Of a stretch of 64,000 nucleotides of DNA, positions 1 to 64,000 are shown piece after piece. The stretch is from Terebella lapidaria (lineage: Eukaryota; Annelida; Polychaeta; Terebellida; Terebellidae). A program made the position numbers and the translations under genes. Each line of letters starts with the position of its first letter. The first letter of the stretch is position 1. The notes beneath the pieces were generated by a model. It had not been told where the DNA came from. It was given only the letters and a program-made list of their open reading frames with translations, and made no database searches. The stretch is taken from assembly GCA_949152475.1 (NCBI GenBank), contig OX424563.1, positions 24,153,001-24,217,000 of the forward strand, given 5' to 3'.

Positions 1-263
1 GGGCAACACCCCTTCAGGACGACGGTTTCCATGTGGTGGCCGTTGCGGTCGCGGTGCGGACACCCCTTCATGAAAAGAGGCCGGTTTCGGGGTCGGAGCT
101 TGACATTTTGTACACACCCCTTCAAGGAGCTGAGGTGTGGGCTGGGCCGGCTGCGGGGTCGTTATTGGTGTCGTTACCGGTACAGTAGTCGTGACAACCG
201 CAGATGTGGAGCGGGGAACGTTGTCCTGTTGTCTGGAAGGTCCTTGCTCCTCAGCACCTTCCC

Positions 264-740
264 CTACTGGTTTGACGACGGGGTCGGAGGTGTTGGTGGG
301 GCCGGTTTAGTTTGGTTACCGGTTTGGTTAGGTACTGACAACACTTGAGCTGTCCTTCTGTCAGTACCGGGACCATTGGGCCGAAATGCTAGCGGTTTCA
401 TGCCGTTACGTACTAGCACATCCTTAAGCCGAAAGCACCGCATCCAGCGATGGCCGGGCTTCTTGCAAAAGAAGCAAACCATGGGTCGTCCGGGTTGCGG
501 GGGTCGATCACCTTTCATCGGGGCCGTTGTTCGTAGGACAGAGAAGATAGCCGTTTCCTCGCATAGTCCATTCTCGTCACTAAGGACACACTGGAAGGCT
601 TCGGCCACCCACTCGCGTGAGCTGGTTGGCACTGAGTGTTCGTCGCAACCTTGTAGGCCGGTAGTGTCACTGTCCGCGGGGTCGTAGTAGGCCGCAATTT
701 GCTCTGGGGTTAGTGTTTCCCCCTGAGTGACTTGTCCCAT
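264..740 (-). other. Zinc-knuckle part of the same LTR element
   Basis: This minus-strand frame contains CFFCKKPGHRWMRC, a CX2CX4HX4C zinc knuckle as in retroelement nucleocapsid regions, followed by a Pro/Thr-rich tail. It lies directly 3' (in element sense) of the gag-like frame, where a nucleocapsid is expected. It is recorded as a part of the fossil element only. Confidence 0.7.
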
Positions 741-806
741 GGCACAGGACAGTTCCTCATTGACAGGGTCGTCTTCCGCGTATCCGCTTGCGGAAATGTC
801 AGCACG

Positions 807-2843
807 TCATGTGCCTCGATGTCGATCTCTGGCTGTCCTCTGTTGACGACTCTCTACCTTGAGAACGGCCGTAAGTGCCTCACTGTAACTGTTAAAAGTG
901 AGGGCACACAGTTTATCGGCAATGGGGTCGGGCTGGCCGTTCACGAATTGTGCAATTACGGTTCGTTGCCGCGACGTTGGCGTAACGTCGTCGAACACTT
1001 GCTCCGCCAGGGCCTGGAGTCGCTCCATGTAGTGTTCCGCGTCCTCTTTTCGTTCCCGCTTGAGGAACGGGAAATCGTCCCGTTTCGACTGTCGACGGGG
1101 CTCGGGTTCCCAGCCCTCTAGGAGTTGGCGACGGAACTCTCCCCAGGGAGTTGCGACCGGGATATTTAGAGCTAGCGCTTCAGCGCGGCCGCGTAGCGTG
1201 CTCCGGAAGGTCGTCGTCTTGTTGAGGTCGGAGTAAGTAAAGGCCGCAGTGAATTGTTCGAAACTCCGAATGTATTGAGTGAGATTGCCCTCCTTAAAGG
1301 TCGCACGCCATTGAGCCATTTTAGCCGTAGCCAACGTTTGGGGCTCAGACGTGAGTCTCTGTGGCGTGGGCGTGTCAACACTCACCGCAACTGGTGTAGT
1401 CGCTGTAGTGGCCGTCGGAGTCGGAACAGCCGAAGTCGCCGGAGCCGTCGTATCTGGGCCGATCGGGGTCGCGTTAGCGGGGGCGGTCGGTGCTGTCGTC
1501 GCGGAGACGGCGAGCGATGCGGCGGGTGGTGCCGTCGTGTGGCTGGGGTCGTGTGGTGCTTGTGCAGCGGGGGCCGGTTGACTGTATGGAGGCGTCACCC
1601 ATGGTATCCCGACTGAGGGTGGGAATACAGCCGGTGGTGGATATCGGTATACCGATCCATCTGGGCATACACCATGGTACACTAATCCGGGTTGTGCACC
1701 ATGATAGCCGGTGTCAGCGATCACGCTGGGGACGCCACCATATCCAGGCGGTGGGTTCGCGTAGCCGACATGCGGTGAATAGTATCCGACAGCTACTCCA
1801 TTTGGAACACCGCTTGTTGCGCCAGGGTATCCGACTGGCGGTGCACCATATCCGTTGGTGTTTCCGACTGATTGTGAGATCGGAGGTCCGATCATTGGCA
1901 CAACATTTTCTGCCGGAGCAGACACAACTTGATCTTGCGACGGATCGAAGCGCGGTTGTTCTCCGGTAGTCGGCGATGGTCGGTGCGTGGTCGGCGCGGG
2001 AGCGCGTGTGTCGGAAGTCGGCGTGTCGGGGTCGCAGGGTCGGCGACTTGATGTCGAGGGTGCTTGTCGGGGTCGCGCTTGTCGCATGGTGGCGCGAGAT
2101 TCCGCCATTGTGTCGCTGGGTCGTTGTTGTCGTAGCGGCGTCGCGATCCGGGTAGCGGTCGTCGTCAGGATGTCTTCGGATGTCGCTCCCGTCTGGCTGG
2201 GTCGTGTGTACTCTACCACCGTAGGCTCGGTCGGTATGCGTGAGTACATTTCTGGCGCGGGGCCGTGTTGTCTCGGCGTCATGGACGGCGCCAGGGGTCG
2301 ATTGGCCGAATAAGCGTTCGGCGGGGTCGATTCCGGAACATTGTCAGACTGACAAACCCACTGTCGTATCCGAGAGTTACTTGGTGGGTGCGTAACCATT
2401 GACGTGTCTATGGTTACCGGCCGAACGTTCACTGCTAATTGTTCTGGGTCGATATCACAATCTACGCTCGCTCTTTGACGTGAGCGCGTATAGTTTCTGT
2501 CGGCAAAGTCACTTTTCTGGGTCGCTCTAGCCGGCGTGGCCGAGTACGCTCTAGCGTGTGCACGCAGAATGTCACTTACTGTATGTGACGGCGCGAGCGG
2601 GTCTTCGTCTAGGAACTCCTGCACCAGGTCGGTAGGCGGCGAAAACGATCTCAGGGACGAATGGTCGCCAATGGAGTCGAAAAGGCCGGACGGTTGTTGC
2701 TCCTGCGACAGTGGAACTGTATCGCTCATGGCAACTGAGCGAGGGCCGGAAGGTCGGAAGGCCGGATTCGGATTGATCGTCACTTCATCATCCGTAGGGT
2801 CGAGTGGCTCACCGCGGGAGGCTCCCGGGGCCAATGCCATCAA
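807..2843 (-). CDS. Gag-like protein of LTR retroelement fossil
   Basis: The open frame encodes 678 residues. Residues 1 to about 490 are low in complexity and rich in Pro, Ser, Thr and Ala, including a Tyr-Gly-Pro-rich stretch around residues 325-390. The last 170 residues (from about 505) look like a Ty3/gypsy retrotransposon gag domain: a Trp-containing helix start (MAQWRATF), a conserved LRGRAEAL segment and a charged region around LKRERKEDAEHYMERL. Gag would form the particle and bind the element RNA. The start is the first Met after the LTR and primer site. It is part of a retroelement and is not a host gene. Confidence 0.7.
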   Translation of the reverse strand: MMALAPGASRGEPLDPTDDEVTINPNPAFRPSGPRSVAMSDTVPLSQEQQPSGLFDSIGDHSSLRSFSPPTDLVQEFLDEDPLAPSHTVSDILRAHARAYSATPARATQKSDFADRNYTRSRQRASVDCDIDPEQLAVNVRPVTIDTSMVTHPPSNSRIRQWVCQSDNVPESTPPNAYSANRPLAPSMTPRQHGPAPEMYSRIPTEPTVVEYTRPSQTGATSEDILTTTATRIATPLRQQRPSDTMAESRATMRQARPRQAPSTSSRRPCDPDTPTSDTRAPAPTTHRPSPTTGEQPRFDPSQDQVVSAPAENVVPMIGPPISQSVGNTNGYGAPPVGYPGATSGVPNGVAVGYYSPHVGYANPPPGYGGVPSVIADTGYHGAQPGLVYHGVCPDGSVYRYPPPAVFPPSVGIPWVTPPYSQPAPAAQAPHDPSHTTAPPAASLAVSATTAPTAPANATPIGPDTTAPATSAVPTPTATTATTPVAVSVDTPTPQRLTSEPQTLATAKMAQWRATFKEGNLTQYIRSFEQFTAAFTYSDLNKTTTFRSTLRGRAEALALNIPVATPWGEFRRQLLEGWEPEPRRQSKRDDFPFLKRERKEDAEHYMERLQALAEQVFDDVTPTSRQRTVIAQFVNGQPDPIADKLCALTFNSYSEALTAVLKVESRQQRTARDRHRGT

Positions 2844-2904
2844 TGCCGGTCAAGTCTGGGTCGATAATCCGAGACTAGCTCAGATCCTGGTCGAACGGCG
2901 CCAA

Positions 2905-3180
2905 TGTGAAGAATATCGTTCACGGCCGATATTAAGCCGGTTTAACTGGGTCGTCGTGTGATTCAATAAGCCGGCAGTTTCAATTTAACTGTTTATTGCG
3001 GTGATAAAGTCTGATGATCAATCACTCACAATCAGGGCCGCACTCTCACCTACGTCGGGTGATATCCCAGTCGAATTATATATATTCCTAGTATAGTCCT
3101 TTATATAACTTGTACATATATCCAATGGTTTCTATATCACTTGTATTCAGTTCGTATATTAATAATCGACAGACTTCACA
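2905..3180 (-). repeat. 5' LTR of the left-edge retroelement (276 bp)
   Basis: The segment starts TGTGAAG and ends CTTCACA, a 7-bp inverted terminal repeat with the TG...CA ends of LTRs. Read on the minus strand it holds a TATATAA box near 3105 and an AATAAA polyadenylation signal near 2996. The TGGCGCC primer-binding-like start lies directly inside, and the gag frame begins about 60 bp further in. The matching 3' LTR would be outside the window, so the boundary rests on these internal signs. Confidence 0.65.
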
Positions 3181-3913
3181 GGAGCTTTTTGTATAGACGT
3201 CCTGTCACTGGGATTTACACTACTCTTCTGCGCAGTAGACCGGGGCCGAGGGACCATGTGGCTGTGTAATTTCCCGCCAAGTGTAAGCGGTGTTGTGATA
3301 GGTTGAATGTGTGGTGCAATGCGCTGATGTCACCGGGAAAGTGGGTTTCCCCGGCTCGTGTTAATACTTGTAATGCCTGTATGTGTGCACGTGATGTATG
3401 GGGTATGTGTGTCAAGTTCTATGTTTAGTAGTCAGTGCATGTAAAGGTCAAGGTCGAGTAAACGGGGCCGAGTGTACTGAGCTAGCGGGGCCGCAGGTGC
3501 GTGGTTTGACCTGTGTATGTAACCATGACTACATGGAGTTTATGCTTGTGATCGTATAGTGTGTACTTGTCCTGTATGTAAGTCATGTAGAATGAATGTT
3601 TGTTGTGGAAATGTGTAGTGCGCGGGAGGGACGGGAGTAACAGTCGCTAAAATTACTACAAATATCTATTGAAATTGTACTAAAACTGTGATGAATTTCA
3701 CTGAAACACACCTGGTTTAGGGTCTGGAAGTGGATGGAGGTCTTTGAAGACATTTGGTGGCAGCCTCGGTCGTGCACAGATGGTACAGCCCTCTTGTCCA
3801 CACTTCTTGATGGTGAACATATAGTGCCGCGATCCGGTGCAGTGATCAAATAGTTCGTTATGTTAGTTAGCTGTGGACTGAAAGTGAAGGAACACATACA
3901 TACATGCATATTA
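3181..3913. other. No gene recognised
   Basis: This is flanking DNA right of the LTR. Short minus-strand open frames here have no recognisable domain. I see no repeat shared with the rest of the window until 3914. Confidence 0.5.
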
Positions 3914-4389
3914 AATAGACGTGGAATCAATACCCAGTATTAAGTATTCCGAGCAAACAAAACAGGGTCCGTTATCCAATCTCATAGTCCGGGGACAGAA
4001 AGTCATATCAGGCATACGAAGTGAGAGAAAACAAAAATAACAGGGAAACTCACGAACCCCCCAAAATGGCCATTAGGAGGTGAAATCAGGTGTTCCGGAA
4101 AGAGTGAGCATTTCCTGCCCCACTAGTGGCACCCGTCATGAATTCCCCAAAATTAACATGAAAATAGATCTAGTTGCATGGCAGACATGGATTTGCTGTA
4201 TTTGTCAACCAGATCATGATGACGTCCATAGAATTTCTTAAACGCAGCTATAAGTCTTGGTAAAACATATCCTTGTCGCAGCAGTTTAGAGACTAGCTGG
4301 GCACTTCGATAGACAAAGTCCTCATATTTGCAACTAGCTCTGGAATAGCGTATAAGTTGAGAAACAAACACACCATATGCCGGTGACAT
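3914..4389 (-). mobile_element. 3' end of an RT-type retroelement (fossil fragment, copy 1)
   Basis: The minus-strand frame (4153-4389) carries a C-terminal signature that I recall from abundant reverse-transcriptase-type ORFs of marine invertebrates: AYGVFVSQLIRYSRA, then LLRQGY and FKKFYGRHHDLV. It is followed by about 240 bp of untranslated tail. Positions 3914-4246 recur nearly base for base at 14505-14839, so this is a dispersed family with a common 3' end. The class (LINE-like or other RT element) cannot be decided from the fragment. No RT core is present. Confidence 0.6.
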
Positions 4390-4682
4390 AGGAATGTTGC
4401 TGTGTTCTATTCTTGGTTTGCTACAACCTCCAAAATTTCAAGTATAATCAAATACAGGCCTTCAATCTTCATTATTTTCAAACCTTTTCGACATCGTTGT
4501 TTTCAGCGTTTTGTTTATTCAGGTCATTAAGTAGCCTAGCCTAGCTTCGCCCATAGCTGGTGGATCTCCTCCTTGGTAGCAGCTTGAAAAGATTGCACCA
4601 GTGTGTCCTCGTTAAACAGATAAATGACAAGTATATAAGCATCTGATCACAAGGCAAAATACTAAGTTCATGGTATCATTGG
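4390..4682. other. No gene recognised
   Basis: This sits between the retroelement fragment and a 364-bp-family repeat. I see nothing I can name. Confidence 0.4.
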
Positions 4683-4935
4683 GGACAGATTTAACGTCCA
4701 CCAGCAGTGACACCGACTCGGTGATATTAAAGTGAGTACCAACTTACTACCGCCAATACAATTAAATTTTGACGATGACAAATGCGAACGTAACATACAA
4801 AATTTTGAAGTAAAAACAAAGCCCGAACAAAGAGTTTATCCAAAGACACAGTGGCGTCATCAGGGGCAGACTGTGTGATAAATGTACATGTAGTTGTTTC
4901 TACTGTACACCTGATGGAATTAGTATACAACTGCC
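4683..4935 (-). repeat. Inverted single copy of the 364-bp repeat family
   Basis: Read on the minus strand this matches the 10940-13406 array unit. It has GAGTCGGTGTCACTGCTGG with GGACGTTAAATCTGTCCCC near 4690-4735, and the CCTGATG(A)CGCCA(G)TGTG block near 4840-4880. It is more diverged than the array copies. Confidence 0.8.
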
Positions 4936-4949
4936 CACCAACCTATGAA

Positions 4950-5340
4950 CATTTGTGAGAGCAGACGCGGAAGCGCTGGTACACCTTGCGCTTGGTCTCT
5001 ATGATATCCTACGAGCAGAATTTCCTTCAGTGATGGCCTTTGTCTGGTGATAGTTGCTGACATATAGCTGAAATCATCATTGCTGCGTGATGTGTGAATA
5101 CTGGTCCTAGTCTGGTCGGAGGCTTCAGAATTCTTGTGTGTAGGAACCTCAAGTCTTGTTGTGTCGTTGGAGTGACGCGAAACTCGCCACAATTGTACGT
5201 GGTATAATTAGTGATGACGGAAAATAGGTCAGCATCATCACAAATCTATCAATAAATTCCAGCTGCGAGTTATAAGATACTGCGACCAGAATCTTTTCAT
5301 TTTACTGACATCCATGGTAGAATGGCAATCCACCAGCTTT
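4950..5340. repeat. Dispersed repeat, copy A (pair with 6160-6540)
   Basis: About 380 bp is shared with 6160-6540 at roughly 80% identity by eye. On the minus strand both copies can encode a similar peptide containing LEVPT, KN, EASDQTRTSIHTSRS, then FSYMSAT. The conserved peptide suggests decayed coding sequence of an unidentified element or duplicated exon. I do not recognise the family. Confidence 0.6.
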
Positions 5341-5344
5341 ATTC

Positions 5345-6150
5345 TCTGGAAGATGGCTTACATCTTAGTGTGCTTCATTCGGTGAAAATGTAGGCCATGG
5401 CTGAGGCTTCAAACTCAGGTTCTTCCAATGACCTGCTGCATGGAAAATGCATTAAATCGGATAAAGCATTTGGCGCTTGGGTGAGGGGAATAAAAAGGAC
5501 ATCGGCGCTTCGCGCGTCTGTAATTATCCCCCCCCCCCCACCCAGTGCCTCGTGTTATATCATATACAAAAAATGACTAAATGACTACAAACCCATTATA
5601 GGGCAAATACCTAGAATTAGCATATGAGCAAGCACTATTATTTTTTAAAAAATTTAAATATATAAAAAAAATTGATGATGCGAGATGACAAACTTAAGTT
5701 AAACAATTCTACGCCTCACCGTTCATTTTGAAATTTACGTTATTAAACATGCTATTTTTCAAATAATTTCACCTATCCATGCCGACGGTCCGAGCCTTAC
5801 TTTTGAGATTTCCCCCTCAAAATCATACGATAATATTTCGAAGATTGTGCTGTGAGAACTGATCTTTCATGGCTAGATGCTCATGTCCATGGGGACTACG
5901 TTTCAAACCCTTGTACACCTATGGAACCTTCATTCATTGTGTTGGGGGATAAGATGTAGGACAATTAAGCAAGAACAGCCAGATATAGCCTACTGTGTTT
6001 TGCATGCCTGTTGTATGTCACATGCGGCAGGCACCTGCTTGGTGTGTACCAAACTGACATGCTGCTCAAAGTGTAGCTTATTCTGGATGCCTTCGCACAA
6101 GCCTGCCAGTCAATTCACATACCAGCATACCGACGATTGCTATCGACAAG
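5345..6150. other. Spacer with a short poly-C tract, no gene
   Basis: A run of about 13 C lies near 5528-5541. The rest is AT-rich with a short A/T block at 5640-5675. A cysteine-containing plus-strand frame (5877-6266) runs into the next repeat copy and is not convincing. Confidence 0.4.
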
Positions 6151-6159
6151 TGTGTCCTC

Positions 6160-6540
6160 GGCCATTTGCGAGAGCAGAGGCAGAAGCGCTCGGATACCTG
6201 GCGCTTGGTCTCCCTCACATCCAACGCGCAGACTTTTCTTCAGTGATGGTCTTTATATCGCGATAGTAGTTGCTGACATATAACTGAACTCGATCTTTGC
6301 TGCGTGATGTGTGGATACTGGTCCTAGTCTGGTCGGAGGCTTCAGTATTCTTTGGTGTAGGAACCTCAAGTCCTGTTATGTCGTTAGGTGAGTTTGAGTG
6401 AAACTCGCCATCATACGTGGTATTAATAATGAACACAGAGAATAGGTCAGCATTAGTGCCAAAATCTATTTATATGTTCCAGCTGTCAGTTATAGCAAAT
6501 TGTGACAAGAATCTTTTCACCTAGCTGACATCCACGGGGT
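6160..6540. repeat. Dispersed repeat, copy B (pair with 4950-5340)
   Basis: This is a direct-orientation copy of the 4950-5340 repeat. It keeps EASDQTRTSIHTSRS on the minus strand but carries small insertions relative to copy A, so it is unlikely to be a working exon. Confidence 0.6.
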
Positions 6541-6959
6541 GAATAGCAAACCCACCAGCATTATCCGACTTGATTGTCTCGATGAGGTTAAGAACTTGTC
6601 TCGCTGGTAGGTGGCTCACGTGCTTCATACCTGTGACTCATTTCGTGAGACGCGGCTGAGTCATCTAACTCCGACTGTTCCACCGCCCAAATCATACATC
6701 TCCTCTGGCACTATTCGACCACGTTGGATTTTTCTCTAATTGACTCTTAAAGGCCGAATGTGGAATTCATGCTTCAGGCAAACGTAGGGGGAATTGCCAC
6801 TTTAGTCTAAAGTATGAGTTCCGCACTCGAACCTGTCACACTTGGAGTAGTTCTGCGTTAGCTCTTTGATCTCTGTTGAGACTTTTCTTGAGGCTGTCGA
6901 AAGATCTGGTGTTCGTTATGGGTGAAAGCATATTGCATTAGCAGGTAGTCAGTGGGATG

Positions 6960-8220
6960 ACCTTTCGTGATGGATGAATTGATGGAAATGGTATGTTTGT
7001 TCCCAGATCAATCAGAATTGATAGGTTTGTTGTGAATTTTACAGAGACATGCAATACGCTTGAATATGAAGTGTGATGCACATTTTTCGGAATGGAATAA
7101 TTGAAGACAAACCTGAACAGATATCCACGGCCTAATATATACGCGTGTATACCATAAAACATATTCGCATTCAGCATGTTATTATCTCAACTAATTATGT
7201 TATATGTGTGTTTTAGTCAGTTGTCAGTTTACATATCTGGGATTAATATCTCTATCTACGCCTGCTCATCAATGTATTATATATTTATACTTTTTTATGA
7301 ACATATATTTTGTGGTGTATGATAACATTACATTTTGGTCAAATCAGTTTCGATATGATATCTCTGATACTATGGAGTACCAGTCGATATGGTTGGTCAG
7401 TCAATGGGGTGGTCTACATGAAAATATATCTATATACATTGTTTTTAATTCAACAAACGAGGCTACAGCTTCGATATACATTTGTTTCCCAACCATACTG
7501 GGAATATAGTATTGAGATGAATTGCAGCACGGGTATACCCTTCATCAACGTCATTTGTTTCATGAAAAGTACAACAGCAACCATTTTCTTGCCGTTGTCT
7601 CAATGAAATGCTGCCTGTTCTTCTTAACAAAAATAAATGATGAAATTGAATTTCATCATGTTGGTCGTCCCTGTTGGATAAATAAAATAGTTCATGAAGA
7701 CACAAAGTGATCGATATATTTTGCATGGAGTTTCACAATACATGTACAATATATTTCAGCAACGCTAACCGTCGTCAGTAGTGCACGCTGGTAATTTCCA
7801 ACACATATTTTCACTTCAAGAATCGGGTATTGAGATGATACAGGCAGGAAACGCAAGACTACTTTGACAGGTTGAGTGATGTATTGGGTTGAACGTGCAC
7901 TTGATTGGGCCAAGGCTCACATGGTTTCCTTCAACTTTTGAAATACTGCTACATACCTTATATTACTGCTACAATGCCTTCGCATTCTTTGTCAAAAGAC
8001 AATGTCACGCTTACTTCACTGCATGTGTGTCACTCAATGCAATTTCTGTGATTTTCACAAATATCACGCATAGAACACATCACATATTTATCTTGAAAAG
8101 TATCACGCATACTTTTCACGAATCGAGTCTATGCGTACTAGTATATTGTGTTCACATCTGTGAAATTGACCGTGACATATTTTGGTGTACAGTGTACGAA
8201 CACATTTCTTAGAGGGATAT
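6960..8220. repeat. Left arm of a diverged large inverted repeat
   Basis: The segment matches the reverse complement of 18190-19490 in collinear order. Matching landmarks are an ACAGAGACATG block (7040 against 19400), an AATATATACGCG-type block (7133 against 19305), a TATGAACATATATTTT block (7298 against 19140) and a CTTAGAGG block (8210 against 18205). Identity looks like about 70-75% with indels, so the duplication is old. Confidence 0.65.
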
Positions 8221-8224
8221 TACA

Positions 8225-9739
8225 ACATTTCAGATACCCATGGGTCGATATGGCTGTATCAGTTGTGTGGGGTTTGTTTTCTGCATTTAATTGAATGTTC
8301 AGGTGGTTGGTGTCACCCATGACTCAACCGTTTTACATACAGTACCAAAAATAGCCATGGGTTTTGCAGGTTGCAATGAAATTATTCCGACGTCACTCAT
8401 TCCTGTTGGGAATCGATTGATGAGCATGTGGTCGATGTCTGGGTCTACGTATCGCAGGTACATTGAACATTAATATGCCTTGTTCTAAATTTCAATTGAG
8501 ATGAAAAATGTGCCAGGCGGATCAAATGGCAGTCATTCAGTGGGAGAGTTGCGTTGACAGTGTAGTGGGCTACATGGGCCCGAGTGACTTCAATAAGGAT
8601 GAAATGGTATGTTTTCATTGGACGAGTAGTATGAAGTGATCGGCAGGCCTATCTCGGCCCACGTAACTTGTGTTATTCGTTCCTCTATAGTCAATAAGAA
8701 ATAAAAAGGTTGCGACAGATTAAATGGTATGTGTTCAGTGGACAAGACAAATATGATACCAAACACATGATACTAAGGTTAATCTGGCCACAAGCCCCAT
8801 CATCGCTCGTTCGATTAACTAGATTTACTAGCTGTCATTGCGTTGTTTCACATGAATTTCGCACTACATGAAAGTAACAAGCGTTTATTTTTTTCATAAT
8901 TAGTCCTTGTTGTACTAGTAACTTAAAGTATCGGTGCTAGATCCAATGTACATACCATAGGCTAAGTACGGCTGAGCTCTCCGATGTATTTATGGCACGG
9001 ACGTGTTCGATTCCGTAGTAGGTAAAGCCCGAGGAGCGCTCCATGACCTATTGGTATACACACATTGCACTATTGGAAATTCGGTTTTATCACCCCTTTG
9101 TTTTTCCCCACAAGATGGTGGCAGCCATGGAATCGATAAATGTGAGGTGTATATTGTGTTTTCAGACTAGACCTATATACTGGTAGTTAACACATTATAA
9201 AATTGTAATAACAAATGCCCATATATTTTGTTCAAATATTGCATGAAATTGTTGAATAAATGCAAACCATACTTCAAATGCGTGATAATAATAATTATTG
9301 TAATTTTCCGCACAATGGAAGTTTTCAAACATCTCCTGTTCGGATTTGCGCTGTACCTGCTAAGCACCTGCTTGTGGTAGTGGCAAATGCTCTTGCGGAT
9401 GGACAAGGGGAATCAAGTTCATATCCGTTGGTGAAATTCGAAATCTCAAATCCTATATAGATCTATGACAAATTTTCTCATATTTATGTCATAAGTTGTG
9501 TTTTTGAAGGTAGTGTTTTTTTTTTATTATTATGAGGTTATGGACGATAAAATAGTTTTGTTGGTAGATATTGAGTCAATATAGTCTGCATTTTCCGAGT
9601 TTGGTTATATGTGTCACTTGAACGGTCACTACTGGTGTTCACAACTTACAACTTGTGAACTCGCGATATCCACGCGTTCTAATGAACGCAGCATTACATG
9701 CCGCGGATATAATCATAACTTGCAGGGACATTTCTTGAG
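8225..9739. other. Non-coding, with a recurrent short motif
   Basis: No gene is recognised. A motif close to GATTAAATGGTATGTGTTCAGTGG, followed by (C)GAGTAGTAT, recurs near 8515, 8600, 8720, 9930 and 10390. This suggests an old repeat with roughly 100-460 bp spacing. Confidence 0.4.
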
Positions 9740-9855
9740 TAAGGTGCGGTATTTGACTTTCACCATGGGGATCTAACCCCCCTCATTGGCTAGAGAGGCC
9801 CCTAGCACCAACTCAAATATACTATAGCTCACTAATGTGCTCGTACCGCACCTTA
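9740..9855. repeat. Short inverted-repeat element (116 bp), copy 1
   Basis: It begins TAAGGTGCGGTA and ends TACCGCACCTTA, a perfect 12-bp inverted terminal repeat. A close copy lies at 25463-25570 with the same flanking AACGAT on the right. It has the size and form of a very small MITE. Confidence 0.65.
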
Positions 9856-10939
9856 AACGATTTCTTGGGCCCAAGTAATATACACTGCGCCTCCTTCTAT
9901 TTCCAATAAGGATTAAAAGGTGACAGACGGATTAAATGGCATTCATTTAGTGGGCGAGTAGTATTAAGGTGCAGCGTATGATACTTGGGCCATTTCTTTT
10001 TCCTTTCGGATTAGCACACACAATGCGATGGATATTGCGAAATTGAATATTGCTTCACATGTAACTAATAATGGATATTATATGGAATTGACCTTACGAC
10101 TGTCATGGTTGAACACCTTAGACCAGTGTCCCAAGTAACTTAAGGTCTACTATGGAAATAAGATCTCAGTATTTAAAATTGAGTTCTTTCTAGTACTCCT
10201 TTTTCCTGTAAAATGGTCACCTATCATTGTCACCATCATGTGGTAATTTTGTTTTATTTTACATCTGTTTTATGTAATGTATTAAATTGTATTCCATTTT
10301 ACACGAATAAAATATATTCAATTCAATAACTTGTGCTACTGGTCGTTCTGGCATATGAAAAAAGGGTATTATAATACAAATGTGTGAGACTGATTAAATG
10401 TTATGTGTACAGTGTTCGAGTAGTATTTATACAGCAGTACAAGGTACCTGGTCCAAGTATGCTTTATGGGAGAAGAGTTCAAGCATGAGTGGCTACATGT
10501 CGATTGGCAACACTCATGATACCGTACATACATGCGTGTACACATGATTTAATCCCATTGTCTTGCAATCGATGAAGTGAGCAAAACTTCTCTCAATACT
10601 TCACAGTTGAGCTCAGCTCCAATACTACAAACATATGCTTCAATATTCGCATGTAGCTCTCCATTACCTATTGGTAATGGAAAGAAAGAACAATAGAGTG
10701 ACGTCACATGTGGAATTTACAAGCTAAATCGGCCTAAGTATACACCATGCTTTAATACTGAAAACGACAAGTGTCAACTCCATTCAAACCATCGGTGAAA
10801 CTTACATGATATGTACTGTAAGCTGGTAAGCGAGAGGGTAAGAAGAAATTGAATGCATTTTTCATAAGAAACTAGACACATAACCATGCTCAATGCATTT
10901 ATTCATCCACGTTCCAACTGGTTTCGCTGGTTATACAAG
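9856..10939. other. Non-coding spacer
   Basis: AT-rich with no gene recognised. An AATAAA-containing stretch lies near 10300 but no associated coding sequence is visible. Confidence 0.4.
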
Positions 10940-13406
10940 GCTTGTGATTAGGTACTTATCATATATCTATTCCATGGGGTTTGTTTCGGATTTATAATTT
11001 ATTTTCATAGGTTGTTGCGCAGTTCTAAACTAATTCCATCAGGTGTACAGTAGGACACAACTACATTTAACACACTGTCTGGCCCTGATAACGCCAGTGT
11101 GTATTTGGATCAACTATTTGGCCGGGCTTTGTTTCTATTCCAAAATATTGTATTTTTCGTTTGTTATTGGCATCATTAAAATCTCACTGTATCGGTGGTA
11201 ATAGATTGATACTTACATTCATACCATTGAGTCGGTGTCACTGCTGGCGGACGTTAAATCTGTCCCCGAGGATACCATCAACTCAGTAGCCTTCGGGCTT
11301 GTGATTAGGTACTTATGTACTTGTCATATATCTGTTCCATGGGGTTTGTTTCGGATTTTTAAATTGTCCTCATAGGTTGTTGGGCAGTTGTATACTAATT
11401 CCATCAGGTGTACAGTAGAAACAACTATATTTTACACATTGTCTGCCCCTGATGACGCCAGTGTGTTTTTGGATAAACTATTTGGTCGGGCTTTGTTTCT
11501 ATTGCAAAATATTGTATTTTTCGTTTGTTATTGGCATCATTAAAATCTCACTGTATCCGTGGTAATAGACTGATACTTACATTCATACCACTGAGTCGGT
11601 GTCACTGCTGGCGGACGTTAAATCTGTCCCCGAGGATACCATTAACTCAGTAGCCTTCGGGCTTGTGATTAGGTACTTATGTACTTGTCATATATCTGTT
11701 CCATGGGGTTTGTTTCGGATTTCTAAATTGTTTTCATAGGTTGTTGGGCAGTTGTATACTAATTCCATCAGGTGTACAGTAGAAACAACTATATTTTACA
11801 CACTGTCTGCCCCTGATGACGCCAGTGTGTCTTTGGATTAACTATTTGGTCGGGCTTTGTTTCTATTGCAAAATATTGTATTTTTCGTTTGTTATTGGCA
11901 TCATTAAAATCTCACTGTATCGATGGTAATAGATTGATACTTACATTCATACCACTGAGTCGGTGTCACTGCTGGCGGACGTTAAATCGGTCCCCGAGGA
12001 TACCATCAACTCAGTAGCCTTCGGGCTTGTGATTAGGTACTAATGTACTTGTCATATATCTGTTCCATGGGGTTTGTTTCGGATTTCTAAATTGTTTTCA
12101 TAGGTTGTTGTGCAGTTGTATACTAATTCCATCAGGTGCGCAGTAGAAACAACTATATTCTACACACTGTCTGGCCCTGATGACGCCAGTGTGTCTTTGG
12201 ATAAACTATTTGGTCGGGCTTTGTTTCTATTGCAAAATATTGTATTTTTCGTTTGTTATTGGCATCATTAAAATCTCACTGTATCGGTGGTAATAGATTG
12301 ATACTTACATTCATAACAACACTGAGTCGGTGTCACTGCTGGTGGACGTTAAATCTGTCCCCGAGGATACCATCAACTCAGTAGCCTTCGGGCTTGTGAT
12401 TAGGTACCTATGTACTTGTCATATATCTGTTCCATGGGGTTTGTTTCGGATTTCTAAATTGTTTTCATAGGTTGTTGGGCAGTTGTATACTAATTACATC
12501 AGGTGTACAGTAAAAACAACTATATTTTACACACTGTCTGCCCCTGATGACGCCAGTGTGTCTTTGGGTAAACTATTTGGTCGGGCCTTGTTTCTATTGC
12601 AAAATATTGTATTTTTCGTTTGTTATTGGCATCATTAAAATCTCACTGTATCGGTGGTAATAGATTGATACTTACATTCATACCACTGAGTCGGTGTCAC
12701 TGCTGGCGGACGTTAAATCTGTCCCCGAGGATACCATCAACTCAGTAGCCTTCGGGCTTGTGATTAGGTACTTATGTACTTGTCATATATCTGTCCCATG
12801 GGGCTTGTTTCGGATTTCTAAATTGTTTTCATAGGTTGTTGGGCAGTTGTATACTAATTCCATCAGGTGTACAGTAGAAACAACTATATTTTACACACTG
12901 TCTGCCCCTGATGACGCCAGTGTGTCTTTGGATAAACTATTTGGTCGGGCTTTGTTTCTATTGCAAAATATTGTATTTTTCGTTTGTTATTGGCATCATT
13001 GAAATCTCACTGTATCGGTGGTAATAGATTCATACTTACATTCATACCACTGAGTCGGTGTCACTGCTGGCGGACGTTAAATCTGTCCCCGAGGATACCA
13101 TCAACTCCGTAGCCTTCGGGCTTGTGATTAGGTACTTATGTACTTGTCATATATCTGTTCCATGGGGTTTGTTTCGGATTTCTAAATTGTTTTCATAGGT
13201 TGTTGGGCAGTTGTATACTAATTCCATCAGGTGTACAGTAGAAACAACTATATTTTACACACTGTCTGCCCCTGATGACGCCAGTGTGTCTTTGGATAAA
13301 CTATTTGGTCGGGCTTTGTTTCTATTGCAAAATATTGTATTTTTCGTTCGTTATTGGCATCATTAAAATCTCACTGTATCGGTGGTAATAGATTGATACT
13401 TACATT
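10940..13406 (+). repeat. Tandem array of a 364-bp repeat, about 6.8 units
   Basis: The block GTCGGTGTCACTGCTGGCGG occurs at 11231, 11595, 11959, 12326, 12690 and 13054, giving spacings of 364, 364, 367, 364 and 364. The units are almost identical, differing by scattered single bases and one 3-bp insertion. The array stops abruptly after TTACATT at 13406. Units carry no long open frame. Isolated, more diverged copies of the same sequence are at 4683-4935, 13731-13862, 15065-15620, 16858-17300 and 26690-27048, so the array was amplified from a dispersed element. Confidence 0.95.
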
Positions 13407-14186
13407 GTGTTGACACTCCACATAAAAATTGTTTTGTCATGCGTCGGTTGCATTAGAATACATGAATACACACTGCGGAACAACTTCCTGTTTCAACACT
13501 ACAGTTTTATTTTCTCCAATGTTCACATGTTTAAAAAAAACAGAACCGCATTCACACGGCCTTAACCTGTTTTCTTTAGGTGGGAGCAGTCAATTTTGAT
13601 TGCCCCGAATAACACAATTTTTTGTTTAAACGGTCAATAAACCTCTTCTGAAAACCTGTTACTTTTATAGCATGGATATTTATTGATAGTTCACTGCACA
13701 ACTGCACAACTGCACAAAATACCACATTTTGCAATAGAAACAAAGCCCGACCAATTACTTTATCAAAAGACACACTGGCGTCATCAGGGGCAGACAGTGT
13801 GGTAAATGTAGTTGTTTCTACTGTACACCTGATGGAATTAGTATACAATTGCCCAACAACCTTTTATTATGTTTTATAGGTTAGGCCATGTTGTGTTTTT
13901 TCTTTGTTTCGCGTCAACTTTTTTGAAAGCCAGCCAGGAGAAAAAACAAACACAGAAAATAAACACAGGGAAAAGAAACAAACACAGAAAATAAACACAG
14001 ACGTTTATTTTCACAATAACATCTTTGTTCACAAAGTAAGTCATGCCAAAAAATGTAAAATGAATTATATTGGACCATTTGCTAAGCTAGTAAATGCTTT
14101 ATTGATGAATGATTGAAAGTAAAATAGCAAGATGGAAACGATTCACTATCTTCCTCGATGTTCAGTGTTGTCAGATTGCTCTTTTT
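13407..14186. other. Array flank with an inverted partial unit and a short A-rich tandem repeat
   Basis: Positions 13731-13862 are an inverted partial copy of the 364-bp unit. It can therefore pair with the last array unit about 400 bp away. Near 13935-14005 the phrase ACACAGAAAATAAACACAG is repeated. No gene is recognised. Confidence 0.7.
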
Positions 14187-14925
14187 AAGGGCCCGGAAGA
14201 GTCAGAAATTTCCGACCCGGGTATCCGTGTGGTGTGACCCGGGTATCCCGTCCAAATATAGTAAAATTTGAAAAGGAATAATTGGAGCAATTCGTAACAC
14301 TCAAATGCCAGTCACGGATCTTTGACACATATTATTTGTTTGGCCGGTGTTTATTTACAAGTTCGAAAGAGATCACATGACCTCATAAAACTACTTCCGA
14401 TTTTTTTTCCCGATGATTTTCTAGTCATTCTTGTGATTTTACTAGCGTTTATCGCAAATTTTCAAGAAAAAACTATCTTTATTCGTTCTCGGGTACGGGT
14501 AATGAATAGACGTGGAATCAATACCCAGTATTAAGTATTCCGAGCAAACAAAACAGGGTCCGTTATCCAATCTCATAGTCCGGGGACAGAAAGTCATATC
14601 AGGCATACGAAGTGAGAGAAAACTAAAATGACAGGGAAACTCATGAACCCCCCCGTAAATGGCCATTAGGAGGTGAAATCAGGTGTTCCGGAAAGAGTGA
14701 GCATTTCCTGCCCCACTAGTGGCACCCGTCATGAATTCCCCAAAATTAACCTGAAAATAGATCTAGTTGCATGGCAGACATGGATTTGCTGTATTTATCA
14801 ACCAGATCATGATGACGTCCATAGAATTTCTTAAACGCAATACCATGACCGATGATGAATTTACGACCCGGGTATTTGTATGACCCGCCCCGAATTCGGG
14901 TACCCGTCGATTCGTCCTGGCCCTT
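14187..14925. mobile_element. Non-autonomous hAT-type element (739 bp) with 8-bp target duplication
   Basis: The left end AAGGGCCCGGAAGAGTC and the inverted right end AAGGGCCAGGACGAATC match well. Both sides are flanked by the identical 8 bp CTCTTTTT (14179-14186 and 14926-14933). An 8-bp duplication with such ends is typical of hAT transposons. No transposase is present. ACCCGGGTA-type motifs recur near both ends. The interior holds a 335-bp retroelement fragment. Confidence 0.85.
14505..14839 (-). mobile_element. 3' end of RT-type retroelement (fossil fragment, copy 2), inside the hAT-type element
   Basis: The sequence is nearly identical to 3914-4246: the same 3' tail and the last part of the same coding frame (FKKFYGRHHDLV). 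It lies wholly inside the 14187-14925 element, so it was inserted into, or captured by, that element before or after it moved. High identity between the two copies suggests a modest age. Confidence 0.8.
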
Positions 14926-15064
14926 CTCTTTTTTCACCCGCCCGCTGACGTGAAACAACGAAGAACAACATGGCCTCATGATATATTGAGAAGAAAAGTA
15001 TGTATAAAATTTGAAAATAGCATCTGTGATGCAAATTTTATGTTGCTAAGTATATCTTTACCAA

Positions 15065-15631
15065 AAAATAAGAAACATCAAAAGTTTCGGGACAGAAACA
15101 GAACCAGACCAAACATTTAAATCCAAAGATGAATGGATTCAGCAGGGGTATACAGAATGGGAAATGCAGCTGTTCCTACAGTACACTCAATGCCTGCAAA
15201 ACAATGGATCAGTTCATTCTATAAATGCTATCTGCAACTAATTTTACAGAGCAACTGGTGGGTTGTGTTGGTGGTAATATGTTGACACTAACATATGTAA
15301 CTGATACCCACAGGAACATCAAAAGAATAATTATGTGGATATGGATTCAATGTTTTTTTTTTATGCATGCGTTTACTACCAAAATAATATTTGGTTGCAT
15401 TCCCAATGTGTTGGCTTTTTTCCGGGCAACATCAAAATATTTTTTCTATTGGTCTAAGTAGGTTGATACATAAATGTAAACCAATGATAAATCTATACCA
15501 CTGATAACCCTACGAAATATTTACAGCCAAAGTCACACTGGCCTCATCAGCGGAATACAGTTTGTGAAACAGTACGCAACTGCCAAACAACCTACTACTT
15601 GAAAGTAATTTAGAGTTTCCAAACCCCCAAT
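15065..15631 (-). repeat. Degenerate copies of the 364-bp family
   Basis: Blocks around 15110-15200 and 15525-15600 resemble the reverse complement of the unit (for example AAAGTCACACTGGCCTCATCAG). They are strongly diverged. The second is cut by the 15632-16857 insertion. Confidence 0.55.
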
Positions 15632-16857
15632 CACGGTGGCTAGGCGTTACGCGTTATTCAGGGAGTGCCGCGTAAAATCGTGAGTATTACGCGTTATTCG
15701 TGAGGAAATGGCAGCCTCTGAGTGACCGTTAGCAGGGAAAACATACAATTTCGCTAATTTCACTGTTTTGAAATGTCAGATTTGGGGTTGCACGGAACAT
15801 GACACATATTCATTATTGTTGTTGAGAGTTTAAATTGGAGAAAGAAGCCAGTGTAGCGATACGTTTGGCTGCACAATATCTGTCAATTTTGCTGCGAGAG
15901 GTCTGAGAATGAGAGGTCTATGATATTGATAGTTTGGGCTTCGCGTGTGCCTGTCTTCAAAATCTTCCACATCGGTCGCAGGCGGCACGAAACTAGGTTG
16001 AATGTATCATTTGTTTATTTGCTATACTTTACGCGATTTGCGTGAGGGCATTACGCGTATGTGCATGAGTAAATATTTGGTTGAGGTTGGGATATTTCTT
16101 TTTTTCAATGCGAATCTTTCTTCAGTTTTACTGCTCAATTGATGGAATAAATTCGAGTTCAAGAGATAATGTTTTCACTTGGTGAGCTTCTGTGTAAAAG
16201 ACACGAAAAACTCTTAGTATTACTAATTTTAGTTTTATGAAGATTGGGAGGAAATTATTGATGATAATGATAAATGAGAAGTATCGTCAGTAATTGGAAC
16301 TTGTGCAGCCTCAGATCATTCTATAAAAATCTCCATGTATACATTACCAGCTCTCCCATCCCCGACAACGCTCACATGTTTCCTCATGTTGTAACGCGTG
16401 TGCAGGTTTTCTCCCTCAGGCTGATACGCGTAAACCATGAAAAGCTTCTCAGTTCATAAAATACTCGATTAAATCAACTGGTGGCATGGTGTAACAATGA
16501 AGAAAGATTTCTCTGAGCATTCTATGATATACCAATATGCACTTTGTTGGTTTCAATTGATAACCGATGATATGTCACTAACGAGTCGCAATCGTGCGGG
16601 TGTTGTCACGAACTGCGTGTCTATTTGCGTGAATATAACGATATATGCAAGTAATTCATAGTAGCATACGTGATGTTTGCTCATCGGGATGTTCCGTGGA
16701 AACAAAATTTTAGGGAGAAAATGAACTTTTTCATTAATTTTACTCATTTGAAGTGGGTACCTGTGTCGTTTCCTGTGCCATTTCCTCACGAATAACGCGT
16801 AATACTCACGATTTTACGCGGCACTCCCTGAATAACGCGTAACGCCTAGCCACCGTG
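15632..16857. mobile_element. DNA transposon, non-autonomous, 82-bp perfect TIRs, 5-bp CCAAT target duplication
   Basis: The first 82 bp (15632-15713) and the last 82 bp (16776-16857) are perfect reverse complements, beginning CACGGTGGCTAGGCG. CCAAT flanks both ends (15627-15631 and 16858-16862). The 5-bp duplication and the CACGGTGG end agree with Transib-type elements, whose ends resemble RAG signal heptamers. However, the usual CG-rich Transib target is absent, so the superfamily is tentative. The interior (1062 bp) has no transposase. ACGCG-containing motifs recur throughout. Perfect ends and target site imply a recent insertion. Confidence 0.88.
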
Positions 16858-17300
16858 CCAATGCAACAGGTGAATGAAAAGTACATTAAGCACCCGATCG
16901 GGCGGCCACTGAGTTTATTGTGTCATGCAGATTTTGATGATGCCAACAAGAAACCTCGAATAAAGCAATTTCGGTATAAAAACCATGCACTGCCGAACAT
17001 TTCAGGTAAAGCCAGTCTGGCGTCATCAGTGGCAGATGTGTGAAATATAGGTCTTTCTGCTGTTCACTCGTTTGAATTGGTATACAACTGTCCTACAACA
17101 TACTAAAACAATCCTGCAGAAATCTTAAAGGCACCTATGCAACAAGTGTATGACAAGTACTGTTACATTTAAGTACCCAATTAACAGGCTATTGAGTTCA
17201 TGATATCCAAGGGGGTATATTTAACGTCCATCAGCAGTGGCACCGGCCCAGTGGTATATGTTTATTGACAACCTCTCACCACATATAGAACCAGAATTTG
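16858..17300 (-). repeat. Degenerate 364-bp family copy, right of the insertion
   Basis: Reverse-complement matches include CTGGCGTCATCAGTGGCAGA near 17018 and TTTAACGTCCATCAGCAGTG near 17220. Identity is low. Confidence 0.55.
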
Positions 17301-18190
17301 ATGATACCAAGAACGAACCTCAAATACAACATCTTCGATCTCTCCAACGTACGAGTATCTATAAAGGCGTTCATCAATTTATTATGAAATTATATTATTT
17401 ACAATCAACTACGAGTATCAGTGAATTGTTTCACTTCCGCACTTGCTTTATCTGAAATTGTGACATAATCAATTTTATAAAAATAAGGACACTGGAGTGT
17501 TTTCGTATATGGTGTTGTTGCTATTGCCTTTCAGAAGAACATTTAAGTGTCCCAAAATTTCTGTCAACATCACATGTTTGTGGAAGACGCCAGTAATTAA
17601 TTTTCTGAAGCATGAGGTCTTGCAATATTGATCTGCAGCTTCCAAGCACATTAAACACACACACTTGCCACTTTGAAATACATTGATTTTCCATATACGT
17701 GAATTCTCGCCGGTCTATGCGTATTCAGCTTTGTGACAGCGTTCATCACTGATAATATCCAGTTTATGTTGATTCTGAGATTATATTATCGCAATTCATT
17801 ACAAACATAAGCAATATCCATTGGCAAGCTGAATATATAACCTCTTATTGAAAATATCATCAGTGAACATTTTTTTAAGAATGGTTTCAAATACATGGAT
17901 GGTTTCAAATACAAAACTTCTACTTGTAGCAGGATTTTGTTACAGAAGTGAAATATCATATTGAATTGTTTTTTTAGTATGAAAATCAATGGCACAGTGC
18001 TTCGTTTAAGTCATAAAACTCAATGTCATTTATGTGTTTTCGTGTTTTTGTTTATTCAATCCTAATAATCCATGGAATGCTCTTTTCTTTAATATGTATG
18101 TGAAACGTTTGAATCGTTTACGATAATGATCTATTCTAAATAATTCGTGTTGAATTGGCTCTTGGTCGGTCATATCAACCAAATGAAATT
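17300..18190. other. Non-coding spacer
   Basis: AT-rich sequence with no gene, no terminal repeats and no copy elsewhere in the window that I can see. Confidence 0.4.
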
Positions 18191-18623
18191 AATGTATCCT
18201 CTAAGAAAGGTGTCCCTACACTGTACCAAAAGGTGTCATTGTCAAGTTCACAAATGTAAACATAGTACCCACCAAGTCAAAAAATGTGTGATGTGTCCTC
18301 GGTGTGACATTTGTGACAATCACAGAAGTTGCATTGAGTGACACACAAAAGTCATGCAGTTGAGTAAAATGCAAAAAGGAAGGCAAAAACAATGCTGCAG
18401 TATAATGTAGATTGAAGGAAACCACGTGAGTTTTCGCACAATCAATTCCACGTTCAACCCAATACATCACTCAATCTGTCAGGGCAGTCATGCATTTTCA
18501 TCTTGTCATCTCAATAGGCTATTCCTTTGTGGAAGTGGAAATATGTGTTGGAAAGTATCGATGTGCATTACTTGAGATGGATCTCCAACGTTGATGAAAT
18601 CATTTATTTTGTCACATTCCAGG

Positions 18624-18718
<95 letters not shown>

Positions 18719-19490
18719 CCAGTTTGTGTCTGCATGGAACAATTTCTTTCTTCAGCAAGGACGATTGGAATGATATAGTTTCTTCATTTGTTCTTGTTGA
18801 AATAGTTTCTTCATTTATTCTTGTTGAAAAGAACAGTTAGGTAAAGCTCAGGCGTTATTCCATTGAGACAAACGGAAGAAAATTTGTATTCTCACAGAAA
18901 AAGATATTGACTACACTGGGATTCCATTGGTGCAACTCATCTTACTATTTTATTCCGAATGGGGTAGGGAATGAAATGTATTCTGAAGATGCAGCCTCGT
19001 TTTTTTAATTGGAAGCAACGTAGTCGTTCAGGTGCAAAATATGTCAGGCATTCCATTGAAATACCCGTCATATTGAGACACATTATAGTAAAACTCTGAT
19101 CGGACCGAAATGTAAAGCGGTCATAAACCATAAAATATATGTTCATAAACAACGAAGTTTGATTATGAAATACATTGACGAGAAGGGGTAGCTCAATAGA
19201 TTCATCTTACATAAACATGTGATTGCAAAAGTCAATTACTAAAACTAATTCAGAGAGTACCATAATGCATAAGAGTTTGATATATCGTGTTGATGCGTAT
19301 ATATTGGGCGGTGGACAGTATCTTGCCTGCGGAAATCCATTCCACAGTCATATGCGAACGTCTACCATACTTAATTGTATGCCTGTTTCATGTCTCTGTA
19401 ACCTTCACATCACTCTGTCAGTTCTGATTGATCTGCAAGCAAACACACTCTCTCCATTAACTCCTCCAGACATCGATTTGAGATTGTTCA
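18190..19490. repeat. Right arm of the diverged large inverted repeat
   Basis: It pairs with 6960-8220 (see that entry). A long AT microsatellite has grown inside it at 18626-18715, which is absent from the left arm. Confidence 0.65.
18626..18715. repeat. (AT)n microsatellite, about 45 units
   Basis: An uninterrupted alternating AT run of 90 bp. It creates spurious open frames of alternating Tyr-Ile on both strands. Confidence 0.98.
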
Positions 19491-20394
19491 GCAATGTGAA
19501 GTGGAAGTAAATCACAGTTTGACAACCAAATAAATGATGAGACTCCTATAGTGCCAAACATGTTCACAGCATTATTAATCAATATTATGCCAGATATGCA
19601 GTGGGAAAAGTATGAACTCGCATGGAACATGTCGTTCCTACATCATAGATTTATTTGTGTTTATACGAATCCTCACTGACGAAACAGGTGAATCCAACGG
19701 AGCATTGAACGGTAATCCGTACACACCAGACAGTCTACCCGGCATTCACGAAATAGCGGCGTTCAGCTACATTATATAAGGTGCACAGATAGATATACGT
19801 TTTACTAGATGCTTGAGTGCCTAGGCAAAGACCAAAACAAGATAATGTAATATGCGCAAATCCCACCTGTGAACTGTTAAGCAGGTGTTGCAAAATGACA
19901 TGGTATTTGCCAGGCACTTACCAAGGTTATAGCATATGTCAGCCATCACGTGAAGCTATACTCAACGGTGCCGTCCATGGGAGTACAGTGTAAATTTTGA
20001 TGCCAACATTGTAGCTTTTGCAAAACACCTGATTATTTTTCATTAAATGGCACTATGAGATCCAAATGTGGTCAAAAATATAAATCCAGTATTTGAACAC
20101 ACACTAACTAATATGTTTTGCTCACAACACATTCAACTGCTGTGAAGTCCATCATGTGACTGTTAGTGGGTTTGTTTATAGACTGATGACCTATACGTAA
20201 AATCCGTCTGCGAATGGTGACGATTTCGATTGCACGGTGGTGAATGAGCAGTTGGTTGGAAATTAGGACACTATGTGTCCCATGCGAATATTATTTTTTT
20301 TTATTGCGGGGAAAGATTGTTTCATTCTTTCCACATTTTCTTCAGCTATGCAGAATACTATCAGAATACTTCCAGAGAATTTATTAGCTTAATT
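19491..20394. other. Non-coding spacer
   Basis: I see no gene or repeat. Short open frames have no recognisable features. Confidence 0.4.
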
Positions 20395-20551
20395 AAAGCT
20401 GAAAATATGCCATGTAAGGATTCCGTACAATGCTTTAGAGCTTTTGAAACATCCCCCCTGAACCTTTGGTGCTGACTCGTGACGTAAGTGGAGCCATTGG
20501 CATAGGCAGACCGGGGATATAAAAGGCAGGGATGATTAGCCTACTGTGTGG
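20395..20551. repeat. Direct repeat, copy 1 (pair with 20983-21152)
   Basis: About 160 bp, from AAAGCTGAA to the TGTGTGG end, recurs at 20983-21152. It includes GAACCTTTGGTGCTGACT, a GACCGGGG block and ATAAAAGGC. The SINE-like unit starts immediately after this copy. Confidence 0.75.
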
Positions 20552-20760
20552 TGAGGGGCGGGATGGTGCAGTGGCAGAGCGCTAGTCTACAGGTCATAGG
20601 TGCCTGAAAACCTCCCATGAGAGTGCAGCCGAACTGGTGGTAAAACCAAAGGCCAGGTGGTGTCAGAGACTGTCTATGGTATGTGGCACCTAAAAGATCC
20701 CTTGGGATTCATCGTAATTAAATAAAGAGTGGGGGATATACCCTATCCCAAACTCAGTAC
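20552..20760 (+). mobile_element. SINE-like element, copy 1
   Basis: GGTGCAGTGGCAGAGCGCTAG resembles a tRNA-derived RNA polymerase III A box (TGGCNNAGNGG type). A degenerate B-box-like GGTCATAGGTGCC follows about 30 bp later, earlier than usual. The 3' part has CCTAAAAGATCCCTTGGGATT. A diverged inverted copy at 26131-26280 shares the AAGGCC(A/G)GGTGGTGTC block and the AGATCCCTTGGGATT block, which supports a mobile repeat. Confidence 0.55.
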
Positions 20761-20982
20761 ATACATTAGTATGTCTAATGAAATGTGTTGTAATTCCATA
20801 GCATGGATAGGGTCACAATAATTGAAAGTACAATCATAAGTCACGGTAAGTGTACACGCCATATTACATGTATACATATGTGATGAACATTAGTAACATA
20901 ACATAGAATGACTGAGCACTGTTCTACAATACATGAGTACACTAGTGGGGACTATCATTCACCTTAGGTACGCCCCTAACTT

Positions 20983-21152
20983 TAAAGCTGAACATATACT
21001 ATATGAAGGGATACCGTACAATGCGTTAGAAATTTTGAAACATCCCTTGAACCTTTGGTGCTGACTGGTGACGTGAGGGGAGCCTTTGGCCTAGGCCGAC
21101 CGGGGTGATTTTTGGTTGAATAAAAGGCGGGGGCGATTAGCCTGCTGTGTGG
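20983..21152. repeat. Direct repeat, copy 2 (pair with 20395-20551)
   Basis: This copy carries an extra TGATTTTTGGTTGA segment near 21106 relative to copy 1. No SINE follows it. The paired repeats around the SINE-like unit may be one duplicated segment. Confidence 0.7.
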
Positions 21153-21843
21153 CATAATCAAAAGAACATGGATGCATACACTTCTTCCTAAAGTGCGTAT
21201 GTAATGCACTTCATATGTACTAATATTGACGAATGCTATACATCATAGCATTTTTGGCATATTGGTAGAGTGTGAAGAGATAGGTGACATGTTCGGTGAA
21301 ATATGTTGTAATTAGGGCATTTCGGCCCGAAATGCCCTTATGGTTTTGTCTGGTTTTTTTTTTTTTTTTTTTTCTTCTTTTTTTTTTACTTTCCGCCGTT
21401 TTGGTTTCCGATCAATAACTCGGGAACGCCTAAACGGATCTTGTCCAAATTTACACCACTGGTCAGAAATATTACATGGAAGACCCCTATTGTTTTGGAG
21501 GCGGCTCCGGGGTCCGTGAGGTCCGTGAGGATGAAATCAAGGTTGATTTTGAGACTTGGTTTCCGATCGATAACTCAAAAAGTATTCATGCAATGGCAAG
21601 TATTCTCTGCATGGGAGTTCATATACCACCAAGGAAGAACCCTATTGATTTTGGGATCACTCCGTCGAACGACCTTTGACCTAGAGCTCGGAAGAATTTT
21701 TGCTGATTCATCCTTGAGGCTTTCATGCATATCTCGGAAACGGTGCGTCGTAGAGCGAAACGGAGCTCAATTTCGGCCTCCTGGCATTAGACAAACTAGT
21801 CTAGGGGTATCTTGGGTCGAAACGACCCCTGGTGTCGATTTTT

Positions 21844-24494
21844 AGGTTACCGGACCTTTGGTCCGATAACCTATTGCCGTGGCGTTGCGTCCGTCGTCCG
21901 TCGTCCGTCCGTCCGTCCACATTTTTATCATTAAAGTTTACAGTCGAATATTTCTGAAATTTTGCACAAAAATACCTAAAAATATTTCCAGGAAAGGTTT
22001 TTTTTAGTTTTTTGATTTTCGCATTTTTTTCAAAATGGCGGCTGTTTTCGTCGAAAAATGGCCAATTTTGGACTTTGACGGTTGTTTTCCCAAAATCTGT
22101 TCAGTAACTTTTTTTCTTATTGATGCATGACACTCCTCCTATGTACCCCTGTGACATGTATAAATTTCGTTGCCCTTGAATCGCTCGAAGTGGGCCATTT
22201 TGGGCCCAAACTCGGCCCAAATGGGACTTTCCCATGTTAAATTCTCCTATGCTTTATAATGGGACACATTAAGCCTAATATCTCACTTAAAATTGAAATT
22301 AGAGACTAAGAATCAATTGTGGACATATAGGAAATGATATATGCTGAATACTCTTGTGACCTTGAATTTGACCTCTGACCTCGGTTTCGAGGTCAGAGCG
22401 GCCGTTTTCGTCTAAAAATGGCCAATTTTGGACTTTGACGGTCGTTTTCTCAAAATCTGTTCAGTAACTTTTTTTTTTATTGATGCATAACACTCCTCAT
22501 ATGTACCCCTGTGACATGCATAAATTTCGTTGCGCTTGAATCGCTCGAAGTTGGCCATTTTGGGCCCAAACTCGCCCCAAATGGGACTTTCCCATGTTAA
22601 ACACTCAGCCTAATATCTCACTTAATATTGAGATTAGAGACTAGGAGTCAATTGTGGACATATAGGAAATGATATATGCTGGATATTCTCGTGACCTTGA
22701 ATTTGACCTCTGACCTCGGTTTCAAGGTCAGAGCGGCCATTTTCGTGAAAAATTGGCCAATTTTGGACTTTGACGGTCCTTTTCTCAAAATCTGTTCAGT
22801 AACTTTTGTTTCTTATTGATGCATGACACTCCTCATATGTACCCCTCTGACATGTATAAATTTCGTTGCTTTTGAATTACTTGGAAAGGGCCATTTTGGG
22901 CCCAAACACGGCCCAAATGGGACTTTCCCATGTTAAATTCTCATATGCTTTATAATGGGACACATTAAGCCTAATATCTCACTTAATATTGAGGTTAGAG
23001 ACTAGGAATCAATTGTGGACATATAGGAAATGATATATGCCGAATATTCTTGTGACCTTGAAGTTGACCTCTGACCTCGGTTTCAAGGTCAGAGCACAAA
23101 ATGGCTAACATCTCATTCATTATCGACTTTACAGCTTAGGAATCAATTGTGGACATATAGGAAATGATATATGCTGAATATTCTGATAACCTTGAATTTG
23201 ACCTTTGACCTAATTTTCAAGGTCACAGGACAAAATGGCTAATATCTCACTTATTTTCGATTTTACAGGTTAGGGATTAATCGTGGTCATATAGGAAATG
23301 ATATATGCTGAATATTCTCGTGACCTCGAATTTGACCTCTGATCTCAGTTTCAAGGTCAGAGCACAAAATGGCTAATATCTCGCTTATTATCGACTTTAC
23401 AGCTTAGGAATCAATTGTGGACATATAGGAAATGATATATGCCGAATATTCTGATAACCTTGAATTTGACCTTTGACCTCATTTTCAAGGTCACAGGACA
23501 AAATGGCTAATATCTCACTTATTATCGATTTTACAGCTTAGGGATTAATTGTGGACATATAGGAAATGATATATGCTGAATATTCTCGTGACCTCGAATT
23601 TGACCTCTGACTTCAGTTTCAAGGTCAGAGCACAAAATGGCTAATATCTCGCTTATTATCGACTTTACAGCTTAGGAATCAATTGTGGACATATAGGAAA
23701 TGATATATGCCGAATATTCTGATAACCTTGAATTTGACCTTTCACTTCATTTTCAAGGACACAGGACAAAATGGCTAATATCTCACTTATTATCGATTTT
23801 ACAGCTAAGGGATCAATTGTGGGCATATAGGAAATGATATATGCTGAATATTCTTGTGACCTTGAATTTGACCTCTGACCTCGGTTTCAAGGTCAGAGTA
23901 CAAAATGTCTAATATCGCGCTTATTATCGACTTTACAGCTTAGGAATCAATTGTGGACATATAGGAAATGATAAATGCCAAATATTCTGATGACGTTGAT
24001 TTTGACCTTTGACCTCATTTACAAAGTCACATGACAAAATGGCTAATATCTCACTTATTATCGATTTTACAACTAAGGGATCAATTGTGGACATATAGGA
24101 AATGATATATGCTGAATATTATCATGACCTTGAATTTGACCTCTGACCTCATTTTCAGGATCACCGGACAAAATGGCTAATATCTCGCTTATTATCGACT
24201 TTACAGCTTAGAAATCAGTTGTGGACATATAGAAAATGATATATTCTGAACATTGTCATGACCTTGAACTTGACCTTTGACCTCATTTTCAAGGTCACAG
24301 GACATAATGGCTAATATCTCGCTTTTTATTGACTTTACAGCTTAAGAATCAGTTGTGGACATACTAGAAATGACATATGCCGAATATTATCGTGTCCTTG
24401 AATTAACCAATGACCTTATTTTCAAGGTCACGGGACAAACTACTAATATCTAAAATATGTATTGTCCGGTAACCTTTCTTAGCCCTTGGGCTAA
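21844..24494 (+). mobile_element. Nested Helentron-type element with about 134-bp tandem core (2651 bp)
   Basis: It sits inside the poly-T between two core repeats of the host element. The 5' end is a hairpin (GGTTACCGGACC-TTT-GGTCCGATAACC). The 3' end is the palindrome TTAGCCCTTGGGCTAA, whose last four bases CTAA fit CTRR, followed by T. After a CGTCCGTCCGTCC stretch come three longer repeats of about 325-360 bp, then about ten units of 133-135 bp. These are marked by (A)ATCAATTGTGGACATATAGG at 23141, 23276, 23409, 23543, 23677, 23812, 23945, 24080, 24213 and 24347. No protein is encoded. Related fragments lie at 38560-39660, 43286-43314 and 51240-51400. Confidence 0.75.
22369..24440 (+). 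promoter_or_regulatory. Array of nuclear-receptor-type sites (DR1 and extended half sites) in the tandem core
   Basis: Most units carry TGACCTCTGACCT or TGACCTTTGACCT, a perfect DR1 (two AGGTCA half sites one base apart) as bound by RXR, HNF4 and COUP-TF type receptors. I count about nine perfect DR1s. Most units also carry TTCAAGGTCA and TGACCTTGA, the extended half site used by ERR and NR5A type receptors. The motifs are seen directly. Any binding or regulatory effect is inference. Confidence 0.6.
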
Positions 24495-25462
24495 TTTTTT
24501 TTTTTTGCCGACTCGGCACTTCCTGTTTGGCCGTATCTCGAAAACGGTGCATCGTAGAGCGAAACGGAGCTCAATTTCGGCCTCCTGGCACTAGACAAAG
24601 TAGTCTAGTGTGTATCTTGGGTCGAGACGACCCCTGGTGTCAAATTTTTTTTCGCCGACTCGGCACTTCCTGTTTGGCCATATCTCAGAAACGGTGCGTC
24701 GTAGAGCGAAACGGAGTTCAATTTCAGCCTGCTGGCACTAGTCAAACTAGTCTAGTGTGTATCTTCGGTCGAGACGACCCCTGGTGTCGAATTTTTTTTT
24801 CGCCGACTCGGCACTTCCTGTTTGGCCGTATCTCGGAAACGGTGCGTCGTAGAGCGAAACGGAGCTCAATTTCGGCCTTTTGGCACTAGACAAACTAGTC
24901 TAGTGGGTATTTTCGGTCGAGACGACCCCTAGTGTCGAATTTATTTTCGCCGACTCGGCACTTCCTGTTTGGCCGTATCTCGGAAATGGTGCGTCGTAGA
25001 GCGAAACGGAGCTCAATTCCGGCCTCCTGGCACTAGACTAACTAGTCTAGAGGGTATCTTGCGTCGAGACGACTTCTGGTGTCGAATTTTTTTTTGCCGA
25101 CTCAGCACTTCCTGTTTGCCATATCTCAGAAACGGTCCGTCGTAGAGCGAAACGCAAAGATGCCTAAGGACGGGGTATGTCACTTTAACTTTGACCACGG
25201 ACAGATTCAGAGTCATTATGGTTCTAGACGCGGTCTCTTAGGTAAATGTTAGGTAGGAATAGAACTCACACGAAATGCCCCAAGGCATCTTCAGGCCTTG
25301 ACGTCTAGTTACATAACAAAATAGGGTCGCCATTGAAAGTCCAATTGTACGTGTGTGCGCTATATCACATGTATAAACCTATCAATATGTAGTGAGCATT
25401 ACCAATATAACATACAGGTAAATGAGCACTGTTTTTCAACACATGAGTACAGACTTTGGACC

Positions 25463-25570
25463 AAGGTGCGGTATTTGACTTTCACCATGGTGATCTAAAC
25501 CCCCTCATTGACTAGCAAGGCCCATAGCACCATAAGCCATAGCTCACTAATGTGCTCATACCGTACCTTA
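25463..25570. repeat. Short inverted-repeat element, copy 2
   Basis: AAGGTGCGGTA ... TACCGTACCTTA; about 90% like 9740-9855 with one mismatch in the terminal repeat. Confidence 0.65.
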
Positions 25571-25721
25571 AACGATCTTTGCCAGGGCACACGGCCCGGT
25601 TTTTTGTTCTGTATAAACATGTATGATAACCATAACTGCGACTATGAGTCTGGGAGATATATTCGCATGTGAATGAATTAGTGGAAGAAATATGGATTTC
25701 TGTTGGAAGCTATACATCTAT

Positions 25722-25935
25722 ACGTAGTAGATAGAGCACGAGCACCCGTGGGTATGGCTCATACACGAGGTTATTCTCGAGGCGTTAGCCGAGAGGATTA
25801 CCGAGTGTGTGAGCCGTAGTGGTCTATCTGACTTGTACCACGGGTTCACTCAAGCGTGATCCTCTACTCAACGGCAGACAGTGGTGTATGTTGAATAGAC
25901 CACAGTCTGGCCAAGGTGTTACCCGTGGTACAAAT
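25722..25935. repeat. Double hairpin segment
   Basis: GGCTCATACACGAGGTTATT (25757 on) pairs with GGATTACCGAGTGTGTGAGCC (ending about 25815) around GAGGCGTTAGCCGAG. The stem is extended by GTAGATAGAG / GGTCTATCTGAC outside. A second inverted pair, TACCACGGGT (25838) and ACCCGTGGTAC (25923), follows. The form suggests a foldback repeat. No copy is seen elsewhere in the window. Confidence 0.5.
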
Positions 25936-26689
25936 GTATGTGTATTACGGTTATGGAGGAAAATGTTTCATGGGGAATTTTGTGTACGTATGGATATTAT
26001 TCAATTATACTTCGCAATCTGTATGTTGTCTGACATCTCGCTGCGGGGAACATGTCAACTGACGATGGACACTTGTACTTGGGGTTAAGTGGGCGCCATA
26101 ACTCGATGATATGCCCCCTAGGCAGAAACTCGGGATCAGGGAAATCCCCTACTCTTTTCGATAAATCCCAAGGGATCTTTTAGGTGACAGATACCCCGTC
26201 AATCTCTAGACACCACCCGGCCTTTGTTTTTTACCGCCAGTCGGGCTGCACTGGCGATGGAGCTTTTCAGGCACAAGTGACCCTAAGCGGACTCGACCAT
26301 GGACACATTCGGCAGAAACGATTTTATACCGCTTGGCCGTTACAGCCGACTGCCTCTGGCCTAGTCGTGGACGGCCTGCCTGGCGCAAACGCATATTGGC
26401 ATATACCCACCAGACCTGGGGCGATTACATGGCCAATATAATCGATTACGATTACTCACAAATTCCATGATTATATTGAATTGTAATAATGATTACAATC
26501 ATGATTACTTTTTTCCATATGAGATACATACAGTCATATCAATGAGTAATGTAAAATATTACTCTTATCAATAACAAAAAGACTATGATCGAACATTATT
26601 TTATTGAGTTTATCATGATCATAATATGCTTAATTCTCGAATCACCCCTACTTGGGGTATTGGACAAATATGAAACATACAAGAGATCA
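25936..26689. other. SINE-like copy 2 and GATTAC-rich stretch, no gene
   Basis: 26131-26280 is an inverted, diverged copy of the SINE-like unit (AATCCCAAGGGATCTTTTAGG). 26425-26515 is rich in GATTAC and its complement (ATCGATTACGATTACT), a pattern common in the subterminal parts of hAT elements. This could be the 3' subterminal region of the hAT gene that follows. Confidence 0.5.
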
Positions 26690-27048
26690 GTGATACCGGT
26701 GTCACTGCTGGTGGACGTTAATTCTGTCCCCGAGGATACCATCAACTCAGTAGCCTTTTGGCTTGTGATTGGGTACTTATGTACTTGTCATACACCTATT
26801 TCACGGGGTTTGTTTCGGATTTCTAAATTGTTTCGATAAGTTGTTGGGCAGTTGTACACTAATTCCATCTGGTGTACAGTAGAAACAACTATAATTGCAC
26901 ACTGTCTGCCCTTGATGACGCCAGTGTGGCTTCGGATATGAATGTTTGGTCGGGCTTTGTTTCTATTCTGAAAGTTTTTGATATTAGGTTTTTATTGGCA
27001 TCATCAAAATTTGGTTTACAGCGGTAATAGGTTGATACATACATTTAA
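26690..27048 (+). repeat. Single full-length copy of the 364-bp family
   Basis: It matches the array unit end to end with about 85% identity by eye. Its right end overlaps the stop codon of the hAT transposase frame by a few bases. Confidence 0.85.
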
Positions 27049-28172
27049 AGGTCCTTGTTATGTTTGATAGACATCAGTGACTCAAATGTCTGGTCTGTCA
27101 TGGAGCCTCGCTCGGCGCGGAAGATTTTTCCACCGATGCTGATTAAACGCTCAACAGCTGCGCTGCTGGCTGGTACATGAAGTATCCTCAGGGCGAGGTT
27201 GCACAGATTGGACAGTGTGTTGGCATTCACACTCCAGAAATGCAGCGGGTTACTGGCCTCTGGTGTGCAAGGCATTGTCAGGTAACGCTGCACTTCTTCG
27301 TCAATGCGGGTCACCCCTCTCGGTTGCTCTGGGGATGTGGACATAAAGCTGAACGGCTTGCTCCGCTTTGCTGGATGAGTCCGTGCGTCAGTGTTGTTGC
27401 CCGTATCATTGTCCATTCTGGTGTCGTCAGCTATAGATGTGAATTCGGCAATCAGCAGATTTTTTATCACTCCTTCCCTTGTCACTTGAACATCACTTCA
27501 ACTGTAACATATAACCATTTTCATTATATTTTTGTGCCAGTACTAGTAGGTGAATTAGGAGCATTAGCAACACTGATGCATCTATATCATGCTATTCTAT
27601 GTGCACATTATATTTTATATTTCTTCTACATGATTTTATGAAGCAAATTGTATGAATGGATGTGATACATGTTTACAAATCCAAAATATGTATAACAAAC
27701 CTTGAATCGCGGATCGAGGGTGGTTCCTAGCTGGAATACACTCCTGTTCTCGAACTGTGTGAGGCGTTTGTCCACTGCTGCTTTCGGGCAGCTGATTAGT
27801 TTGCCGTTGTACCGTGCGTGCATGGCTGCAAGCGCTGCCCGCAGTCCACGGATACATGGAATGATGTAGATGGATGCCACAGAGTTTTGAGTTTGTACTT
27901 AATCTGTGGCTTCCTCGAATGGGGGTCAGGACATTGACAAGGTCAGACAGTACAGCACGTTCATGTGACGATAGCTTTGATTTATCCAGGCGATCCAGCT
28001 TTTCCTGGGGAATGCTCAGGACTGAACGGATCATTTTCACCTCTAAATTCCATGTCTGAGTCTGATCCACTGTCAGGGTCCGAGCCCATGCATGGCTGTT
28101 CGTGTACATATCCGGGAAGGTCGAATGCTCTCTTCATGTTTGCGGCGTTATCTGTGATAATGTGAGCAACTT
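27045..28172 (-). pseudogene. hAT transposase (ZBED-like), decayed, at least two exons
   Basis: The gene would cut and paste a hAT transposon. The 5' part reads ITDNAANMKRAFDLPGY (about 28105-28170), the conserved segment around a catalytic Asp. The middle reads SSHERAVLSDLVNVLTP, then ASIYIIPCIRGLRAAL and LGTTLDPRFK. The last exon (27045-27501) has the C-terminal dimerisation domain: PASSAAVERLISIGGKIF and LMSIKHNKDL. An intron at 27502-27700 has AAG|GTTTGT and TTACAG borders right after DPRFK. Decay: about one extra base near 27918 shifts the frame after VLTP, a TAA follows near 27900, and a second frame change lies near 28030. The start and the BED finger are not secure. Dead copy. Confidence 0.85.
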
Positions 28173-28202
28173 TGTGAACAAAGTAAAGTGTCCAAACTAT
28201 GG

Positions 28203-28400
28203 TTGAGATGGCTGACTACTAACCGTAGGGATTGGCAGCGTTGGCTTGTCCGTCTGGCTTCATGCAGTTCTGTTCGTCTTCTGAATTTTCGATGCTTACG
28301 TGCCCTACACTTGGTGACGACGACAGGCGGCGCTGCAGGTTCACGGTGGGTGAGCAGTACGGCGCATCCACCACACTCTCCCTCTGCTTCTTCTTTGAAT
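28203..28400 (-). other. Possible upstream exon (Ser-rich) ending at a splice donor
   Basis: A minus-strand frame reads KKQRESVVDAPYC ... LQRRLSSSPSVGHVSIEN and ends TACG|GTTAGT near 28213. Joined in phase to the ITDNAANM segment it would give Y-VAH-IITDN. It could be a hAT exon or unrelated. No BED zinc finger is visible in it. Confidence 0.3.
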
Positions 28401-28678
28401 GTTACAGTGTATATGGTTTTACATCGTTTACTCCTGGGTCAATTACGTTCCTGGTTACTATTTTAACTCAATCAGCCCTGAGCAGTTATACAGTGGCATT
28501 TTCGCTGGATCCTGACAATTTTGGTCAAATTTGCAAAATTTTGATGTGCTGTAACTTTTTACGTTTTCAAGCTAATCTAAAGATATTTGCACCCATTACT
28601 TATGCAGAGTTCCCGTATCTAAAAAGTTTTGCACTGGGTCAGTGTCAATCATGGTGCCTTGGATACACGCTATCCAGG

Positions 28679-29490
28679 GTTACCATGGAAACCAGATTTT
28701 CAAACATGTCCAATAAAGTCTTTTAAGGCGGTTATCTTATGTACCCTGATTTATGTGATGCAAAAAAATAATATAATATGTACAAAACAACTAAAACAAG
28801 TCACTATTGCATCAGAAGCATTTTTTTTAATGTCCAGAACACTTATTGGGAACATTTTATGTGCAGAACACTATGAACATGACATGCAAAATGAGATGTT
28901 TCCCACATTAGCAGCCAATTATGTGAACCAAATCCATCAGAAGTTAGAGAAAAATTCAGTGTAACAAAAAACCACTCCAGCATTTACTTCACAGTAACAA
29001 ATACCAGTACATTGAATGTATTCATTTAAATACTTATATACTAGATCAGAGTAGTAACATATTTTATCGTTACCATGGTTACGCAGTAGATGATCAACAT
29101 GCTATAACCGTACACATCATATTTTGACCTTGGCTTATACATTAGAATCTTGATAGCAAACAGGATGAACCAATGGTTAATAATTGCACTGCTTATATGT
29201 ACAAGAATATGATGTACCTCTGCATGCACATATATATTCACATATTTAGTTTATAGTTGAATCAGGAGTTATGGTTACCATAGTTACAGAGCATTCAGGA
29301 GATTCTCCACTCAAATCTTCTCTGATTTTGATACTAACCTTTCAACGAATGAACGAAAGATAACATGTTGAATAAAGTACACCTACAAAAACAGTAGGTA
29401 AATAGAATCAATCAATAATTGCATAAATATGTAAATACACTGTCAAACCTAATATTGACAAGGCAATGAAACCCTGGTTACCATGGCAAC
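28679..29490. promoter_or_regulatory. Four RFX/X-box-like palindromes
   Basis: GTTACCATGGAAAC (28679-28692), GTTACCATGGTTAC (29069-29082), GTTACCATAGTTAC (29274-29287) and GTTACCATGGCAAC (29477-29490). The last fits the RFX consensus GTNRCC-N(0-3)-RGYAAC closely. All lie in the non-coding left part of the piggyBac element. They could be RFX sites or transposase-binding subterminal repeats. Confidence 0.5.
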
Positions 29491-30059
29491 CATTCACCAA
29501 AACAACCTTCCCACCTAAACTAGTAGAAAGGTAACCGTTACTGAGCAAATGTCACAATTGGATCATTGACATTGACAGAATGTATAATTTAACAAGATAT
29601 AACAACAATAAATAACAAATCCACAAGATAAAAAATATATAAGAAACCATAGAAATGTAATAACTCAGACTCAATGAATAGATGAATACATTATGACTAG
29701 ACACATTGTAATACTAATAGATAATGCAAAGCTCAAATCATGAACAAAATGGGAACCTACCGGTATGTACCCTATACAATTCTCTCAATGGAAATCCTGA
29801 TTTGAGACTTAGATTATTGCATACTGAACAATCAGTTTGGAATTTATGACAATGTTATGATGCCTTTGCCACCTGAATGATTGTGACAGGATACTAGTAT
29901 GACATGGAACAATCTTGACCTGTTTGACCTTCGTGTTTGGTAGCCAAAAAACATGAACCTTTCACAAATATAATGAGCCTCACAATTCGAACAGCTTTGT
30001 TTAACATAATGTACAGTAGCTCTACCAAGAAGTAGAATGATTTCAGTCTTCAAATTTAC

Positions 30060-32748
30060 GTTTTGTATGGAATAACTCAAAACAGGGTGAAGGATGAAGG
30101 GCTTTTCCACATTTTTCACACCAGTAGGACGACTCCCTGCGGTGACCTTCCCGCCCCAAGCCCGCTTTTTTTACCCTCGCGCTGCACACCACACACTGTC
30201 TTGAGGGGTGTTGTTTCTTGTCTGTCGGGGGGATGTGGGAGGGGAAGTGTCGTCCTGGAAGGAAAATAATACAATATGCAAAACTGTTTGGAACTCACTG
30301 TCAAAATCACGGAAATCATGGATGTATAAGCATTAGGTATGTAGAATTTTTTTCTGAACTCAACCTTAGAATCATGTATACATGTATATGTATAAACAGA
30401 TAAGTATTTTATGATACCATTCTACCTGTCAATCTGTCTGCATCTGAGGCTGTAGCAGTGTTTTCTTGGCCTTGAGCAGGTTCAGAACACGAGTCGGCCC
30501 AGTCTTGCGCAAGGGTCTGCAAGAACTTCTGGATCGTCCACTTCCGCCGACCTTGCCCTTCGCTGTGTTTGGACAGGATGATGGTGGCGTTAACAGCGGC
30601 AACTGTGAGCAAGTGGAAAAAAAGCTTTTTCCACCACTTCAGAGTCTTGCGCTTGAAGGCGTTGTATGCCTGCAACTGATAAATACAGGAGTTTGTCATA
30701 AAATAACTTGAATGAACCACGGATCTCAGGCATTGTACTCAATACTATAATGTATGGTCAATTCAAAAATCCAAAAGTGTCTTACAGAGTACATTCCAAC
30801 AGGACATTCATATCACCTGATCAGACTTGTCCACGCCAGCCATGTTGAGGATGTAGTCCTGCACCGCATCAGGCTTATGCTTGGTTTCCGAGGTGGACTG
30901 AACAAGGCGCATGGTGGGGTTGTGAATCGTGGAGAGGACAGCGACGTCTCTCTTGTCTTTCCAATGGACTGCCATCAGGTTCTCCCGTCGCCGGAATCTC
31001 GCCTCACCTTTCTTCAATGACCCCTTCTTGAACTCTGGCGGCATCTCTTTGTTGGGGATGTAAACGCGGAACTTGATACGTCCTCGAAATGGACAAATGG
31101 ACTCGTCGACTGCCACTTTCATCTCTGGGTGATAAACACTCCTGAACTTGGGAACAAGAACATCGAGCAGTGGACGGATCTTGAAGAGCGCATCACTCTT
31201 GTCATCATTGCTGTTATTCGAGATGTGCAGGAAGGACAGGATCGCCAAGAAGCGGTCCCTGGTCATCATACGTCCTGCAAAAGTGGAGTGGAGCACACTG
31301 TTTTGAGACCAGTAGTCTTTCATCCGTGGTTTCTTCACAACACACATGTGAAAAACTATCGCGAAAAAGCGGCGCAGCTCATTCAGGCGACAAGGTTTCC
31401 ACAACGCGAAGACACTTTTGGGTCGGACTCCACCCTCTCGTACTTTTTTTTCAATAGTTGTTTTGGCATATCTGGAGGAAATAAACAACAACTGTGTCAG
31501 GAGTTGTTATTGTGTGTGTGGGTATTTATCTTTTTTGTCTTGGGAATATTTAGCTGCAAACTAGTAGGGGATAGTGCATTTCAAATGTCAAAAACTACCG
31601 GTACATACATGTCAAACTTTGATAAAATGCTTGATCTTCGTTTAGCGAATTCTAAGGCAACACTGAGAACAAAGACGAGTGTAACTCAGTAAACTCAGTT
31701 GTTTATAAGACCACAAAGCATGTCACAACATATTTGTATTCACCGATTGGTCTCCGTTTTGATGAGTCGCAGAAAGTCATCAGTTAAATACAACTGGAAC
31801 ACTTGTAAAGGTGTGGCATCTGCAGGGAGATCAACTTTGATACCCGGAGTCCCAGTGAAAGGAGGTACGAGTGGAAAACTCTTGAACTCGTTGGACCAGG
31901 AAGACCAGTCCTCGCTACCTTCAGACTGCAATGAAAACATAACAATGGCTTCATTGGTATCAACTGACACAGTCTAATTGAAAACTGGGCTACCAGTGAT
32001 AACAACAAAAACAATAATAACAATAATATAAATATTTGACATACCGACTCAAAACCGGACACGGACTGCAGCGCAGCCTCCTCGCTTTCACTGTAAGCTT
32101 CTTCATCTGCAATGTTTCAATGTTTAGGCAACATTATTATAAACCTGCATTATAAACCTAATTCTGCAGTAAACCTAACATATGTGTCTTACATGTAAAT
32201 AAATTGGTTGACATTTGTTCACCTGTGTAATTAATTACATGGTGTGCCTTATGGGGGTTACATTATGATTTGGCTATAATAAAAAAGCATTATGGCAATC
32301 AAAAATGGATCTAAAGCTGATGTACAGTGGACCAAAATAAGCGGAATGGCATGAAGTAGCAAATTCACACCACTGCACACACTGTTACTCTGCACTCGAA
32401 TAGTTTTGACTGAACATAATACCATTTATATAGATCTACATATATATTTATCTGCAAAATAATTTGTTTCTGGAAACAAGTTGTAGAACGATTTGATCTA
32501 GATCTGCATACGTATGAACCCATGGCACACCCAAGATGCGGCACGCATGATCAATTGTTGACAGACTGATCAATGAGTGTGAGTGTATGGCAATAATCAC
32601 GCAATATCGCTCAATCACATTCCTGCTTCAAGGCCTTACCTTCGGAGGGCCAGTCATCATCGTCATCAGAACTAATGTCCACATCACTGCCATCATCCTG
32701 AACAAGCTCGACAACCTCTCGTAAATTATATTTCCTAGTTCTTGGCAT
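30060..32748 (-). pseudogene. piggyBac transposase (PGBD-like), six exons, central catalytic segment missing
   Basis: Exons with consensus borders: 32640-32748 (start MPRTRKYNLREVVELVQ, acidic), 32045-32106 (acidic), 31744-31925 (PPFTGTPGIKVDLP ... LRLIKTETNR), 30817-31471 (YAKTTIEKK ... VDESICPFRGR ... AGVDKSDQ), about 30430-30675 (KRKTLKWWKKLFFHLL) and about 30060-30255. The last has the Cys-rich finger (QCVVCSAR ... WCEKCGK). Phases agree at the joins I checked. The DDE domain keeps the first Asp (VDES) and the Asp in AGVDKSD, but IPNK runs straight into EMPPEFKK. The interval between these Asp residues is 92 residues against 179 in Trichoplusia piggyBac, so the middle Asp is gone. About one base is missing near 30072, before the expected C-terminal CFELFHTKR. 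Not catalytically competent. Confidence 0.85.
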
Positions 32749-33076
32749 ATTTCCATATTTATTGCTGCATATTTTCCGAAAAAGCCGGTTGCCTGATGCA
32801 GGTGCGTGCCGCAGTGAATATTTTCAAAAAGGACACACCACAGACAAAAAATGTTTTTGAACTTGTAGGCATATTTCGCCTATTTTTTCATCGCGGAAAA
32901 ATCGTAATAATATTAGTGAGCATTAATTATAATGAGTAAACAGTTAGATAACGGAAAACAATGTCAGAAACACTGACAGAAACCATGCACATTTGGAACC
33001 GGAATATTCCGGGCCTCGGGTTCAACGTAATGACGAGAAAACCGGAAATTTCCGGGACTCGGGCTGAAAGAGTTAA

Positions 33077-33459
33077 TGGTGAAACGACTACTACAATAAC
33101 TTGTAAAACTTTGTAAAAATACGGGTCCCTTAGGCTTCCCCCTCCCTTCTAATAAAAGGGTTGCCTACCAATCAGCGTTTTAAATAGCTAATTAAATCCC
33201 CACTACATTAGGCCAGATCTGATACATGAGCAGGTATTTACAGATGTTTACAGTTAGTTCCCCCGAGAAAACCAAACTGTATGTATATACAAAATGTACA
33301 TATCCATCTCCAAAGCAAGCCCGAAGATATAAATAAAGTGAAAAGCTATACAAACATACAAACAACCTAACTTAAACATGCACTTCCCCCAGAGCAAGCC
33401 CGAGGAAAACATGTATAAGAACACTAGGTGATAACATTGAAATATGTACACTAAACAAT
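33077..33459. other. No gene recognised; possibly 3' part of the LTR fossil
   Basis: This lies between the piggyBac end and the TatD-like part. A terminal repeat of the LTR fossil could lie here, but I see no clear TG...CA unit. Confidence 0.3.
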
Positions 33460-33677
33460 CCTCCCTACAGCCGAAAGAACCTGGCCGCATTCAGGCTCCC
33501 AAACTCGAGAACGTAGGTGGAGGGCAACCCCAGCCACTCGCCAAGAAGGGAAGCGACTCTGGCCAACTTCCATGGATTGTCCAGCTGATATGGGGCGTCG
33601 GACTCCAAAAGGAGCCGGCTGTGACCCAGCTCCTGGATGAGCTCCTTCAGATCCTCCTTCTGAGCTCGGCGCCCGAA

Positions 33678-34949
33678 TCAAAAGGGGGTCTTTGGGAAGG
33701 CCGCGATCCACTCCCATGCGGCGGCTAGGTCATCGCTAAAGTGGTGCACATACACCGGATGCTGGCGGTCCAGATGTCTGGTCATGGTCTCGATGCAGAG
33801 GCGTCGAGCAGCATCCGGGTCTTGGGTCGGAACCACCATCGGCGTGTTCAGTGTGCTGGCCAGCTGACAGGCAGACTTCAGGTAATGGACTTGGTTCCTG
33901 TGCTTGGCGGCCGATATCGCACGGTGATGGTCAATCCCTACCTTGCCCACTCCAACACACGAGGGGTGCGCCGACATCTCCTCCAGGTCCTGCCGTAGAT
34001 TCGCGGGTAAGGTGGCGTGGCGAGCAGCCTCGTGGGGATGCAACCCAACAGTCAGCCGGAGCAGCGGTTTCCCCACCAGCTTGTGGAAGCAGCTGAAACT
34101 GCGGGCGAAGGTGATGGAGACCACCAGGTGATCGGTGGCGATGGAAGCCGACCGGTTGAGGTGCATCCAATTATGCAGAGATCCAGATCCTGTGATCCGC
34201 AGGCACTCCAGGCAGATGGCCAGGTGTATGTGGCTGTCGGTGGTGACGCGTAAGTATCGGCTGGCAGGTGAGCCCGGCTGAAGACCGCACAAGGCTTCCT
34301 TCGTGGCGTCGGACCATTGTGCCACTAACATCACCACCATTTTCCACTGCAGTACCGCTTCTGGAACTTGAGGAGGGTCAAAGTGATACTTGGTCAACTT
34401 CTGGTGGCGACCTGGGTTGATGACGCTCCCCAGCACCCAAGGCCCGAAGAGCTGTTCCTCACTATAGTGCAGTCCGGGGACGACCTGATGGGCATGCGCC
34501 TCCATAACGTAGGCTAGGAGCTCCGCAGCGGTGACGACTCCCGCAAGATCTATCAGGAACTGCAAGAGGGTGAGCATCCCGCCCACCCACTGCTGGAGTC
34601 TGGACTCTGTGAAGGCGGTGTTGTGGTCTCGCTGGGTGTGCTCCATCCGCAACTTGCACGGCGTAGACTCTCCCTTCCGACATGTCCAACAAGTCTTCTC
34701 CGGCGAAAAATACCACGGGAGGTGGACTTCCTGGCCATGGCGACCAACCCTGGTAACGGTGGCATCGCAGACAGGGCACTGCGTGCCGCGAGCCTTCGGC
34801 GCAGGGGACTCCGCGGGTTGCTTCCGGGAACCAGAGGCAGTGCGACCTCCAAGGCAAGACCGAAGGTCACGACCTCCAGTGGCAACGGAAGGTCCTGGCT
34901 CCTCCAACTCCTCCTGATAGTCGGGTACGAGCGTACTATCGTCCTCCAT
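33678..34949 (-). other. TatD-related DNase-like ORF with N-terminal zinc-finger region (part of the Ty3-like fossil)
   Basis: Residues 1-60 are acidic and low in complexity. About 57-110 hold Cys/His pairs (CPVCDATVTRVGRHGQEVH, then CWTCRKG and CKLRMEH). From about 240 TatD-type metallohydrolase motifs appear in order: TDSHIHL (HxH), VGLHPHEA, GVGKVGIDHH, and VYVHHFSDD. TatD proteins are metal-dependent 3'-5' DNases. TatD-like sequence continues left to about 33475. The ORF lies about 90 bp downstream of the pol tail on the same strand, in the place where other LTR elements keep an extra gene. That it belongs to the element is inference from this position. Confidence 0.7.
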
Positions 34950-35292
34950 ACTCGTAGAAAGACATACATACTGAGCCCCTACTCTTCAGTTTTGTCCCTC
35001 CCACAGTGATCCCCGTTAAGGTTAGGGCGACATTACTTAATTACGCTAAGTAATCTCGTTGCCAGGCTGGTGGTCGAACTGTGCCCCCGGCCCTGGTGGT
35101 ACTAGTTGTGGGTTGCTGCACTTCTGCCGAGATCCCGTCAGCATCCAGGACCTTACTCGGGGTCGCCCCCGTCACAGTGATTGTGGCAGTTGGGTTGGAA
35201 GATTCCTCAGCGAACAACGTTGATAGACCCCAGTCAGGCTCTTCAGCATCCAGAGGCTGGTGTTCTGGCTCTGGTTCTTGGTCTGCAACGTT

Positions 35293-36055
35293 CACTGTGG
35301 TGAGACTGGATGCACTAACGATCGTTAGTGCATCCTGCAATGGCGAACCCACTCGCGGTTCATTTGAATTTTCTTCATTTTCCCGATAATTACGATTGTG
35401 ATCGATGCACATATACATCTGCTGATTCTTATGCGCACAAAACAACCGTTCGTTGCAAATACATGGCGATTTATGTTGGTTTGAGAATGAAAAACTCGTC
35501 TGAAAAAAGCCGAAAGATTCCCTGACGTTTGTTTTTTTAAAATCAAAGATTCCCTAACGAACATGTGAAGATTCCCTAACGATCTTTTCTTTATTAACTC
35601 AAATCTACGTTATTTAAACGTTAAACGTGAAATAATAAAGTACCAATTGACATGTATTGATGTGTACAGATGATCTTCTTGTACAGATTTCCTATTTTTA
35701 ATGTGACATTCGCTAATTTATGTCGCATAAATCAACGAATTCACAATGGTGTATGATATGGACCTATTACAATATACACGTATTAGGCCTATATCGTTAG
35801 GGAATCTCACTTTTGTCGTTGGTGAATCTTATCGCTAATTCCTTTCCTCAACATATCTAAACAAAAAAGCGTGATCTGCTTGAAATAACTACGCATGTCT
35901 TTGACCAAAACACTAAGCTACCTTCAGAGTATCCATTTATCCCAAATGGACCTGTCATTCAATAAAATACGGTTAAAAACCAAACTGACCGCATTTACTG
36001 TCTGCCATTGGGGGATGCACTAACGATCGTTAGTGCATCCAGTTTCACCACAGTG
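35293..36055. mobile_element. Inverted-repeat element (763 bp) inserted in the Ty3-like fossil
   Basis: The ends are CACTGTGGTGA and TCACCACAGTG. The inverted repeat runs about 60 bp inward to CAATGGC. Each repeat contains the same perfect 28-bp palindrome (35308-35335 and 36013-36040, centred on ACGATCGT). Inside, AGATTCCCTAACGA and its complement recur near 35512, 35545, 35568 and 35804, in the manner of transposase-binding subterminal repeats. No transposase is encoded. No clear target duplication is visible. Confidence 0.75.
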
Positions 36056-36333
36056 AACGATGATCAGCTGATTCCTCTGCCTACGCACCCACATCGGGAC
36101 CACCCGATCCTCGCAGATATGGAGGTAGTCATGGTGTGATAACTTATGCTTGCGATGACCCTCGATCCTGTATAGCACTGGGGACAATGCCTCGGTGACC
36201 AGGAACGATGCGGATTGGAGATCTCCCGGCCCAACATCATCATGTTGGCAGTGAACCCTGTTGACCTGTTCACCATGCTGCGCATTGCCATGCCGATGTA
36301 GGGCAGATGCTGGTCCCAATCACGCTGGTGTTC

Positions 36334-36885
36334 TCATGTGTAGCACCGCAGCATTTGCAGAACAGTTCGGTTGAAGCGCTCCACCTGAGCATTGGAGCAA
36401 GGCCGGTACGGTGTAGACCTGGTCTTGGCAATCTCCAGGGCTTTGCAGGTCTGTTGGAAAATAGCGCTCTCGAACTGCTGCCCTGGGTCGGAATGGATGG
36501 TGTGCGGAATCCCAAATCGCACCAGGCACTGGGAGACGAGCACGTCCGTGACAACCTGTGCAGTCTGATCTGGAACAGCATGACACCCCAGCCACTTGGT
36601 GAATTGGTCAACTATCATGACGATGGACTTGTGGTCCTGGCTCTCGGTGAACGGTCCGAGGATGTCCATTTGAACTCGCTCCATCGGGTTACTGGCCAAG
36701 AAACTCCCTAGTTTGGCCTTGGGCTTCACTGCTGGCTTCTTACTCCTGCTACAGGTGTCGCAGGTCCATACGTACAGGTGAATGTCCTGACGCAACCTCG
36801 GCCAGCAGGAATGCTGTTTCAGCTGGTCGAACGTCCGGTGCTGTCTTTGATGTCCAGCCGGTCGAACGTCATGTGCTGACTTCAA
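36334..36885 (-). other. Integrase part of the Ty3-like fossil
   Basis: An H2C2 zinc-binding part (HRTFDQLKQH ... CDTCSRSK) is followed by the rve catalytic core: MERVQMDILGPF with the first Asp, then FGIPHTIHSDPGQQFES with the second, and SNAQVERFNRTVLQML with the Glu. This is the order and spacing of Ty3/gypsy integrases, which insert element cDNA into the chromosome. Confidence 0.9.
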
Positions 36886-37690
36886 CAGTGTTTAGGAAGC
36901 TCCAACTGGTATATATTGCTGGTCCCTTTTCTAGGTACGATGTGTTTGGTAGATTTCCGGAGCTGTTACATAAGAGCAATAAACAGAATGACGTCTTTAA
37001 GTTATTCCTCTGCAGGCAATCGAACTGTGGAGCACCATTCATGTTGATGTGCTCATGGAAATACTGACCGGTATTCAGCACCTCGTTTGGGGTACGCCCC
37101 CATTGCCCCCATTGCTAAAAAAACATCATGCCAATGTTCACGTGGATCAATCGAATAAAAATAGATTGATGCAACCAAATATGCATCTTTCACTCCCACG
37201 ATCCGAATGAAACTTTCTATGAGCAGGTTCACATTTAACTGTCTGGTCCACCGAAAACTGTTCCCTAATAAAAGTTGAACTTAGTGTTAGTCTGCGTATT
37301 ATTGCTGTGTGATATTGTACTCTTAGTTTCACTACATGAAAGAATGTGAGAAGCAACGCAGTGTGATGTTCCGTTAATAAACACAATAGTAGATAAAGAC
37401 ATTCAACGTACTAACAGTTAAGTTTGGAATCACGTTTCACTGCACTGTCTTATATATGGATGATTTCACACAAGTAACCCAAATGACGTGTGTGCAAAAA
37501 ATACATTGACATTCATGTCATGGCAATCGTACTGAATGAACAATAACATATGCTCTGTCCAGGTGCGCCAACAGGTTGTGGTACACACACTTCAGGACAT
37601 CACCTTCTCCAGCTCATCCAAAGACCGGCAAACCTGCCTCCACTGGTCATTTTCGCATGATCAGCACGGAGGTTGCCCAAATATGTGGCC
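36886..37690. other. No gene recognised
   Basis: Several short frames on both strands have no domain features. The truncated end of the LTR fossil is at the left and a long-TIR element begins at the right. Confidence 0.4.
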
Positions 37691-38559
37691 TTTTTCACTG
37701 TCCGGAATCCGTTTCGGCAGAGGATATTGGGAAACGATATTTTTCGGTTGGGAAACGATATGTTCGATTGGGAAACGCCAAGCTGCAAGGGGGTATGTGT
37801 TGTTTTCCTCAATAAAGTATAAAAAATAGGTGTAATTGTTAATCAGAAGAGAGACAAACATGCGCTGATGTTGTATAAAGCCTCCAGTGTCGACCAAACC
37901 TGCTATACTTGATGTAATATCATTTTTGTGACATGAAATGCGATGAAAATCACTCCGTTTTGAACAAATGACTACTGATAATTAAATATGTGTCTGATGC
38001 ACACAAAAAGTAAAACGAGTCAAGCGAAAGGTATATTACATGATCCCCAACAAAAATAAACATTTTACATCGTCTCATTAATAAATGTTTGCTGATTTTC
38101 TGAACCATTGATGTTTCGGTGGGTAAACGATACGTATAGAGAAGGCGCCGGTTGGTAAACCATGCTGTTTCGATTGGGAAACGGAAAGTTTTGTACATAT
38201 GAAATACGAGATCAACTGTTATACACAAGCAATACTGTGTGGTCTTTAGTGAAAGGTTACCTCGAGTGAATTATTAATTATATGACTGTATGCACAACAT
38301 TTTGGGTGTGAAATAAGGTGAATCATGTGCCCGGCTCGACATAATAGAAAAAGTTTCGAGATTTTTGTTTCAAAACATGCTAATTTGGGTCCTTGACAAT
38401 GTGTATTAAGATGGAGTGCCTTGACGATCGATAGGCCCAATATTTAGGCTTAAAAGGCTCAAAATTCAGTTTTTAGCTGTGTTCTCAAAAACTGTCCGAT
38501 CATTTTTGAGATTTTTGTTTAAAAAGATTCCTCTTATGTACCTATCTGAAGTGTATAAG

Positions 38560-39660
38560 TTTTGTTGCCCTTGAATCGCCGGTCTGCATGTGGCGGCCAT
38601 TTTGAATTTTCGACAGGTTGGTGAAAAAAAACTTTTTCGTCCCAAATCAAGTCACTATGGTATCCAACCAAAAAAATTTCCCCCTTTGAAAACTTTTTTG
38701 GATTTCACGCAATTTTTCCTTCACAATGGGAGCTATATGGAGTAAACTCCTAGAACACTTAAAGATGGAGCTTACATATAGGCACATTCAAATAGGAAAT
38801 CATATATTGTGGTTTCGGTGGTGATCTTAAATTTGACCTTCAATGACCTCGAAAGGTCAAAGCGCCCTTTTTTGTCAGAAAATTGGTCAATTTTGGTCTT
38901 TGGCGGCCATTTTTTCAAAAACTGTTCAGACGGTTTCAGATTATCGTTTGAAAAGATCACCCTTATGTACCTTTGTGAAATGTCTGAGTTTCTTTGCCCT
39001 TGAATCGCTCAAAGTGGGCCATTTTGGCCCAAACTTGGCCCAAATGGGACTTTCCCATGTTAAATTCTCTTGTGCTTTATAATGGAACATATTATTGCTG
39101 ATATCTCACTCAATATTGAGATTAGAGATTAGGAATCAATTGTGGACATAAAGGAAATGATATAAATGAATATTCTCATAACCTTGAATTTCACATTCGA
39201 CCTAATTTTCAAGGTCACAGGACAAAATGGCTAATATCTCGCTCCTTATCGACTTTATAGCTTGGGAATCAATTGTGGACATACAGGAAATGATATACGT
39301 CAAATTTCTTGATGACCTTGAATTTGGCCTTGATCTCATTTTTCAAGGTCAGAGCACAAAATGGCCAATATATCGCTTATTATCGACTTTACAGCTGAGG
39401 AATCAATTGTGGAGTTTTCGTGACCTTTGATCTTATCTCAAGGTCAGACAACAAAGTGGCTAATATCTCGCTTATTATCAACTTTACAGCTTAGGAATCA
39501 ATTGTGGACATATAGGAAATGACATATGCCGAATATTCTCATAAGCTTGAAGTTGACCTTTGACATTATTTTTTTTGTCAGAGCACGAAATGGCTAATAT
39601 CTCGCTCATTATCGACTTTCCAACTTAAGAATCAATTGTAAGCATATAGAAAATAATGTC
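38560..39660 (+). repeat. Degenerate 134-bp-core Helentron-type sequence inside the long-TIR element
   Basis: Repeated GGAATCAATTGTGGACATA and GACCTTGAATTT... blocks match the core of the 21844-24494 element with lower identity. No clear ends are preserved. Confidence 0.7.
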
Positions 39661-39749
39661 CCCTTTGGGCAGACATTGTTGAAAAATTACCATTGCAGAC
39701 TTTGAGACCTTAACATTGTACAGTTCTCCGTTAATATTTCTAAGCTAAT

Positions 39750-39905
39750 TTTTCCCTGTTTCCTTGTCCACAGCGGGTCTCAGTGTTGAAAAGATTTTTT
39801 TCTTGGTGTTTGTCAAATGAGTGCTTCACAATGTGGTTAGAGTCCTCAAACTTGGAATGACAGTTATAACACCTGGCGTTTAGGCCACAAGACGCCATCT
39901 GTTGG
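39750..39905 (-). other. Possible C2H2-type zinc-finger exon of the long-TIR element
   Basis: A minus-strand frame starts MASCGLNARCYNCHSKFE, continues NHIVKHSFDKHQEKN and ends shortly after. CX2C with two His 12-17 residues on suggests a small zinc finger. It lies just inside the right arm, where a transposase first exon could sit. No partner exon is recognised. Confidence 0.35.
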
Positions 39906-40619
39906 AAGAAATAATAAGTATGAATGAATATTAGCCAAAAACGAGCCTTAACGGGCCATACATTTCCAATAAAATATCGTTTACTAATCGAAACATCTAT
40001 ATCAGAACTGTTGTCCAATCGGAACAGTATCGTTTACCCACCGAAACATCAATGGTTCAGAAAATCAGCAAACATTTATTAATGAGACGATGTAAAATGT
40101 TTCTTTTCGGTGGGGATCATGTAATACACCTTTCTCTTGACTCGTTTTACTTTTTGTGTCCATCAGACACATATTTAATCATCAGTGTTCATTTGTTGAT
40201 TTTCGGTGTGATTTTCATTGCATTTCACGTCACAAAAACGATATTACTTCAAGTATAGCAGGTTTGGTCGACACTGAAGACTTTATACAACATCAGCGCA
40301 TGTTTGTCTTTCTTCTGGTCAACGATTATACCTATTTTTTCATACTTTATTGAGGAAAACAACACATACCCCCTTGCAGCTTGGCGTTTCCCAATCGAAC
40401 ATATCGTTTCCCAACCGAAAAATATCGTTTCCCAATATCCTCTGCCGAAACGGATTCCGGACAGTGTTTTTGGACAGATAATCATTTTCTTGAAGTGCCC
40501 TCACGCATCCAAAAGCATTTGCCTTGGAGATATTTTGATCACTGTACATTGCACATTTGATCGCTTCCGAACAGGCTTTCGTGCAGGGCACATTCTGGCT
40601 TTTTTCTCATTATTAATAT

Positions 40620-42720
40620 GATAGGGGAAAACCAGAAACTGTCATGTACGTAATAATACGGCACAACAAAGTAAAACATTGTGTGGTATATGTATGCATG
40701 TGAGACGGATGTGCAAGTAGTTTCAGAGGGTTTCCTGGGTGTTTCATGGACAAAATCCCCATGCAATTTAGGATTGTTGTGAATGGCTACCCCAGAAAAT
40801 GATGTGTGTCCAGTTCGGCAGGACAGTGTTCCATTGATCGACTGCATTGAGAAAAGTCTGTGTGTTTGCTGTCGCAAATTGGCAACTGTTGTAACAAATG
40901 TATGACACACTTTATTAAAATTAAGCAGTAAGACGTTGCTGTGGTTGTGCTATTTGTGTAGGAGTGAATAAGACGATTCATTGAGATACACATTGAAGGT
41001 TTGAATAAAATGGAATTAATTGATGTACAAGTACTTCACAATCGTGTTCTGGAAAGCATTTGGTAAACGGACATGAGAAATGAAAACATTTTATTATAAT
41101 ATCCCGTATGGCAAAATGTTACCTAAAGCATTCAGTCGAAAAAATGTAGTCAATTATGGAGATGACTTCGGTCTACCAACGAGGGATTTCTTCCTGACTG
41201 TCAAATCGTGTTCGGCATGATTGAACAACTTTTTTACAAGCAGGTTCATGCTGAGGAGCGAAGGATGCAATAGCATAATATGAATCATCTAATCCCGGAT
41301 AGTTGCCATGACACAGATTGAGTCATTTATTTCGTATTCAAGCATGTTTTTCAGTCCATTTTGAATTGATTTTGCAAAATCTGGAAGGTCTCCCGAATAT
41401 TATAGACTTCGTGGCCACCCATACTTTTGAGATCCAACCTAGGTATACTTGAGAAGCCATATTCACGGCCGATCAGCAGTTGTACAATGGGCCAGGGAGG
41501 GCCCATCTAGCATGGGACAAATTAAATCCTTATTAACATAATTTATGATATCCGTAATGTAAATACTAACTGTAAAGTCAATGACATGTTGTTTTTCTGT
41601 AATGTTTAGGTATTCTTGTATTCTTTCAGCCATTTTTCCTGTATACGTAACTGCGTACAAAAAATTTAATTTGCCAATACATGTAAGATAGGAGACAACC
41701 AGAAACTGTCATGTACGCCCTTTTAAACCGCCCAACAAACTAAAACATTGCATAGTGTATGTATGTCTGTGAAACGGATGTGCTAGTAGTTCCAGAGGGT
41801 TCTTGGATGTTTCAAGGACAAAATTTCCATGCAATTTAGGATTGTGGTGTATGGCTCCCCTCGAAAATGATGTGTGTGTATCTAGTTAGGCAGGATAGTG
41901 TTCAGTTGATCGACTGCATTGAGAAAAAGTCTGTGTGTTTGGCAAATCGGCAACTGTTGTAACTGTCAAATTGTATTAAAATTCAGGAATAAGACGTTGC
42001 TGCGGTTGTGCTATTTGTGTAGGAATGAATCTGACGATTATTGAAATACACACTGAAGGTTTGAATAAAATGGAACTAACTGATGTACAAGTACTTCACA
42101 ATGCTTTACTTCTGGAAAGCATTTGGTAAACGGACATGAGAAAAAAACCATTTTATTATAATATTCAGTATGGCAAAATGTTGCCTAAAGCATTCAGTCG
42201 AAAAAAGGTAGCCAATTATGGAGACGACTTCGGCCTACCAACGGGGGATTTCTTCGTGACTGGCAAATCGTGTTCGGCATGATTGAACCTTTTTTTACAA
42301 GCACGTTCATGCTGAGAAGCGACGGATGCATGATATGAATCATCTCATCGCGGATAATTGCCATGACACAGTTTGAGTCATCTATTTCGGATTCAAGCAT
42401 GTTTTTCAGTCCATTCTGAATGGATTCTTCCAAATCTGAAAGTTCTCCTGAACATTGTAGTCTTTGTGGCCACCAATACTTTTGAGTTTCAAACTGGGTA
42501 TACTTGAGAAGCCATATTCACGGCCGATCAGCAGTTGTACAATGGGCGAGGGTCCATCTAGCATGGGACAAATTAAATCGTTATTAATGATATCCGAAAT
42601 GTAATACTAACTGTAAAGTCAAAGTCAATGTTGTTTTTTTTATAATGTTTAGGTATTTTTGTATTCTATTTCAGCCATTATTCCTGTATACGTAATCGCA
42701 ATTGGATGACAAGCATTTTA
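40620..42720. repeat. Tandem duplication of a unit of about 1.05 kb
   Basis: 40620-41690 and 41694-42720 are direct copies at about 85% identity. Each has ACCAGAAACTGTCATGTACG at its left end, then CATGCAATTTAGGATTGTGG and GATCGACTGCATTGAGAAAA, and GCCATATTCACGGCCGATCA near its right end. On the minus strand both keep peptide segments such as CPMLDGPS, IGREYGFSSIP and ESEIDDSN, which suggests a decayed coding region copied twice. The family is not recognised. Confidence 0.85.
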
Positions 42721-42856
42721 TACTGAATGGTTCTTATTACTTGTCACGATGTAATTTATTTTATGGACATTGAACTGATCGATTGACGTTTCCAGGTTGC
42801 TATGCTAAATACGTTAGCCACGCCCACTTCATGACGGAATCAAAAAGTCCGGCAAG

Positions 42857-43172
42857 TGCTCGTTTCGGCGGGAACCTGTCTTTTTTCAAAATGGCATCTG
42901 CAGCGCTGTCTTTGAGATTGGATATTCTCACATTTGATTTGAATTTACAATGTTTTCAACAGGATTATATCTCAAAGCGTTCTCGGGAGTTGGGTTTTTT
43001 GTCAACAGTTATGTTCACCAAGTTAGTTTTTGCTTGATTTCTGACACTTCTGTTGACATTCGAGGATTCTGTTATCGATCCATGAAAAAGACAGAGAAGC
43101 CGCACATGATGACAATGACAGTGAACAAAAACAGTGTATCATCACTCACAGTATTTGTGATTGTGTGGCAGG
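42857..43172 (+). other. Possible plus-strand exon ending in a SWIM-like CxC motif at a splice donor
   Basis: GGCAGG|GTAAGTA at 43172 is a strong splice donor. One frame leading into it (from about 43063) reads EKDREAAHDDNDSEQ, then CIITHSICDCVAG. The ICDCVAG ending just before an intron resembles the first half of SWIM zinc fingers in molluscan YqaJ/SWIM proteins. Upstream, TTTCGGCGGGAA at 42863 resembles an E2F site and precedes an ATG at 42891 in another frame. Weak evidence; partner exons are not seen. Confidence 0.25.
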
Positions 43173-43285
43173 GTAAGTACTAGTGTAATGCATCTAGATC
43201 TAGTAGGCCTAACAGGCGCGTAGCTAGGCGTATGCACGTACGCAGCTGCTTACACATTGATTGCTGATATAAAAATAAGAAAAAA

Positions 43286-43314
43286 TTAGCCCAAGGGCTA
43301 AGAAAGGTTACCGG
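43286..43314 (-). repeat. 3'-end fragment of the 134-bp-core Helentron-type element
   Basis: TTAGCCCAAGGGCTAAGAAA then GGTTACCGG is the exact reverse complement of the 24466-24494 end. Confidence 0.75.
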
Positions 43315-45109
43315 AAAAATGTATGGTGGTAAACCAGAATGTATTTCTAGGATATTTCTGCTGTAAACTATTTGTTACTGAAGGGAGAACATACTATTAT
43401 TATATGACCTTGATTTGTTTAAAATGTCAGTTTTAGTTTGATGTAGTTTCGAGTTTCTGGTGAAGATCTTTTGTTGATATCACAACGAATCTCGGTGCTT
43501 TTGATGCAATGCGATTTGAGTTTACTTGCATGTGTTTGAAGTGGTGAGTGGTGCACAAAGCAAAAGCGACTGCTAGTACTGTCATATGCTTGATTGATCA
43601 ATTTGATCAACCATAGTTTGTTTTGTAACTGATTTTTCCTGAGCTTTAGATCTAGCTTCACTTCCTGAACTAGATCATTCAAGAGAACAAAAATTTGCTA
43701 CACACATTTAACCCGCTATATGCTCGTAATACAAATCTATGGATAGTTTTGTTTCCAGTGAAGAATTTACAGCTTGAAATAGACCAGTGAAGTTCAAGTT
43801 GAAAGTCAGCAATAAAAAGCCCATATTAGATTCGTTATGCCCGGTATTCATTGTCTTGAGTTAGACATGTATGAATTATAAAAGTCAGCGAATGCAGAAT
43901 ATATTTATTGAAATCGCAAGTCATATCTGAAACAACAACAAATACAAAGTCACGTAATTACACTTGATGACTAATATAGCTGAAAGTCAACCATGGCGGA
44001 TACAGTTTCGCAAAAATTTGGTCATGTGGCAAAAACTTAAGCAATTACATTATATTGCTAAGACATCGAGGGAACCTGGTTACAATAATTGACAACAAAC
44101 AGTTGTGCATTTATGCCAAAGACGTTACATGTATACCTAAAATCATACATGATATTCAGTTATGCTTGACAACAAAACTCACAAAATTGTGCAAGTGAGG
44201 TAATTGGTAACTTGATGAGAACCAACCACAAAACAATTGCCAAAATGCTACAAAATTGTGTAGTCACACATACCTGGCAGCCTGAAATTTGTCGAGAAAC
44301 ACTGTATACATGTATCACATGTACAAATCTGTGCTATCATATGACATTTAGTTGCGAAGACAGCCAAAATATTTGAACACATCAACTTATCATACTAGTA
44401 TTCAGCTCACACAAAAATCAAAGGAATCACAGAAATGTACAAAACAAAACTGAGGCTTTGTCATACTGGTATACATCACAAACTGAAGAACATATCTATA
44501 TTTATGTTAAAATAGCCCTGAAGAATGAAGTGCACCTTTCAGTCGTGCCTCGTGACTGCAAACAATAATTATGCTCAATAGTTTAAGTGGTCTGTCTGTT
44601 GAGGAGTGTAAGTTCACACAAACATATAGTGAGACATGTGAGATCTGCAAAACATGCGAGATCTGCAAAATAAATCAATGCAAAAACATCACTCTTACAA
44701 TTCTTAAACAAACAGTGCAGATTCGAAGTTCAACATTTTTTTTTTACTTCTCATGCATTGGCAAAGCACACATACCAGTTTGGATTAGAATAACCACACA
44801 TGAACCAGGAAACTGGAGATAAAAGGCTCAGAACCATCTGCAAGGAATTAAGTATGGAAGGTTTGTTGGAAATTTTAAGCATTATAAGGGTGGCATGCAT
44901 GCATGATGCAAGCGATACCAGCCTTGAGGACAGTAAATTGAATTTAACATTTGTCAGCGAGCACACGTCTTTAAATCATGAAGATTTCGTGTCAGGACTG
45001 AAAGGCGACAGGTCCAGCCTTTCATCCTTCAGAGCTATCCTTTTAAAGAACTTAACAAAAACAATAACTGGAGCAAGTCATGGTCAAACCTGAGAACACG
45101 GAAGCATGT
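43315..45109. other. Non-coding spacer downstream of the RPA-like gene
   Basis: AT-rich; no gene recognised. The short direct phrase GAGATCTGCAAAAC(A/T) repeats near 44640-44670. The 3' untranslated region of the RPA-like gene probably begins at its right edge. Confidence 0.4.
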
Positions 45110-48100
45110 TTACTTCAGAATGTCAGTAACAATACTATTTCTGACGGCAAAGGTCATGCTGGGTTGTGTCAACAACAGCTCTTCGATGGCATCTCGGTTC
45201 AATGCGAGGTCTTGTTTGTTGAGTTTCAGCAGGAATTTGCGGAGGACATCTTCGGGGCAGATGAACTTGTATAGTTCCGGAGATTCTTCCTGGCGTATAC
45301 TTATTTTGCAGGTTATGTTTGTTTGCAGGAGGGCTGTTTTTTGTCGATTGCCGCATGCAGAGCATCTGATGAAGATGTTGGAGTTAGTAGACTTGGTTTC
45401 TACTGCCTTGCTGCAGGACAGGCAACGTGACTGTAGTGTAACTTCGGCGAGGACAACTGTTCCCAAATAGTGCTGACTTGACTCGGCAGGAGGCATGACA
45501 ACATTCGACAGGGGGGTAGCATCTGTGATAGTCGAGTCGCGTGTTGTAGTGAGTGATAGGACATCATAAAATGACCGTATACTTAAATTGGTGAAAAGGT
45601 AGGTGTTGTCTTGGTGGACTTGATCCACTTGATTTTCCCACACAGCCAGTTTCATGGATGAGGTTTCATCTGCGAGAAGGATGGACTGCATTTTTTTCGT
45701 AGCTGCATTCCTGCACTGCTGCATTTCGGGTGGTTCGACAGAGAGTACTTTTGCTGTCACTGAGATCTGCAATTGGTCAAAATGCATGAATGATTAGCTA
45801 TCTGAAATCAGTTCAGGGTCATAATTTTCAGAATACAATGCCAAACATTAGGGCTTCGCAGACGCCATTTTTCAATAAATTACTAAAACAGCCTTATTAC
45901 AATTTACAGAGATTTCTTTAAGCAGCAAACACAACAAATATTTGGTTTGGTTCAGTGCTTAAGAGAATTTGTTTGTGGCAAAATAACTGATGTAGATTTT
46001 TGGCAGAAAATCGTGGAGCATCTGATTTCTGGTGGTGTCTGATGTTAGGTTGTGGTTACATGTTCAACTAGAAGTCAAGGTGTGAAGATGTCTTGGAGGC
46101 ATTTCGATGTTAAGATTAATTTATAACATATTTGCCCCAGTCCCACCGATTTCGAAATATTTTGCCTTAGTGAAAAATGCTGACTCAGCAAAAATATTTG
46201 AGGTAATAATAATATAATAATATATCAAACTTTTATAGCGCTTAATTTCGTATAACGAATTCTAAGGCGCAACAGTCCTGATTAATAGCAATATCATAAA
46301 ACGTGGTCAGAAATAGTTCGTGATCGAGATGACAACCGGCTGTGTTGAGAAGGTTAAGGGGGATAGGCATCCTGAAATAGATGCGTCTTAAGCTGATGCC
46401 TGAAACTAGACAGGGTTGGAGCAGAACGAATATCATTTGGTAGGGAATTCCAAAGTGAGGGGCCGTCATAACTCAAACTGTTTTGAAATTGAACCTTTGA
46501 TTTATTAATGGAAGGTTTATAAAGTGGGACATGGAGGAACAGTTTATCAGGATTGCCACGCCTCGTGTTCACTTTACATGTGTAGCGAGTTAGGTGATCG
46601 TTGAAATATGCAGGTAGTCCCGTATGCAATGATTTATAAATAATTGTTGCGGTTTTAAACTCTATTCTGTGTCTAATGGGCAACCAATGTAGTGACCTGA
46701 GAACAGGGGTAATATGAGAGAACTTAGATGTCCGAGTGACAATGCGGGCCAAAGTATTCTGAACACATTGTAACTTATTCAAATCCCGACTGGATAAAGA
46801 CCTATACAATGAATTACAATAATCAAGTCTACTACTAACTAGTGCATTAGCCAATGTAATTGTATTGCTTTTCGAAAGATTACGCCTGATCCTTCTTAGG
46901 TCACGAAGACCCACAAAACATGATTTACAAACAGAAACAACCTGATTGGAGAATGAAAAATCAGAATAAAAAACAACACCTAAATTGCGTGCTTTTTCCG
47001 TAGGACTGATTTCATTTCCAAGAATATCCACTGGAAAACAATCTGCCATCTTAGCCCTTTGAGACTTGGTACCAAACAGGATGAACTCAGTTTTATCTGG
47101 ATTGAGCTTAAGCTTGTTTGCATTCATCCAGTTTTGGACATCTTTGAGACATTCCTGGAGCGTGACTAGATCCGTAGCACAATTTGTTTGTGAGAGTGGC
47201 ATATAAAGCTGAGTATCATCAGCATAGAAATGATAGTTAACCGTATTATGTGCAGAGATTATTTTATGTAGAGGTGTTGTGTACATGGAAAACAAAATGG
47301 GACCAAGAACTGATCCCTGTGGAACACCAAATTTTATATCTGCGGGCTCTGAAAGGCTGTCGCCAACCTTAACTGATTGGACCCTACCAGACAAATAGGA
47401 CGAGAACCACTTGCGTGCAGTCCCACCAAAGCCAAACCAAGATGATAGACATTCTAAGAGAACTGAATGGTCGATCGTGTCGAAAGCAGCCGAAAGATCA
47501 AGTAATACCAGAGCAGTCGGCTTGCTTTTTGACAACGAAATGTGTATGTCATTCTTTATATTTAACAACGCAGTTTCTGTTGAGTGGCCGCTCTTGTAGG
47601 CAGACTGGAATGGATTACCCAAATTGCTTTTATCCAAGTGTTGTTTAATTTGGGATGAAACCACTCGTTCAACCAGTTTGGAGATGAAACATAGACCCGA
47701 TACTGGGCGGTAGTTTTTCATCTCTTCCTTGGATAACGAGGGATTTTTAAGCAATGGAGTAATTACAGCCTGTTTTAATCTACTAGGCACTAAACCTTCC
47801 ATCATGGAGCAGTTAACCAATTTAGTGATAGATGGTACCAAAATGTCAACAAAATCTTTAACCAGGAAAGTGGGCCAAGGGTCGAGAATACATGATTTAG
47901 TAGGAGAATCAAGAATGACTTTCCGAATAAGCTGTTCAGATGCAGGCTCGAAGTGATTGAACTCAACAGGTGATATCGCTGGTGAAGTGGTCTGTTTAGG
48001 CTGCTTTGTGAAATTGTTTCGTATACGTGTGATTTTGTCTGTGAAGAAAGAACCAAACATATTGGCAAGGAGCGTGTCATCTTTGCTTCCGGGCAAAGCA

Positions 48101-51100
48101 GTCTGATGTTTCCTATGCAAAATATTGTTCATTTCTTTCCATAGTTTTTTTGGATCATCAGAATTGTTCTTAATAATATTAGTGTAATGATCTCGTTTTG
48201 AGTTGTTTATGATTGAGTTGCATTTACTGATCTGTCGTCGTAGTTTCGATCTATTCAGCACAGATGGGACTTTTCTCCAAGTTCTTTCAAGCTGTCTACG
48301 TAACCGTTTGGCCTCACGATATTCCGGAGTTATCCAAACTGGAGTGGGTTTGTCCACACATTTCGTTTTTAGTGGTGCATGAGCATCAATTACAGAGGAA
48401 AGGCTGTTCATATATTGGTTGTAAAGTTCGGTAACGTTGTCAGAAGGCGATACAATGAAGGCAGTATTTTGCAGATCTTGTTTTAGTTTTTCGTGATTTA
48501 TCTTGTGATACTGACGAAATGTTATGTATTTACTAGGTGGTTTAGGGGCTGAATCGATATCCAGTGTGCAACTGATGCAGAAATGGTCGCTTAAACAACC
48601 CAGCCTACACAAATTTTCCACTGTGAAATCCGATGGGGTGATAAGTAAATCAAGAGTGTGGCCATGGATATGAGTAGGGAAGTTTATATGTTGAACAAAA
48701 TCACAGGAATCAAGCATCAATTTGAAATCACAACTGGTGTTTGAAACGGTATCAATGTGGATGTTGAAATCACCGCTGATTATAGTTGAGGCAGACAGGG
48801 ACGATATGAAACCAGAAAATGACATAAATTCTTCCAGGAAAACTGCGATACCAGAACCAGGGGGTCTATATATTGAAGCAAAATTCAATGTGTTATCACG
48901 CCATCGTACAGAAACGACAATGTTCTCAAAAGAACCAAAACTAGGTGCTGCAACCAGGGAGACATCCAGAGTTTGTTTTACCAGGAAACCAACACCACCG
49001 CCCGTCTTTCCAACGCGAGGGGAATGGAAGAGATTATATCCACTAGGGGTTAGTTCACTGAGAAATGATGCAGTGTCATTAGCTGATGTGCGTCTCGGTT
49101 ATTCCAAAAATGTCACATTTGGCAGAGGTGACCAAGTCCGCGATGGCCGGACCTTTGTTCCTGATGGACCGACAATTTCCACATGCAAAGTTAACAGGGC
49201 CGGGATTTGAGGCGATGTCACCTGCCAGAATCAACAATGCGGACAATCCAAACGCACGTACACTACTAGGGAACTGTATGCAGTTTGTCCTAGAATAACG
49301 GGCAAGCACAAACCAGTTAATGGGCATTGGTTCACCAGTTACCTCAGATTTGGCATTATCCAGGTGTTCATTTTGCAGGTGATTGTTCCTGGCAATGAAG
49401 AAAACTAATAACAGGGTAATAATTTTTGTAAAGCGAAAATTCATTTTAAAGCAAACAACCAGAGTATGAAGTGAAATATAGAAAGACGCAACGCAGGTGT
49501 ATTGTACAATTGTACAATAACACTTCACATTGCGAACGCTACCACACACGACTATGAAGAATGTTGTATTGCTAGACCGACAACCATAATGAACTCAGAC
49601 AGAAGAAGCATAAAACAGGTATTGTCCGAAGGCACGCTCACACAAACTGTATAACATGCGTACAACCGCCAGGTTGCTGGCCGTGAAGGCCAAACGGAGA
49701 AAAATCGATAAACCTGGTACGCCGTTAACCAAACTGACGACAACAAGTGTGTTCGTTGATGCGTGACACAAAATTGACAACCATTCAGTTTAAAATCCTG
49801 ATAAAAACATACATTATCCACCGTATCCTGATATATGATACAGTGAATGCGTTTCTTGTTACCTTACCGACAAAATGGTGTAAAAAATAGTTTTTCTGCC
49901 CCAGATAAACCTGGTAAAAAATAGCTGAAAAGCTTTAGCAATTTCCAACGTGACTGCCTTCTCAAACGCCGACATTGCCAGGTACCGGTAAAGTCAAAGT
50001 TCATTCATTATGCCCCTTAGACATGTTAGTCTAGGGCGACAATCCAAAAAGAATGTCCGTTTTGCTCTATTTCGTTACTGAGATATCGATGAAAACGGAA
50101 AATGCCGACTCAGAGAAACAATTTTGATTTCATGATCAAAGGTCATCCTTACTGTGTACAGCACTGTATTGACTATACATCGCTGTGCGGGTCAATGGCT
50201 CATGCCTGGCCAGGAAGAGTGAGAATTTTGAAATTTGTATTGGAGCATTTTTATCTTGCACTGCATTCCAAAACCTGTACGGTCTGTTGCATCTACCACG
50301 CGGGGCATCGGTGCAGTATCAGTCGAGCGATTTTTATGAAATGAAAAAATGCGAATGTCTGTATTGACATTTTAGCAACATTTTGAAATGTTAAGCATTG
50401 GAAAATCTTGAAAGTAAGGTGGTCAAATTAATTGACTAAATACATGACAACACAAAGCCACCCCTCATGATATTGGGGGAATCTCTATGTACTTCATTCA
50501 ATGCCCTTTCAATTGCTTTCTGGAGACTTTTCTGAAAGCAAACTTCTCCGACTAAATTGCCTGTATACTTTTTGAGTTATCGCGCGGAAAGAAAGTCCAA
50601 ATCAGCATGGATTTTATCCTAATGGAGCTTGGATCCGGGTCAGAAAGTATACGTTGATAATATGTCTGAGCAGTGGTGGAAATTTCAAGTCGATTTGTAC
50701 AGGCGTTCTGGAGTTATTGCGTGGAAACGAAAAGGGCGGAAGAAAAAAAACATAGCACCAAGGGTGCTGTAGCTTACTGGGCAGGTCATGAGAATTGCAC
50801 AAAGTACTGATTTTCCAAAAATAAATTGTTACACTATCGTCAAAACATGTTTGTACATGTTGCCGAGCACATACTTTCTGTATGGGCTATTATATGAATT
50901 CATTTTTCATTAGAAAGCTTTAAAAAAATCGGTGAAAATTTTCCAAGTCCAAATTTTTTTTCAAAGGGTGAAATTTTTTTTCCTGCTGGAAATGACTAGA
51001 TTTCCATTTATCCAAAATGGATAGTAACGCGATTTGGGCCGAAAAAAAACGTCAAAAAATCAAAATGGCCGCCACACACAGACCGGCGAATCAAGGGCAA

Positions 51101-54100
51101 CGAAACTCATACACAAAAATTTCAGAACTGATCAGACAGTTTTCGAGAAAATGGCCACCAAAGTTCAAAATTGGCCATTTTTTGGCAAAAATGGCCGCCA
51201 AATCGGCAAAAACAATTCAATAAAAAAACACAAAAAAGGCTCAGGGTAGATTAGCCCAAGGAATGTTTTAGTAAATTTTCAGAAAAATTCATCAAGGCAA
51301 AAAAAAGTTATTTTCTGGACGGACGATGGACAGACGGACGAAAAACCACGGCAATAGCTCAGTGGCCCATATAGGCCGGTAAGCTAAAAATAAGAAGAGA
51401 AAAGAAGAATTCTGACAAAAGAAAACCATAAAGGCGTTTCTGCTGAAATGCCTTAATGAGTGGGCAACTTTCATTCCCAGCTGATTTCATATAGATCTAG
51501 ACTACGGCTTCAACGAGTACAAAAATTTGTGACCGGTAACTCGTTAGCTTGTAACCGAACCGTAACCGGTTACTCATCCAAAAATATAGAGCTAAATATT
51601 GTCCAAAGTAACACCAATTTTTTTTCGCAGTTCGCATTTTATCAAATCTCCGTGTCAAAAACGGGTCAAAATCCCGCCTAAAACTCGACATTAAACGTCA
51701 TTTTCACGTGAAAATATGCAATATTATGATGAATAAACATTCTATTTGGATTGGAGAGTGATAAATCGCTTCAATTCAGCCCATTTGGGCAGAAATTTAA
51801 CTGATGTGAAGTGTTTTAGGCTGAATTACGAGGGTGCAAAATACGTTCACGATTAACCGGTCACAATATCTGTAACCGGTTACGCTCTGTAACCGAACCG
51901 TAACCGGTTAACCGAGTACTTGTTGACGTTGAAGCCCTAATCTAGACCTTCTAGTTGAGATCCGGAACGACTTGGTTAGTACAATGCTGGTACAATTAGC
52001 ATGACAACACCTTTATGGAATATTAGGTCTACATGGTCATACAATACACCAAAAGAAAGCTTGAAGCTCCAGGAAAACAAATATGTAACAAAATTGACTG
52101 TAGGTATTGATGCACAGGTGCTAGAGCATTTCAAAGAAGGGTACCGTCAGGTCCTTCTGAAGACAAAAAATTAGGGAAAAGTGAAGCTCGCTGTTTACTC
52201 GCAAACAAAACGTGATAATACATATTTCAGGGCTTGAAAAGATTCAATATTAATTACTTTACACATTGCAACATCATACACACTAAAACTATACGACGTT
52301 GTTGGTGATCACTGTGAACAAAGTTGTCAAATTTGCCCTCATCAGCCCTGTAGAAGTAGAACAAATGATCACTGAAGCCATTTCTGACAAAATTCTAGTC
52401 ACAAAAAATTGTTTTAGTTGTAGCACAATGCCTAAGGTACTCCTTTACTGCAATGTTTTCAAAGTTCACTAAAAAAAATCTTACGAGATATGCCCTAAAT
52501 AGAATTTTTCTCTGATGTCGATAGCGAAGCTTGTTTACATGGGCGATAATAGGGGCTTCAAATGCCAACCAATACTAAACAAATGGCGGAAGTGCAGATG
52601 AAACACGACAGGTCCCTCATTTCAAAGCAATTTCCCGAGCAGTACGGGGGTTTATGATTGAAATATCGTTATATTATGAAAGGAAAAACATTATTTCACA
52701 AATTAAACCATGTCTAATCGACGACAAGAAGTTTTAACTTAAGGATTGATTGCATGTGATCGTCATGAACCTGGCATTGACCAGCTGTCCATTCACTTAT
52801 AATGTAAATATAAAGGTTACAAATTCATGCATTTACACACTTCCAATCAACGTGAAACTTTGCCTTTCTGATTGTCAGCCATCAAGGATTACTAACCGAG
52901 ACTCTGTTTCTTACTAAGCAATGTCACATTTGTTAAATTCATCGTTTTCATATGTCGTTTTCAGAACTATTTCTCAAGTCTACAAAATACACTCACAACA
53001 GGGCGAGCGAAAGGATTATGCTGTGCAGCAAATATCTAGTGAGGCCGGTAAAACTCACAGGTGATATGCACTCGGGTGCACCGAGGTGTTTGGGATTATG
53101 AATGTTCAGCTCATTGTATTCATCTCACAGAAAGTATAGCCCTAGATATTCTCATTATTGTGACGACAACAAGGAATAAGTATATGCAACAGCCAGTGCT
53201 TGTCAAGCAGAACACTTGAATCTTCGTTTTGGTGAAACGTATAAAATGATTTATCTAATCACCAAATTGCACAGCTTTCGTGATATCATTTATGAAACCA
53301 TGTCTCGGTTCATCACCCATGAGTATATGTGTGTGTGCTAGCCAAGTTTTAGATCAGGGGATTGTATTGTTTTGGTGATTTTGTTACCTTTACTTTCACA
53401 TTATAAGTCAATGGAAAAGTGTCTCACTGCAGTCACCGGTAAGTTACGTGCAATCACACCTTAATTTTTGGAGTGAAAAAAAACTTTGAGCTGAACTTTC
53501 ACCTCCAAACTTGGGACAGATCTCAAAACGAGGGTTCTTGTCACCTAGGCCGATGTCTAACCTTTCCATACATACCAATTATGCTATGTAAAAGACTTTC
53601 TGATTGGTCGAAAATGACCGTAACATGACCCCACCCAAATCTGGTTCAACGAGCTTCACTTTTTTCGCTCCCGCGAAAAACTGCTTGCGCACGCCACCTA
53701 GCGGAGTGTTGTCATGCTAGTACAATGCCCACTAAATTGGTTAGTGCTCCTCGGCTTAGGTTGGATTAGCCTTCTCCACTAATTTTTGCAAAATTTACGA
53801 GCCATCCGTCCTAAATTCGCCGCATTCCCAAATTCACCAACGTGGATTTCACGCCTTGTATTGTGAATGAAACTAACAAGTTCGATCGTCAATCGAGACT
53901 CTGATACCCAATCTTTGTTCCAGTAATTTATTTTTCACAAAACGCGTTTCTAAGTTCTGATAATATCGAGTTGGTGAATTTTGGGATGCGGCGAATTTAG
54001 GACGGATGGCTCGTAAATGTCCAAAATTGCTCTCACCATATCGGATGTGGGTTTGGAGGCAACGTCTTTGAGCTTGACAATAGCGGGCACCTGTTGCGGC

Positions 54101-54429
54101 TTGGGGTCGAAGTCCAAGGTTTTTCTTGCCAATTTCGTCATCCGATTCACAAAAATAGTCTCCTTGTCGCCATCAATTCGGCTATGGATGTTCTGCAACT
54201 CAACTGCTTCTTTGGAGTCTTCAGCAAGTTTGAATTGTCTGTGCTTGTCCTGGGAGAAGCACACAACTCGTGAAAAGGTTTCTTCATCCCTTTGCAGGTT
54301 GAAGTTGAAAAATGGATTGTTCGTTCGGCTGACCTTAAGTGGACTAACACCCGACACATAACCAGATGCTGTACTGGCACTCGGCCCGCCACCACTATCT
54401 GCTGATGTCCTCTTTGTAGGGGTTGACAT
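45110..54429 (-). CDS. RPA-like OB-fold protein, two exons (54037-54429 and 45110-45766), 8.3 kb intron
   Basis: Exon 1 (131 codons) starts MSTPTKRTSADSGGG and carries NPFFNFNLQ and FSRVVCFSQDKHRQF. It ends SDM at a strong donor ATG|GTGAGAG. Exon 2 (218 codons plus stop) follows acceptor AATTGCAG and reads ISVTAKVLSVEPPEMQQ ... SILLADETSSMKLAVWE. This is an OB-fold of the RPA70 single-strand-binding type, followed by a four-Cys zinc ribbon (CLSC ... RCSAC), then an alpha-helical tail to ILK. Both exons join in phase 0, giving 349 residues. The likely role is binding single-stranded DNA or RNA; this is inferred from the fold. Similar OB-fold proteins seem numerous in marine invertebrates, so it may be a host paralogue or element-derived. 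The join is inferred from splice sites and family order. A partial exon-1 copy lies at 55467-55534. Confidence 0.6.
45767..46204. other. Intron sequence, 3' part
   Basis: This lies between exon 2 of the RPA-like gene and the LINE tail. Nothing else is recognised. Confidence 0.5.
46354..48888 (-). CDS. LINE endonuclease (C-terminal part) and reverse transcriptase
   Basis: 844 residues from the first Met, though the true frame opens about 190 bp upstream (from SANDTASFLSELTP) and joins the N-terminal frame apart from a small shift. Endonuclease: IISGDFNIHID (about 37-47), HGHTLDLLIT, SDHFCIS (about 100). Reverse transcriptase: YRPVSGLCFISKLVERVV, LLDLSAAFDTIDH (motif A, about 470), GVPQGSVLGPILF, and FYADDTQLY (catalytic YADD, about 555). 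The C-terminal part LRSLHWLPIRHRIEFK ... LWNSLPNDIRSAPTL is typical of L2/CR1 relatives. It copies element RNA at a nicked target. Reading frame intact throughout. Confidence 0.92.
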   Translation of the reverse strand: MNFASIYRPPGSGIAVFLEEFMSFSGFISSLSASTIISGDFNIHIDTVSNTSCDFKLMLDSCDFVQHINFPTHIHGHTLDLLITPSDFTVENLCRLGCLSDHFCISCTLDIDSAPKPPSKYITFRQYHKINHEKLKQDLQNTAFIVSPSDNVTELYNQYMNSLSSVIDAHAPLKTKCVDKPTPVWITPEYREAKRLRRQLERTWRKVPSVLNRSKLRRQISKCNSIINNSKRDHYTNIIKNNSDDPKKLWKEMNNILHRKHQTALPGSKDDTLLANMFGSFFTDKITRIRNNFTKQPKQTTSPAISPVEFNHFEPASEQLIRKVILDSPTKSCILDPWPTFLVKDFVDILVPSITKLVNCSMMEGLVPSRLKQAVITPLLKNPSLSKEEMKNYRPVSGLCFISKLVERVVSSQIKQHLDKSNLGNPFQSAYKSGHSTETALLNIKNDIHISLSKSKPTALVLLDLSAAFDTIDHSVLLECLSSWFGFGGTARKWFSSYLSGRVQSVKVGDSLSEPADIKFGVPQGSVLGPILFSMYTTPLHKIISAHNTVNYHFYADDTQLYMPLSQTNCATDLVTLQECLKDVQNWMNANKLKLNPDKTEFILFGTKSQRAKMADCFPVDILGNEISPTEKARNLGVVFYSDFSFSNQVVSVCKSCFVGLRDLRRIRRNLSKSNTITLANALVSSRLDYCNSLYRSLSSRDLNKLQCVQNTLARIVTRTSKFSHITPVLRSLHWLPIRHRIEFKTATIIYKSLHTGLPAYFNDHLTRYTCKVNTRRGNPDKLFLHVPLYKPSINKSKVQFQNSLSYDGPSLWNSLPNDIRSAPTLSSFRHQLKTHLFQDAYPP
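49079..49549 (-). CDS. LINE N-terminal frame: hydrophobic leader, 2A-like peptide, start of endonuclease
   Basis: The 156-residue frame has a hydrophobic segment ITLLLVFFIA (about residue 44) followed by LLILAGDIASNPGP (about 103-116), close to the 2A ribosome-skipping consensus D-x-E-x-NPGP with Ala in place of Glu. The APE-type endonuclease starts directly after: VNFACGNCRSIRNKG ... CDIFGITETHIS, including the catalytic Glu. The frame ends at 49079 because about two bases are missing relative to the expected ITETHISAND continuation. The next frame carries on in phase from SANDTASF. Activity of the variant 2A is uncertain. Confidence 0.8.
   Translation of the reverse strand: MCGSVRNVKCYCTIVQYTCVASFYISLHTLVVCFKMNFRFTKIITLLLVFFIARNNHLQNEHLDNAKSEVTGEPMPINWFVLARYSRTNCIQFPSSVRAFGLSALLILAGDIASNPGPVNFACGNCRSIRNKGPAIADLVTSAKCDIFGITETHIS
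50010..51458 (-). mobile_element. Degenerate Helentron-type element in the intron
   Basis: On the minus strand the head at 51458 reads AAGGCATTTCAGC ... GCCTTTATGG, like the hairpin head of the 148-bp-core family. It is followed by a block with CGTCCGTC, like the head of the 134-bp-core family. The far end (50010-50110) resembles one 148-bp unit (TTAGACATG...GTCTAGGG, GCCGACTC). The middle (50620-51240) shares TGGCGGCCATTTT-type sequence with 38570-38900. Old and mixed. Confidence 0.6.
51503..51939. mobile_element. hAT-type MITE (437 bp) with 8-bp target duplication
   Basis: Ends TACGGCTTCAACG and CGTTGAAGCCCTA are inverted repeats. ATCTAGAC flanks both sides exactly (51495-51502 and 51940-51947). 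CGTAACCGGTTAC-type motifs recur near both ends. No coding sequence. An 8-bp duplication and the GGCTTCAACG end indicate a hAT-derived MITE. Confidence 0.9.
51948..53790. other. Intron sequence without recognised features
   Basis: About 1.8 kb of AT-rich sequence. No repeats shared within the window, no open frames of note. Confidence 0.45.
53791..54020. repeat. Intronic hairpin: 50-bp arms, 130-bp loop, next to the exon-1 donor
   Basis: 53791-53840 and 53971-54020 are reverse complements with three mismatches. The right arm starts 16 bp inside the intron after the exon-1 donor. A transcript of the RPA-like gene would fold here. Confidence 0.85.
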
Positions 54430-54544
54430 TTTCGAAAGAAAATGAGTTGAGTTTGATTTTGTCGATTACTGTGCTGAGTGTGCAGGCTAAAGAGCTTCAA
54501 CTTTCCAAGTGAAAATGCGTTGCAAAAACGTCGAACTGGCACAA

Positions 54545-54556
54545 TGCGCATGCGCC
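54545..54556 (-). promoter_or_regulatory. NRF-1-type palindrome upstream of the RPA-like gene
   Basis: TGCGCATGCGCC contains the perfect GCGCATGCGC palindrome of NRF-1 sites, 117-128 bp upstream of the exon-1 ATG. NRF-1 sites are common in TATA-less promoters of housekeeping genes. No TATA box is seen nearby. Confidence 0.5.
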
Positions 54557-55466
54557 AGATGCCACGAAGTTTCCCGAACAAACGGTGATCTGGAAAGTAA
54601 TCCGTCTAGACTCTACATCTAATTGTTTTTTTATAGACTTTGTAAAAGTGAGGCAAAAAATATGTTCAAGACACGTCTATATGTGCGTGCAAGTTAAATA
54701 ATTCGCGTAAGATTTTTTTTTTTGCTCCGAATCGGCCGCCCCCATTTTCTTAGGCGAAGCCTGCGGTAATCATATTGGTGTACACTGTAGGCCTACAGAC
54801 CATCAGGCCGCTGGAGGACCCGGCCGCCAGTCAAGTAGCAAGAACTAAATGATGGCGGTAGCCCTATTCTGTTTGATTCTGTTTCCCCATGTGAGGTCTG
54901 CCAAGTTATAACACGATAGCATTTAGCATCACATAAATATTAGCAAACAAAAAATATTTCAACTGTTTGTTTTATCACAACAGTGACAGTTATCATATTA
55001 TATAAGAACATAATTTAGGGAAAAAAAATTCTAATATGTGCTCTTTGGTAGTGTAAAGTAGTTTCACATATCCCAAACCTATATGTATATGTATGTGATA
55101 TTGCTTGTAATAACGTAACATTATATCTTGTTGCCTATAACTGATGTATATTCGACAGACACACTGTTTTAATTAATTGTATTTAGTTGAAAACAATATA
55201 AAAATATTGTAGTGTAATGTTTAGCCCCCGGGACTTAGCCAAATGAATTGTTTCTAATATGAGACAAAATTGCTGTATTGAGATTTAAAGGTAACTGAAG
55301 ATCGTCATGAAGGTCATAACTAAAATCACAATACGTCATACACCTCCCAATATGGTAGTAATATCAGAGTGTACACTCTCTGGTATTCAGCGATCCTTTA
55401 GGTACGCAAAGATTGTCAATTCCAGCCAAAGAAACGTGATAATATTTCACGTCAATGGTTCGAGCG
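54557..55466. other. No gene recognised
   Basis: Upstream flank of the RPA-like gene; AT-rich beyond 54900. Confidence 0.4.
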
Positions 55467-55534
55467 TAATGGGTTGTTCGTTTGGCTAAGCTTAAGTGGA
55501 CTGACATTAGACACACAACCAGATGCTGTACTGC
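55467..55534 (-). repeat. Partial diverged copy of RPA-like exon 1
   Basis: GGTTGTTCGTTTGGCTAAGC then TTAAGTGGACTGACATTAGA and ACCAGATGCTGTACTG match 54313-54377 in direct orientation, about 80% identical. This suggests a truncated duplicate of the gene or its family. Confidence 0.65.
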
Positions 55535-55698
55535 ACATTGAGCTACATTGTGTGTGTTGACGAAATTCTTACTCAGCGATTGTGGTGAATGATAGGGGAG
55601 GGAAAGATGTGGGGTAGGGACTATTATTTATCAATAATATTTAATCCTCTCCGCTGCCGATGATATAATACTTCGGTCTAGATTCATGAATGTTTATT

Positions 55699-57782
55699 AG
55701 GGCATTTCGGCCCGAAATGCCCTTATGGTTTTGTCTGGGTTTTTTTTTTTTTTTTTTTTTTTTTTTCTTCTTTTTTTTTTACTTTCCGCCGTTTTGGTTT
55801 CCGATCAATAACTCGGGAATGCCTGAACGGATCTTGTCCAAATTTACACCACTGGTCAGAAATATTACATGGAAGACCCCTATTGTTTTGGAGGCGGCTC
55901 CGGGGTCCGTGAGGTCCGTGAGGATGAAATCAAGGTTGATTTTGAGACTTGTTTTCCGATCGATAACTCAAAAAGTATTCATGCAATGGCAAGTATTCTC
56001 TGCATGGGAGTTCATATACCACCAAGGAAGAACCCTATTGATTTTGGGATCACTCCGTCGAACGACCTTTGACCTAGAGCTCGGAAGAATTTTTGCTGAT
56101 TCATCCTTGAGGCTTTCATGCATATCTCGGAAACGGTGCGTCGTAGAGCGAAACGGAGCTCAATTTCGGCCTCCTGGCACTAGACAAACTAGTCTAGGGG
56201 GTATCTTGGGTCGAAACGACCCCTGGTGTCAAATTTTTTTTCGCCGACTCGGCACTTCCTGTTTGGCCGTATCTCGGAAACGGTACGTCGTAGAGCGAAA
56301 CGGAGCTCAATTTCGGCCTCCTGGCACTAGACAAACTAGTCTAGGGGGTATCTTGGGTCGAAACGACCCCTGGTGTCGATTTTTTTTTTCGCCGACTCGG
56401 CACTTCCTGTTTGGCCGTATGTCGGAAACGGTGCGTCGTAGAGCGAAACGGAGCTCAATTTCAGCCTCCTGGCACTAGACAAACTAGTCTAGTGTGTATC
56501 TTCAGTCGAGACGACCCCTGGTGTCGATTTTTTTTTTCGCCGACTCGGCATTTCCTGTTTGGCCGTATCTCGGAAACGGTGCGTCGTAGAGCGAAACGGA
56601 GCTCAATTTCGGCCTCCTGGCACTAGACAAACTAGTCTAGTGTGTATCTTGGGTCGAGACGACCCCTGGTGTCGAATTTTTTTTTCGCCGACTCGGCACT
56701 TCCTGTTTGGCCGTATCTCGGAAACGGTGCGTCGTAGAGAGAAACGGAGCTCAATTTCGGCCTCCTGGCACTAGACAAACTAGTCTAGTGTGTATCTTGG
56801 GTCGAGACGACCCCTGGTGTCGAATTTTCTTTTGCTGACTCGGCACTTCCTGTTTGGCGGTATCTTGGAAACGGTGCGTCGTAAAGCGAAACGGAGCTCA
56901 ATTTCGGCCTTCTGGCACTAGACGAAGTAGTCTAGGGGTATCTTGGGTCGAAACGACCCCTGGTGTCGATTTTTATTTTTTGCCGACTTGGCACTTCCTG
57001 TTTGGCCGTATCTCGGAAACGGTGTGTCGTAGAGCGAAACGGAGCTCAATTTCGGCCTCCTGGCACTAGACAAACTAGTCTAGTGTGTATCTTGGGTCGA
57101 GACGACCCCTGGTGTCAAATTTTTTTTCGCCGACTCAGCACTTCCTGTTTGGCCGTATGTCGGAAACGGTGCGTCGTAGAGCAAAACAGAGTTCAATTTT
57201 GGCCTCCTGGCACTAGACAAACTAGTCTAGTGGGTATCTTGGGTCGAGACGACCCCTGGTGTCGATTTTTTTTTCGCCGACTCAGCACTTCCTGTTTGGC
57301 CTTATCTCGAAAACGGTGCGTCGTAGAACGAAACGGAGCTCAATTCCGGCCTTATGGCACTAGACAAACTAGTCTAGTGGGTATTTTCGGTCGAGACGAC
57401 CCCTAGTGTCGATTTTATTTTCGCCGACTCCGCACTTCCTGTTTGGCCGTATCTCGGAAATGGTGCGTCGTAGAGCGAAACGGAGCTCAATTCCAGCCTC
57501 CTGGCACTAAACTAACTAGTCTAGAGGGTATCTTGCGTCGAGACGACTTCTGGTGTCGAATTTTTTTTTGCTGACTCAGCACTTCCTGTTTGCCATATCT
57601 CAGAAACGGTCCGTCGTAGAGCGAAACGCAAAGATGCCTAAGGACGGGGTATGTCACTTAAACTTTGACCATGGACAGATTCAGAGTCATTATGGTTCTA
57701 GACGCGGTCTCTTAGGTATATGTTAGGTAGGAATAGAACTCACACGAAATGCCCCAAGGCATCTTCAGGCCTTGACGTCTAG
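55699..57782 (+). mobile_element. Helentron-type element with 148-bp tandem core, copy 2 (uninterrupted)
   Basis: Same hairpin head (AGGGCATTTCGG) and same tail (ACGTCTAG, then T) as 21313-25308, nearly identical in sequence. The core has unit starts GCCGACTC at 56243, 56391, 56539, 56687, 56834, 56982, 57129, 57276, 57423 and 57570, a period of 147-148 bp, with about eleven copies of the ATCTCGGAAACGGT block. Each unit carries the hairpin CTAGAC-AAACTA-GTCTAG. Long frames through the core come from the period of 147 (a multiple of three) and are not genes. Confidence 0.8.
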
Positions 57783-60456
57783 TTGTATATACATGTATGC
57801 GCGTATGTCCGAGTATGAAAATTATATTGCAGACGTCGTACCTAAAAATTGGGGTTCGAAGAATGACCCCCTTGGCTCGGGAATAACCCGGAATATCTCA
57901 CTACTATGGATGTGTTTAGCTGCTTAATTAGTTCTAATATCACTAAAAAGTGTTGTAACATCACCAAAAATTGTTGTTTTGACATTTGAACGTCACTGAA
58001 GATTAAATTCAAGCTCCTAATAATTGATGGTAATATTTTGACACTTAGATCACAACTAAAATCATCATATTCTATTAATGTGCCAATATTTAACCTCTAT
58101 TTTGAAGTACATGTATTCTATAAATTTACACCGTGCTCCTCAAATTATGGAAGATATATGCTGTGCACGGAGCTAGCAACTTCCCATCTTCTGCTCTCCT
58201 TTTTACAAGTATCACAGTGCTGCAAGACGGCAAGAGAGAAGGTGCTTCGAATTAAAAATGATCAAAGAACTCAACTGAAATAGATTTAATTATTTATTTT
58301 CATCGAATAATCAATCAGCATTATAATGGATGAGCAAACAAGATATTTGAGTGAAATAACAGCTCTTGAGTACATATTGAGTACATAGTGTATATTAAAT
58401 GACTTAACACCTAACTCATTCAAGTACTAAGTGATTCAAATACAAAGTACATTGTAAGTGTATTAACATAGAAGTGGATGTTCACATTTCAGAAAGGTAT
58501 TGTACATATATAGGTATGTATATTCTATTCAGAGAAAAGTCTATAAGTGGATGTATAAAATATATCGTGCATATTTGTCATAATCTTAAATATTGAACCA
58601 CATAATGCACATATATAGTTATGCATTCTAACCAAGGAACCCCATAGGTGCAAAGATGATGTGAAAGTTCGTTTTTCCATGTGTGCAATACAGTCATATA
58701 ACATAGTACTAGTGAAAATTTACATATTTTAATACATGTTAATACATGTTAATACATGAATGTCTGAATAGAATTAATTTTCTGCATTGCATGTTCAGAT
58801 GCATGATGATGATGATGCATGCTGAATCTACCTTTTTATACTTGAGATCTATGGTATATAAGTCGTACAATACAACAGTTTAATAATCAGAACTTGTGTA
58901 GCTGTGAGGCATTGGAAACAATATAACTATATGTGATATTCATAATTGCCATGCCTGCCAGATAATCAGTTATATGGTACAACAAGAATGATAATTGGTG
59001 AAATTTTCTGCAACAGACCTACATGTATGTGCACATTACGATTGTGTCTTCTATTCACTCATTGATCTGGGTGTCAGATTTCAGCATAATTAATTGGTAT
59101 GTACATGTATATGAGAGGTATTGAGACGCAGGCACTGATAGCATGGCCATGCACTGTGGAGATGATGAATGATGAATATTGTGAACGCAAGCGTTTATAG
59201 CCTGGCCACTGGAGATAGAATGATGTCGTGAACGCAAGCGTTTATAGCCTGGCCACTGAAAGGATGAGTGATAGTGTGCATGAAACCATTCAGCCTGGCC
59301 AGTCTCGAGATGAAATTAACATACACTGGAATGCAAATATTATTTCACGATCATGAAATCTTACACCCAGGAAATTGACCTCAAGTAATTTATGAAGATA
59401 TATTATTGTACATGTAGACAGCAGTGTTCAATATATTATTGTACATGCAAGTGCAATATATCACATTCAATATCTCATTGATGTGATGCAATATGTAAAT
59501 GTACATTTATTTGAAATATTGTTTAAATCATACAAAAAATTTTAATTGGTTAATATTTGATTATGTTTCTATACCACTTTTTGAGTTCCATGCATCAATA
59601 TTACTACATGTAATTCATTATGAAGACATCAGATACATAAATATATTATTAAATGTAACCACAACTGGTCAGTAATATTTTCCATGTAATTCACACCAAA
59701 CAGCATTATTTGATGCTACAAATAATGAGAAATATACATGTATGTTAAATAGTACATACTCTACAAGTATTTACAGCTCAGAAAATGTGAACAATATGCA
59801 TCTACATATAGCAAAAAAAAACATAAACAAAATTACTGATTTGATATATTTACAATATTGAATGAGTGTTTTTCAACACAAATGATTCAAACAAAATTCA
59901 TATACTTATCACATATGAACGAATAAAAATTCAAATAAATCATAACAAGCAGCGATATCTATCCACCACTGAAACATGAGAAAATATTGTGAATACATGT
60001 AGTATACATGTTAAATAATACATTAATATACCCCAAAACTATTCAATATTTACATGACAGAAAAAAAAAAACTTTTCAATATTTACATGATAGAAAATGC
60101 AAACAATATCGAGGATATGCACTCACCACAACACATGTTTATATAACTATCTTGAGATAAGATTGATACAATTATAATGATTGTCCTTCCGACATATATA
60201 ATTGGAATAAAATCATAAGACATGTACTGATGTACAGACATACAGCATCATATGTCACATTATATTATAGTTACCAAGACCCATTTAATACTCCCACCCA
60301 CACCAGAGGGGTCCTCCTACCGTATAGCCTACCCACCCCAACGTGTCCACCGATTACAGGTGGACATCTTCCCTGCCATTTTGGAGGGGCCAGGTTGTCT
60401 TGTATAAACCCCCATTATATTATGGCGCCTGAATCATCCATGTGTTTTGAAGATTT
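57783..60456. other. AT-rich spacer, possibly 3' region of the Helentron; small minisatellite
   Basis: No gene. 59120-59310 holds about four degenerate copies of a 45-55 bp unit containing GAACGCAAGCGTTTATAGCC then TGGCCACTG. I could not find a CTRR end with hairpin that would mark the 3' end of the Helentron. Confidence 0.5.
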
Positions 60457-63400
60457 CTATATTTCAGTGATGCATGCAACTATTGCTTTGTGATCAGACC
60501 AAGGACATTCTAATGTAGTTGTCGATAGAGAGTCCATGTTTGTGAATATTAAATCTACCACTGAGCCATGATCTGTTGTTGGTGTATTCATTTTGTTGAT
60601 ACAGTTGAAAGTATAGTTCATATATTGTTCTAGACCAGCATGTGCCTTGTCACGATGATCAAAATTAAAATCTCCCAAAATAACTAGATTCATTGTGGGA
60701 TCAACAATACACAATAATTCCTTTGTCATTATACCTTTGAACATCTCAAATGAAAATGCAGGTGATCTGTATAGAAACACTATTTGAATAGGATTGGTCA
60801 AGTCACCAGTTTTGATGAAAGTGAATTCTAAGGACACAGAACTAAAGTGGCTGAAGATGAGAAAATGGTCGGAGTGCTTCTTTTGGACAAGAGAAAGCAA
60901 ACCATGATGAGGTCGAGATTTTGATGTGCCATCTAATGCTTCGTCATTTCTGAGAGGACTGAATTGATCAAAGGTATAATTAGCATCTGGATCATTTTCA
61001 GTTAACCTAGATTCTGCAAATGAAACAACATCAGCATATATAAAATTTGCATCTGCCATTATATCTTGAAAATGAGCATGAACTGATCGTGCATTATGAA
61101 AGACGATCTTGAAGGTGTTTGTGTTCATCTGATACAGGGGTGTATAGCAGAGCTTAACAGCAGCATCTTGTCTTAGTCTCTCCAATTCTTTTGTAACAGC
61201 ATCACACGTTGCTATTTTGTCTTCATTTAGTTCTAAGATATGGAGATTTGCAATATTCTGTGCTCTACTTAGTGCCACATAATGAATATGGTCTCTCCGA
61301 GTTGACCCCAAGTGAACAACAACCTTTGGCAATGTTTCTCCTTGAGCTTTGTGAACTGTTTTGGCTGCTGCAGACCTTAGAGGAAACTGTATTCGGACAG
61401 CATGTACATTTTTCCGCACAGTAAACTTTCGCTTAATGTCGAAAATTGGTGTCCATTCTGATGAAATTTGGGGAGAATATAATGCTCGATATTTTCGTCT
61501 CTGATCTTTGCCAATTTTCTCGTTATCAAAGTGGACCCACAAAATACTTGGCCTTGTTGTGGTGTTCATCTTATATTCGATATGTTTTAGGACACAACCA
61601 GAGCCATTTGTTAGCCCATCATCAACAGATATATTTGCAACAACCTCATAACGTAATCCGGGTGACACTCTAAGAGGATTGTGTAAGCCTGCTGTCCTAG
61701 TTGGATCAGTAGTTACTGTCAGAATTATTTTTTCTTTCACATCATTTGCAAAATCACCTAAAATAGAATCTAAAGCAGGTATAGTCACTTTTTGATTCAG
61801 ACTTTTGTCAAAGAGAGAACTGTTGAATTTGTTCACCATTGCATTCGTTGTGAATAAATGAGGTAAGTCAAGGAGTTCAGACTCGTCTTCTGGTTGGCAT
61901 TGTCTTTCTTTTAGTGTGTCAATATCATTCTGAGTATGTTTACCTTCTCGCAAGCGATTCAGCAATAACGCAAACTGCTGATCATCTTTCTGTCTCATGA
62001 TCTCATCAAGTTCAAAAGCAGAGAAATACTCCTTCCAAAGATTTGTTGCAAGTGGTCCATATCCAGAAGTCAAGTCTTTGAATATCCAACCATCACCTAC
62101 AGGCTGTAACTGACACAAGTCGCCAATTAGTATCATGTGGACTCCACCGAAGACCTTGGTATTTCCTTTGATTTGCTGCAATCTTAGGTTTATGAAATTA
62201 AGCATGTCATGGCCGACCATAGATACTTCATCAATGAAGACTACAGAAAGATTTCGATACTTTGTTCGAAGAGTGTTCAGCTTTTCCGTGTCTAGTGGTT
62301 TACAAACTTTATAACCTTGACTCACTGGTAGGAACAATGCGGAATGTATAGTTGTTCCACGGATACCGAAAGCAGCTTTACCAGTTGGCGCCAAGAGGAG
62401 TATTCGGCAATCAAGTGGATTTTCTCCTTCACAAGAACAAAGGTAACGATGCAGTGTTTGATATAATGTATTGGTAACTACAGATTTTCCAACACCGGCG
62501 CCGCCAGTCAATATAACCCTTAATGGCTCTTCTTTGGTTTTTATCCAGTGGACAACGTGTGAATAAAATTCTCTTTGTTTTCGATTGAGAGACTGGACTA
62601 ATTGCAAATATTCAGCTTGAGGAAGTCTATTGGGTACGGATATCTCATTGGCCACTGAACTTGTTGATCCAATAGTATCACCTAAAATATCAGACTGCAT
62701 TTGTGAGCATTGCTTCGGGTCAAAATAGATGTATTTTTGGCTTTCTGTTGAACCAATCTCTTCATCTAAGGCATTTTCTTCTTGGGCACCAGGTATAAGA
62801 TTGTCATAAACTTCTTCGTCATCAAAGTTATGGGATTTTTCAGCAACCTCATCTAGTATTTCTGTGTAGTTTGCATAGTCTCGGTACTTTTGACCAATTG
62901 CTTGTTCAACTGCTTTGAAATGTGCCTCGTACGTGTCAAATGTTCCCAACAGATCTTTGTCTTCATTTCTCCATGGTAAGAACAGCATCAGCTTTTCCCG
63001 ACAGAAATTTTCATAGTCTGACTTGCGGTTATAATTTACAAATCGAATGACCTTTGGTTTGGCTCTTTTTGTGAATAGTGTACCATTTGGCAATGCTAAA
63101 ATGATATTCGACTTTCTGCCGTTTTCATCATTTTCTTTGTTATCAAGTTCATTGTTATCATCATATATATCAGCTTCTTTGTCAACGGCAGGACCCTCAT
63201 CCTCTGTGGCACTTTGTTTAGGTTTGGTAGCATTATACTGAACATTCAATTTCGATGCATAATCTGCAAGACACCAGTTTTCTAATTGTCCAGGACGTTT
63301 ACTATATCTGTCGATGATATTCTTGGTTTCAACGTCTGTTGATTCTTCATCCAACTCTTCCAAATCAGTTTTACTTTTCAATAAAAAAATTCGGTCTGTG

Positions 63401-63930
63401 TGTGGTGATGTGTTTACGAATATTACATCTCTGGTACATTTTGATAGTGGTAGCTGTAAAACCAGATACACAGCTTCTTGAGCACAAACTTCTACACTTT
63501 TTAGGAACATATTTCCAATGTGCCGAACACTTTCTTTTATGTCCATATTGCCCGCTCTGGTTTCTTTGCATGCTCGATCTAATAATGCACTCATTCCCTT
63601 CTGAGACTTGTTGATGTAATTGACAATATACATCGCACATGCATAGGGATCTAGTATAAATTGCAGATCATGATTGGCCTTCCAGGCTGATAGTAATTGT
63701 TTACAATAAGCATTTACCCTTATGTCACAAGGATCACGTTTCAAGTATATTTTAGCATCTGTTATGGAACTACGTATAGCTTTTATATACTGGGATTCTG
63801 TCATATGGAGCTCACGTAAGAATTCTTTAAATGATAATTTGATACCATCCTTATTATCAACCAACATGTTGAATTCTTTTAAGCCTTTCAGCATTTGAAT
63901 CGGTACCATCTGAATCTGAATCAGTACCAT
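60457..63930 (-). CDS. Helentron Rep/helicase-endonuclease polyprotein, C-terminal 1157 residues
   Basis: The 5' part (Rep nuclease) lies off the right edge. Seen here: a Helitron Rep-to-helicase linker (WKANHDLQFILDPYACAMYI, then YINKSQKGMSALL; EAVYLVLQLPLSKCTRDVIF; LENWCLADYASKLNVQY). Next is a PIF1-type 5'-3' helicase with Walker A LTGGAGVGKS (about 477), Walker B VFIDEVSM (about 562), GDLCQLQPVGDG and TVHKAQGETLPK with YVALSRAQN. Last is a C-terminal APE-like endonuclease (about 940-1157: FHNARSVHAHF, LGDFNFDH, SDHKAIV). Helicase plus C-terminal endonuclease marks the Helentron branch. It mobilises the element by rolling-circle-like replication. The first 13 residues (MVLIQIQM...) are probably spurious: upstream coding (IPPMPRTMILVPVDN) is in another frame, so about one indel lies near 63900. 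Otherwise uninterrupted. Confidence 0.9.
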   Translation of the reverse strand: MVLIQIQMVPIQMLKGLKEFNMLVDNKDGIKLSFKEFLRELHMTESQYIKAIRSSITDAKIYLKRDPCDIRVNAYCKQLLSAWKANHDLQFILDPYACAMYIVNYINKSQKGMSALLDRACKETRAGNMDIKESVRHIGNMFLKSVEVCAQEAVYLVLQLPLSKCTRDVIFVNTSPHTDRIFLLKSKTDLEELDEESTDVETKNIIDRYSKRPGQLENWCLADYASKLNVQYNATKPKQSATEDEGPAVDKEADIYDDNNELDNKENDENGRKSNIILALPNGTLFTKRAKPKVIRFVNYNRKSDYENFCREKLMLFLPWRNEDKDLLGTFDTYEAHFKAVEQAIGQKYRDYANYTEILDEVAEKSHNFDDEEVYDNLIPGAQEENALDEEIGSTESQKYIYFDPKQCSQMQSDILGDTIGSTSSVANEISVPNRLPQAEYLQLVQSLNRKQREFYSHVVHWIKTKEEPLRVILTGGAGVGKSVVTNTLYQTLHRYLCSCEGENPLDCRILLLAPTGKAAFGIRGTTIHSALFLPVSQGYKVCKPLDTEKLNTLRTKYRNLSVVFIDEVSMVGHDMLNFINLRLQQIKGNTKVFGGVHMILIGDLCQLQPVGDGWIFKDLTSGYGPLATNLWKEYFSAFELDEIMRQKDDQQFALLLNRLREGKHTQNDIDTLKERQCQPEDESELLDLPHLFTTNAMVNKFNSSLFDKSLNQKVTIPALDSILGDFANDVKEKIILTVTTDPTRTAGLHNPLRVSPGLRYEVVANISVDDGLTNGSGCVLKHIEYKMNTTTRPSILWVHFDNEKIGKDQRRKYRALYSPQISSEWTPIFDIKRKFTVRKNVHAVRIQFPLRSAAAKTVHKAQGETLPKVVVHLGSTRRDHIHYVALSRAQNIANLHILELNEDKIATCDAVTKELERLRQDAAVKLCYTPLYQMNTNTFKIVFHNARSVHAHFQDIMADANFIYADVVSFAESRLTENDPDANYTFDQFSPLRNDEALDGTSKSRPHHGLLSLVQKKHSDHFLIFSHFSSVSLEFTFIKTGDLTNPIQIVFLYRSPAFSFEMFKGIMTKELLCIVDPTMNLVILGDFNFDHRDKAHAGLEQYMNYTFNCINKMNTPTTDHGSVVDLIFTNMDSLSTTTLECPWSDHKAIVACITEI

Positions 63931-64000
63931 CGATAGTGTTTGTTGTGTTATCCACAGGCACCAATATCATAGTTCTTGGCATTGGTGGTATCGGATACCC

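Follow-up and report, generated by a model that had tools for sequence, protein, structure and literature searches.

Element A and its setting

The window analysed here is a 64-kb stretch of the Terebella lapidaria genome. On its forward strand, at positions 21844–24494, lies a mobile element of about 2.65 kb, termed element A, which was delimited from its termini, its tandem core and a scan for open reading frames. At the 5' end, a subterminal repeat, AGGTTACCGGACC, and its imperfect inverted partner, GGTCCGATAACCT, can be read from the sequence (21844–21872), and a CGTCCGT-type microsatellite located by the tandem repeat finder follows in the left module (21888–21917). The core opens with two half-site-bearing units at wider spacing (22275–22970; profile matches at 22275 and 22610, spacings of 335 and 361 bp) and continues as a 134-bp tandem array of 11.1 copies, in which a copy has at most four half-sites of the AGGTCA type (22971–24451, from the repeat finder and motif positions). 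The 3' subterminal repeat GTCCGGTAACCT (24464–24475) and the terminal palindrome TTAGCCCTTGGGCTAA (24479–24494), both read from the sequence, complete the element, and all of these features share its strand. There is no open reading frame of 130 amino acids or more inside it. An earlier note had described 22369–24440 as a transposable element with nuclear-receptor sites arrayed in its tandem core. Termini, array and motif positions agree in supporting a transposable element with half-sites arrayed in its core, but it extends further than was proposed, and the 134-bp repeat, although real, forms a strict array only from 22971.

By its sequence-visible features, element A is a HINE, that is, a non-autonomous, protein-less Helentron. 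It has subterminal inverted repeats of the 11–15 bp expected (AGGTTACCGGAC at 21844 and GTCCGGTAACCT at 24464–24475), which are also present at L018 and L044, a palindrome that follows the right repeat at the 3' end, and a tandem core with a left microsatellite and no coding capacity. A T-rich target is seen for two copies. The copy in the window entered a T-run within a monomer of E, a further element of HINE-like type, and a second complete copy lies between T-runs in the random stretch L018 (1389–3061 region), where it runs from AGG to CTAA between TTTTT and TTTT. The right repeat of element A stands about 19 bp from the 3' end, outside the 38–60 bp given for mite HINEs in the relevant part of PMC4067079; this spacing was not treated as defining HINEs because it is given for one animal group. 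A degenerate second stretch of A units, recognised by unit profile matches, is found at 38789–39679 on the forward strand. Unit positions 126–134 of element A read CAAAATGGC, which we take to resemble a YY1-type core; the same string is also present in the left module and in core B, described below.

Element E occurs twice in the window, each time on the forward strand. The first copy (21314–25299), recognised by its ends AGGGCATTTCGGCCCGAAATGCCCT and CGAAATGCCC plus AAGGC...GCCTT, is interrupted by element A, and the second (55699–57773) is uninterrupted, with the T-run invaded by A in the first copy visible in it. The tandem repeat finder places a 147-bp monomer array of the first copy at 24498–25154; neither AGGTCA nor TGACCT occurs in this array, and there are no half-sites at 56123–57628 of the second copy.

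The window is rich in mobile-element reading frames. On the reverse strand, 60457–63930 is part of a Helentron with a PIF1 helicase and an endonuclease, as is L042; the Helitron_like_N domain of the partial Helentron lies just beyond the window edge, and its 4-kb continuation past the window contains no AGGTCA or TGACCT. A 423-aa reading frame matching TatD DNase is present at 33678–34949 (reverse strand), and another tandem array, with a 364-bp unit in 6.7 copies that are 96% alike, at 10948–13406. No RNA family reached the gathering threshold in the window.

Half-site arrays in the window and across the genome

Within element A the DR1 arrangement, AGGTCA-N-AGGTCA, appears as nine perfect copies of TGACCTNTGACCT, at 22369, 22704, 23065, 23199, 23467, 23869, 24003, 24137 and 24271, spanning 22369–24283 on the forward strand. 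The estimate of about nine perfect DR1s in 2 kb is thereby confirmed. Nine is also the total for the whole window on that strand, with none in the other direction, and none of 500 dinucleotide-preserving shuffles of 22369–24440 yielded a perfect DR1. The same stretch contains 29 TGACCT and 10 AGGTCA, where the shuffles average 0.8 and 0.3. The unit profile recognises 13 units between 22275 and 24439, among which TGACCTTGA is perfect in six, the DR1 in nine and TTCAAGGTCA in nine. The fixed order of TGACCTTGA, DR1 and TTCAAGGTCA holds as the earlier note had it, but not its statement that each unit carries them, as all three are perfect in only four of the 13 (starts 22610, 22971, 23775 and 24177). 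The string TCAAGGTCA corresponds in sequence to the extended monomer site of the NR5A/ERR type.

These motifs are extremely abundant. Exact patterns were counted over 761.6 Mb, with each pattern read backwards serving as its control. The DR1 pattern TGACCTYTGACCT occurs 78,456 times, compared with 102 for the reversed pattern, and 48,883 of these DR1s stand in the A-type context TTTGACCTYTGACCTC. The monomer-type site TCAAGGTCA occurs 364,916 times against 5,590 for its control, a 65-fold difference. A 32-base pattern of the 5' end was counted 2,114 times and a 35-base pattern of the 3' end 3,790 times, both with controls of zero; both patterns are common to A elements and to the B elements introduced below. 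Motifs were also counted in a random sample of 18 stretches of 10 kb, two of the 20 drawn having proved not to exist. After a complexity filter, TCAAGGTCA is its top 9-mer, with 77 occurrences spread over nine stretches, and among hexamers repeated as X-N-X the commonest is AGGTCA with 29, the next non-overlapping hexamer having six. The TCA extension is present on 77 of the 261 AGGTCA in these stretches, and DR1s occur in six of the 18. When A-like units are masked, 12 copies of TCAAGGTCA remain in the random stretches and the window together, six of them in E and the others scattered.

The half-sites recur in a second core. Core B has the termini of A, a different core and monomers near 454 bp, and is complete in L044; a 33-base B pattern containing three half-sites occurs 7,247 times genome-wide. 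Order and orientation of the four half-sites are alike in A and B, at spacings of ER8/DR1/DR6 in A and ER4/DR4/DR6 in B. The two cores are related beyond their half-sites, so the sharing is a matter of descent and not of independent gain.

They are also found in a second family. Family E has termini unlike those of A and 147-bp monomers, which in L021, L045 and L046 carry AAGGTCAAGGTCAAAGGTCATCC or variants of it; a 21-base piece of this string is present 3,071 times in the genome. The half-sites of the E monomers read so far have a DR0/DR1 arrangement and a single orientation. The census pattern for E units caught only part of them, so that its counts of two in the window, four in L021, eight in L046 and none in L045 are partial. 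Some copies of the family contain receptor half-sites and others an unrelated stretch in their place, and this presence and absence could make it possible to date when the half-site block was gained or lost. DR1s are found in L026 as well, where positions 1–5800 consist of tandem repeats of about 1.05–1.1 kb marked by GCCAAGT and the locus also has three perfect DR1s in other sequence.

Conservation of the half-sites

Whether the half-sites are better kept than the rest of the unit is what the earlier note had suggested asking. Profile matches had to align at least 100 of the 134 bases, which reduced the unit sets (67 to 61, 232 to 220 and 130 to 119), and the test set consists of 164 units that were not picked by motif, 45 from random stretches and 119 anchored on the 3' end. 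Changes on terminal branches were taken as a proxy for decay after insertion, and internal changes, restricted to branches bearing four or more tips, as those passed on in the element lineage.

Terminal changes fall evenly over the unit, at 2.94 per site in the extended half-sites, 3.00 in the DR1 and 2.98 elsewhere. Equal decay of half-sites and their neighbours, which was one half of what the earlier note had set against its own idea, is thus what these branches show, and nothing points to preservation of the sites by the host once a copy has inserted. Internal changes tell the two kinds of site apart, in a split that was made after the window-conservation ranking of the 164 units had been seen: the extended half-sites have 0.78 per site versus 1.44 in the rest (three of 133 circular shifts as low; Fisher p = 0.066), while the DR1 has 1.42. 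The same comparison over all 339 units gives 1.28 versus 2.32 for the extended half-sites (five of 133 shifts, p = 0.098). The extended half-site therefore appears modestly constrained in the element lineage and the DR1 does not.

Among the 164 units, TCAAGGTCA belongs to the best-kept blocks: nine of 134 windows, counting itself and those that overlap it, score at least as high, and for TGACCTTGA 29 of 134 do; the best 9-base window is TTTCAAGGT. Two blocks without half-sites, AAATGATAT and CAAAATGGC, are equally well kept. Intact copies in the same set number 106 of 160 for TCAAGGTCA, 92 of 155 for TGACCTTGA and 58 of 138 for the DR1. The halves of the DR1 score 0.908 and 0.935 and the unit mean is 0.905. 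The DR1, with RXR or HNF4 as its reader, is accordingly not supported as the maintained feature, being no better conserved than its neighbours in the 164 units. Its lack of a deficit of internal changes makes a monomer site of the ERR/NR5A type the better fit.

Other unit sets were also compared. In 61 units, the 24 core half-site positions are 94.3% identical to the consensus, versus 89.8% elsewhere (two of 133 shifts as high; rank test p = 0.09). The unit profile with which units were collected was itself built from site-bearing units, a slight bias in favour of the sites. The 3'-anchored replicate (20 loci, 18 with units, 119 units) gives a weaker result than the 220-unit count below, with identities of 0.929 versus 0.897, nine of 133 shifts as high, and an odds ratio of 1.57 (p = 0.14) or 1.79 (p = 0.046), depending on the tree. 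Tree counts on 220 units give 5.71 versus 5.67 terminal and 0.71 versus 1.82 internal changes per site (Fisher p = 0.0002), and a locus-level count on these units finds no significant difference (Fisher p = 0.68). The 220-unit result is not used as main evidence because 159 of its units come from C1 loci that were found via the DR1 or TCAAGGTCA.

Candidate receptors and a possible role of the sites

The genome encodes receptors that could read such sites. The receptor zinc-finger family has 65 matches, many of which are exon pieces, and four DNA-binding domains were compared with solved structures. One is closest to HNF4-alpha (142 bits; next kind 104), one to ERR (149 bits; next kind 119) and one to NR5A2 (81 bits; next kind 67), while the fourth matches RXR-alpha best (100 bits), its top matches being vertebrate RXR and insect USP only. 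COUP-TF, TR2/4, RAR, TR, NR4A and others are presumably encoded too, having been named by eye from domain translations.

It is proposed that these elements are HINEs whose candidate monomer-type receptor sites may serve the element rather than the host, a tentative reading whose chances fall somewhat short of even. The AGGTCA-type half-sites, four per core monomer, keep a fixed order, and two of the four bear the TCA extension, which orphan receptors of the NR5A and ERR types, binding as monomers, would read. A host receptor of this kind would bind the core, at many sites per copy, and might loosen nucleosomes over the element in the germ line or early embryo; copying of the opened element by trans-acting Helentron enzymes could then become more frequent. 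On this view several spacings would be tolerated, the DR1 among them. This proposal is favoured because TCAAGGTCA is abundant and recurs in B and E, because the extended half-sites are less changed, because ERR and NR5A domains are encoded, because A and B share four half-sites at different spacings, and because NR5A2 unwraps nucleosomes. It is weakened by the modest degree of constraint, by the equally kept blocks without half-sites, by the existence of E elements that lack half-sites, and by the consideration that an element encoding no protein does not itself have to be transcribed.

Some of these observations suit another account, in which the half-sites are passengers in an old, amplified HINE monomer and have no role, their numbers reflecting copy number and their sharing among A, B and E reflecting descent or exchange of core segments. 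This is quite possible, if on the improbable side. Background rates of terminal change, well-kept blocks without half-sites, half-site-free E copies in the window and the concentration of most DR1s in one A-type context (48,883 of 78,456) all agree with it. It accounts less readily for the fewer internal changes at extended half-sites, for half-sites that are kept between A and B although the spacers differ, and for the DR0/DR1 half-sites of E, whose termini and monomer sequence are different. Alternatively, the half-sites could be bound by the transposon's own Rep/helicase, like the iterons of rolling-circle replicons. Repeated short sites would be natural in an element moved by rolling-circle type machinery, and they recur in two HINE-like families; yet the partial autonomous Helentron, a candidate partner, has together with the 4 kb beyond it two lone TGACCT (59376 and 63048) and no array, some E copies do without half-sites, and the sequence matches the receptor consensus in full, TCA extension included (77 of 261 AGGTCA in the random stretches). 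Such a function is improbable.

Slightly less probable again is that DR1s recruit RXR, HNF4 or COUP-TF and were selected as DR1s. The excess of perfect DR1s (78,456 versus 102), the encoded HNF4 and RXR domains and the DR1s of E and L026 speak for this, but the motif is intact in 58 of 138 units, its halves (0.908 and 0.935) are near the unit mean of 0.905, its internal changes equal those of the rest (1.42 versus 1.44) and B has the same half-sites at DR4. A structural explanation was considered as well, in which TGACCTTGAA and TTCAAGGTCA, which form perfect inverted repeats in the A unit, are kept as two hairpin arms. Changes on both sides number seven in 3,236 cells, against 7.3 expected by independence, and two of them are complementary; in addition, half-sites share one direction in those E monomers that were read. 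In the absence of any excess of compensatory changes between the arms this explanation was rejected, and it is highly improbable.

Parts of the proposal that receptor sites serve the element have counterparts in known systems. Tandem-core HINEs, mobile elements with receptor sites and Helitrons with sites for one factor are each already known singly. Cg_HINE/Pearl of bivalves and DINE-1/HINE, as described in parts of PMC7492417 and PMC4067079, resemble element A in their subterminal inverted repeats, left inverted partner, 3' palindrome, left GTCC-type microsatellite, tandem monomers of the 134–180-bp class and T-rich insertion. They differ in that the relevant portions of these accounts mention no receptor or other transcription-factor sites, the term 'transcription factor' having no occurrences in the text of PMC7492417. 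Human Alus, with about 1.2 million HNF4 sites (PMC3252374, in part) and with DR2 elements (PMC1785376, in part), are likewise non-autonomous mobile elements that spread receptor sites; unlike A, an Alu is a SINE without a tandem array, and binding has been shown for it (PMC3252374), A being known from sequence. According to sections of PMC11102866, NR5A2 recognises TCAAGG(C/T)CA in monomeric form, and it targets this motif in mouse SINE B1 and unwraps nucleosomes. This places a monomer site within a mobile element, as in A, with the difference that binding and unwrapping are demonstrated for B1. Caenorhabditis Helitrons, in the relevant part of PMC6927752, are rolling-circle elements with dense clusters of sites for one host factor, HSF-1, and a selfish use of them was speculated on by the authors; their sites are heat-shock elements, and they are canonical Helitrons rather than HINEs. 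A combination of these features with receptor half-sites, as seen here on a large scale and in two families whose termini differ, was not found in the open-licence literature searched, and no relevant open-licence paper was found for element A's own strings or for TCAAGGTCA with a transposable element.

A wider version of the proposal, which is on balance unlikely, is that several Helentron-type families gained or kept arrays of orphan-receptor sites and depend on one pioneer-like receptor of the NR5A/ERR type to be opened in the germ line or early embryo. With a receptor as gatekeeper in this way, its monomer site would have become one of the commonest nine-letter words in the genome. Comparing lineage-level with terminal changes can be used generally to probe which of the two, mobile element or host, benefits from a motif that the element carries. 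If sites of this kind do serve the element, a group of DNA transposons would use a nuclear receptor as a host factor, and some 365,000 monomer-type receptor sites would be present in one invertebrate genome. The titration, buffering or rewiring of receptor networks by mobile arrays would then become testable. These elements and related families have scattered receptor-like sites widely, which may aid their own spread or alter gene control.
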